A stretch of 42,609 nt of DNA. Source: Bacteroidota bacterium. Its GTDB lineage: Bacteria; Bacteroidota; Bacteroidia; AKYH767-A; OLB10. The stretch lies in assembly GCA_025352785.1 (NCBI GenBank), contig JANXSD010000072.1, positions 1 through 42,609 on the forward strand, in the 5' to 3' direction. The notes under the pieces were generated by a model. That model saw only the letters and a list, made by a program, of their open reading frames with translations. It did no database searches and was not told the DNA's origin. A program made the position numbers and the translations under genes. Positions 1-42,609 of this stretch are shown here, in pieces. Each line of letters begins with the position of its first letter. Within the stretch, counting starts at the first letter, position 1.

Positions 1-110
1 AGATTTTTTTGATTAACAGGATTTAGCTTGCTACGTTTGAATTCGTTTTTTTGCAATTCGTATCCCAATAGCTATCCGAAAGTAATTCGTAATTCGTAAT
101 TTTTAATTTA
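1..110. repeat. Degenerate copy of a dispersed palindromic/AT-rich intergenic element
   Basis: This non-coding stretch abuts the lolA stop codon. Positions 64-78 hold a decayed form of the palindrome TTCCGATAGCTATCGGAA that is perfect at 34193 and 34313. Positions 91-110 (AATTCGTAATTTTTAATTTA) match 39331-39350 exactly. Read on the minus strand, the AT-rich part starts directly after the lolA stop codon, the same arrangement as at 34360 and 39353. It probably forms the 3' untranslated end of the ftsK-lolA transcript; a terminator role is inference. Confidence 0.6.
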
Positions 111-755
111 TTACCTTAGGTCAACAACTTCTACACCGGGATATTTTGATTTGTTGAATGTGAAAAGGTCATCGGTAACAACTACATTAGGATTAAATTT
201 AGCAATAGAGTAGGTGATGATGTTACCATCCTTATTAAAAACTTTTGCTTCCGTAACGTATTTATCTTTCTTATCAATGCTTAACTCAATCTTAAAAAAA
301 GCTTTTTTTGCATCATCAGGAACAAGCTGAATCAACTGAATTGTTTTTGCTCCCGACTTTTTTTCTGCAATAAATTTTGATTTAAAACCTTTCTCATACA
401 TCGTAAAAATCGTTGTAGGAGTAATGGCATTCGCATCAGTCTTCGCTTCACTTATTTGTACTTCATTCGATTCTTTTAAATACGTCCACGAATTTTTTCC
501 ATCACTCATCACTGTTTGGTCTTTCATCGCTAAATTAAATTGCGATCCTTTAATGGTGATTGAACCTGATTGATTCTCCGACTTCTTTGTCTTTTGATCG
601 GCAATCACTAATTTGAAATCCGCGCTAAGCGATTTGTATGAACGGTATTTTGCAGAAACACCCTTTAAAATTTCCTGAGCCTTAGGATCTGTTTGTGCAA
701 GTATTTGACTAGTGAATAGAAGTAGCGCTATGGCTGTTTGAAGCAATCGTGTCAT
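111..755 (-). CDS. lolA: LolA-like outer-membrane lipoprotein carrier protein
   Basis: This is a 214-residue periplasmic protein. Residues 1-20 form a signal peptide (charged start, leucine-rich core, cleavage after the alanine in ILA-QT). The mature part fits the LolA family: an early 'YKSLSADF' segment, alternating beta-strands, a 'GKNSWTYL' strand like the family's central motif, and a C-terminal 'DDLFTFNKSKYPGVEVVDLR' end. LolA proteins carry lipoproteins released from the inner membrane across the periplasm to the outer membrane. The length agrees with the usual ~200 residues. The gene lies 39 bases downstream of ftsK on the same strand and is probably co-transcribed with it. The family call is good; the exact role is inferred, since Bacteroidota often have several LolA paralogues. 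Confidence 0.82.
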   Translation of the reverse strand: MTRLLQTAIALLLFTSQILAQTDPKAQEILKGVSAKYRSYKSLSADFKLVIADQKTKKSENQSGSITIKGSQFNLAMKDQTVMSDGKNSWTYLKESNEVQISEAKTDANAITPTTIFTMYEKGFKSKFIAEKKSGAKTIQLIQLVPDDAKKAFFKIELSIDKKDKYVTEAKVFNKDGNIITYSIAKFNPNVVVTDDLFTFNKSKYPGVEVVDLR

Positions 756-794
756 GAGGCAATATTAAGAAATACAAGGATAAGAAATCCAGAG

Positions 795-3380
795 TTAAAC
801 TCCTGAATGTGATTTCATCGTTTTCAATAACTGTTCCAAACCTGCTAAATCTTTACAACGTACTTCACGAGCCTTACTTCCTTCAAAGGGTCCGATGATT
901 CCAGCAGCTTCCAACTGATCTACTAATCTACCTGCTCTGTTGTATCCCAATTTCAATCTGCGTTGTAAGAGTGAAGCCGAGCCCTGTTGAAACTGAACTA
1001 CCATGTGCGCAGCCTCATCAAAAAGAGGATCTAAATCATCAGCGCTCATATCCGTTCCTGCAGAGGATGACTCACCTTCAGGAATATATTCGGGTAACTG
1101 ATAAGCGCTTGAATAGGCACGTTGGCTCCCAATAAACTCGGTAATTGCTTCCACCTCTGGTGTGTCAACAAATGCACATTGAATGCGTATTAATTCAGCA
1201 CCCGTACTTAAAAGCATGTCCCCACGACCAATCAACTGATCGGCACCACCGGTATCTAAAATAGTGCGGGAATCAATTTTGGATGTAACACGGAATGCTA
1301 AACGTGCAGGGAAATTTGCTTTAATTGTTCCTGTAATAATATTTACCGAAGGACGTTGTGTAGCAATGATCAAATGAATTCCAATTGCGCGAGCTAATTG
1401 CGCAAGACGAGCAATCGGTGTTTCAATTTCTTTTCCTGCTGTCATAATTAAATCAGCAAACTCATCAACAACCAAAACGATGTAAGGTAAAAAGCGATGA
1501 CCATTATTCGGATTTAACTTTCGTGCAACAAATTTTACGTTGTACTCTTTGATATTTCGTACTTGTGCATTCTTCAATAATTCGTAGCGATTATCCATCT
1601 CAATACATAAAGAGTTGAGCGTATGTACCACTTTTTTGGTGTCAGTAATAATAGCATCTTCATCACCGGGAAGCTTCGCTAAAAAATGTCGTTCGATTGT
1701 TTTAAAAAGTGTTAACTCTACTTTTTTTGGATCCACTAAAATAAATTTTACTTGAGCCGGATGTTTTTTATAAAGTAACGAAACTAATATGGCATTTAAT
1801 CCAACGGATTTCCCTTGACCTGTTGCACCAGCCATCAATAAGTGAGGCATCTTCGCTAGATCAGCGATAAAGATTTCATTCGAAATGGTTTTACCTAAAC
1901 CTATTGGTAAATCCATATCCGTATTTTGGAACTTCTCAGAACCAATTACAGCACGCATTGCAACGATATCCGGATGTTGATTGGGCACTTCAATTCCGAT
2001 GGTTCCTTTACCAGGAATTGGCGCGATGATACGAATGCCGAGCGCAGCTAAACTTAATGCGATATCATCTTCTAAATTTTTAATTTTGGAAATACGTACA
2101 CCAGCCTTTGGTACTATTTCAAACAATGTTACTGTTGGTCCAACAGTTGCTTTTATTTTGTCGATTTCAATATCATAATGACCAAGCGTTTCAATGATAC
2201 GACGTTTATTCGCTTCCAATTCAGCCATCAATTCATCGCGCGTCATAGCAGAACGATTACTCTGATAATTCTGGAGTAAATCGATAGTTGGATATTGATA
2301 ACTACTTAAATCTAATTTTGGATCGTACTCGCCTAACTGCTCCACAAGATTGATGTCTTCGGAGTTCACTAAGTTGGCAGCGATATCCGCCGCTGTTTGC
2401 TCTGCAACAGGCGCAACTTCCAATGAAAGTCCGTTTGATGATTCTTCTTTCAATTCCAATTTTAAATCATCGAGCGGCAAATCAAATTCTGGATCTAGAC
2501 CTTTTGCAATTAACGTTGGAACAAATTCTGGATCGATCTCATCACGATGCACGTAAGAATTTTCGAGAGGCAAATCGAATTCAGGAATACTGTCTTCATT
2601 ATCATCATCACTAAAACGATTTCCAAAAGCAGCCACGGGTGGAATTGCAGATAAAGTATCTTCTACTTTATTTATCTTATGCTTACGATTAGGTAATTTA
2701 AATGCGAAATTAAATAATGCTACAGCAAATGATAATCCTGTGAAGGCAAGAAAAAATCCAGTGCCTGCAGTCCCAAGCGAAAGTGTTAGCCACATGTTTT
2801 CGAGGTAACCAATTCCACCTCCTAAAAACAATAAATCGGGATGTTGATTAACGCAAAATGCAAGCGCAGGAGGGAAGAATAATAAACTGAAAACCGAGTA
2901 AAGAATTACTTTTCTCATCGGCATTAAATCTACCTTAAAGAGAATGCGAAATCCTGTAAGGAAAGAAATTAATACAAATACAAATGATGCAATTCCAAAC
3001 CAAGTATGAATAAATTGATGCGATGCTATGGCTCCTAATTTTCCGAGCCAGTTATCCACTTTTTTATCCGAATAGCGCATTAGATCAAACCAGGATCCAC
3101 TCACTAAACTTTGATCATTTTTCCATGTTACAAAATAGGAGATGAAAGCTATCAGCAAGAACACAGAAATAAGAATCAGAAATAATCCTGAAATTTTGTG
3201 TGTACGTTCATCTTTAAGCGCACCAACAAATGATGATTCACTTTTATTTTTTGATGCAACTGGTGCTGCTTTTTCTTTACGTTGACGGATTTTCTTCTCC
3301 GGTTTCGCCTCTGCTACCTCGTCTAAGATGTCGGAATCAACTTCCTGAGGTTCTTTAAATCTATTTCCTTTGCCGGCCAT
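795..3380 (-). CDS. ftsK: DNA translocase FtsK (SpoIIIE family)
   Basis: This is an 861-residue septal DNA pump that clears chromosome ends from the closing septum and aligns dif sites for recombination. The N-terminus is basic, followed by four membrane segments at about residues 64-84, 125-147, 157-177 and 205-228. An acidic linker (about 255-350) carries short repeats of the type DPEF(V/D)P. The motor has a Walker A GATGQGKS (518-525), a Walker B VLVVDEFADL (635-644) and the ATQRPSVNIITG segment (673-684). A gamma winged-helix domain at about 785-850 would read polarised chromosomal sequences. The length is normal for Bacteroidota. It is transcribed away from the tauE-like gene and towards lolA. 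I see no frameshift or missing catalytic residue. Confidence 0.97.
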   Translation of the reverse strand: MAGKGNRFKEPQEVDSDILDEVAEAKPEKKIRQRKEKAAPVASKNKSESSFVGALKDERTHKISGLFLILISVFLLIAFISYFVTWKNDQSLVSGSWFDLMRYSDKKVDNWLGKLGAIASHQFIHTWFGIASFVFVLISFLTGFRILFKVDLMPMRKVILYSVFSLLFFPPALAFCVNQHPDLLFLGGGIGYLENMWLTLSLGTAGTGFFLAFTGLSFAVALFNFAFKLPNRKHKINKVEDTLSAIPPVAAFGNRFSDDDNEDSIPEFDLPLENSYVHRDEIDPEFVPTLIAKGLDPEFDLPLDDLKLELKEESSNGLSLEVAPVAEQTAADIAANLVNSEDINLVEQLGEYDPKLDLSSYQYPTIDLLQNYQSNRSAMTRDELMAELEANKRRIIETLGHYDIEIDKIKATVGPTVTLFEIVPKAGVRISKIKNLEDDIALSLAALGIRIIAPIPGKGTIGIEVPNQHPDIVAMRAVIGSEKFQNTDMDLPIGLGKTISNEIFIADLAKMPHLLMAGATGQGKSVGLNAILVSLLYKKHPAQVKFILVDPKKVELTLFKTIERHFLAKLPGDEDAIITDTKKVVHTLNSLCIEMDNRYELLKNAQVRNIKEYNVKFVARKLNPNNGHRFLPYIVLVVDEFADLIMTAGKEIETPIARLAQLARAIGIHLIIATQRPSVNIITGTIKANFPARLAFRVTSKIDSRTILDTGGADQLIGRGDMLLSTGAELIRIQCAFVDTPEVEAITEFIGSQRAYSSAYQLPEYIPEGESSSAGTDMSADDLDPLFDEAAHMVVQFQQGSASLLQRRLKLGYNRAGRLVDQLEAAGIIGPFEGSKAREVRCKDLAGLEQLLKTMKSHSGV

Positions 3381-3614
3381 TCCTTCGCGATTGTATTAAA
3401 GAGTAAAGTTATCGAACAACTCTTATGTTTTACCTCTTGTTTCTCTTCTTAATCAACACTTATTTGTGTAAAACTAATTCGCATTAGAACGACATTTCAT
3501 TCCTTTTTCTTGTGTAAAACAATATAAAAGTATGGAAGTTCATTTTCAATAAATTGTTCAATCGTCACTAGTATTAAATTGTGGAAGGATAATCGCATCT
3601 TTGCAGCCACAAAA
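3381..3614. other. Divergent intergenic region between ftsK and the TauE-like gene
   Basis: These 234 bases separate two divergent genes. I see no small gene in them. A -7-like box for the plus-strand gene sits near the right end; I could not find a convincing box for ftsK. Confidence 0.4.
3596..3603 (+). promoter_or_regulatory. Putative -7 promoter box of the TauE-like gene
   Basis: CATCTTTG differs at one position from the Bacteroidota -7 consensus TAnnTTTG and is followed by GCAGCC, a common context for such boxes. It would place the transcript start near 3610, just before the ATG at 3615. A TTG 19-20 bases upstream is not evident, so only the -7 half is supported. Confidence 0.4.
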
Positions 3615-4421
3615 ATGGGCATGTCGCATTTATTCGGGTATATATTCTCAGCATTTATAGGGATTTCTTTGGGCCTTATAGGTGGTGGTGGCTCCATTTT
3701 GACGGTTCCTATTTTAGTGTATCTATTTCACATCGAGCCAGTTTTAGCAACTTCGTATTCGCTTTTTATCGTTGGGACTACGAGTGCAGCGGGTGCTATT
3801 CAAAAATTCAGAGATGGTTTAGTGGATGTTCGAACAGCGATTGTTTTCGGAACTCCTTCCATTATTGCGGTCTATCTGACACGAAAATTTCTTGTTCCTT
3901 CCATCCCAAAATCTATCTTCACCATAGGAAGTTTTGAACTTACTAAATCGATATTTCTGCTGCTTTTATTCGCATTATTGATGGTTTCGGCCTCTATTTC
4001 GATGATTCGTGGTTATGGTTTTTTGTCGAGGGTAAAAGTTGATAAATCAAAAATTAATTACCCCGTTCTGTTATTAGATGGCCTGGCGGTTGGCACCTTA
4101 ACGGGTTTTGCAGGAGCTGGTGGTGGATTTTTGATAATTCCAGCTCTGGTTTTTTTAAGTGGACTTGAAATGAAAAAAGCGATTGGAACGTCCTTACTAA
4201 TCATCGCTTCCAATACGTTCTTTGGATTTATCGGCGATATTGGTCATTATGAAATGAATTGGATCCTCTTATTAACTATTTCATCCATTGCAGTTGGAGG
4301 TATTGTTATAGGTCATCAACTACATCATAAAATACATGGTGATCATTTAAAAAAGGGCTTTGGATGGTTCGTCTTGGCAACAGGATGTTACATTATCCTA
4401 AGAGAACTTTTTTTCAAGTAA
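3615..4421 (+). CDS. TauE/SafE family sulfite/organosulfonate exporter
   Basis: This is an integral membrane protein of about 268 residues with eight predicted hydrophobic segments in two homologous halves. Each half begins with a glycine-rich signature: GLIGGGGSILTVPILVYL near the start and GFAGAGGGFLIIPALVFL in the middle, as expected for TauE/SafE. Members of the family move sulfite, sulfonates or related anions. An in-frame TTG at 3579 would add 12 residues, but it lies before the promoter-like box; ATG 3615 (or 3621, MSHLFGY) is more likely. The next gene on the same strand encodes a CstB-like persulfide dioxygenase. TauE and CstB also occur together in the staphylococcal cst locus, so export of sulfite or thiosulfate made by that enzyme is a reasonable inference. 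Confidence 0.85.
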   Translation: MGMSHLFGYIFSAFIGISLGLIGGGGSILTVPILVYLFHIEPVLATSYSLFIVGTTSAAGAIQKFRDGLVDVRTAIVFGTPSIIAVYLTRKFLVPSIPKSIFTIGSFELTKSIFLLLLFALLMVSASISMIRGYGFLSRVKVDKSKINYPVLLLDGLAVGTLTGFAGAGGGFLIIPALVFLSGLEMKKAIGTSLLIIASNTFFGFIGDIGHYEMNWILLLTISSIAVGGIVIGHQLHHKIHGDHLKKGFGWFVLATGCYIILRELFFK

Positions 4422-4471
4422 ATGCTACGATTTTTTTGGATAATTAAATAAGATGAGTGTGTCAATAATGA

Positions 4472-4503
4472 TTTGAAAATCGAAAAAAAATAATTTAATT
4501 TAG
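4472..4503 (+). promoter_or_regulatory. Putative promoter of the CstB-like gene
   Basis: TTTG (4472-4475) is followed after 20 bases by TAATTTAG (4496-4503), one mismatch from TAnnTTTG. The start would fall near 4509, about 20 bases before the ATG at 4529. A 14-base inverted repeat, TTAATA-GT-TATTAA (4504-4517), covers the expected start and could be an operator. This is a motif match only. Confidence 0.4.
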
Positions 4504-4528
4504 TTAATAGTTATTAAAATAATAGTTC

Positions 4529-5923
4529 ATGAAAATAGAACAAATTTACACAGGTTGTCTCGCTCAAGGTGCTTATTATATTCAGTCGGAAGGCGAAGCT
4601 GTAGTGATAGATCCTTTACGTGAGATTCAACCGTATATCGATCGTGCGAAAAAAGATAATTCAAAAATAAAATACGTTTTCGAAACACATTTTCACGCTG
4701 ATTTTGTTTCTGGGCATATTGATCTTGCGAAAGCAACAGGTGCTAAAATTATTTATGGTCCATTAGCAAATCCTGATTTTGAAGCTGTAATTGCGAAAGA
4801 TGAAGAAGAATTTAAAGTCGGTAAATTAACTTTCAAAGTGTTACATACTCCAGGACATACAATGGAGTCAACCTGTTATCTTTTGCAAGATGAAAATGGA
4901 AATGATGTTGCACTTTTTACAGGTGATACATTATTTATTGGCGATGTTGGCAGACCTGATTTAGCACAGAAATCGCATTTAACGATTGGTGATTTAGCGG
5001 GCCATCTTTTTGATTCATTACGTAATAAAATTATGCCCTTGGAAAATAGTATCACCATCTATCCTGCGCATGGTGCTGGTTCGGCTTGCGGGAAAAATAT
5101 GAGTAAAGAAACGCTCGATACGTTAGGCAGTCAAAAGCAAACAAATTATGCATTGCGTGCAGATATGACGAAACAAGATTTCATTAATGAAGTTACGGAT
5201 GGATTGTTGCCACCACCTGCCTATTTCCCTCTTAATGTGATGTTGAATAAGCAAGGTTATGATAGCATACATGAGGTGATAAAACGTGGTACGCAAGCGT
5301 TAAGTCCAGATACTTTTGAGGCAACAGCTAATGAAACGGGTGCATTACTTTTAGATACGAGAGATGCACAAATTTTTGCAAAGGGTTTTATTCCTAATTC
5401 TATTTTTATTGGTATTGATGGATCTTTCGCTCCCTGGGTTGGCGCATTAATTCCTGATATTAAACAACAAATTTTATTGATAACAGATGAAGGTCGAGAA
5501 GAGGAAGTAGTTACTCGACTTGCACGCGTTGGTTACGATTATTCGTTAGGATATTTAAAAGGTGGTTTTGAGGCTTGGAGAAATGCAGGAAAAGAAATGG
5601 ATAGTATTCAATCAATCACTGCTGATGAATTAGCGACTATAAAAAATGCAAATGCTAAAATAAAAATTGTTGATGTAAGAAAACAGAGTGAATACAATAC
5701 AGAACATATTTCAGAAGTAGTAAATGCTCCGTTAGATTTTATTAATGATAGCATGTTAAAGATTACGAAAGATGAACCTGTTTATATTCATTGTCAAGGA
5801 GGTTATCGTTCTATGGTTTTTACATCTGTTTTAAGAGCGCGAGGATATGATAATTTAATTGATGTGAAAGGTGGTTTTAAAGCTATAAAAGATTCTAATA
5901 AATTTTTACTGAATAATATTTAG
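4529..5923 (+). CDS. CstB-like persulfide dioxygenase with two rhodanese domains
   Basis: This is a 464-residue cytoplasmic enzyme with three modules. Residues 1-235 are a metallo-beta-lactamase fold of the ETHE1/persulfide-dioxygenase type: THFHAD (53-58) followed by SGH, then HTPGHT, GDTLFIGDVGRPD and a YPAHGAGSACG loop. Residues ~250-350 form a rhodanese domain whose active-site position reads ITDEGR, with no cysteine, so it is probably inactive. Residues ~360-460 form a second rhodanese with an intact loop HCQGGYR. This order (dioxygenase, dead rhodanese, live rhodanese) is that of CstB, which turns low-molecular-weight persulfides into thiosulfate. It sits 107 bases after a TauE-type exporter on the same strand. 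Sulfide detoxification is the likely role. Assignment by architecture is strong; the substrate is inferred. Confidence 0.87.
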   Translation: MKIEQIYTGCLAQGAYYIQSEGEAVVIDPLREIQPYIDRAKKDNSKIKYVFETHFHADFVSGHIDLAKATGAKIIYGPLANPDFEAVIAKDEEEFKVGKLTFKVLHTPGHTMESTCYLLQDENGNDVALFTGDTLFIGDVGRPDLAQKSHLTIGDLAGHLFDSLRNKIMPLENSITIYPAHGAGSACGKNMSKETLDTLGSQKQTNYALRADMTKQDFINEVTDGLLPPPAYFPLNVMLNKQGYDSIHEVIKRGTQALSPDTFEATANETGALLLDTRDAQIFAKGFIPNSIFIGIDGSFAPWVGALIPDIKQQILLITDEGREEEVVTRLARVGYDYSLGYLKGGFEAWRNAGKEMDSIQSITADELATIKNANAKIKIVDVRKQSEYNTEHISEVVNAPLDFINDSMLKITKDEPVYIHCQGGYRSMVFTSVLRARGYDNLIDVKGGFKAIKDSNKFLLNNI

Positions 5924-5977
5924 CAAAAGTTTAAGCGAAAAAATAATTTCAATCTTGTATGTAAATTATCAGAAATG

Positions 5978-6019
5978 AAAAACCCTGAAGTCTGATATTA
6001 ATCGTACTTCAGGGTTTTA
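5978..6019. terminator. Bidirectional intrinsic terminator between cstB-like and slyD-like genes
   Basis: AAAAACCCTGAAG (5978-5990) and CTTCAGGGTTTT (6007-6018) form a perfect stem of 12 pairs around a 16-base loop. A-rich and T-rich flanks give a U-tract on either strand. It lies between the converging stops at 5923 and 6027, so it should end both transcripts. Confidence 0.85.
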
Positions 6020-6026
6020 TATTTAA

Positions 6027-6536
6027 TTAATGATCGTGCACCCCATCATGTGCATGACCGTGCTCCAGTTCTTGTGCAGTAGCTTCGCGAACTTCTACCA
6101 CTGCCCCTGCGAAATGCAGGTTTTGTCCAGCTAAAGGATGATTGAAATCTAACATTACTTCTTCATCAGAAAAGGAAACAATTTTTGCTACTAATTGGTT
6201 GCCATCGCGATCAAGCAACGGAACTGTATTTCCTTCTCTTAAAATTTCTACATCTAAAACACCTTCTACTTTAAACATATCGGTCGAAACTTTTACTAAA
6301 GCTTCTTCATCCATATTTCCATAAGCATTTTCAGAATCAATTTTAAATTCAAATTCTTTTCCTATAGTTAATCCTTCTAAATTGCGTTCAAATTCAGGAA
6401 TTAGCTGGCCAGAGCCAAAAAGGAAGGTTAAGGGATTTTCATTACCAGTTTCTTCAACGAAAACTGGTTCAGCGCCAGGTTGGCTACTCTGTAGTCGGTA
6501 GGTTACTGACACTACCTTGTTTGGTCCTATTTGCAT
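6027..6536 (-). CDS. SlyD-like FKBP-type peptidyl-prolyl cis-trans isomerase
   Basis: This is a 169-residue cytoplasmic FKBP of the SlyD type. The flap-containing order is clear: the YRLQSSQPG start, 'PLTFLFGSGQLIPEFERNLEGL' (about 36-57), 'FEFKIDSENAYGN' and, after the inserted IF chaperone domain, 'VMLDFNHPLAGQNLHFAGAVVEVREAT', which is the SlyD signature for the last FKBP strands. The C-terminus is histidine-rich (HGHAHDGVHDH), as in SlyD tails that bind nickel and other metals. The protein would catalyse prolyl isomerisation and act as a folding helper. It stands alone on the minus strand with a consensus -7 box upstream and a strong terminator downstream. No maturation hydrogenase is nearby, so a general chaperone role is more likely than a nickel-enzyme role. 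Confidence 0.9.
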   Translation of the reverse strand: MQIGPNKVVSVTYRLQSSQPGAEPVFVEETGNENPLTFLFGSGQLIPEFERNLEGLTIGKEFEFKIDSENAYGNMDEEALVKVSTDMFKVEGVLDVEILREGNTVPLLDRDGNQLVAKIVSFSDEEVMLDFNHPLAGQNLHFAGAVVEVREATAQELEHGHAHDGVHDH

Positions 6537-6603
6537 GATGTTGTATTTTCAAATGATAGAAAGCAGAATTTTATTGCTACCTATCTCATTAGAATTATTG
6601 CTG

Positions 6604-6611
6604 CAAAAATA
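6604..6611 (-). promoter_or_regulatory. Putative -7 box of the slyD-like gene
   Basis: On the minus strand this reads TATTTTTG, an exact match to TAnnTTTG, about 70 bases before the start codon at 6536. The expected TTG farther upstream is not exact because the 13-bp hairpin at 6629-6659 occupies that position. Confidence 0.4.
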
Positions 6612-6628
6612 TAATTAATAAATAACTA

Positions 6629-6659
6629 TTCCAGTAAAAACTGTAGGTTTTTACTGGAA
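6629..6659 (-). terminator. Perfect 13-bp hairpin downstream of the repeat protein gene
   Basis: TTCCAGTAAAAAC (6629-6641) and GTTTTTACTGGAA (6647-6659) pair perfectly around a 5-base loop. The hairpin lies 120 bases beyond the stop of the 1534-residue protein and just upstream of the slyD promoter region. It may end the long transcript, though no clean U-tract follows it, or it may act in slyD regulation. Position and pairing are certain; function is not. Confidence 0.5.
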
Positions 6660-6780
6660 AGAGGCATTTGACTTACCATATAAAAACCAGGTAATTAGAA
6701 TCAACGGAGATTCAATAGTATTTTGAAACAAGAAAATCAAAATTGAAGGAGTAACACCTATTTGAGATTGATTTATTCCA

Positions 6781-9700
6781 TCATCTTAATAACGTAATAG
6801 ATCCATGTTTGGAGCGATTACTTTTGTCAGCGCAGCTGTCATAGTGTATTAAGAAATAATAAACGCCTTCCGGACAATCTTCATTTGTAAATTTTCCATT
6901 CCAGGAATCATTATAAGTTGAAGCTTCAAATACTTTTGCTCCCCATCGGTTAAAAATAAGGAAGCTTTTAACATTTATATTTAATGATATTATTTTGTAA
7001 GTATCATTTATTCCATCTTGATTTGGCGTGAAGGTATTAGGAATAAACAAATAGGCATCTTCACAATTATCTCCGTCGTTATTTTCCATTCTCATAAAGA
7101 GTGAATCCGTATTACTACAATTATTACTATTCGTAACAGTTAAATAAATCCATGCAGCATTATTTAATATTGCATTAGTATTGGGAAGATTTGGGTCAGT
7201 AAAGTAGGCGTTTCCATACCATAAATATCCCGTCGCATTTGTATTTGTGCTTATTAATGGAATACTAACACCTGCTTGAATTGTATCTGAAGTAACATAG
7301 ATTGATGCATTCGGTTTAGGTTCAATTGTTAGATCCAAAATTACAGTACTATCGCAACCTGAAGTAGGAATTTTTATTGAATATATCCCTGATTGTTTTA
7401 AATGATTATTCCCAAAAATAATACTATCACCTTCGCAAATGGTGACAGACGAATTTGATAGACCTGAAATTGTTTGCGTTAATGTTAAAACAATTGTACT
7501 GTCGCAACCGTTTGCAGAAATTAGATTGTTTACAAAAATTCCTGGTTGACTATAAAACACATTTCCAATATTTATAGAATCTCCAGTACAAATCTGTGCT
7601 TGAACACTATCAACAATATGTTTTACTTGAATATCAGTAACAATTATTTTTTTGCAATTTCCTGAAATGGAAATGGTATCTGTATAGATTCCTGATAGAA
7701 AATAAACCGATGAACCAATAACCACACTGTCATTGCTGCAAATTTTCACATGATTGGAATCAATAAGTAAATTAGTAAATGATAACGAGGTTACAACTAA
7801 ACTATCACAACCATTCGAAGTAATTAAGGTGTCATTATAAACTCCGGGTTGAAAATAAATATTATTTCCAATGGAGATTGAATCACCTTGGCAAATTATT
7901 GCTAAAACACTATCGGTAATGAGGTTGACAGTAAGGTTAGTAAACATAATTTTTTTGCAGCCTCCGATAACATTGATCGTATCAATATAATTTCCGGTTA
8001 CTGTATACGTATTGAATCCGATATTTAAACTGTCGCCATGACAAATGGATATACTATTTGAGTCGATTGGTAATTTGTTAATTGTAATTGTCGCAACTAG
8101 AATACTATCACATCCTAAGGATGAAACTAATGTATCATTGTAAGTTCCTGAAATACTATACGTGTTGTTTCCAATGGTAATCGAATCACCTAAACAAATG
8201 GCCGCACTTATACTATCAACACTATGATTTACTGATAAATTTGTAATTATAATTTTCTTGCATCCGCCTGAAACTGGCAAAGTATCTGTGTAAGTGCCTG
8301 TTAAAGTATACACATTAGCACCTATAGTTACACTATCTCCCTTACAAATAGAAATTGTATTCGTATCAATTACAAAATTTGTAAGTGTAATTGTTGCTAT
8401 GATGATACTATCACAACCTTGTGATGAAATTAAAGTATCATTGTAAATGCCAGGAGTAGTATAATGGGTATTGCCAATTAAAATGGAATCGCCATTACAA
8501 ATGGAAGTGCTAATACTATCGATGAAATGATAAACTGTTAGAACGGTATAATTTATTTTCTTACAGCCACCTGCAGTTTGTAAAGTATCTGTATAATTAC
8601 CTTGTGCGTAGTAAACGTTGTTTCCAATTGTAATACTATCTCCAAAGCATATAAAGATTGAATTTGAATCAACAGTTAGGGGATTAATAGTTATTGATGT
8701 TACAACTATACTGTCACATCCTAGTGACGAAACTAAAGTATCGCGATATATTCCCGCTTGTGAATAAGAAATACCACCTAAAGTTATGGAGTCGCCTAAA
8801 CATATAAAAGCATTGGTACTATCGAGTGAATTATTAAAAGTTAAATTTGTAATACTAATTTTTTTGCAATTACCATTTGTTGTTAAAGTATCCGAATAAA
8901 TTCCTGGTAAATGGTAACTATGATTTCCAACTAGTACGCTATCTCCCGAGCAAATTGAAAGAGATAAGGTATCAGTAAGTATTAAATTGTATTTTATTGT
9001 GGTTACAATTACGCTATCACATCCAAAGGTAGTTGACAATGTATCATAATATACACCAGGAAGCGTATAAATACTATTGCCAACCAGGATGGTATCTCCT
9101 TGACAAATTGAACGTAATTGTGGAATGCTATCATTCAAACCAAGATGGTAAACGGAATGCAAAGTATCATTACAACCGTTAACATTTACAATTTTTGTAA
9201 TATTATAATTTCCAGTATCTGATGGCATAAATGGATTGAAAATAATACTATCTCCAGCTACAATTGTTCCATTTGGGAATTGCCAGTTATAATTAAAATG
9301 AGGAGAGGATACTGCAGATAAAACAACATATTGTCCGGAACATATAAAACCATCTTTTAAAATGGGAGGAAAGGAATCTGAGCTAACTGTAATTTGTTGT
9401 GTATAATTATTGCCACAAACATCTTCAAGACTTAATAAATAGTTGCCAAAAATATTTATTTGAAAAATCCCACTATCTTGTTGTGCAAATGTTTGAGGGC
9501 CACTAATAATTTCAAATTTGTAAGGAGGTACACCTCTGGTAGAATCAGTAATTAATTCTACGTAATTTGTTCCATTGCATAAAATTGTATTATTTGTAAT
9601 GAATGAATTATTGATGTAAGGCGTTATGGAAATAGTATCATAGACTGTCCAACAACTGCTTCCACTTGCTTTTATACTTCCGTCATAGTAGGAGTATCCA

Positions 9701-11385
9701 TAATCAATAACCATTAAATAGTTACCGATATTAAGCGTAGAAATGGAATCTAGTCCATAATTATAGCTGCTAGGTTTTACTATTTTATTACTATCCAAAT
9801 TATATATTGTGTAATAACTACCTTGCGAATTTCCCAGTAATAAATTGTAGTAAAGTGTATTGTTATTCAAACAACTTGGTTTAACATCATAAGTATAAAG
9901 GTAATTGGATACCATAGTTGAATCAATAGTTATATTTCCAGATATAACATTTCCACATGAATCGCTTATTTCAAATGTATAATATCCTACAGGTAAAGCT
10001 TGAATGTAAATCCAATTTGGTAAACCTCCATAAATTACTTTGGGATAAATAATGGTGTCTCTATAAGTATATTTTGGTTTCGTACTTTCTACAATACTTG
10101 GCCCGGTAAGAAATGTAATTTTAACGCCACCTTTAAAGTTATGATGTTCAATAATTAATTGTGCTGTAGAATCATTGCATCCAATGGATGTATAAAGTTT
10201 AATCGTTGGACTTCCAACAGTCGGCCATGAAATCTGATGAGACCATGAATCACCACAAATATCAGTAACCATAAGTTCATAACTTCCACTAAATTGTTGT
10301 TGTGAAATGTTAATCAAATACCAGTGTGTAGAAGCATTAGAATCAACAATAGTATTTGAATTAAGGTCTCGAAGTGTATATGAAAATGGGTTTAAGGGAG
10401 ACGTATTATAGTAAGGATAATTGGGCCATTGTTCTAACTGAATCCCTGCTGTGTAAGATTCAGTACAATTAGTCACGGTAGCACTAAAGGTTACATCAAA
10501 TAAGAAAGGCGGTATTTGATTAAGTACACTATACGCGTAAGCCCCACATACATCGCTTATGTTGAAGTTTAGGTAATCTCCATAAGTAACATTTGGGATG
10601 GTGTCAACAATTTTGTAATATCCAGGATTATAACTTAATGAATCAATTACTATGGGGTACTGAGTAGTCACTGTGGTACCATTTGGGGTGTTAGTAGTTA
10701 ACGTTAATGGTAAATTGGCTTTTTCATTGTATAAATAAATAAATTGTGATAGTTCAAATGTATCACAACCAATTTTGGTTAGGCTAGGATAAAGTTGTTG
10801 ACCATAAACAGTTAAACCTGTTCCATAAGCAGTTAATATTTCAGTTCGCGTTTGATAATTTCCACAAGCATCAGTAACACGAATTAAATAAGTGTTTGAA
10901 TTTAAATTTTGGAAGTAATTTGAAGGATTGGAAGCTACTGCAGAGGGTGAGGTCATGCTGTAGAGATATGGTTGCAACCCCTTTGAAGAATCCATTATTA
11001 CCTGAATGGTACCATCATTAAATCCAGGACAAGTTGGATCAATTCCATACAAGGTAAAATTTGGAAGCTGATAATTTCCCGTAATAGTAAAATTTACTTC
11101 TGTACTATCAAAGTTAGATGTATATGCTCTTACTTTATAAGTGCCAGGAAATAAAGATGAAAATGTTGTACTGTTTTGTAGTGGTGATATAATCGCCCCA
11201 GCAACTATGGCATATAGTAATGTAGAAACAGGATTACTTCTTGCATATAGTATCGCACTTCCATTGTTGGTACAACTACTATTAGTGGTCTTTACAGAAT
11301 CAATAATTACTGATCCTTGAGAGATTTGTGAGATAAATAAAAATATTCCCAGAATTAATAATTTTTTTAGCGCTAACGATTTCAT
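6781..11385 (-). CDS. Giant secreted repeat protein with gliding-motility/T9SS C-terminal domain
   Basis: This is a 1534-residue exported protein. Residues 1-24 are a signal peptide. Residues ~25-755 contain SprB-like beta-rich modules, each with a cysteine-containing 'D(A/V/I)CG' turn (TDACGNYQ, SDVCGAYA, TDICGDSW, SDSCGNVI, EDVCGNNY). Residues ~758-1345 hold twelve repeats of about 50 residues, each opening with ICxGDSIxIG and closing with GC(D/K)(S/K)I. Units 1-10 alternate strictly between CDS and CKK closings; units 11-12 are both CDS. Residues ~1440-1534 form the gliding-motility-associated C-terminal domain (FIPNTFTPNQDGINDTYKI, FNRWGAKVFE, CPEGVYYFLIHY), which sends proteins through type 9 secretion. 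It is probably a surface adhesin or cell-surface fibre. No PorP/SprF partner gene is adjacent. The family call is strong; the ligand is unknown. Confidence 0.9.
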   Translation of the reverse strand: MKSLALKKLLILGIFLFISQISQGSVIIDSVKTTNSSCTNNGSAILYARSNPVSTLLYAIVAGAIISPLQNSTTFSSLFPGTYKVRAYTSNFDSTEVNFTITGNYQLPNFTLYGIDPTCPGFNDGTIQVIMDSSKGLQPYLYSMTSPSAVASNPSNYFQNLNSNTYLIRVTDACGNYQTRTEILTAYGTGLTVYGQQLYPSLTKIGCDTFELSQFIYLYNEKANLPLTLTTNTPNGTTVTTQYPIVIDSLSYNPGYYKIVDTIPNVTYGDYLNFNISDVCGAYAYSVLNQIPPFLFDVTFSATVTNCTESYTAGIQLEQWPNYPYYNTSPLNPFSYTLRDLNSNTIVDSNASTHWYLINISQQQFSGSYELMVTDICGDSWSHQISWPTVGSPTIKLYTSIGCNDSTAQLIIEHHNFKGGVKITFLTGPSIVESTKPKYTYRDTIIYPKVIYGGLPNWIYIQALPVGYYTFEISDSCGNVISGNITIDSTMVSNYLYTYDVKPSCLNNNTLYYNLLLGNSQGSYYTIYNLDSNKIVKPSSYNYGLDSISTLNIGNYLMVIDYGYSYYDGSIKASGSSCWTVYDTISITPYINNSFITNNTILCNGTNYVELITDSTRGVPPYKFEIISGPQTFAQQDSGIFQINIFGNYLLSLEDVCGNNYTQQITVSSDSFPPILKDGFICSGQYVVLSAVSSPHFNYNWQFPNGTIVAGDSIIFNPFMPSDTGNYNITKIVNVNGCNDTLHSVYHLGLNDSIPQLRSICQGDTILVGNSIYTLPGVYYDTLSTTFGCDSVIVTTIKYNLILTDTLSLSICSGDSVLVGNHSYHLPGIYSDTLTTNGNCKKISITNLTFNNSLDSTNAFICLGDSITLGGISYSQAGIYRDTLVSSLGCDSIVVTSITINPLTVDSNSIFICFGDSITIGNNVYYAQGNYTDTLQTAGGCKKINYTVLTVYHFIDSISTSICNGDSILIGNTHYTTPGIYNDTLISSQGCDSIIIATITLTNFVIDTNTISICKGDSVTIGANVYTLTGTYTDTLPVSGGCKKIIITNLSVNHSVDSISAAICLGDSITIGNNTYSISGTYNDTLVSSLGCDSILVATITINKLPIDSNSISICHGDSLNIGFNTYTVTGNYIDTINVIGGCKKIMFTNLTVNLITDSVLAIICQGDSISIGNNIYFQPGVYNDTLITSNGCDSLVVTSLSFTNLLIDSNHVKICSNDSVVIGSSVYFLSGIYTDTISISGNCKKIIVTDIQVKHIVDSVQAQICTGDSINIGNVFYSQPGIFVNNLISANGCDSTIVLTLTQTISGLSNSSVTICEGDSIIFGNNHLKQSGIYSIKIPTSGCDSTVILDLTIEPKPNASIYVTSDTIQAGVSIPLISTNTNATGYLWYGNAYFTDPNLPNTNAILNNAAWIYLTVTNSNNCSNTDSLFMRMENNDGDNCEDAYLFIPNTFTPNQDGINDTYKIISLNINVKSFLIFNRWGAKVFEASTYNDSWNGKFTNEDCPEGVYYFLIHYDSCADKSNRSKHGSITLLR
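7340..9115 (-). repeat. Twelve ~150-bp coding tandem repeats (five two-type pairs plus two)
   Basis: Within the giant secreted protein, twelve units of about 50 codons follow each other. Each has a conserved ICxGDS start, a Y-x4-G-x-Y-x-D-T-L middle and a GCDS or (G/N)CKK end. In transcription order the endings are CDS, CKK, CDS, CKK, CDS, CKK, CDS, CKK, CDS, CKK, CDS, CDS, so the array looks like a ~101-residue pair repeated five times plus two terminal units. The DNA copies have diverged, which argues against recent expansion. Confidence 0.85.
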
Positions 11386-11629
11386 ACAGGGAATTTTGGG
11401 CGTTCAATAATTTTTGAAAAAAAGCATGGAAGTTTCATGCAGGTCATAGCAGATCTACTGTGTAATTGAATTAGAAGTTTAGAATTGGATTAATGAACTT
11501 GGTTAGGCATTCATCCTTGTTATACTGTTAGTGCTTATATAAGATTAAAAGTTTCAAGCTGTTCGAAATATAATTTTGGTAAAAAAATCATGAAACATTT
11601 TAATTCATTTCCTTAAAAAAATTTTAAAA
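11386..11629. other. Intergenic region upstream of the giant secreted protein
   Basis: These 244 bases carry the leader of the giant protein and the 3' region of the alkA-like gene. Apart from a short hairpin at 11424-11440 I see no gene. I could not identify a convincing promoter for the secreted protein. Confidence 0.4.
11417..11440 (-). terminator. Weak hairpin with seven-T tract before the giant protein gene
   Basis: On the minus strand GCATG pairs with CATGC around a 7-base loop, and seven T follow directly. It lies 190 bases after the alkA-like stop and about 30 bases before the start of the giant protein. It may be a terminator for the rsmF-alkA transcript or an attenuator for the following gene. 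The stem has only five pairs, so the call is tentative. Confidence 0.3.
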
Positions 11630-12247
11630 TTATAATGAAATGTCATCTTTAAATTTCCACAAATGACGGCATGCTAAACTGCGATAAGGTTGCCATTTAA
11701 CTGCAATTTCATTCATTTCTTTATGAAGTTCTTTGCCCTTTGAAGTAAGATGATAATGCTTCTTTAAAGCATTTTGAATAACCAAATCATCAACAGGAAA
11801 AACATCAGCACGATTTAAACTAAACATTAAAATCATTTCTGCTGTCCAACGTCCTACACCTTTTATTTCGGTGAGGTATTCAATTAAATCATCATTACTC
11901 TTTCTATAAAGACTTTTATAGATTAGCATTTTATCCTTAGAGAAAGATGCAATATTTTTCAGGTATCCAGCTTTCTGATACGATAAACCTACTGCTCGTA
12001 ATTTATCATCCTGAATTTCTAAAAGTAATTCTGCATGTGGAATTTTATCAGGGAAAAGTAATATAAATCTCGACCAAATAGTGTCAGCTGCTTTAACGGA
12101 TAATTGTTGACTAACAATAGAAGTAAGCAAGGAAGAATATAAATCTTTTGAGGCTACAGGTTCTAATTTTCCAGTTGCTTTGATAATATTTTTTAAAATC
12201 GTATCTTTTTTTAATGTTCGATACGCATCCTCAACCGACCATTTCAT
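11630..12247 (-). CDS. DNA-3-methyladenine glycosylase II (AlkA-like, HhH-GPD)
   Basis: This is a 205-residue base-excision repair glycosylase of the helix-hairpin-helix-GPD superfamily. 'SIVSQQLSVKAADTIWSR' (43-60) is the family's first conserved helix region. The hairpin LTEIKGVGRWTAEMIL lies at 125-140, and VFPVDDL (149-155) contains the catalytic aspartate. No C-terminal [4Fe-4S] cysteines are present, which excludes the MutY/Nth branch. The enzyme removes alkylated purines such as 3-methyladenine. Compared with E. coli AlkA (282 residues) it lacks the N-terminal TBP-like domain, as in short AlkA forms. It starts 10 bases after the rsmF-like stop and is probably translated from the same mRNA. 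Confidence 0.88.
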   Translation of the reverse strand: MKWSVEDAYRTLKKDTILKNIIKATGKLEPVASKDLYSSLLTSIVSQQLSVKAADTIWSRFILLFPDKIPHAELLLEIQDDKLRAVGLSYQKAGYLKNIASFSKDKMLIYKSLYRKSNDDLIEYLTEIKGVGRWTAEMILMFSLNRADVFPVDDLVIQNALKKHYHLTSKGKELHKEMNEIAVKWQPYRSLACRHLWKFKDDISL

Positions 12248-12257
12248 AAGCTGAAAA

Positions 12258-13601
12258 TTACAAATTAGCAGAATCTTTTAAGATTCTCAAATTACGAGGA
12301 AAATAATTGTTGACTCTACTGCTCAAAACTTTTACCCATCCCATGGGTGAAGATTCGAAGTTTGCTGTATACCATCCAGGTTGAAAAGAGGATGTTGGAA
12401 TACTATCACATTTTAAAAATCGAATTGCATCATCTTCGTTGAGTGTTAATGAGTGCAAATCATTTCTTAAATATAAACTTAATGCAAGGTCATGTGCAGG
12501 TATTAAATCTTTTCCTTTTAATGTTCCAATGCAAACTCCGGCCTGCCGAATATACAATGATGTTGCTATTAAATTATAATCTTTAATAGCAGGCTTGGGT
12601 ATGGCATATAAATTTTCATTTACTAAATAAGGTTGAAAATATTCGGGACTTTCTAAATACTCTTCTATGTATTCTGAATATGCAACACTTGGTTTAAGAG
12701 AATTTTTTGACGTATGTGATTCTTCTGATACTCCCTTTTTTCTTAGTGCAGAAATATAAAATCCTTCTCCTTTCACTTTATGAGGATAACATTGTATTCC
12801 GAATTTCGTTGCAGTGCTATTGAATCCGATAGTTGATAAATCAATTAGTTCCAAATCATATTTAGCAATCGCCTTTTCTATCTGTAAATCATTTTCACAA
12901 GCTTCGAAAGTGCAGGTACTATAAATGATATGTCCACCAGGTTTTAAGGATGGTAATATTTCTCTAATAATTGTTTCCTGACGTATAACACATCGTTCTA
13001 CATTATCTGTACTCCATTCGTTAATTGCTAGTTTATCTTTTCTAAACAATCCTTCACCACTACAGGGAGCATCTATCACGATAACATCAAAGAACTCTTC
13101 CAATCGTGAAAAATCTGAAGCTTGATTTTGAGTTACAATTACATTGGGATATCCCCATTTTACCAGATTTTGTTGGAGTATTGTATTTCTGCCTGGTATA
13201 ATCTCATTGCTGATAAGTAAACTGTCTTTTTCAATTAAACTTAATAAATGTGTTGACTTTCCACCTGGTGAGGCGCACAGATCTAAAATTTTAACAGGTG
13301 CATTTTCTTTATTGATAATTTTATAAACTTGCTCTAAAAACATAGAACTTGCTTCTTGTACATAATAACAACCCGCATGAAAAAGTGGATCAAAGGTAAA
13401 TGAAGGACGTTGGGGTAAATAACGACCATCAACACACCATGGAATTACTTCATCATTATTAAATTGATCAGACTTTTTTTCGGGATGTAATCGAATAGAA
13501 GTAGGTTGCGAAGATTTTAAACTTTCAATAAAATTATTGTATTCGTCACCTAATTGTATTTGCATTCTATCTAGAAATGCTTGCGGAAGATTTATTGTCA
13601 T
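12258..13601 (-). CDS. RsmF/RsmB-type rRNA (cytosine-C5) methyltransferase
   Basis: This is a 447-residue SAM-dependent RNA methyltransferase. SAM motif I is DLCASPGGKST (107-117). Motif IV, DAPCSGEG (177-184), contains the cysteine that releases the product, and motif VI, YSTCTFEACEND (227-238), contains the cysteine that attacks C6 of cytosine. The N-terminal part (PTSIRLHP, then FHAGCYYVQEASSMF) and the C-terminal PUA-like extension (~330-447) match RsmF/YebU rather than the shorter RsmB. The substrate is probably a cytosine of 16S rRNA. Both catalytic cysteines are present. It is first in a two-gene unit with the alkA-like gene. The class is sure; the exact target nucleotide is inferred. 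Confidence 0.9.
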   Translation of the reverse strand: MTINLPQAFLDRMQIQLGDEYNNFIESLKSSQPTSIRLHPEKKSDQFNNDEVIPWCVDGRYLPQRPSFTFDPLFHAGCYYVQEASSMFLEQVYKIINKENAPVKILDLCASPGGKSTHLLSLIEKDSLLISNEIIPGRNTILQQNLVKWGYPNVIVTQNQASDFSRLEEFFDVIVIDAPCSGEGLFRKDKLAINEWSTDNVERCVIRQETIIREILPSLKPGGHIIYSTCTFEACENDLQIEKAIAKYDLELIDLSTIGFNSTATKFGIQCYPHKVKGEGFYISALRKKGVSEESHTSKNSLKPSVAYSEYIEEYLESPEYFQPYLVNENLYAIPKPAIKDYNLIATSLYIRQAGVCIGTLKGKDLIPAHDLALSLYLRNDLHSLTLNEDDAIRFLKCDSIPTSSFQPGWYTANFESSPMGWVKVLSSRVNNYFPRNLRILKDSANL

Positions 13602-13798
13602 TTTTACGAAGCTAAGAATAATACATTATTATTCCTATTAATATTAAATTTCCCAAAGAAAATATAATACCCTGTAATAATTTGATTTGTAAGTAGTTGA
13701 TTTTTGAAATATTCTATTCTTTCATTCATCCATTTTGAGTTTATATTCCTGTTAATCTTTTTTTGTAGTTTTTTTTAAATAGTCGATAAATATATTGT

Positions 13799-13821
13799 TA
13801 CATTTGCAAACTGTTTGTAAA
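13799..13821 (+). promoter_or_regulatory. Promoter box overlapped by a palindromic operator (marR-efflux operon)
   Basis: TACATTTG (13799-13806) matches the -7 consensus TAnnTTTG exactly. It overlaps a 19-base imperfect palindrome, TTTGCAAAC-T-GTTTGTAAA (13803-13821), with eight of nine arm positions paired. The palindrome ends 13 bases before the marR ATG at 13835. MarR regulators typically repress their own operon from such sites, so this is the likely operator for the whole marR-adaptor-permease-TolC operon. Binding itself is inferred. Confidence 0.55.
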
Positions 13822-13834
13822 GTCAACTATTATT

Positions 13835-14341
13835 ATGACAAGAGTTAAAGATACTACTAAAGATTGGATGCCATTAGGTACCACCATGGCGCTAATTGCA
13901 AAACAATACTTTGGAGTGTTAACCAATAAATTGGAAAGCACAAAAATTGATCGCTATTATTCAGTATTACTTGCGATTCACTATTCTGGAATACAGGTAA
14001 GTCAACAATGTATTGCGAATAAATTAATGATCGATAAAGCTTCCATGGTTCGAATTCTAGATTACCTTTTGAAGTTGGAATTGATAACTAAAGAAATCAA
14101 TCCAGAAAATAGAAGAGAATATCAATTGTCGCTCACCCCTAAATCTATAAAATTAATTCCCGAAATTGAGGCAGCTATTACTTCTTTACATAAACAGTTA
14201 TTAAAGGGATTAAATAATGATGAAAAACTTTTGTTTCATTCCGTACTAGAAAAAATGATGGTTAGTTTAAATAGTTTGCCATCTAATAATTACTCAGTTG
14301 AAATTAAGCCAATAAAAAAAATTAGTAAGCATGAAAAATAA
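13835..14341 (+). CDS. MarR-family transcriptional regulator
   Basis: This is a 168-residue winged-helix repressor. The core runs from 'YSVLLAIHYSGIQVSQQCIANKLMIDKASMVRILDYLLKLELITKEINPENRREYQLSLTPKS', giving helix-turn-helix plus wing at about residues 42-105. Conserved features are the recognition helix (MIDKASMVRILDYL) and the wing (NPENRREYQLSLT). Long helices on both ends would form the dimer. It is the first gene of an RND efflux operon and overlaps the adaptor start by 11 bases, so the two are translationally coupled. A palindrome over the -7 box just upstream is its probable operator. It likely senses a small toxic molecule and derepresses the pump; the ligand is unknown. Confidence 0.9.
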   Translation: MTRVKDTTKDWMPLGTTMALIAKQYFGVLTNKLESTKIDRYYSVLLAIHYSGIQVSQQCIANKLMIDKASMVRILDYLLKLELITKEINPENRREYQLSLTPKSIKLIPEIEAAITSLHKQLLKGLNNDEKLLFHSVLEKMMVSLNSLPSNNYSVEIKPIKKISKHEK

Positions 14342-15395
14342 TCGAGGATTTATCTATTTGATTTTATTGATTATCGTATTGTTAGTCGCAAAATATATTT
14401 TCTTTCCCTCTGTTGATGGTATAGCGCCAACTGGTTCGTCTTCAACAAAAGATATACCTAATAATGTAGAAGGATTTATTGTTCATCCCTCAGTAATAAA
14501 TAATCGAATTTCAGTAACTGGTACTGTAACTGCAAATGAAATGGTAGAATTGCGTCCTGAAATTGCTGGTAAAATATCATACTTGTCAATTAGTGAAGGA
14601 AAACCTGTTCAACAAGGACAACTCCTAGTTAAATTAGTGGATGATGATTTAAGAGCGCAGTTGAAAAAGGTTGTTGCACAAGCTAAGCTTGCAAATGATA
14701 AATTACTTCGTCAAAAGGAATTATTAAATATTCAAGGAGTAAGTAAAGAAGAATACGATGCTGCTGATAATGAAGTTCAATCGTTACTCGCTGATGCTGA
14801 AATATTAAAAGTGCAATTGGCGAGAACCGAAATTAGAGCGCCCTTTTCAGGCGTAATTGGTTTGAGAAATGTAAGTACGGGGAGTACTATAAATCAAGAA
14901 AATGTTATTGCTACTATTCAACAAATCAATCCAGTAAAAATTGATTTTTCAATTCCTGAAAGATATTCACAGGTTTTGAAAGTGAACACTAAAATTGATT
15001 TTTTAATTGAAGGTTCTTCGAATAAATTTACTGGAATCATCTATGCTATTGAGCCGCAAATTGACACAGGTACGCGCACATTAAAAGTTAGAGCACGTGC
15101 TGAAAATTCTGACAATAAAATTACTCCTGGAGCATTTGCTCGAATTGATATTTTACTAGATCAGATTAATGATGCATTAGTTGTTCCTACAGAAGCGATC
15201 GTACCAATTCTTAAAGGAGCACAAGTTTTTGTTTCTAAAGGTGGAATAGCAAATGCAGTACCTGTTAAGATTGGCGTTCGTGAAGAAAAAACCGTGCAGA
15301 TTGTTGAAGGAATTTCTGCTGGTGATACACTTATTACTTCTGGAATTATGTCGATTCGCCAGGGTTCTAAGTTAAAGTTTTTATTAGTTAAATAG
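14331..15395 (+). CDS. RND efflux periplasmic adaptor (membrane fusion protein)
   Basis: This is a 354-residue HlyD/AcrA-type adaptor. An N-terminal hydrophobic anchor (about 6-26) is followed by the beta-barrel entry 'VTGTVTANEMVELRPEIAGKISYLSISEGKPVQQGQLLVKL' (lipoyl half-motif), a short alpha-helical hairpin (~100-150), the second lipoyl half 'TEIRAPFSGVIGLRNVSTGSTI', and a barrel plus membrane-proximal domain. The N-terminus lacks a lipobox cysteine, so it should be held by the transmembrane helix. It bridges the inner-membrane pump and the outer-membrane channel encoded by the next two genes. The ATG overlaps the end of marR by 11 bases and the permease starts 20 bases after its stop. 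Confidence 0.92.
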   Translation: MKNNRGFIYLILLIIVLLVAKYIFFPSVDGIAPTGSSSTKDIPNNVEGFIVHPSVINNRISVTGTVTANEMVELRPEIAGKISYLSISEGKPVQQGQLLVKLVDDDLRAQLKKVVAQAKLANDKLLRQKELLNIQGVSKEEYDAADNEVQSLLADAEILKVQLARTEIRAPFSGVIGLRNVSTGSTINQENVIATIQQINPVKIDFSIPERYSQVLKVNTKIDFLIEGSSNKFTGIIYAIEPQIDTGTRTLKVRARAENSDNKITPGAFARIDILLDQINDALVVPTEAIVPILKGAQVFVSKGGIANAVPVKIGVREEKTVQIVEGISAGDTLITSGIMSIRQGSKLKFLLVK

Positions 15396-15415
15396 TTGCT
15401 TTTATTACGCGCAAA

Positions 15416-18400
15416 ATGAATTTATCTACAACAAGTATCAATAGACCAGTTCTTACAATTGTAATGAACTTGTTGATCATACTTTTCGGAGTGATTGGTT
15501 ATAAATATTTGGGAGTTCGAGAGTTTCCCTCAATTGATCCTCCAGTAATTACTGTGCGTACAAATTATTCGGGAGCTAATGCAGATGTGATTGAAGCTCA
15601 GATCACGGAACCTCTGGAAAAAGCTATCAATGGTATCTCTGGCATACGTTCAATTTCATCTTCAAGTAATCAAGGTTCTTCTGCTATCACTGTCGAATTT
15701 GATATCAGCATCAATATGGAAGCTGCTGCAAACGATGTGAGAGATAAAGTTTCACAAGCTGTAAAAACACTTCCACAAGACATCGATGGTTTGCCAACAG
15801 TAACAAAGTCGGATGCAAATTCTGATGCAATAATTTCTATGACATTGCAAAGTAATACAAGAAATGTTCTCGAATTAAGTGACTATGCGGAAAATGTTAT
15901 TGCGGAACGGTTGCAAACAATACCTGGAGTTAGTACAGTGCAAATATGGGGACAGCGAAAGTATGCCATGCGTATTTGGATGGATCCAGATAAACTTTCA
16001 GCGTATGGATTAACACCGTTAGATATTAAACGAACTCTGGATAAAGAAAATGTAGAACTTCCTTCTGGAAAAATATCAGGTGATAATACCGAATTGACAG
16101 TAAAAACAATGGGACGATTGAAAACTGTTGAAGACTTTCAAAATCTCATTGTGAAAAGTGATAGTGGTAACGTTATTCATTTGCGAGATATTGGATACGC
16201 AACTTTAGGTGCAGAAAATGAGGAAACTATCTTAAAAGAGTCGGGCATTCCGATGATTGGATTGGGATTAGTGCCACAACCAGGCGCAAATTATATTGAT
16301 ATTTCTAAGGAGTTTTATAAACGCCTTGAACAATTAAAAAAAGATTTGCCCAAAGATTTTAAAGTAGATATTGCTCTTGATAATACTAAGTTTATAAAAA
16401 AATCCATCTTTGAAGTTCAAGAAACTTTACTTATTGCAATACTATTAGTAGTTATTATTATATTTCTATTTTTTCGGGATTGGGTTATTGCATTCCGGCC
16501 ATTAATTGACATTCCAGTCTCACTTATTGGTGCATTTTTTATCATGTACATTATGGGTTATTCCATTAATGTTTTAACCTTATTAGCGATTGTTCTTGCC
16601 ACTGGATTAGTAGTGGATGATGGTATTGTTGTTACCGAAAATATCTTTAAAAAGATTGAAGCAGGGATGTCACCTAAAGAAGCTGCTATACAGGGTTCCA
16701 ATGAAATTTTCTTTGCTATAATTTCCACATCCGTTACACTAGCTGTAGTATTTCTTCCAGTAATTTTTTTGCAAGGATTTGTAGGGCGATTATTTCAAGA
16801 ATTTGGTGTTGTACTTGCCGGATCAGTTTTAATTTCTGCATTTGTTTCATTAACACTTACTCCCATGTTGAATGCTTACCTTGTTCGTAAGGCGGATAAG
16901 AAAACGAAATTTTATATTGCTACCGAACCATTCTTCGAAAAACTAAATTCAAATTATTCTGATTTGCTTCAACGATTTTTAAATGTGAAATGGATGGCCT
17001 TTGTCTTAATTGGATTATGTTCCATAATGATTTGGTTTTTTGGGAATAGTTTAAAATCAGAATTAGCACCTTTGGATGACAGAAGTTGGATGCGTGTTAT
17101 TGCGACTGCACCTGAAGGTGCTACCTACGAATACATGGACAATTATATTAATAAGATAACAAATTTTATTAAAGATTCTATTCCTGAAAAAACTGTTTGT
17201 TTATCCGTGACCGCACCCAATTTTACAGGATCTGGTTCGCCGAATACTGGGTTTGTAAGGTTAGTACTAAAGGATCCTTCAGAAAGAAAAAGATCTCAAT
17301 CACAAATTGCTCAATATGTTTCTGAGCAAGCTAAAAATTTTCCCGGCGCAAAAGTTTTTATTACCGAACAACAAACTATTTCTACTGGAGGATTTGGCGG
17401 ATTACCTGTTCAATTCGTTATTCAAGCACCCAACTTTGAATCGTTAAAAGAAAAGATTCCAAAATTTATTGAAGAAGCAAATAAGGATAAAACTTTTCAG
17501 GTTGTTGATGTAAATCTTAAATTTAACAAGCCTGAATTAAACCTTATCGTGAACCGTGAAAAAGCACAAGAACTCGGAATTACTATTTCTGATGTAGCTC
17601 AAATTTTACAATTGGCATTTAGTCCACAAAGGATGGCATATTTTAATATGAATGGTAAACAGTATCAAGTGATAGGTCAATTTGAAAGAACTTATCGTGA
17701 TAAACCAATTGATTTAAAGTCAATCTATTTAAGAAACGATAGACAAGAATTAATTCAGCTAGATAATATTGTAACTGTTGATGAACAAAGTTCACCACCT
17801 CAATTGTATCATTACAATAGATATATGTCTGCTACCGTTTCTGCTGGTTTAGCTCCTGGTAAAACTATTGGAGATGGAATTGTAGCGATGAATTCAATAG
17901 CCAAGAAAACACTTAATGATTCCTTTAATACAGCTCTCACTGGATCTTCTCGTGATTTTGATGAAAGTACCTCAAGTTTAGCATTTGCATTTTTATTAGC
18001 GCTTCTGCTAGTCTATTTAGTTTTATCTGCGCAGTTCGAAAGTTTTAGAGATCCTTTTATAATTATGATTACGGTTCCTCTCGCATTAGCGGGTGCTGTC
18101 TTTTCACTTTGGTATTTTAATCAGACATTAAATATCTTTAGTGAAATTGGTATTATTATGTTGATTGGATTGGTTACAAAAAACGGAATTTTAATTGTTG
18201 AATTTGCGAATCAATTGCAAGCAAAAGGTATGATAAAATCAATGGCGATTCAACAAGCTGCGATTTCTCGTTTGCGCCCAATCTTAATGACAAGTCTAGC
18301 AACTGCATTAGGTGCCTTGCCTATTGCTGCGGCATTAGGAGCTGCATCTAAAAGTAGGACAGGAATGGGGATCGTTATCATTGGAGGATTAATGTTTTCA

Positions 18401-18475
18401 CTTGTTTTAACCTTATTTGTTATACCAGCTATGTATTCTTATTTAGCAAAACAACGTAAATCGCATGAAGTATAA
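15416..18475 (+). CDS. RND efflux pump permease, AcrB/MexB-type (HAE1)
   Basis: This is a 1019-residue inner-membrane proton-driven drug exporter. The N-terminus 'INRPVLTIVMNLLIILFGVIGYKYLGVREFPSIDPP' is the usual first membrane helix and porter entry. Twelve membrane helices and two large periplasmic loops are apparent. The proton relay is intact: adjacent aspartates in GLVVDDGIVVTEN (about residues 400-401) and a lysine in GLVTKNGILIVEF (about residue 921). These match AcrB D407/D408 and K940 and point to drug-type rather than metal-type RND pumps. It sits between its adaptor (20 bases upstream) and its TolC channel (11-base overlap downstream). The substrate cannot be read from the sequence. 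Confidence 0.95.
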   Translation: MNLSTTSINRPVLTIVMNLLIILFGVIGYKYLGVREFPSIDPPVITVRTNYSGANADVIEAQITEPLEKAINGISGIRSISSSSNQGSSAITVEFDISINMEAAANDVRDKVSQAVKTLPQDIDGLPTVTKSDANSDAIISMTLQSNTRNVLELSDYAENVIAERLQTIPGVSTVQIWGQRKYAMRIWMDPDKLSAYGLTPLDIKRTLDKENVELPSGKISGDNTELTVKTMGRLKTVEDFQNLIVKSDSGNVIHLRDIGYATLGAENEETILKESGIPMIGLGLVPQPGANYIDISKEFYKRLEQLKKDLPKDFKVDIALDNTKFIKKSIFEVQETLLIAILLVVIIIFLFFRDWVIAFRPLIDIPVSLIGAFFIMYIMGYSINVLTLLAIVLATGLVVDDGIVVTENIFKKIEAGMSPKEAAIQGSNEIFFAIISTSVTLAVVFLPVIFLQGFVGRLFQEFGVVLAGSVLISAFVSLTLTPMLNAYLVRKADKKTKFYIATEPFFEKLNSNYSDLLQRFLNVKWMAFVLIGLCSIMIWFFGNSLKSELAPLDDRSWMRVIATAPEGATYEYMDNYINKITNFIKDSIPEKTVCLSVTAPNFTGSGSPNTGFVRLVLKDPSERKRSQSQIAQYVSEQAKNFPGAKVFITEQQTISTGGFGGLPVQFVIQAPNFESLKEKIPKFIEEANKDKTFQVVDVNLKFNKPELNLIVNREKAQELGITISDVAQILQLAFSPQRMAYFNMNGKQYQVIGQFERTYRDKPIDLKSIYLRNDRQELIQLDNIVTVDEQSSPPQLYHYNRYMSATVSAGLAPGKTIGDGIVAMNSIAKKTLNDSFNTALTGSSRDFDESTSSLAFAFLLALLLVYLVLSAQFESFRDPFIIMITVPLALAGAVFSLWYFNQTLNIFSEIGIIMLIGLVTKNGILIVEFANQLQAKGMIKSMAIQQAAISRLRPILMTSLATALGALPIAAALGAASKSRTGMGIVIIGGLMFSLVLTLFVIPAMYSYLAKQRKSHEV

Positions 18476-19781
18476 TATGAACAATCGATTTCTTTTACTT
18501 TTAGTTTGTTTAATGCAAATCACTGATTCGTTTTCCCAAACTACAATCACTCTTCAAGCTGCAATTGATTCTGCATTACAAAATAATTTGGGAATTCAAA
18601 TCAGTAGGAATAATTTTCAGATTGCAACGAATAATTCGAGCTTAGGTAATTCTGGAATGCTACCTAATGTTGATGTTAATGGTGGATACAATTATGCAGT
18701 TAATACTTTGCGACAAGAAACATCGACGGGAATTGTTACTGATAAGAATGGAGTCGATACGAAGTCTTATACGGGTAAAGCAGCCTTAGGATGGACTATA
18801 TTTGATGGTGCGAAAATGTTTGCAACACGTAAGAAGTTGCAATCCCTACAACAAATTGGTGAGTTAGATGTCAAGAGACAAATTACCATGACTATTGCCT
18901 CCGTTGCAGCTACCTATTTTGAAGTAGTACGAGAGCAACAATTGGTACAGAAAAATTTAGCAACGTTTAATTTGTATGATGAACGACAACGCCTTGCTGA
19001 TAGAAAATTAACTCTTGGAAATGCCGCGAAAACGGAATTACTTCAAGCTAACGTCGATTATAACACTCAACAAAGTAATCTAATAACGCTCAAAAGTAAT
19101 TTGAGAAATGCGCAGATTCGTTTGAATGAATTATTGATGCATCCCTTAGATGAACTATTTGTTGCGGTAGATTCTTTAGGGCCAGATTCTACTTTGCAAT
19201 TTGGAGGTTTTCTAAATAAATTGGAAAATGGAAATTTAGATTTGCAAGAACAGTTGCTTTTAAACGAGATTTCTAAACAAGAATTGAAAATTGCCAAAGC
19301 CGGTTTCTTTCCACAACTTGATGTAAATGCTGCATACAACTATAATAACAATATTGCTACACAAGGATTTTACTTAAAGAATCAGGTCTATGGTCCTTCC
19401 ACAGGTATTGGATTGTCATGGAATATTTTTAATGGAAGTAATCAACAGCGTCTATCTAAAAATGCAAAGTTGTCTTTGCAAAATACGCAATTAAATATTA
19501 GTTTTACTAAACAGTCTATTAATTCGGCACTTGCAACATCATGGACAAATTATCAAAGTGCTTTGGCGATTTATCATAATGAATTGCAAAGCGAAAAATT
19601 TGCTTTAGAAAATTTAGATATCATGATGAAGAGATTTCGTCTCAATGAAAGTAATGTATTGGAATTACGCACTGCGCAACAAACTGTTGAAGAAGTACAA
19701 ATCAGACTTGCGAATGCCTTATATACTTGTAATATTTCGATAGTGGAGTTGCAACAACTTACGGGTACTTTGATAAAATAA
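18465..19781 (+). CDS. TolC-family outer-membrane efflux channel
   Basis: This protein of up to 438 residues has a signal peptide (LLLLVCLMQITDSFSQ) and two repeated outer-membrane efflux halves. Each half has long helices ending in strand-loop segments (ALGWTIFDGAKMFATRKKL and GIGLSWNIFNGSNQQRLSK), typical of TolC-like channels. It completes the first tripartite pump. ATG 18465 overlaps the permease by 11 bases; a second ATG at 18477, just after the permease stop, gives a more ordinary signal peptide (MNNRFLLLL), so either may be used. The stop at 19781 is separated by a single base from the converging stop at 19783 of the second pump's permease. Confidence 0.9.
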   Translation: MKYNMNNRFLLLLVCLMQITDSFSQTTITLQAAIDSALQNNLGIQISRNNFQIATNNSSLGNSGMLPNVDVNGGYNYAVNTLRQETSTGIVTDKNGVDTKSYTGKAALGWTIFDGAKMFATRKKLQSLQQIGELDVKRQITMTIASVAATYFEVVREQQLVQKNLATFNLYDERQRLADRKLTLGNAAKTELLQANVDYNTQQSNLITLKSNLRNAQIRLNELLMHPLDELFVAVDSLGPDSTLQFGGFLNKLENGNLDLQEQLLLNEISKQELKIAKAGFFPQLDVNAAYNYNNNIATQGFYLKNQVYGPSTGIGLSWNIFNGSNQQRLSKNAKLSLQNTQLNISFTKQSINSALATSWTNYQSALAIYHNELQSEKFALENLDIMMKRFRLNESNVLELRTAQQTVEEVQIRLANALYTCNISIVELQQLTGTLIK

Positions 19782-19782
19782 T

Positions 19783-22782
19783 CTATGATAAGTATTTTAT
19801 AGCAGATGGAAATACGATTAATAATAAAGGAAGCGCAATTATTAATCCACCAATCACAGCTATCGCTAATGGTTGATGTAATTCCGCTCCAGCTCCAATT
19901 CCGAGTGCTAATGGAAGTAGTGCAATTATAGCACCGCATGCCGTCATTAATTTTGGTCTTAATCGGGTAGCTATTGAAAAGTTGATACTATCTTCTTTGT
20001 TCATTGATTTTAGTGCTTCTTGATATTGCCAATAGGTGAATATGGCATTTTCCCCAATGATTCCAACAACCATAATAATCCCTGTGTAACTACCTACATT
20101 TAATGCAGTACCTGTAAGCAGTAATCCTAATAAACATCCTGAAACACCTAGTACTGCTAAGGCGATAATGATAAATGAAATTTTGATTTGACGAAATAGA
20201 AATAGCATAATAATAAAGACCATAAGTATGGATGCAATTAAAATTAGTAGCAATTCTTTGAAGGCGTTTTTTTGTTGAGCATAACTTCCACCATATTCAA
20301 TATGATATCCAGTTGGCAGCGATATTTTATTTTTGAGATGTTGTTCAATGTCTTTTAAGGTGCTTCCCAAATCCCGATTATTAAGACGGGCCGTAATCAC
20401 ACCCATCATTTTTTGGTTTTCACGATTGATCTCTGCAACACCCTTTTCTATTTGTATTTTGGCAATAGTATTTATAGGTTTTATTTTTCCATTTGCTAAA
20501 AGTATGGAGGTATTTTCTAGTGAATGAATCGTCGTTCCTAGTGCTTCAGGATAAATTAATCGAATATCTACTTGTCGATCTTTTTCTAGCATGGTACTTA
20601 TTACAGTTCCTTCAATTTGTGTTTGTAATTGAAATTGGAAATCAGAAACTGTTAACCCTAGTTGTGAAAGCTTCGTGACATCGGGTTGTATATTAATTTC
20701 TGGACCAGCAATAACAATCCCATCAAAAACATCCGCAGTGCCATTTACTTTTGTTAATTCTTCTGCAATTTGTTTCGATATACTTTCTATTTTAGATTGA
20801 TTATCGCCAAATATTTTTATTTCAATAGGCTGAACACTACTCATCAAATCGCCCAACATGTCCATCATAATTTGACCAAAATCAACGGTAAGTTGAGGAA
20901 TAGTACTCTCTATTTTCTGACGAATATTATCAGATACTTCTACTGTTGTTTTAGTTCGTTTCTTTTTTAATTGAATAAGATAATCACCACGATTTGGTTC
21001 CGTAATAAAAAATCCCATTTGTGTTCCTAATCTTCGTGAAAAATTTTCAACTTCAGGTTGTTGTTGAATAATCTTATCTACTTGTTGAAGTAAATGATCT
21101 GTTTCTTCTATTGAAGTTCCTGCCGGACTATTGAAATCTAAGACCATACTACCTTCATCCATATCAGGGAGAAATCCAGATTTTAATTTTGCAGGGATAA
21201 AAATAATGGCCAATATACAGATAGAAATAAAAAGTAAACTGATGATAGGTCGACGCGTAAAGAAGATAATCCATTGTGTTTTATTTTTATAAACAACCTT
21301 CTTTTTCTTCTTCAATGGAACTATTAAAAAGAGCATTGGAAGTATTAACCATGTTACAAAGAAAGATGCTGATAAGGTAATGATCATGGTATAAGCTAAC
21401 ACTTGAAAATACGCTCCAGCTATGCCACTCATCATAATAAAAGGGATAAAAATCACTATCGTACTTAGTGAAGAACCCACCATTGCAGGAAACAAATAGG
21501 TAATTGATTTACCAATTAATGAGGTAATGGGTTCGTCTGGATTTTCTTCATGACTTCGATGAATTTGTTCAACAATTATTACAGCATCATCGATCATCAA
21601 TCCTATAGCAGCAGCAATAGCTCCGAGTGTCATGATATTAAATGTATAACCAATTACATTTAATATGGTAACAGTTAAACAAAGTGTTATGGGTATTGTA
21701 ATTAATACTACTAAACTTGTGGAACCAGATCTTAAAAATACGATGACAATAATAATTGCCAATAGTAATCCTAACCATAAAACATCCCGAATACTTTTGA
21801 TACTCTCATTAACAAAGTCTGCTTGTTTATAATAGGGGATGAGATGCAAATCGTTAGGAAGGATATTCTTTAGTTCCTCTATGCGTTGTTCAACTGCATT
21901 ATTTACATCGATTAAATTTGCATCGGGTTGTTTAAAAATTGCAATTAACGGAACATTATTTCCATTCGCTTTAATTTTAATGTATTCTTTTGCTTCATTT
22001 AATTCTATGGATGCAACATCACTTAATTTTATTAATCTATTGGGAGTATTGCTTAGCACCAAATTTCGTAATTCATCTATGTTATCAACCGCATTATCTG
22101 TAAGTGTCAAATAAAGTCGATTGTGGTCGTTAATGTATCCGTTCGATTCTAAAATATTTGATTGTTGAACTGCTGATTGAATTGTTTGTAAGGAAATACC
22201 TAATGAGGCTATTTTATTTGGTGAGATGATAATTTGATATTCTTTCGATTTCCCACCAATTATGGCAATGTCAGCAACACCAGGAGCAGAAGCTAAGTAG
22301 GGTTTAATCTGGTATTGTGCAATCTTTTTTAGTTCTACCTGTGAACGATTTCCTTCTAATGAATAGCCCATTACAGCCAATATAGATGGATTCATTTTTT
22401 GAACGCTAATCGATGTTTGCGATGGCAAATTATTTTTCACTTGATTCACAAATGACTCAATTTGTTGCCTTGCCTTATCAACATCCGTATTCCATTTTAA
22501 AAAAACAGATATTTCACATGAACCTCTAGCTGTTGTACTTCTAATATAATCTAATCCTTCTGTCCGCTTTATATAGTTTTCTAATGGAACAGTAACCGTC
22601 GTCATCATTTTATCTACAGGCTGTTGACCTGCATCAGCAATGACTTTGATTTTTGGAAATGTAATGTCAGGAAATAAACCTGTTTTTAAATTGCTATAAC
22701 TATAGAATCCAGCAATTAGTATTAGCAATGAAACTGCTAATATGGGATATTTAAAATGATGATGTTTTGCCTTTTCCATCAT
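19783..22782 (-). CDS. RND efflux permease, second system (divergent type)
   Basis: This is a 999-residue RND permease. It has an N-terminal helix, 'FPDITFPKIKVIADAGQQPVDKMMTTVTVPLE' porter entry, and a TM4 relay GLMIDDAVIIVEQIHRSHEE with paired aspartates (about 397-398). The position matching AcrB K940 reads GIIGENAIFTYW: a glutamate stands where drug pumps have lysine, and the CzcA/CusA pattern is not matched either. It is therefore distinct from the first pump and neither a clear HAE1 nor a clear metal exporter. Its ATG overlaps the adaptor's last codons by four bases (ATGA), a sign of translational coupling. The gene is last in a TolC-adaptor-permease operon. Confidence 0.9.
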   Translation of the reverse strand: MMEKAKHHHFKYPILAVSLLILIAGFYSYSNLKTGLFPDITFPKIKVIADAGQQPVDKMMTTVTVPLENYIKRTEGLDYIRSTTARGSCEISVFLKWNTDVDKARQQIESFVNQVKNNLPSQTSISVQKMNPSILAVMGYSLEGNRSQVELKKIAQYQIKPYLASAPGVADIAIIGGKSKEYQIIISPNKIASLGISLQTIQSAVQQSNILESNGYINDHNRLYLTLTDNAVDNIDELRNLVLSNTPNRLIKLSDVASIELNEAKEYIKIKANGNNVPLIAIFKQPDANLIDVNNAVEQRIEELKNILPNDLHLIPYYKQADFVNESIKSIRDVLWLGLLLAIIIVIVFLRSGSTSLVVLITIPITLCLTVTILNVIGYTFNIMTLGAIAAAIGLMIDDAVIIVEQIHRSHEENPDEPITSLIGKSITYLFPAMVGSSLSTIVIFIPFIMMSGIAGAYFQVLAYTMIITLSASFFVTWLILPMLFLIVPLKKKKKVVYKNKTQWIIFFTRRPIISLLFISICILAIIFIPAKLKSGFLPDMDEGSMVLDFNSPAGTSIEETDHLLQQVDKIIQQQPEVENFSRRLGTQMGFFITEPNRGDYLIQLKKKRTKTTVEVSDNIRQKIESTIPQLTVDFGQIMMDMLGDLMSSVQPIEIKIFGDNQSKIESISKQIAEELTKVNGTADVFDGIVIAGPEINIQPDVTKLSQLGLTVSDFQFQLQTQIEGTVISTMLEKDRQVDIRLIYPEALGTTIHSLENTSILLANGKIKPINTIAKIQIEKGVAEINRENQKMMGVITARLNNRDLGSTLKDIEQHLKNKISLPTGYHIEYGGSYAQQKNAFKELLLILIASILMVFIIMLFLFRQIKISFIIIALAVLGVSGCLLGLLLTGTALNVGSYTGIIMVVGIIGENAIFTYWQYQEALKSMNKEDSINFSIATRLRPKLMTACGAIIALLPLALGIGAGAELHQPLAIAVIGGLIIALPLLLIVFPSAIKYLS

Positions 22783-23699
22783 TTTTTATATTGAATCAAT
22801 GTAGAATCTTCAAGACCATAAGCACCATCAGTAATGATAGTGTCATTGATGGTAATATTCTTGGATATAATTTCTGTAATAGAATCATTTTGCAATCCAG
22901 TTTCAATAGCAATTTTTCTAGCTATCGAACCATTTACAACTTTCATTAACCAGTAATTTTTTTGCATTTCATCTGTTTGAATGGCAGTTGTGCTGATACA
23001 AAGTGCATTCTCTCTTTGATTTTTTGATATTAAAATGGTGACATTTAAATTTTCTGGCAATGATTCATTGGGCACTCGAAGGAAATAAGTTTGAGATTGA
23101 GAATTAATTTCAACAATGGGCAACTTACCAGTTATTATACTTTGAATTACTTTTCCGTCGGGAAGTAATACTTCGCATTTTTTTCCTTCACTAACAAGTT
23201 GGTTATACTCATAAGGAACATTAACTTGTATTATTAACGATTGAGGCTCACTTACTGTGGCAATAATATCACCTTCTGAAACATAATCACCCTCTAATAA
23301 CGCGATGTTAGAAATAATACCACTCACATTTGAAATGATGCTTATAGGTCTTTTAAATTTAAGTAAAGAGGTATCTGTAAGTGCTAAATTTTTCAGCGCT
23401 TCTTGTTCTTTTGTGCCCACTAGGCAAAATATTTCACCATTCTTTATTTTGTCTCCTTGTCGGAATTTTAAAGCTCGGATGTAACCTGTTACTGTCGATC
23501 TAAGATTATCCCTTTTTTGAAAAACACTGACTCCATTAAGATGAATATATTCTACAAGATTTTGACGTGTTGGTTGTGTGATACTTACTGTTGTTGAGAT
23601 TAACGTTGCGTCTTCACTTGTTACCTTATCTTTTCGATTACAGGAGAATAAAGTTAATAATAGGAATATCGGAACTGAATTTATGGTATATTTTTTCAT
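22779..23699 (-). CDS. RND efflux adaptor lipoprotein, second system
   Basis: This is a 306-residue periplasmic adaptor. The signal ends in a lipobox (LLLTLFSC, cysteine at residue 20), so unlike the first system's adaptor it is probably lipid-anchored. Lipoyl-like halves are visible ('TVTGYIRALKFRQGDKIKNGEIFCLVGTKEQEAL' and 'ISNVSGIISNIALLEGDYVSEGDIIATV') with almost no helical hairpin between them, then a beta-barrel. It is short for the family (usually 340-400) because the coiled coil is nearly missing. The gene overlaps the TolC gene before it by one base (TAATG) and the permease after it by four. Confidence 0.87.
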   Translation of the reverse strand: MKKYTINSVPIFLLLTLFSCNRKDKVTSEDATLISTTVSITQPTRQNLVEYIHLNGVSVFQKRDNLRSTVTGYIRALKFRQGDKIKNGEIFCLVGTKEQEALKNLALTDTSLLKFKRPISIISNVSGIISNIALLEGDYVSEGDIIATVSEPQSLIIQVNVPYEYNQLVSEGKKCEVLLPDGKVIQSIITGKLPIVEINSQSQTYFLRVPNESLPENLNVTILISKNQRENALCISTTAIQTDEMQKNYWLMKVVNGSIARKIAIETGLQNDSITEIISKNITINDTIITDGAYGLEDSTLIQYKK

Positions 23700-24982
23700 T
23701 ACCAGTTGGTTGCATTAAATTGATTTACGAGAGACCATAAATTTGTTTGTGACTGAATTCTATCGAGGCTACTATTTGAATAGTTTTCAATGGCATTTAA
23801 AAAGTCGGTTACTGAAATTTGTCCCATAATTACTTTTTCTTGCAATATTTTCAATAAATCTTCTTGCGACTTTATCTGAGAATTAAATAATTCAATTGTT
23901 TTTTCTGTTGACAAAATTTGCTTTTGAAGAAAAATTAAATTATTTCGTTGCTGCAGGGTAGTCTGTGATTTATAGAAGTTAAGGTTTTCTATGAGTAATT
24001 TATTCTGTTGTCCAGTTATTTTTTTTTGTTTTCCATCGTATATTGGAACTTGCAAATGTAATCCAGCACTCATGCCAATATTATGGGCGATGTTTTCTGT
24101 GGTTGTTGCGTTTAAACCGGTATTGCCAAACAATACTAATTGTGGTTTGTATTTTAAATTCTGAATTGATTGTTGAGAAAGTATATTTAAACTATCAATC
24201 CTGTATTTAATTTCGTAATTATAAGTTTGTAATAATTCTTTTTGTTTTATAATTGGTTTTTGCAATTCAAAAATTGAGGTGTCACTTATTAAACATGTAT
24301 TGTTAAGTTTGTTAAATGCGTCGTATAATGCAATTTTACTTGTCTCTATATTTAGTTGTTTTTGATTTATTTCTATCTCTAAAAGTAAGAGGTCATTTTG
24401 CTGAAAAAGCCCTTTTTCAACTAATGTCGATACTATTTTTTTTCGATCATTCAATAATAGAATTAGCTTTTGCTGATATCTTATTTGTTCTTGTAACTGA
24501 TACGCATTTACAAATTGATCAGTAATTTGTTTATTTAAATCATTTATGAAGGCCTTTAAATTAGCACCTAATAATTGATTTTGCAAATCATTTTGTTGGA
24601 AATAGGTGTTTACAATCCCAGAGTTAAAGATGGGCGTTGCAATATTTAATTGAGTGGCATATAATCCTCCATTGCTTAAATTTATATTATAACCATAAGC
24701 ATTGCTCTCTGGGTTTTGAGTAACAGAGATGAATTGCTTATTATTAAAAAAATAAGGAGCAAAAAGATAGTCGGCAGTTAAATTTATTTGTGGCTTTCTT
24801 AATTGTGCAGCCGTAAGTTCCTTTTGTTGTTGTGAAATTTTTAAAAGATTTGCATTCTCTTTAATAAGTGGATTTTCCTGATTGGCAAAATGAATAAAAT
24901 CATCTAGCGATTTAACCTGTTGTCCATAGACTTTAAGTTGCAAGATCACTATTAATAGGGCTAACTTTAGGTGAACTTTCAT
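23699..24982 (-). CDS. TolC-family outer-membrane efflux protein, second system
   Basis: This 427-residue protein has a signal peptide (residues 1-20, ending in VYG-QQ) and two outer-membrane efflux halves. The first runs through 'QITDQFVNAYQLQEQIRYQQKLILLLNDRKKIVSTLVEKGLFQQNDLLLLEIEINQ'. The second includes GLHLQVPIYDGKQKKITG, the usual strand and equatorial segment, and ends in long glutamine-rich helices. It should form the outer-membrane channel of the second pump. The gene opens the second operon and shares its last base with the adaptor start. No regulator precedes it, in contrast to the first pump. Sequence resemblance to the TolC of the first system is low. Confidence 0.88.
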   Translation of the reverse strand: MKVHLKLALLIVILQLKVYGQQVKSLDDFIHFANQENPLIKENANLLKISQQQKELTAAQLRKPQINLTADYLFAPYFFNNKQFISVTQNPESNAYGYNINLSNGGLYATQLNIATPIFNSGIVNTYFQQNDLQNQLLGANLKAFINDLNKQITDQFVNAYQLQEQIRYQQKLILLLNDRKKIVSTLVEKGLFQQNDLLLLEIEINQKQLNIETSKIALYDAFNKLNNTCLISDTSIFELQKPIIKQKELLQTYNYEIKYRIDSLNILSQQSIQNLKYKPQLVLFGNTGLNATTTENIAHNIGMSAGLHLQVPIYDGKQKKITGQQNKLLIENLNFYKSQTTLQQRNNLIFLQKQILSTEKTIELFNSQIKSQEDLLKILQEKVIMGQISVTDFLNAIENYSNSSLDRIQSQTNLWSLVNQFNATNW

Positions 24983-25130
24983 TGTTTTAGTTAGTCAATA
25001 TATTAGTCATAGTAATGAGGTAATTTTGTTTGAATAAAACTAAAATATTTCATTTGGAGCTTATGATTACCTGGATGAATAATTGAGGGAATAAGTAATT
25101 CCTTCAGTTATCTTTTCTTTTGGTTTGTGA

Positions 25131-26672
25131 TTATTTTTTTCCTGCAATTTCTTCTGCTTTTAAAAATGCTGTTTTCGCATTTATTATTCCTCCCGTACCA
25201 CATAGGCTTGAGAATTTTACTCGTTCTTTTGCATTCCCAGGCAAGGAACAATCTGTTTCTCTTTCTTGAACTCCAGCAAGTAATGCGTTTTTTAATTCGT
25301 CAACGGTAAGGGCCGGAAAATAGGACAATACAAGCGCCGCAACTCCGCAAACAACTGGTGCAGCCATACTAGTCCCGTTTTCTGATTCATATTTATTGTC
25401 AGGTACTGTTGAATAAATAGCTACACCGGGTGCAAAAAGGTCAACATGTGATTTTCCATAATTGGAAAATTTAGCTGGGTTTCCATCGATATTCGAAGCA
25501 CCAACTTCAATCCAATTTTCTGCTCTTGTTTTTGTTTCGTCAAAAAATTGATTCGGAAAAAAAGGAGTATTATCATTATTCGATGATTCATTTCCCGCTG
25601 CATGGATGATTAAAACTCCCTTCGTTGCAGCATATTTCACAGCTTCATCTACCAATGATTTGTTTGGAGAATATTCCTTTACAAAACTCATATTAATTAA
25701 TCTGGCTCCATTATCTGCTGCATATCGAATTCCATTGGCAACATCTTTATCGCGTTCATCACCATCAGGAACAACACGAACAACCATTATTTTTACATTT
25801 TCTGCAATACCGTTCATCCCGATATTATTATTTCGTACCGCTCCAATAATTCCTGCTACATGAGTGCCATGTGATCCTCCTTGCCCTGTTACATCGTGGT
25901 TGCCATAATTATGTTCGGTTAAGTTTTCATAATGATCGTTCACCATTGCCCGTCCATCATAATTTAAATTTAAATAATAATCTTGACTAACTAACAATGG
26001 CTCATTTATGTCTCTAATTTCATTTTCGAATGATTTAAAGTCATATCCACCTTCCATTGCATTGGTAATTGATTTTTTATAAAGTTTCATTTTTAAACCA
26101 TGAACTTTAACCGATTTAGCCGTTGCTGCAGTGATGGAGTCTTTTCCACTTTTGCTATTTACTTCAGCAATCCAAGTATTTATTTTTGCGATAAATTTTA
26201 GCTGCTTATTATTAATCCTTACTTCTTTCTTATAAGATTTTTTTATTGACTTCCAGGAGTAATGAGCGGGAAGTCCTGATTTTCCCAATTTATAAAATCG
26301 TGTTAGCTCAATGTTATCATGTAATGTATTTCCTTTATCGCCACCGATAAAATTCCAACCATGGGTATCATCAACATATCCATTTCCATCATCGTCAATC
26401 CCATTGCCCGCAATTTCTTTAGGATTATTCCAAATATGTTCTATTAAATCTACATGAGCGGTATCAGTTCCATTATCGATTACTGCGACTAGAATGGGTA
26501 CAGATGTTCGCCCATTTACCAATGTGGAATAAACCGTATTCACAGCTGTTCCAACTGCTTTTCCAGAATCGGGGTCGAGTAATTGCCAGTTATTATTTTT
26601 AGATGATTGAGCCAATGATGCTGCGCCGAATGCAATTTGAATTAATATTGAAATATTTAAAATCGCCTTCAT
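25131..26672 (-). CDS. Secreted S8 (subtilisin-like) serine peptidase with long insertion
   Basis: From ATG 26672 this is a 513-residue protein with a signal peptide (MKAILNISILIQIAFGAASLAQS). The frame is open up to 26735, but the extra 21 residues would bury the signal, so the shorter form is chosen. The triad is complete: Asp in VAVIDNGTD (about 66 of the short form), His in GSHGTHVAGIIG (about 271) and Ser in NGTSMAAPV (about 435). About 200 residues separate Asp from His, far more than the ~35-50 of simple subtilisins. The insertion begins with an EIAGNGIDDDGNGYVDD calcium-loop-like stretch and continues as a lysine-rich helical segment. There is no T9SS tail, so the enzyme may stay in the periplasm or leave by another route. 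Confidence 0.9.
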   Translation of the reverse strand: MKAILNISILIQIAFGAASLAQSSKNNNWQLLDPDSGKAVGTAVNTVYSTLVNGRTSVPILVAVIDNGTDTAHVDLIEHIWNNPKEIAGNGIDDDGNGYVDDTHGWNFIGGDKGNTLHDNIELTRFYKLGKSGLPAHYSWKSIKKSYKKEVRINNKQLKFIAKINTWIAEVNSKSGKDSITAATAKSVKVHGLKMKLYKKSITNAMEGGYDFKSFENEIRDINEPLLVSQDYYLNLNYDGRAMVNDHYENLTEHNYGNHDVTGQGGSHGTHVAGIIGAVRNNNIGMNGIAENVKIMVVRVVPDGDERDKDVANGIRYAADNGARLINMSFVKEYSPNKSLVDEAVKYAATKGVLIIHAAGNESSNNDNTPFFPNQFFDETKTRAENWIEVGASNIDGNPAKFSNYGKSHVDLFAPGVAIYSTVPDNKYESENGTSMAAPVVCGVAALVLSYFPALTVDELKNALLAGVQERETDCSLPGNAKERVKFSSLCGTGGIINAKTAFLKAEEIAGKK

Positions 26673-26699
26673 TTTACTTTTTGATAAAATTATTGTCAA

Positions 26700-26707
26700 C
26701 GAAGATA
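26700..26707 (-). promoter_or_regulatory. Putative -7 box of the S8 peptidase gene
   Basis: On the minus strand this reads TATCTTCG (then TTG), one mismatch from TAnnTTTG, 28 bases before the preferred start at 26672. The same TATCTTCGTTG string occurs on the minus strand at 30978-30988 before the PIG-L gene. The upstream TTG spacing is not ideal. Confidence 0.35.
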
Positions 26708-26796
26708 AACGGTATTTTTCAAATGCTATTGTCAAGGGTTAACATATTGATTAATTTTATTCGTTTTTATGTATATTTACTAATATATTCACTAAA

Positions 26797-28206
26797 ATGA
26801 CACTTGAAAATATTACGGATATTTTTGTAAAGCAGCAAACAAAATCTTTCGAAGTGCGTTCCAGTATTTCTGAGGTGCGGAAAATAAAACTTAAGATGAT
26901 TCTTAAGTGGATTTTGAAGAATCGTATGCTAGTACATACAGCATTATATAATGATCTTAGTAAGTCGCCTGAGGAAAGTGATATTACAGAAATTTACACA
27001 CTCACTGCAGAGTTGCGTCATGTTATTGAAAATTTGTCCGTTTGGATGAGTATCAAAAAGGTGCGAACTCCATTAACTTTGATAGGCTCATCTTCATCTA
27101 TTCTTCCTGAAGCGAAGGGTGTTTGTTTGATCATCTCCCCATGGAATTACCCTTTTAGTTTACTAATTGGTCCATTAATTTCTGCTATTGCAGGTGGGAA
27201 TACTGCTATACTCAAACCCTCCGAAATGACTCCTAATGTGGCTGCTTTAATCGAAAAAATGATCGGAGAATTATTCACGCCAAATGAAGTTGCAGTAGTG
27301 AATGGTGATGCAAACACCGCTAAAGAATTATTATCACTTCCATTCAATCATATTTTTTTTACCGGAAGTCCAGAAATCGGTAAGGTTGTAATGACTGCCG
27401 CCGCTCAACATTTAGCAAGTGTTACTCTCGAATTGGGTGGAAAATCTCCAGTAATTGTGAATGCTTGCGCAGATATAAATGATGCTGCCAAAAAGATTGT
27501 TTGGGGTAAATTTATTAACGCCGGACAAACATGCATTGCTCCTGATTATGTAATGGTTCACGAAGAGGTCTATGGGGATTTTATGAAGCATTTAGTCGTT
27601 CACTTGAAGAAGATGTTTGATGAAAGTGGGAACGGTATCAAATCCTCAAAAAATTATTCACGAATAGTAAATGATCATCATTTTGATCGTTTAATAAATC
27701 TGTTAAATGATGCAAAATCTAAAGGTGCTGAGATCGCTTTTGGTGGAAATACAGATAAATTAAAAAAATATTTTGAACCAACAATTATTACTAATATCCC
27801 TGATTGTAATTTAATGGAGGAAGAGATATTTGGTCCATTATTACCTGTTTTGAAATTTTCGAAAGAGGAGGAAGTCATCCATTATATCAATAAAAAACTA
27901 AAGCCATTGTCGATGTATATTTTTGCCAAAACAAAATCATTTTCCAATTCCATACTCGAAAAAACATCTGCCGGAGGCGTTTGTATTAATGATTGTTTAA
28001 TTCAATATTCGCATCCTGAATTACCATTTGGTGGCGTAAATAATTCGGGCATTGGAAAATCACACGGTCTTTTTGGCTTTGAAGAATTTACAAATAAAAA
28101 GGCAATCGTAAACCAACGTCTTAGTTTTTCTATGACAGAAATTCTTTATCCACCCTATTCGAAATTCAGTAAAAAGGTGATTGATTTTCTCATCAAATAC
28201 TTTTAA
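26797..28206 (+). CDS. Aldehyde dehydrogenase, class-3/fatty-aldehyde type
   Basis: This is a 469-residue NAD(P)-dependent aldehyde dehydrogenase. Motifs in order are SPWNYPFSLLIGPL (114-127, cofactor cleft), ILKPSEMTP (138-146), FTGSPEIGK (188-196), general base Glu212 in LELGGKSP, nucleophile Cys246 in NAGQTCIAPDY, and EEEIFGPLLPV. The length and the C-terminal tail 'ILYPPYSKFSKKVIDFLIKYF' match the ALDH3 group, which oxidises medium- and long-chain or aromatic aldehydes and lacks the extra N-terminal part of ALDH1/2. The N-terminal ~100 residues are helical, as in that class. It is divergent from the S8 peptidase and stands alone, so context gives no substrate. Confidence 0.92.
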   Translation: MTLENITDIFVKQQTKSFEVRSSISEVRKIKLKMILKWILKNRMLVHTALYNDLSKSPEESDITEIYTLTAELRHVIENLSVWMSIKKVRTPLTLIGSSSSILPEAKGVCLIISPWNYPFSLLIGPLISAIAGGNTAILKPSEMTPNVAALIEKMIGELFTPNEVAVVNGDANTAKELLSLPFNHIFFTGSPEIGKVVMTAAAQHLASVTLELGGKSPVIVNACADINDAAKKIVWGKFINAGQTCIAPDYVMVHEEVYGDFMKHLVVHLKKMFDESGNGIKSSKNYSRIVNDHHFDRLINLLNDAKSKGAEIAFGGNTDKLKKYFEPTIITNIPDCNLMEEEIFGPLLPVLKFSKEEEVIHYINKKLKPLSMYIFAKTKSFSNSILEKTSAGGVCINDCLIQYSHPELPFGGVNNSGIGKSHGLFGFEEFTNKKAIVNQRLSFSMTEILYPPYSKFSKKVIDFLIKYF

Positions 28207-28286
28207 GAAATTCAATTTCATTAACAATTTAATTTTTTTTGTTAAAAACTATTTGCACATAATTGCAAATGTTTTTTCATGATTAC

Positions 28287-28316
28287 TTGTTTATTTGAAA
28301 AATATTTCGATCTTCG
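28287..28316 (+). promoter_or_regulatory. Putative promoter of an intergenic transcript
   Basis: TTG at 28287-28289 and GATCTTCG at 28309-28316 are 19 bases apart, the spacing of Bacteroidota promoters. The second box differs from TAnnTTTG at two positions. There is no plus-strand coding sequence downstream, so the site would drive a non-coding transcript. Confidence 0.35.
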
Positions 28317-28321
28317 TTAAA

Positions 28322-28447
28322 TATTGCGTTAAGAAACAAATGTATTTCAGTTCGCACTATTTAAAAAAGCGAAATACCTCGTATTAAAAATACCCATTAA
28401 CCATTACCCGAAAAATGCCTAGACAATCTGTTTGGGTATTTTTTTTT
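28322..28447 (+). ncRNA. Candidate structured small RNA (~125 nt)
   Basis: Between the promoter-like boxes and the terminator, about 125 bases can fold. GTATTTC (28342-28348) pairs with GAAATAC (28371-28377), with an alternative inner stem TTCGC/GCGAA (28351-28355/28369-28373). The 15-bp terminator hairpin closes the 3' end. The stretch could equally be the 3' untranslated end of the aldehyde dehydrogenase mRNA, whose stop is 115 bases upstream. I do not recognise a named RNA family. Confidence 0.3.
28411..28447 (+). terminator. Strong plus-strand intrinsic terminator
   Basis: AAAAATGCCTAGACA (28411-28425) pairs along its full length with TGTTTGGGTATTTTT (28429-28443) if three G-U pairs are allowed, with a 3-base loop and a run of further U. 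The G-U pairs exist only in the plus-strand RNA, so it is directional. It is about 200 bases beyond the aldehyde dehydrogenase stop. Confidence 0.7.
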
Positions 28448-28487
28448 GTATTCTCTTCAGGTGAATTATTGCTTCTATTAATTTAAA

Positions 28488-30953
28488 TTATTTCGAAATC
28501 AAATTTACAAATAACCGTATAGCTCCAGATACTCCCGCGGGAATCTCTCGGAAGAATGCCAATCCAGAGTAAATGTATCTTCCCTTTCCATAATTTGAAA
28601 TGATGATACTTCCATCTTGTGCTTTTTCACCAGTGTCATTCATAAGGAATAATTTTTTGTAAAGGGGATCAGCGTTCTCAACAAAATAAATTCCTCGCTC
28701 TTGTATCCATCCTTTAAAATCATCTTGTGTAATTTTATTGGGCTTGTTTAAGAGCGGATTTTGAGGATCTAAAAAGGTAACCAAGGCATCTTCTTCCGTT
28801 ACACGATTACGACCAACTTCAAATGGATAAGGTCCTAAATCATGAGGAAGTGTAGTGCTATTCACATTATATTGAACAAAATAAATGCCTCCATTTTTAA
28901 CATAATTCATCAATTTATCTTGTACAAATGGCATCCGTTCATCTGTATTATAAACACGAATTCCTGCAATTATCACATCAAAACTTGAAAGGTCACGAAG
29001 TGAAATTTCTTTCGATGAAAGTTCTTCTACCTCGTAACCCAATTGACGTAAAAATGCCGGTACCATATCGCTAGCACCTTTTAGATACCCTATTTTATGC
29101 GTATTCAACATCATTGGAATAGAACGCAATCCGATGTTTAAATCAGGATACCAATGGATAGGAGGAATGTGATCATAAAAAATGTCCTTCGTGCTTTTCA
29201 ACTTTTCTACACCATTGCGGTCTTTTGCAGTAAATGTTAAGGTATCAGGTATCGAATTTATTGCAGTTGGAGAAATCATAAAACTTATTTCTTTTTCTTC
29301 ACCCTTTTTGCTAAAGATGATCGTCGTATCGGATGGAAAACAGGTCCATGATTTATCATGAGAAAAAATTGCCGCGATTTTAAAAGTATCCACAACAATG
29401 CCCCAATAGTTGAGCCTTACGATAAGTTTTTTTGCATGATGATTAGCAAATAGTTGCACTTGCTCTGTGGTGTTTGCTGTAATCTTTGGACTAATAGTAA
29501 GTGGATCGTACAATTCCCCTTTCACAGGATCCGTGTGTTTATAGATCACAGGACGGCTCACTTCAAACATCTCACCGTTTACATTTACAGTGAAATTTAC
29601 AGTGAGAGATGGATCATTCCAAGGCTTACCAGTTTGGCTTAAATCGTTCAAAATATACATTCCGCGGCTATGCTGATTTTCGAGCCAATAGGGCTGTGAA
29701 ATATTTTTTGGTCCAGCAACTTTTATAATGAAAGTTTTTAAAATACTTTTCGATAAAATACCCACCGATAGGGAATCTTTATTTACATCACCAAAGGGAA
29801 ATACACTAATAGATAAATTAGAACGATTCATCAGTTGCACTTTTACTTCAATGCTATCACCAAGTGCAAATCGAGCCGAATTGGAAGTGCATTCGATCCA
29901 AAAACCACTGCAATCAACGATTAATTTATTGATTTCGTTCAACTTTAAAGTGCGATTAAAACTCGCTGGCATTTTATTTATTTGAGTTCTGATAGTTATC
30001 AAATCTCCAAAGGAAGTGGAAGGATTATTCCAATTAAATTTTAAAAGAGCACTATCAATATACATACTTATAATTGTTGCATCTTTCACATCCGACCAAC
30101 TTTTTTTCACGCCTTCCATCAAATCATTTTTAGCTGAATCTCCAGCTAATGTGATAAAGTATTCTATCTCTTTTCCTCTCGTATGCGGAACGCCAAAACC
30201 TTGACTTTTATGCTGTGAACGACTATCAGCAGAGATCTCACCATAACTCTTCCCTAAAATAGGATTATAAATGCCTACATCGAAATTTAATTGATCGTCA
30301 GATGTTGAATTTACATTGCCAAAATTTGCAGTATTCAATAGGATTCGCTTCGCCTTCCATGTTCCCAATAACGCCACTTGTTTAGGATATTTTGTTGGGT
30401 CAGCTGCCGCGTCATAGGCTTCTCTTGCTATCATCGCACTTGCAATGTGATGACCATGTCCGGCACGACTATCAGCAGGAAAACGACAAATAATTACATC
30501 TGGCTTGAATTTTCTAATCACATAAACTGCATCTTCTAACACTTGATCCTTATTCCAAATTCTAAATGTTTCATCAGCAGTTTTCGAAAATCCAAAATCA
30601 TAAGCACGTGTAAAAAACTGTTCACCACCATCAATTGCTCTTGCCGCCAGTAATTCTCTCGTGCGAATTAATCCTAAATCTACGCCTTGTTCTGAACCAA
30701 TTAAATTTTGACCTCCATCACCACGAGTAAGTGCTAAATAACCAGTTCTATATTGCTTTTCTAAGGATAAATAACTAATTAATGTAGTGTTTTCATCATC
30801 TGGATGAGCAGCGAAATAAAGCACAGAACCTAAAATATCCAACTTTTTAATGCGCTGATAAATCTCTGAAGAGGACTGCCCATTTGATGTTGTGAGCACT
30901 GCAAAAAAGCCAATTATTAACAAAAATTTAATTCGTAAGTAGGATGGTTTCAT
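28488..30953 (-). CDS. Large secreted PIG-L/LmbE-family deacetylase
   Basis: This is an 821-residue exported protein. The signal peptide is at 1-25. The N-terminal ~40-260 is a PIG-L (LmbE) domain with metal site AHPDDE (49-54) and a histidine cluster GHGHH (165-169); this fold removes acetyl groups from N-acetylated sugars with zinc. Residues ~350-610 look like two or more beta-sandwich modules (VNFTVNVNGEMFEVSRPVIYK, FTAKDRNG). Residues ~620-821 resemble a Rossmann/glutamine-amidotransferase-like domain (IGYLKGASDMVPAFLRQLGYEVEEL, FDVIIAGIRVYNTD, YVKNGGIYFVQYN). Single-domain PIG-L enzymes have ~230 residues, so this is a multi-domain form found in Bacteroidota. The substrate, probably a polysaccharide or glycoconjugate, is unknown. 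It is a single-gene unit. Confidence 0.85.
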   Translation of the reverse strand: MKPSYLRIKFLLIIGFFAVLTTSNGQSSSEIYQRIKKLDILGSVLYFAAHPDDENTTLISYLSLEKQYRTGYLALTRGDGGQNLIGSEQGVDLGLIRTRELLAARAIDGGEQFFTRAYDFGFSKTADETFRIWNKDQVLEDAVYVIRKFKPDVIICRFPADSRAGHGHHIASAMIAREAYDAAADPTKYPKQVALLGTWKAKRILLNTANFGNVNSTSDDQLNFDVGIYNPILGKSYGEISADSRSQHKSQGFGVPHTRGKEIEYFITLAGDSAKNDLMEGVKKSWSDVKDATIISMYIDSALLKFNWNNPSTSFGDLITIRTQINKMPASFNRTLKLNEINKLIVDCSGFWIECTSNSARFALGDSIEVKVQLMNRSNLSISVFPFGDVNKDSLSVGILSKSILKTFIIKVAGPKNISQPYWLENQHSRGMYILNDLSQTGKPWNDPSLTVNFTVNVNGEMFEVSRPVIYKHTDPVKGELYDPLTISPKITANTTEQVQLFANHHAKKLIVRLNYWGIVVDTFKIAAIFSHDKSWTCFPSDTTIIFSKKGEEKEISFMISPTAINSIPDTLTFTAKDRNGVEKLKSTKDIFYDHIPPIHWYPDLNIGLRSIPMMLNTHKIGYLKGASDMVPAFLRQLGYEVEELSSKEISLRDLSSFDVIIAGIRVYNTDERMPFVQDKLMNYVKNGGIYFVQYNVNSTTLPHDLGPYPFEVGRNRVTEEDALVTFLDPQNPLLNKPNKITQDDFKGWIQERGIYFVENADPLYKKLFLMNDTGEKAQDGSIIISNYGKGRYIYSGLAFFREIPAGVSGAIRLFVNLISK

Positions 30954-30980
30954 AAATAATTTAAGTGCGAATAATTACAA

Positions 30981-31008
30981 CGAAGATAGGTATTAATGAT
31001 TTTTGCAA
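30981..31008 (-). promoter_or_regulatory. Putative promoter of the PIG-L gene
   Basis: On the minus strand TTG (31006-31008) is followed after 17 bases by TATCTTCG (30981-30988), one mismatch from TAnnTTTG, 27 bases before the start codon at 30953. The spacing is slightly short. Confidence 0.35.
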
Positions 31009-31139
31009 TCTTGATAATAACTGAAGAAGGGTTAAATCTTATTATTCATAAATTTTCCAGATTTGATAGGTGGATAACTATAACTTTTTAATCATTTCTC
31101 AGTATAAAGGAATGTTATATTTATCAAATTCAAATCTCC

Positions 31140-31550
31140 ATGAAATATTCACTAGTTTTTGTATTAATAATTGCAAGCGTATTCTCTGCTTGTTCACCAG
31201 AAAACACTACAAAAAATGATAGTGCTCTAGCTGTGAATGCAACGCCTGTTCCTGCTGTCGATTCATCAAATGTTCCTAATGTTACGGATGAACCACTTGC
31301 GGAAGGTGCGAAATTGATGAAAAGTACTGACTGTTATTCTTGCCATAATGCAGATGACAATTTGGTTGGTCCTTCTTTCAAAAATATCGCTGAGAAATAT
31401 TCCGATACAAAGAAAAATCATATTTTGTTAATCGAAAAAGTAATTCAAGGCGGACAAGGTGTTTGGGGACAAGTGCCCATGCAAGCGCATCCAACGTTGG
31501 CTAAAGATGACGCGGCCAAAATGGTAACCTATATTTTATCGTTAAAATAA
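31140..31550 (+). CDS. Lipoprotein c-type cytochrome
   Basis: This is a 136-residue periplasmic-facing lipoprotein. The signal ends in a lipobox FSAC (cysteine 18). A flexible Asn/Pro/Val-rich linker (~20-50) leads to a single class I cytochrome c domain: heme motif CYSCH (65-69), GPSFKNIAEKY, and the axial methionine in VPMQAHP (about 116), with a closing helix AAKMVTYILSLK. It ends 6 bases before a gluconate-dehydrogenase subunit 3 gene and a GMC flavoprotein. It is therefore the likely electron acceptor of that dehydrogenase, passing electrons to the respiratory chain. Confidence 0.92.
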   Translation: MKYSLVFVLIIASVFSACSPENTTKNDSALAVNATPVPAVDSSNVPNVTDEPLAEGAKLMKSTDCYSCHNADDNLVGPSFKNIAEKYSDTKKNHILLIEKVIQGGQGVWGQVPMQAHPTLAKDDAAKMVTYILSLK

Positions 31551-31556
31551 AAGTAT

Positions 31557-32123
31557 ATGAATCGCCGAAAAGCGCTTGCTGGAATAGTAGCCATTGTAGG
31601 TGGATCCGTTGCCGTAAATTATGTTTATCGTAACAGTAAAAATGAACGAATAAATAGTCTTCATGATGAAAAATTATTAATAGGCGAGTTGGCGGAAACA
31701 ATTATTCCACGTACAGATACTCCTGGTGCTAAAGATGTGAATGCAGCAGACACCATTATTTTGCTTTTGGAAGATTGCGCTGATCGTAAAACTCAGAATA
31801 ATTTTATTCGTGGATTAGAAAAGGTAAAGTCATGCAGCAAATCGTTGTATAACAAAAGTTTTTTTAATTGTTCTCAAAAAGAAAGAGAATTACTTTTAGT
31901 AATGATTGAAAGTGAAGAAAAACCTCTTAACGGCTTCATGGGTAAAATAAAAAATAAATTTTTTGGAGAAAGTTTCATCACCACGCTGAAGGAATATTCT
32001 GCAAATGCATATTGTACATCTATGAAAGGTGCATCAGAAGGATTGCAATATATTATGATTCCAGGAAAACGAATTGCCTGTATCACTAGGGAGAAAAATG
32101 GAAAATCCTGGGCAACTCAATAA
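31557..32123 (+). CDS. Gluconate 2-dehydrogenase subunit 3-like, Tat-exported small subunit
   Basis: This 188-residue protein opens with a twin-arginine signal (MNRRKALAGIVAIVGGSVAV). The mature part has the family pattern 'LIGELAETIIPRTDTPGAKDVNAADTIILLLEDC', then 'FIRGLEKVKSCSKSLYNKSF' and a C-terminal aromatic/basic helix. In FAD-dependent glucose and gluconate dehydrogenases the homologous gamma subunit carries the Tat signal and takes the signal-less flavoprotein across the membrane with it. The same arrangement holds here: the GMC partner downstream has no signal. The gene lies between the cytochrome (6 bases) and the GMC gene (31 bases). Confidence 0.88.
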   Translation: MNRRKALAGIVAIVGGSVAVNYVYRNSKNERINSLHDEKLLIGELAETIIPRTDTPGAKDVNAADTIILLLEDCADRKTQNNFIRGLEKVKSCSKSLYNKSFFNCSQKERELLLVMIESEEKPLNGFMGKIKNKFFGESFITTLKEYSANAYCTSMKGASEGLQYIMIPGKRIACITREKNGKSWATQ

Positions 32124-32154
32124 TAATTAAAAAACAGAAACCTCGAATCTAAAT

Positions 32155-33843
32155 ATGCAAGCTCCTAAAACAAATACATTTGATGCAATTGTTGTTGGCT
32201 CAGGAATTTCTGGTGGCTGGGCTGCAAAAGAATTATGTGAGAATGGCTTAAAAACTTTAGTTCTTGAGCGAGGGCGAAATGTCGAACACGTAAAGGATTA
32301 TCATACTGCTTTCAAAAACCCTTGGGACTTTACACATCGCCTCAATAACACTCAAAAGGATCGTGAAGATTGTCCAGTACAAAGTCAAGTTTTTGATGAA
32401 GGTAACAAGCATTTTTTTGTGAACGATAAAGAGCATCCCTATATCCAGGAAAATCCTTTTAACTGGATTCGTGGTTATCAAGTGGGAGGTCGTTCTTTAA
32501 CTTGGGGCCGGCAATGTTATCGTTTAAGTGATCTCGATTTTGAAGCAAATTTAAAAGATGGAATAGCGGTAGATTGGCCAATCCGATACAACGATATCGC
32601 ACCATGGTATTCGTATGTTGAAAAATATGTAGGTATTAGTGGTCGTAACGAAGGACTTTCTCAATTGCCGGATGGTGAATTTTTACCGCACATCGAATTT
32701 AATTGTATTGAAGATTTTTTTGCAGAGAACATTAAAAAAAGTTATCAGGATCGATTAGTAACACCTAGCCGTATGGCAAATCTTACCGAAGCTAAGGATG
32801 GTCGTGGACCTTGTCAATATAGAAATTTATGCTCAAGAGGTTGCCCATTTTCTGCGTATTTCAGTAGCAACGGTGTTACACTTCCAGCAGCAATGAACAC
32901 CGGGAATTTAACACTTGTTCCTAATGCAATTGTTGTGGAAGTGATGTATGATAAAGAGAAAAAAAGAGCTACAGGTGTGCGTGTGATGGATGCTATCACA
33001 AAAGAAGTTACAGTGTATTATAGTAAAATTATTTTCTTGAATGCTTCTACCATTGCAACTGCTTCTATTTTATTAAATTCAATTAGTGAAGCTTTTCCAA
33101 ATGGATTAGGGAATTCTAGTGGACAAATTGGTCATAATTTGATGGATCATAATACGGGTGCTGGTGCATCAGGAACGTATGAAGGTTTTGATGATAAATA
33201 TTATTTTGGAAGATCACCGGGTTCGATTCATATTCCTCGGTTTAGAAATGTGAATGTGAAAACACAACAGAAAGATTTTATTCGTGGTTATGGTGTTCAA
33301 GGAAAAGGAGAACGATTAAGTTGGAACGATATGTATGCTCGAACCGATGGCGTTGGAAGTAACTTTAAAGATAAGCTTACGCAACCTGGTCCTTGGGAAA
33401 TTTGGTTAGGAGGTTGGGGCGAAACATTGCCGTATTTCGAAAATAAAATTGTACTCGATAAAACTAAAAAAGATCAATGGGGATTGCCATTGGTGAGTAT
33501 ATCTTTCGAATATCAAGACAATGAAAAAGCAATGCGAAAAGATATCACCGCAAGTTGTAAAGAAATGTTAGAAAAATCAGGATTCACCAATATAAAACCA
33601 TTTGATTATCCCAAACCTGCTGGTTCTGCTGTACATGAAATGGGAACAGCTCGAATGGGTCGGGATGCAAAAACTTCGGTTCTTAATGGTAATAATCAAA
33701 TGCATGATGTGCCAAATGTTTTTATTACCGATGGAAGCTGCATGACCTCATCTGCTACGCAAAATCCTTCACTTACGTACATGGCATTAACAGCTCGCGC
33801 TTGTGCATTCGCTGTAGATGCCTTGACGAAAGGGGATGTTTGA
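32155..33843 (+). CDS. GMC-family FAD oxidoreductase (sugar/alcohol dehydrogenase large subunit)
   Basis: This is a 562-residue flavoprotein without a signal peptide. The FAD-binding start is AIVVGSGISGGWAAKEL (11-27), and a second FAD contact is GGRSLTWGRQCYR (111-123). A cysteine cluster CQYRNLCSRGC (220-230; spacing C-x5-C-x3-C) resembles the region that holds an iron-sulfur cluster in FAD-glucose dehydrogenase large subunits; that it binds a cluster here is inference. The catalytic end has HEMGTARMG and a final NPSLTYMALTARACAFAVD, the GMC_oxred_C pattern with its histidine and asparagine. It would oxidise a sugar, sugar acid or alcohol and pass electrons to the adjacent cytochrome. The substrate is unknown. 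Confidence 0.92.
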   Translation: MQAPKTNTFDAIVVGSGISGGWAAKELCENGLKTLVLERGRNVEHVKDYHTAFKNPWDFTHRLNNTQKDREDCPVQSQVFDEGNKHFFVNDKEHPYIQENPFNWIRGYQVGGRSLTWGRQCYRLSDLDFEANLKDGIAVDWPIRYNDIAPWYSYVEKYVGISGRNEGLSQLPDGEFLPHIEFNCIEDFFAENIKKSYQDRLVTPSRMANLTEAKDGRGPCQYRNLCSRGCPFSAYFSSNGVTLPAAMNTGNLTLVPNAIVVEVMYDKEKKRATGVRVMDAITKEVTVYYSKIIFLNASTIATASILLNSISEAFPNGLGNSSGQIGHNLMDHNTGAGASGTYEGFDDKYYFGRSPGSIHIPRFRNVNVKTQQKDFIRGYGVQGKGERLSWNDMYARTDGVGSNFKDKLTQPGPWEIWLGGWGETLPYFENKIVLDKTKKDQWGLPLVSISFEYQDNEKAMRKDITASCKEMLEKSGFTNIKPFDYPKPAGSAVHEMGTARMGRDAKTSVLNGNNQMHDVPNVFITDGSCMTSSATQNPSLTYMALTARACAFAVDALTKGDV

Positions 33844-33851
33844 AAAAAAAT

Positions 33852-33888
33852 AATTTAAAATTACGTTTCGATAGCTATCGAGACGTAA
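33852..33888 (+). repeat. REP-like palindromic element after the GMC gene
   Basis: Positions 33861-33888 are a 28-base palindrome centred on AGCT (TTACGT...ACGTAA arms, one G-T position). It has the same CGATAGCTATCG core as the copies at 34193 and 34313. AATTTAAAATTACG (33852-33865) links it to the GMC stop codon 8 bases away. It can also act as a hairpin at the 3' end of the cytochrome-GMC transcript. Confidence 0.7.
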
Positions 33889-33965
33889 TATCATTTTTAT
33901 ATTACCGAATTTCAATTAGCTCATTGGCATACTGGCAAATTAGAACATTAATTTTTCACATAGCT

Positions 33966-33988
33966 GTCTTTAGATTGCAACTAAAGAC
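33966..33988 (+). repeat. Stem-loop upstream of the transposase relic
   Basis: GTCTTTAG (33966-33973) and CTAAAGAC (33981-33988) pair perfectly around ATTGCAA. It lies 20 bases before the relic's ATG. RAYT genes are usually flanked by such hairpins, which their enzyme recognises. Its sequence differs from the CCGATAGCTATCGG family. Confidence 0.5.
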
Positions 33989-34003
33989 GTTCCTATAACT
34001 TTG
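33975..34003 (+). promoter_or_regulatory. Consensus promoter before the transposase relic
   Basis: TTG (33975-33977) and TAACTTTG (33996-34003), an exact TAnnTTTG, are 18 bases apart. The relic's ATG follows at 34008. The TTG lies within the loop of the stem-loop 33966-33988. Confidence 0.4.
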
Positions 34004-34007
34004 TAGG

Positions 34008-34105
34008 ATGAATAATGGAGACGGCAAAATCAGAAATAAAGAAGGAGCACACTTCATCAGGTTTGACTATTAAGATGTGTAGATGTGTTTTCGAGGAAAG
34101 AATAT
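34008..34105 (+). pseudogene. 5' remnant of a REP-associated tyrosine transposase (RAYT, IS200-like)
   Basis: From ATG 34008 the frame reads MNNGDGKIRNKEGAHFIRFDY, then stops at 34071. In another frame, 34076-34105 reads CVDVFSRKEY. Joined by one missing base, these give 'KIRNKEGAHFI-F...(W/C)VDVFSRKEY', the characteristic N-terminus of Bacteroidota RAYTs (HFITFxxxxWVDVFxRxxY, the strand pair before the HUH motif). One tryptophan codon has become TGT. The HUH and tyrosine parts are absent: after KEY the frame no longer resembles the family. The piece is too short for a functional protein. Recognition rests on remembered family patterns, not on a search. Confidence 0.6.
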
Positions 34106-34190
34106 TGTCCTGAGTTGCAAACGCAGGACAGCAGAGCCAATGCCCCCCAATGGAAAAGTTACGAATTACGTTTTTCTTTTTCGTAATTTT

Positions 34191-34230
34191 TATTCCGATA
34201 GCTATCGGAACGTAATTCTTAATTTATTTT
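34191..34230 (+). repeat. REP-like palindromic element, copy 3
   Basis: TTCCGATAGCTATCGGAA (34193-34210) is a perfect 18-base palindrome followed by CGTAATTCTTAATTTATT. It is nearly identical to 34313-34330 and lies 85 bases after the transposase relic. Confidence 0.75.
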
Positions 34231-34303
34231 AAATACCTTCCTAACCCCTCCCAAGGAAGTTTGATTTAAGCGGAAAAATATTTTCAGATATATATTTATT
34301 TTT

Positions 34304-34353
34304 CAATTCGTATTCCGATAGCTATCGGAACGTAATTTTTAATTTTTAATTTA
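34304..34353 (-). repeat. REP-like palindromic element, copy 4, at the preA 3' end
   Basis: This element contains CAATTCGTA, the palindrome TTCCGATAGCTATCGGAA (34313-34330), then CGTAATTTTTAATTTTTAAT. It ends 6 bases before the preA stop codon (34360-34362) and matches 54-110 in layout. Confidence 0.75.
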
Positions 34354-34359
34354 TTTAAG

Positions 34360-35628
34360 TCAATGGTCATTCAATGGTAATCCTCTCTTTTGAAATTCTT
34401 TCCAATTTAAATATTCATCGCCTTTTCGGTGTTCTTCCATCGTAATACAATCACTCACCGGACATACAATTTTGCAGAGGTTACATCCTACACATTCCTC
34501 TTCTTTGATGGTGTATTTATTGTAAGGATTTCCCTTTTCAATATTGATAGATTGATGCGATGTATCTTCACAAGCGATATAACATAGTCCGCAATGAATA
34601 CATTTATCTTGATCAATATTTGCAATGATATGATAATTAATATCCAGTTCTTCCCACTTAATCATTTTAGGAACTGAAAGGCCAACAAAGTCTTCGATAT
34701 TTTTATAACCTTTTTCGTCCATCCAGTTATTCATACCATCACATAAATCACGAATGATTCTGAATCCATAACGCATGGCAGCAGTACAAACCTGAACATT
34801 GCTCGCACCAAGCAACATGAATTCAACAGCATCTTTCCATGACGTGATGCCACCGATGCCTGAGATAGGAACTTTATTTGTTAACTCATCTTGTGACAAC
34901 GTAGTAAGAAATTTTAATGCGATCGGCTTAACCGCTGGTCCGCAATAACCACCAAAAACAGAGTGCCCTGCAACATTTGGATTCGGTACTAATGTATCCA
35001 AATCAATTCCTGTTACTGATTGGATTGTATTAATTAATGATAAACCATTTGATCCTGCTTTTAATACAGAACGTGCAGCAGGAACAACAGAATGAACATT
35101 CGGAGTAAGCTTAGTAATGACAGGAATTTGTGCAACTTCCATCACCCATTCCACAACCATCTTCGCAATCTCAGGATCTTGACCTACCGAAGCACCCATG
35201 CCACGTTCCACCATCCCATGTGGACAACCAAAATTTAATTCTAAACCATGCGCTCCTGTATCTTGCACTTTTTTTACTAGTTCATGCCAACTGTTGCGAT
35301 CGTTATCGGCCATCAATGATACTACCATTGCACGATCAGGAAATTCTTTTAATACTTCCTTTATCTCTATCAAATTAATATCCAATGGACGATCCGAAAT
35401 CAATTCGATATTGTTGAATCCCATCACACGCTGACCATTGTATTCAACAGCAGAATAACGAGAAGAAACATTTTTCACTTGTGTGCCTAATGTCTTCCAC
35501 ACAACACCACCCCATCCAGCTTCGAAGGCACGTAAGACATTTATTTTTTTATCGGTAGGAGGAGCAGAGGCAAGCCAAAAAGGATTGGGAGATTTTATGC
35601 CAAGAAAATTTGATTGTAGATTCGCCAT
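34360..35628 (-). CDS. preA: NAD-dependent dihydropyrimidine dehydrogenase, catalytic subunit PreA
   Basis: This is a 422-residue FMN and iron-sulfur protein that reduces uracil and thymine to their dihydro forms. The N-terminal ~310 residues are a dihydroorotate-dehydrogenase-like barrel. The flexible loop 'NFGCPHGMVERGMGASVGQDPE' carries the cysteine that acts as proton donor in dihydropyrimidine dehydrogenases. 'KLTPNV', 'ISGIGGI' and 'LLGASNVQVCTAAM' bind FMN and phosphate. The C-terminal ferredoxin domain has two [4Fe-4S] motifs, CIHCGLCYIAC and CVGCNLCKIVCPVSDC. The gene is 26 bases downstream of preT, its electron-input partner, and is last in the pyrimidine operon. A palindromic element follows its stop codon. 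Confidence 0.95.
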   Translation of the reverse strand: MANLQSNFLGIKSPNPFWLASAPPTDKKINVLRAFEAGWGGVVWKTLGTQVKNVSSRYSAVEYNGQRVMGFNNIELISDRPLDINLIEIKEVLKEFPDRAMVVSLMADNDRNSWHELVKKVQDTGAHGLELNFGCPHGMVERGMGASVGQDPEIAKMVVEWVMEVAQIPVITKLTPNVHSVVPAARSVLKAGSNGLSLINTIQSVTGIDLDTLVPNPNVAGHSVFGGYCGPAVKPIALKFLTTLSQDELTNKVPISGIGGITSWKDAVEFMLLGASNVQVCTAAMRYGFRIIRDLCDGMNNWMDEKGYKNIEDFVGLSVPKMIKWEELDINYHIIANIDQDKCIHCGLCYIACEDTSHQSINIEKGNPYNKYTIKEEECVGCNLCKIVCPVSDCITMEEHRKGDEYLNWKEFQKRGLPLNDH

Positions 35629-35654
35629 AATAATTGTTTTACTTTTTTAAATAA

Positions 35655-37004
35655 TTAAATTGATTCAAGTTGTAGATAAGATAAAATTGCTTTTGCTCCA
35701 TCTTTTCCTTCTTGAACAGCATTCACAACTTCTTTTCCACCATTCACACAATCACCACCAGCAAACACACCTTTATGATTCGTTGCAGTTAAATGATCAA
35801 TCATAATTTTTCCCTGATTGTTTTTTAAATCTGCATTTTGAATCACCTCTTCAAAAGGAATTTGTCCGGCGGCTTTAATTACCATATCCACATCCAATAT
35901 AAAGGTTTCACCTGTATCAACTGGAGCCCTTCTGCCCGATTTGTCAGGCTCGCCTAATTTCATTTTAGAACAAACTAATTGTTTCACTTTCCCATTTTCT
36001 GAAATTATTTCCTTCGGATTTGCTAACCAAATTACAGAACATCCATCTAATCGTGCTAAATCTAATTCAACATCCGTACAAGGTTTTTCATTCTCTGTAC
36101 GGCGATAAATTAGTGTCACTTCTTTTGCACCTAACCTTTTTGATTGTGTTGCAGCATCGATAGCGGTCATCCCCATTCCAATCACAGCAATTTTATCTCC
36201 AACAGCAATTTTATTGAAATCATTAGTACGCAGGTTATAGATAAATGAAATTGCATCAACAACACCATCTGCATTTTCACCAGGAATATTTAACTCGCGT
36301 GCAATGCCAACACCAATTCCTAAAAATACCGCATCGAAATTCTTTTGCAAATCCGCTAATAAAATATCTTTCCCTAAAGATTGTTTGTAGTTAATAGTAA
36401 TTCCGCCAAGAGAGGTAATATAATCAACTTCTTCTTTGCAAAATGTTGGAGTCACTTTATACGCCGCAACACCATACGTCATTAGTCCGCCACCTTTTTC
36501 TTCCTTCTCGTAAATGGTTACCTCTACACCTTGTAAGGATAGCGCATGCGCACATGCTAATCCCGCAGGACCAGCACCCACCACAGCAACTTTTTTTCCA
36601 TTCGATGGTTTACGTTCAAAAAGTTTCCACTGTTCGTGAATAGCTTTCTCTGTTGAATAACGTTGTAACTTCGCTATACTGATAGGAACGTCTTCCAACA
36701 AATTAAAAACACAAGCACCTTCGCAAAGTTTTTCAACAGGACAAACTTTAGAGCAACCACCACCCATAATATTGGATGATAAAATTGTTTTTGCAGAACC
36801 TTTTATATTTCCAGAAGCAATTTGCTTGATGAATAAGGGAACATCAATACTGGTTGGACAAGATTTTGTGCACGGAGCATCGTAGCAATTGATGCAACGA
36901 TTTGCTTCGATCACTGCGCCTTCCGCATGTTCAAATGGTGGATGAACATCCACAAAATTCTTAGTAAATTCTTCAGCACTTAATCTGTTATTTTGAATCG
37001 ACAT
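35655..37004 (-). CDS. preT: Dihydropyrimidine dehydrogenase, NAD(P)H-oxidising subunit PreT
   Basis: From ATG 37004 this is a 449-residue flavoprotein. The frame is open to 37088, but the 28 extra residues overlap the upstream gene and lack similarity, so MSIQNNRLSAEEF is taken as the start. The N-terminus has iron-sulfur cysteines (CINCYDAPCTKSCP and CSKVCPVEKLCEGAC), as in glutamate synthase small subunits. FAD site VVGAGPAGLACAHAL and NAD(P) site VIGMGMTAIDAATQSKRLG follow, then the AAGQIPFEE and GVFAGGDCVNGG closing motifs. It takes electrons from NAD(P)H and passes them to PreA. The neighbours on both sides belong to the same pathway (26-base gaps). Confidence 0.95.
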   Translation of the reverse strand: MSIQNNRLSAEEFTKNFVDVHPPFEHAEGAVIEANRCINCYDAPCTKSCPTSIDVPLFIKQIASGNIKGSAKTILSSNIMGGGCSKVCPVEKLCEGACVFNLLEDVPISIAKLQRYSTEKAIHEQWKLFERKPSNGKKVAVVGAGPAGLACAHALSLQGVEVTIYEKEEKGGGLMTYGVAAYKVTPTFCKEEVDYITSLGGITINYKQSLGKDILLADLQKNFDAVFLGIGVGIARELNIPGENADGVVDAISFIYNLRTNDFNKIAVGDKIAVIGMGMTAIDAATQSKRLGAKEVTLIYRRTENEKPCTDVELDLARLDGCSVIWLANPKEIISENGKVKQLVCSKMKLGEPDKSGRRAPVDTGETFILDVDMVIKAAGQIPFEEVIQNADLKNNQGKIMIDHLTATNHKGVFAGGDCVNGGKEVVNAVQEGKDGAKAILSYLQLESI

Positions 37005-37030
37005 AGTAATGGTTATAATGAAAAAAATAG

Positions 37031-37897
37031 TTATAGTTCTGTTAATTTGCCATACGTTTCTGGGCGACGATCGCGGAAGAATTGCCATGTAGCACGAACT
37101 TCTTCGATCATATCTAAATCGAAATCTGCAATTAATAATTCATCTTTATCTTCGGATGCTTGTGCGAAAATTTGTCCGCGAGGATCAACGAAATAGGAGG
37201 AACCATAAAACTTTCCAAGGTTCCACGGTTTCTCTTCACCAACACGATTAATGCATCCCATGAAATATCCATTTGCAGCAGCGTGAGCTGGTTGTTCCAA
37301 CTTCCATAAATATTGTGATAAGCCAGCAACCGTTGCAGATGGATTGTAAACTATTTCAGCTCCATTTAATCCTAAGCAACGTGCACCATCAGGAAAATGA
37401 CGATCATAACAAATGTAAACACCCACCTTCGCATACTTCGTTTGAAAAACAGGATATCCTAGATTACCCGGTTTAAAAAAGAATTTCTCCCAAAATCCTG
37501 ATGTATGTGGAATATGATTTTTGCGATATTTTCCTAAATAAGTTCCGTCAGCATCAATCACTGCAGCGGTATTATATAAAACTCCTGGTTGTTCCTTTTC
37601 ATAGATCGGAACAATGATTACCATGTTGTATTTCTTAGCATACGTAGCCATTAAATCTGTTGTAGGTCCAGGAACTGATTCCGCGGATTCGTACCATTTT
37701 TTATCTTGACCCGGACAGAAATAAGGCGTATTGAAAATTTCTTGTAAGCATAAAATTTGAACCCCTTTCTTTCCTGCTTCTTCGATTAATGGAATATGTT
37801 TTTGCACCATTGCATTCACAATTTCCTGTATCGTTCCTTCTCCTTCTGTTTTCGGAAGGCTCATTTGTATTAAACCTGATTTGATTATTCGTGGCAT
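37031..37897 (-). CDS. Beta-ureidopropionase (nitrilase superfamily)
   Basis: This is a 288-residue carbon-nitrogen hydrolase. The Glu-Lys-Cys triad is complete: Glu53 in CLQEIFNTPYF, Lys126 in YRKNHIPH and Cys163 in VYICYDRHFPDGAR. The 'RHFPDGAR' and 'KFYGSSYFVDPRGQ' segments fit N-carbamoyl-beta-alanine amidohydrolases better than N-carbamoylputrescine amidases, although the two groups are close. It would hydrolyse N-carbamoyl-beta-alanine to beta-alanine, CO2 and ammonia, the third step of reductive pyrimidine breakdown. It lies between dihydropyrimidinase (21 bases) and preT (26 bases), so context strongly supports the role. Agmatine-pathway genes are absent. Confidence 0.9.
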   Translation of the reverse strand: MPRIIKSGLIQMSLPKTEGEGTIQEIVNAMVQKHIPLIEEAGKKGVQILCLQEIFNTPYFCPGQDKKWYESAESVPGPTTDLMATYAKKYNMVIIVPIYEKEQPGVLYNTAAVIDADGTYLGKYRKNHIPHTSGFWEKFFFKPGNLGYPVFQTKYAKVGVYICYDRHFPDGARCLGLNGAEIVYNPSATVAGLSQYLWKLEQPAHAAANGYFMGCINRVGEEKPWNLGKFYGSSYFVDPRGQIFAQASEDKDELLIADFDLDMIEEVRATWQFFRDRRPETYGKLTEL

Positions 37898-37918
37898 GTG
37901 CTTATATTTTAAAGTGTA

Positions 37919-39301
37919 TTAAATAATACCGTTAGATTTTTTTCTTTTAATGAATTTTCCATAACCTTTCTTTAAAAGAAGTTTATTATCATCAATAGCA
38001 ATTTTACCTCTAAGAATTACCGTTTTGCATTTTCCTGTTAATTGCATTCCTTCGTATCCAGAATAATCACAATTCATGTGATGTGTTTTGGCTGATAAGG
38101 TATGTTTTTCTTGAGGATCAATGATTACTAAATCAGCATCGGATCCAACAGCAATACAACCTTTCTGTGGAAACATACCAAATATCTTTGCTACGTTTGT
38201 TGAAGTTATTTCCACATATTTATTCAAACTAATTCTTCCTTTATTTACACCTTCCGAAAATAACAATTCCATTCTGTTTTCAATTGCTGGATGTCCGTTT
38301 GGAATTTTAGAGAAGTCATGTTCACCCATTTTTTTTTGTTCCCACATAAACGGGCAATGATCAGTAGCTACAATCTGAACTGTTCCTTGATTAATTCCTG
38401 CCCAAAGTGATTCCTGATCTTTTTTCTCACGTAGTGGTGGCGACATTACCCATTTAGCCGATTCAAATCCTTTGTCATACAAAGAAGCATCTAAAACTAA
38501 ATATTGAATACACGTTTCTACAAATACTTTTTGATTTCTTTTACCCACAGCACGAATATGATTCAATGCTCCTTCGCAAGTCATGTGAACAACATAAGCA
38601 GGGCAATCTGTATAATAGGCCATATCTGCAAAACGTCCAGTAGCCTCTGCTTCTGTAATTTCCGGTTGTGAAAGATAATGATAGAGTGGCGATAAATTTC
38701 CTTCAGCTCTATTTTTTGCAACAAGAAAATCAATCATATCTCCATTCGTTGCGTGAACAGTAACCATTCCACCTTGTTTCTTGACTTCATTCATCAAGCC
38801 AACCATCTGGCGATCATCAATCATCAATGCACCTTTGTAAGCCATAAAAGTTTTAAAAGAAGTGATGCCTTCTTCTTCAATCATGGTTTTTATTTCTGCT
38901 TTAGTATTTTCATTAAAATCAGTAACTGCCATGTGAAATGAATAATCACTTAAAGCATTTTCATTGGATCTCCCTTGCCATTCTTTCAAAGCATCATGTA
39001 ATGACTTACCCTGCGTTTGTAAGATAAAATCAATCACCATAGTCGTTCCACCAAACAATGCAGCTGTAGTTCCTGTTTCGTAATTGTCACTCGAAGAAGT
39101 TCCCATAAACGGCATGTCTAAATGCACATGCGGATCAATCCCTCCAGGAATTATTATTTTATTCTTAGCATCAATAACTTGATCGGCTTTTATATCTAAT
39201 GATTTACCAATGGTAGTAATTTTATCGCCATCAATAAATATATCTGCGATGTAATCATCGGATGCAGTAATGATACGACCGTTTTTAATTAGTATTGACA
39301 T
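37919..39301 (-). CDS. hydA: Dihydropyrimidinase
   Basis: This is a 460-residue cyclic amidohydrolase. It has the metal pair entry GGIDPHVHLDMPF (53-65, His58 and His60), a lysine for carboxylation in TSFKTFMAYKG (Lys150), the metal-bridging histidines in TVHATNGDM and VVHMTCEGA, and the catalytic aspartate in IVATDHCPF. The small lid domain returns at the C-terminus (LTGKCKTVILRGKIAIDD). It opens dihydrouracil to N-carbamoyl-beta-alanine. The length equals the usual ~460. Dihydropyrimidinase, hydantoinase and allantoinase are related, but preTA and beta-ureidopropionase next door select dihydropyrimidinase. A 20-base copy of the AT-rich element lies in the gap between it and the deaminase gene. 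Confidence 0.93.
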   Translation of the reverse strand: MSILIKNGRIITASDDYIADIFIDGDKITTIGKSLDIKADQVIDAKNKIIIPGGIDPHVHLDMPFMGTSSSDNYETGTTAALFGGTTMVIDFILQTQGKSLHDALKEWQGRSNENALSDYSFHMAVTDFNENTKAEIKTMIEEEGITSFKTFMAYKGALMIDDRQMVGLMNEVKKQGGMVTVHATNGDMIDFLVAKNRAEGNLSPLYHYLSQPEITEAEATGRFADMAYYTDCPAYVVHMTCEGALNHIRAVGKRNQKVFVETCIQYLVLDASLYDKGFESAKWVMSPPLREKKDQESLWAGINQGTVQIVATDHCPFMWEQKKMGEHDFSKIPNGHPAIENRMELLFSEGVNKGRISLNKYVEITSTNVAKIFGMFPQKGCIAVGSDADLVIIDPQEKHTLSAKTHHMNCDYSGYEGMQLTGKCKTVILRGKIAIDDNKLLLKKGYGKFIKRKKSNGII

Positions 39302-39330
39302 ATTAATAATTGTATATTACATTCATTCTT

Positions 39331-39350
39331 AATTCGTAATTTTTAATTTA
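39331..39350 (-). repeat. AT-rich dispersed element at the 3' end of the deaminase gene
   Basis: AATTCGTAATTTTTAATTTA matches 91-110 exactly. On the minus strand it begins 2 bases after the deaminase stop codon (39353-39355). The palindromic part found in other copies is missing here. It lies inside the pyrimidine operon, so it cannot act as a full terminator if the operon is one transcript. Confidence 0.6.
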
Positions 39351-39352
39351 TT

Positions 39353-39787
39353 TCAAAGTCCGCCAATGTCTTCATTCCAAAGCATTGGATTTTTCTCGAT
39401 AAAACTTTTCATCATTTCAATACATTCTTCGCTATTGATATCGACTACTTCAACACCATGTGATTCCATAAAATCTTTAGCACCCGGGAATGTTTTTGAT
39501 TCACCTGCAAATACTTTTTTAATGCCAAATTGTACAACTGCTCCAGCACATAAATAGCAAGGCATGAGGGTGGAATACAAAACTGTATTGTGATAATTCC
39601 CAACCCGACCCGCATTTCGTAAGCAATCAATTTCGGCATGAGTGATAGGGTCGTTATCTTGAACACGCTTATTATGTCCGCGACCAACAATTTTTCCATC
39701 TAATACTAAAACAGATCCAATTGGAATTCCATTTTGACTTAATCCAATTTTTGCTTCGTCGATTGCAGCTTGCATAAAATTATCCAT
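39353..39787 (-). CDS. Yeast-type cytosine deaminase (CDA-fold)
   Basis: This is a 144-residue zinc deaminase of the cytidine-deaminase fold. The zinc site is His50-Ala-Glu52 (THAEIDCLRNAGR) and Cys77/Cys80 (MPCYLCAGAVV). Beyond this general pattern it resembles yeast Fcy1 along its whole length: GIPIGSVLVLDGKIVGRGHN, LYSTLMPCYLC, 'FGIKKVFAGE' and the C-terminal 'IEKNPMLWNEDIG' (yeast has RPQDWFEDIG), which covers the active site. Hence cytosine deamination to uracil is more likely than guanine or tRNA adenosine deamination. E. coli CodA is unrelated in fold. In this operon it would supply uracil to PreT/PreA. It is 18 bases downstream of the NCS1 permease. Confidence 0.82.
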   Translation of the reverse strand: MDNFMQAAIDEAKIGLSQNGIPIGSVLVLDGKIVGRGHNKRVQDNDPITHAEIDCLRNAGRVGNYHNTVLYSTLMPCYLCAGAVVQFGIKKVFAGESKTFPGAKDFMESHGVEVVDINSEECIEMMKSFIEKNPMLWNEDIGGL

Positions 39788-39805
39788 AAAGAAATGATAT
39801 TTTTT

Positions 39806-41296
39806 TTAGATTGAAGATAGTAAAGATGGAGCTTTTTGTTTTTGCATGAAGAGCAAATAGCTGATTCCTGAAACAAAGAAACCAACAAACCATGCGTAGT
39901 TGTATAAATGTGCAATCCATTCAGGAAATGAATTTACACTTATAACTTTTATGGTAATAAAAAAGCCTGGAACATTTGGAATGATACCCAATAACAATGC
40001 AATTATAGCAAAATAATTAAAACCTTTATTGTAAGTATAAATTCCTTTTGCACTAAATAATTCGTTAACATTTAAGATTTGTTTTCGGATGAAATAATAA
40101 TCCGCAATCATAATTCCTCCAATAGGTCCAAGTAAACTTGAATAGGCAATTAACCAAGTAAAGATGTATCCATTTGGATCCGCAATGAGTTTCCACGGAA
40201 ATATTAAAATTCCAATAACACCAGTGATGTATCCACCAGTTTTGAAATTAATTTTTGAAGGAGATAAATTTGCAAAATCATTCGCTGGACTTACAATATT
40301 TGCAGCAATATTTGTTGCGAGTGTAGAAATAGTTACAGCAATCATTGCAGCGGAAACAATTAATTTATTTTCAAATTTTCCTGCAAGAATTAATGGATCC
40401 CAAATAGTTTTCCCATAAATTATTACAGTTGCAGAAGTAACAACAACTCCAACGAAGGAGAACATCGTCATGGAAGGTGCTAAACCAATTGCTTGTCCTA
40501 AAATTTGTGCTTTCTGACTTTTTGCATATCGCGTGAAGTCGGGAATGTTGAGTGAAAGTGTTGCCCAATACCCAACCATTCCAGTTAATGCAGGAAAGAA
40601 AAAGTGAAAGAACTCCGTTTTGTTTGCAAATTTTGAGGGCTGCGAAAGTATTGGGCCTAATCCATGTCCAGCTGATATTGCCCAAAATAAAAGTGCTAAT
40701 GCTGCAATAGGAAGAAAGAATGCTTTGAATACTAAAAGTTTTTTGATGCTATCAACTCCCAGTTTTACAACAAACATATTTAAGAACCAAAAGAGAAAAA
40801 ATGTTATTGCAGGACCAGTTTGTAATCCGAAGGAATCAGGAAGTAATTGTGGTAATAATTCAATGGAGGGATACCAGCATTTTACCATTAGATATAATGC
40901 ATAACCACCAATCCATGTTTGTATACCAAACCATCCGCAAGCAACAATAGCACGCAAAATAGCGGGAATATTCGCACCCTTCACGCCAAAACTTGATCTT
41001 GCAAATACTGGAAATGGAATTCCATATTTTGCGCCAGCGTGACCATTTAAAATCATTGGAACTAAAACAATTGTATTGCCTAAAAAAATTGTTAGAATCG
41101 CCTGCCACCAATTCATTCCTCCTTCAATCAATGAACTCGCAAGCATATACGTAGGAATACACAAACTCATGCTGATCCACAGTGCTGCGTAATTCCATGT
41201 TCCCCAGCTACGTTTTGATGGTGGAATAGGAGCCAGGTCTTCACTAAATAAGGAAGTTTCTATTATGTCTTCAGTACTTTTGATGATCTTAGTCAA
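39806..41296 (-). CDS. NCS1-family nucleobase permease
   Basis: This is a 496-residue cytoplasmic-membrane symporter with about twelve hydrophobic helices. The N-terminal 'IPPSKRSWGTWNYAALWISMSLCIPTYMLAS' is the NCS1 entry signature. 'NGHAGAKYGIPFPVFARSSFG' is the conserved loop before helix 3, and 'ACGWFGIQTWIGG' contains the tryptophan that stacks on the substrate ring in Mhp1. It takes up uracil, cytosine, allantoin or hydantoin with Na+ or H+. The operon (cytosine deaminase, dihydropyrimidine pathway) argues for cytosine or uracil. The family is certain; the substrate is inferred. The upstream gap to the aminotransferase carries AT-rich inverted repeats. Confidence 0.92.
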   Translation of the reverse strand: MTKIIKSTEDIIETSLFSEDLAPIPPSKRSWGTWNYAALWISMSLCIPTYMLASSLIEGGMNWWQAILTIFLGNTIVLVPMILNGHAGAKYGIPFPVFARSSFGVKGANIPAILRAIVACGWFGIQTWIGGYALYLMVKCWYPSIELLPQLLPDSFGLQTGPAITFFLFWFLNMFVVKLGVDSIKKLLVFKAFFLPIAALALLFWAISAGHGLGPILSQPSKFANKTEFFHFFFPALTGMVGYWATLSLNIPDFTRYAKSQKAQILGQAIGLAPSMTMFSFVGVVVTSATVIIYGKTIWDPLILAGKFENKLIVSAAMIAVTISTLATNIAANIVSPANDFANLSPSKINFKTGGYITGVIGILIFPWKLIADPNGYIFTWLIAYSSLLGPIGGIMIADYYFIRKQILNVNELFSAKGIYTYNKGFNYFAIIALLLGIIPNVPGFFITIKVISVNSFPEWIAHLYNYAWFVGFFVSGISYLLFMQKQKAPSLLSSI

Positions 41297-41439
41297 TATA
41301 ACGATTTAATTTGAAGATTTGGTAATTTGAAAATTATTAAACTGTCCAATTTTACTATTACTTTTTTTGCATGATAAGATGAAAATTAATAGCATAGTGT
41401 TAATTCATCTTCAAATTATCACATTTTCAAATTTTCAAT
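41297..41439. repeat. Inverted AT-rich repeats between aminotransferase and permease genes
   Basis: Positions 41309-41336 are built of the word AATTTGAA(G/A)ATTT, repeated with 'GGT' between copies. Positions 41408-41439 contain the reverse-complement words (CTTCAAATTATC, TTTTCAAATTTTCAA). The two arms are about 72 bases apart and face each other. They may form a long AU-rich hairpin in the operon mRNA, or be another family of intergenic elements. No gene is seen. Confidence 0.5.
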
Positions 41440-42609
41440 TCATTTACAATATTGATCTGCAATTAAAATTGCTTCCGAAATAATTGCAAGACCTTCATCA
41501 ATTTGTTCCTTCGTAATTGTTAGTGGTGGTGCAATAAAAATCCAGTTCCATCTAACGAAAGTGAACATGCCTAACTCTTTTATTTTTGCAGCAACTTTAT
41601 TCATGATTTCCATTTCAGCTGGTTTTGCATTCCATGGAGCCATTGGTTCTTTCGTTGTTCTATTTTTCACTAGCTCAATGCAACCAAATAAACCGGTATT
41701 TCTAAAATCACCAATCGAAGGATGTTTATTTATAAGATCAACCATTCTTTCGTCAACATATTTTCCCATCTGTTTTGCATTCTCAACCAAATGATCTTCT
41801 TCGTAAATAGAGATAACAGCTAATGCAGTGGCGCACAAAACTGGATGAGCGGAATAAGTTAATCCGAGTGGTAGGGGTTTGTCATCAAAATATTTTCCAA
41901 TTTTTTCTGTAACCATAACTGCTCCCATTGGAATATAACCTGACGTTAATCCTTTTGCCATCGCCATGATGTCGGGCTCCACACCATGATGTTCTATCGC
42001 AAACATTTTTCCTGTGCGCCCAAATCCACTCATCACTTCATCAACGATAAGTAAGATACCATATTTATCAGCAATTGCTTTTATTTTTTTCCAGTAAGAT
42101 GGCGGATATTTAATACAACCAGATGATCCCGATTCTCCTTCTAATAAAATGGCAGCAACACTTTCAGGATTTTCATATTGAATAATTCTTTCAACATGAT
42201 TCGCACAATTTTCTGAACATTCTTCCAGCGTTTTACTATTCCACGGACAACGATAGAAATAAGGATTTTCTACATGAATAAAATTTGGTGCAGCCTGACT
42301 ATCAACAGCATGTTTACGAGGATCACCTCCTGCTGAAAAAGCTCCATAAGTTGCACCATGAAACGATTGGTATTGCGAAATTATTTTATGTCGACCCGTA
42401 TAAACTCTAGCAATCTTTATTGCATTTTCAATAGCTTCTGAACCACCTAATGTAAAAAATGATTTCTTGAGTTTTCCTGGAGCTATTTCGGCTAATTTTT
42501 TTCCTAAATCACCTCTTGCTTTCGTCACCATTCCGGGATAAACATAACTTACTTCCGACATTTGCTTATATACTGCATCGCGAACTTTATGATTACCATG
42601 TCCGATATT
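41440..42609 (-). CDS. Class III aminotransferase, probable beta-alanine transaminase (5' end beyond window)
   Basis: The gene runs off the right edge. Reading in from 42609 gives NIGHGNHKVRDAVYKQ before the first internal methionine, so the start is outside and at least 389 residues are present. PLP-enzyme motifs are clear: LGGSEAIENAIKIAR, FHGATYGAFSAGG, the aspartate in LLIVDEVMSGFGRTG, and the Schiff-base lysine in MAMAKGLTSGYIPMGA. 'TYSAHPVLCATALAVI' is also typical of class III omega-aminotransferases. In this operon it would convert beta-alanine, the end product of the reductive pyrimidine route, to malonate semialdehyde. The fold call is sure; the substrate rests on context. The stop is 143 bases from the permease start. 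Confidence 0.88.
   Translation of the reverse strand, partial: NIGHGNHKVRDAVYKQMSEVSYVYPGMVTKARGDLGKKLAEIAPGKLKKSFFTLGGSEAIENAIKIARVYTGRHKIISQYQSFHGATYGAFSAGGDPRKHAVDSQAAPNFIHVENPYFYRCPWNSKTLEECSENCANHVERIIQYENPESVAAILLEGESGSSGCIKYPPSYWKKIKAIADKYGILLIVDEVMSGFGRTGKMFAIEHHGVEPDIMAMAKGLTSGYIPMGAVMVTEKIGKYFDDKPLPLGLTYSAHPVLCATALAVISIYEEDHLVENAKQMGKYVDERMVDLINKHPSIGDFRNTGLFGCIELVKNRTTKEPMAPWNAKPAEMEIMNKVAAKIKELGMFTFVRWNWIFIAPPLTITKEQIDEGLAIISEAILIADQYCK

Follow-up and report, generated by a model that had tools for sequence, protein, structure and literature searches.

The window, i.e. the whole stretch of 42,609 nucleotides that was analysed, belongs to a Bacteroidota genome assembled to 3.46 Mb in 197 contigs (G000; C and L numbers below denote contigs of this genome and compared loci, respectively). 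Between convergent genes for a GMC oxidoreductase and a dihydroorotate/dihydropyrimidine dehydrogenase-like protein it holds an element that begins and ends with a REP hairpin, the two being inverted with their GCT feet outward, and that contains a promoter-like box and the 5' end of a gene for a REP-associated tyrosine transposase, or RAYT. Three palindromes of another repeat family lie in the same gap (Table 1). An Rfam search of the window gave no match.

Table 1. Features in and around the gap, in window positions.
Feature	Positions	Strand	Description
GMC oxidoreductase gene	32155..33843	+	convergent with the gene on the other side of the gap
Palindrome ATTACGTTTCGATAGCTATCGAGACGTAAT	33860..33889		16 bases past the GMC gene stop; separate repeat family, outside the element
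Whole miniature element (170 bp)	33963..34132	+	REP to REP; end-to-end copies on C115
Left REP hairpin	33963..33988	-	minus strand reads AGTTGCAATCTAAAGACAGC; foot GCT 33963-33965, stem 33966-33973/33981-33988, loop with TTGCA; also bounds the intact RAYT and other miniature copies
Promoter-like TATAACTTTG	33994..34003	+	box of the RAYT gene; conserved in the intact RAYT locus and other miniatures
RAYT gene 5' remnant, codons 1-33	34008..34105	+	tblastn and DNA identity to the intact RAYT locus
Deletion junction	34105..34106		codon 33 (TAT) directly onto TGTCC of the right REP; multiple alignment with C115 and C94 copies and intact RAYT
Right REP hairpin GTCCTGAGTTGCAAACGCAGGAC	34107..34132	+	hairpin 34107-34129, outer foot AGC 34130-34132
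Palindrome TTCCGATAGCTATCGGAA	34193..34210		separate repeat family
Palindrome TTCCGATAGCTATCGGAA	34313..34330		separate repeat family
Dihydroorotate/dihydropyrimidine dehydrogenase-like gene	34360..35628	-	convergent with the GMC gene

When the intact RAYT of the genome was compared with the window by tblastn, two linked segments in different reading frames were obtained (E 7e-5 for the window alone). The first, 34008-34064, corresponds to RAYT residues 1-19 with 74% identity (MNNGDGKIRNKEGAHFIRF), and the second, 34067-34105, to residues 21-33 (VDVFSRKEY). At the DNA level, 146 bp (33959-34104) are 84% identical to the intact RAYT locus on C94 (E 1.2e-37). The remnant carries frameshifts and substitutions and is without coding capacity.

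The left REP hairpin (33966-33988) has a DNA folding energy of -7.4 kcal/mol (z -3.4), matched by 0 of 200 shuffled sequences, and the right hairpin one of -8.4 kcal/mol (z -3.5). The latter is the closing end of the element and stands directly against codon 33. The two REPs differ in the basal stem, and therefore no single long hairpin of the REPIN kind is formed; the 174-nt unit folds into separate hairpins (z -1.6). The box TATAACTTTG is presumably a match to the TAnnTTTG box of Bacteroidota. In both the RAYT promoter (C94:62240-62276) and the window (33970-34003) some 19 bases separate the left REP loop (TTTGCAA) from the TAnnTTTG-like box that follows. At this distance an overlap of the hairpin with the -33 element is possible, which may allow self-regulation.

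An earlier note, made from the sequence of the window, had described a 98-base RAYT-like stretch in two frames with a promoter and a stem-loop in front, set among three REP-like palindromes, and these observations were borne out: the stretch is RAYT-derived, the stem-loop and the promoter-like box are present, and so are the palindromes. The note did not include the right-hand REP hairpin, the shared deletion junction or the intact parent gene, and regarded the locus as a degraded former source or landing site. Degraded it is; instead of a source, it is better read as one copy of a miniature derivative that has lost its interior.

The parent RAYT and its REP hairpins

Only one intact gene of this RAYT type is found in the genome (G000:C94:61675-62226). 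Its product of 184 amino acids scores 103.2 bits against the NCBIfam model REP_Tyr_transpos NF047646 (cut-off 80) and 37 bits against Pfam Y1_Tnp (cut-off 23), and carries the motifs NHIH, WQ, YIHNNP and YSSA with a HUH-Y distance of 82. REP hairpins lacking GT[AG]G flank the gene on both sides and have copies elsewhere in the genome. None of the other Y1_Tnp matches of the genome is close to this RAYT at E 1e-10, and by eye the remaining Y1_Tnp proteins look like ordinary IS200-type transposases. A sequence search against solved structures gave no match at E 0.1.

In Quentin et al. 2018 (PMC6006769), which cites the Bertels groups, TnpA_REP subclass 2.6 corresponds to RAYT group 5 and is characterized by NH[LIV]H, WQ, YIH[QN]NP and an SS tail, a median length of 179 and a median HUH-Y distance of 82. 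Its Bacteroidetes genes are described there as flanked by hairpins that are atypical in lacking GT[AG]G and that recur elsewhere in the genome. The C94 parent is like this subclass in motifs, length, HUH-Y distance, Bacteroidota host, atypical hairpins and their dispersed copies. Its sequence fits RAYT group 5, and the protein is predicted to cleave its cognate REP.

The C94 gene stands between two inverted hairpins, a left one of sequence AGCTGTCTTTAGTTTGCAACTAAAGAC and a right one of sequence GTCCTGAGTTGCAAACTCAGGACAGC, with the GCT foot outward. The predicted cognate REP of this RAYT is the hairpin with a AGTTGCAAACT apex and a GCT foot, and not TTCCGATAGCTATCGGAA, the family that the earlier note had thought to be spread by a RAYT of this type; the REP assignment at the window locus is thereby corrected. 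In this genome, a search with the REP pattern (up to 2 mismatches) found 31 sites, against 2 with the reversed control; about 29 related REP sites are spread over 9 contigs. The REPs are thus dispersed in the presence of their cognate RAYT, as REPINs are, though their number is low compared with classical REPINs and their foot is GCT instead of GTAG or GTGG.

In relatives, the RAYT gene is enclosed by a pair of inverted repeats at 59 of 103 loci, compared with 2-4 when upstream and downstream sides were mismatched and with 24 for direct repeats. Many of the relatives' RAYT hairpins retain a AGTTNNNAACT or AGTCNNNGACT apex (128 hairpins, against 2 for the control apex GAT..ATC), and their lower six pairs vary, a covariation that is descriptive only and no independent proof of pairing since the hairpins had been preselected for it.

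Immediately beyond the left GCT foot, most elements have CATA or CCAAA (C184, which carries the window, C115 twice, C94, C33, C131 and C61), and CCAAA is likewise present in L144, a locus of a different Chitinophagaceae genome; a target preference is possible. Downstream of the RAYT in L140, L141, L144, L146 and L150, a half-REP followed by a G run recurs 30-60 bases beyond the right hairpin (e.g. CTAAGGACAGCTGGGGG and CGGATAGCGGGG), and is possibly the true 3' terminus.

Miniature copies and their shared junction

Two end-to-end copies of the miniature are found at G000:C115:11944-12121 (C115a, 83%) and G000:C115:12360-12539 (C115b, 80%), together with a partial copy whose right end is broken (C94:62287-62435) and a partial copy of the right half (C94:61198-61245). 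All miniature copies share the junction AAARAATAYTGTCC, at which codon 33 is followed by the base of the right REP (with 3 extra bases in C115b), whereas the intact parent reads AAAGAGTACAGAGATATT within the gene and GGAATGTCC at the right end. Outside the REP feet, the flanks of the window copy have no homology to those of the other copies except for tracts of CGATAGCTATCG-type palindromes. Divergence is greatest in the window copy, which has 84% identity to the RAYT and 76-82% to the other miniatures. Given the shared junction and the unrelated flanks, one deletion followed by copying explains the copies better than repeated decay.

Besides the miniatures, the genome contains 99-bp tandem units that consist of the last RAYT codons and the right REP (C94:61245-61660 and C115:12260-12390), gene-less REP doublets of about 70 bp (C33, C131, C61 and C163), and 24-bp repeats at C33. 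The sizes thus grade from the full RAYT element through the gene-fragment miniature to the REP doublet, or REPIN. As the miniatures still carry part of the gene, the series would run by deletion and not by growth. With about 10 loci, against hundreds for classical REPs, the copy number is low, and since several copies are clustered on C94 and C115, local tandem duplication explains part of it. The tandem arrays suggest that slippage or recombination contributed as well.

A DNA search for this miniature in relatives gave matches in 0 of 99, and neither a transposition event nor an empty site or an excision was observed. Derivatives of their own were found in a survey of relatives, in which 109 RAYT loci were taken with flanks of 1.5-2 kb and which covered the best-matching loci and their gene neighbourhoods and hence gives no unbiased rate. 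Partial copies contain the 5' end of the gene in L132, L147, L152, L174 and L181, and its 3' end in L136, L150, L152, L208 and L217. Beside the RAYT in L136, L152 and L217 both ends are joined across an internal deletion, with a gene fragment included. Segetibacter aerophilus has a 264-bp derivative in two copies beside its RAYT and a diverged copy (73%) on another contig. The deletion junctions of the relatives differ from that of the window, so these are independent events. Tandem units were found in many of the relatives' RAYT loci.

In L120, L190 and L209 a second, nearly identical (96-99%) RAYT copy lies close by, which suggests that duplication does take place among RAYT elements of group 5.

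Origin of the element and its relation to REPINs

The reading that we favour, with a probability of about 0.78, is that 33963-34132 is the fossil copy of a non-autonomous, MITE- or REPIN-like derivative whose parent is a RAYT element of group 5 (subclass 2.6). This parent consists of the RAYT gene between its two inverted REP hairpins with the GCT feet facing out, and one internal deletion would have joined RAYT codon 33 directly to the right REP at its base. The unit, shortened but with both ends retained, would then have been copied to several places, most likely in trans by the single intact RAYT acting as a HUH nuclease on single-stranded REP-bounded DNA. In such a process the RAYT would recognise the two GCT-footed hairpins and move or copy the single strand between them, irrespective of whether it holds the gene or a mere remnant. 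Further deletions may have led to the REP doublets of about 70 bp, and the window copy would afterwards have decayed by point mutations and indels.

MITEs of IS200/IS605-type elements are internally deleted, non-coding derivatives that preserve the ends of the parent and are presumed to be moved in trans, and PATEs in Haloquadratum are reportedly MITE-type derivatives of elements of this type. The window element is likewise a derivative of a HUH element that retains both parent ends, has lost the interior and is without coding capacity, and the same deletion derivative occurs at several unrelated sites (C184, C115 twice and C94); movement in trans is here too a presumption. The parent, on the other hand, is a RAYT and not an IS200 transposase.

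The high divergence and the frameshifts of the window copy would also be expected of a plain pseudogene, i.e. a full RAYT eroded in place, in which the sequence from codon 33 to the right REP was lost by a deletion private to this locus. This is improbable, given that copies at other loci have the same junction and that the gene-fragment miniatures stop exactly at the REP feet. A spread of the copies without a transposase, through recombination of REP hairpins with one another, be it homologous or by slippage, or through local tandem duplication, would account for the 99-bp arrays at C94, the 24-bp repeats at C33, the duplicated copies on C115 and the tandem units of many relatives. It would not readily account for a window copy on another contig with unrelated flanks, for single REP doublets dispersed over further contigs, or for the dispersed, diverged copy in Segetibacter, and we consider it unlikely as the explanation of the whole. 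A retention of the leader and codons 1-33 for a function, either as a promoter/antisense unit or as a short peptide regulating the RAYT, might be read from the promoter-like box and REP conserved in all copies and from the open frame of 58 amino acids in C115a. Since the window copy is frameshifted, C115b has an indel, the copies diverge throughout and other genomes retain 3' ends instead, such a function is very improbable.

Hardly credible is a spread of the TTCCGATAGCTATCGGAA palindromes by the RAYT, with this locus as source or landing site, as the earlier note proposed. Three copies surround the element, and 3 of the about 10 REP loci have CGATAGCTATCG within 1.5 kb where rough models with random placement predict 0.15-0.43, a weak co-location that may come from REP loci and CGATAGCTATCG sites sharing the same permissive gaps. 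In contrast, a count around RAYT loci of relatives, which the note had itself named as a check, gave 0 copies of the CGATAGCTATCG core in 428 kb around 109 loci, and the presence of CGATAGCTATCG is independent of RAYT in 148 relative genomes (24 of 54 RAYT-bearing and 32 of 94 RAYT-less ones, Fisher p 0.22; mean copies 3.3 and 3.2, respectively). The TTCCGATAGCTATCGGAA palindrome furthermore has no GCT foot and differs from the hairpin that brackets the RAYTs. On the same counts, TTCCGATAGCTATCGGAA was ruled out as the REP of this RAYT.

The parent RAYT and the concept of a REP doublet are already known. REPINs were proposed by Bertels and Rainey 2011 (PMC3116915) to descend from REPs flanking an ancestral IS200-like element. 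The window element is like a REPIN in being a short, dispersed, inverted REP doublet with its cognate RAYT present, and differs in the absence of a GTAG/GTGG foot, the low copy number and the RAYT gene sequence in its spacer. The last of these features would represent the intermediate stage that is missing from the 2011 proposal (PMC3116915). For subclass 2.6, flanking hairpins and their copies are described by Quentin et al. 2018, and no gene-fragment deletion derivatives were seen in the part of that paper at hand (PMC6006769); nor were REP-bounded RAYT miniatures with a gene fragment found in the portions of the RAYT and REPIN literature at hand. The mechanism proposed here is modelled on cleavage by E. 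coli TnpA_REP and on the IS200/IS605 pathway (PMC6006769, PMC8266576).

RAYTs are usually seen as domesticated genes that are immobile and present in single copy, and according to a 2021 study there is no evidence that RAYT genes are mobile and the mechanism of dissemination is unknown (PMC8266576). We would give even odds to the wider idea that the domestication of group 5 RAYTs in Bacteroidota is incomplete and that they behave like IS elements, giving off miniatures with internal deletions time and again, with REPINs as the end stage and with the window copy and its siblings as an intermediate in the birth of REPINs in which RAYT sequence is still inside. The origin of REPINs and the spread of REPs are open questions, for which an intact RAYT, miniatures and gene-less doublets in one genome provide a concrete deletion series; the recurring shortened version suggests a route by which a full-length element may give rise to short, scattered REP repeats. 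Since such derivatives recur in other Bacteroidota, among them the cultured Segetibacter and Pedobacter, laboratory tests of the idea are feasible.

The CGATAGCTATCG palindromes

The CGATAGCTATCG palindromes are a family separate from the RAYT REP. Exact CGATAGCTATCG occurs in the window at 33869, 34196 and 34316, with 0.01 occurrences expected by chance, and two of these sites have the full TTCCGATAGCTATCGGAA. The whole genome contains 20 exact 12-mers. Relatives without a RAYT have up to 58 copies; 31-58 copies are found in G037, G010, G140, G135 and G126 and none in certain other relatives, unrelated to the presence of a RAYT. A literature search with GATAGCTATC returned no work on bacterial repeats, judged by titles and the openings of abstracts.

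Among 27 sites, 6 lie between convergent, 3 between divergent and 11 between co-directional genes, 3 are inside ORFs and the rest are at contig ends, a mixed gene context in which a role of the palindromes as terminators is no more than possible. The core is constant, and the arms, of up to about 30 bases each, are site-specific and self-complementary, as in the CCGATAGCTATCGG palindromes at L008:1500 and at L010:1500 and 2144, i.e. on C23 and C115 of this genome, and at 33860-33889 in the window. This combination suggests local extension of the palindrome (e.g. by snap-back copying) and not the copying of one parental repeat. Some of the CCGATAGCTATCGG palindromes are loopless and about 50-60 bases long.
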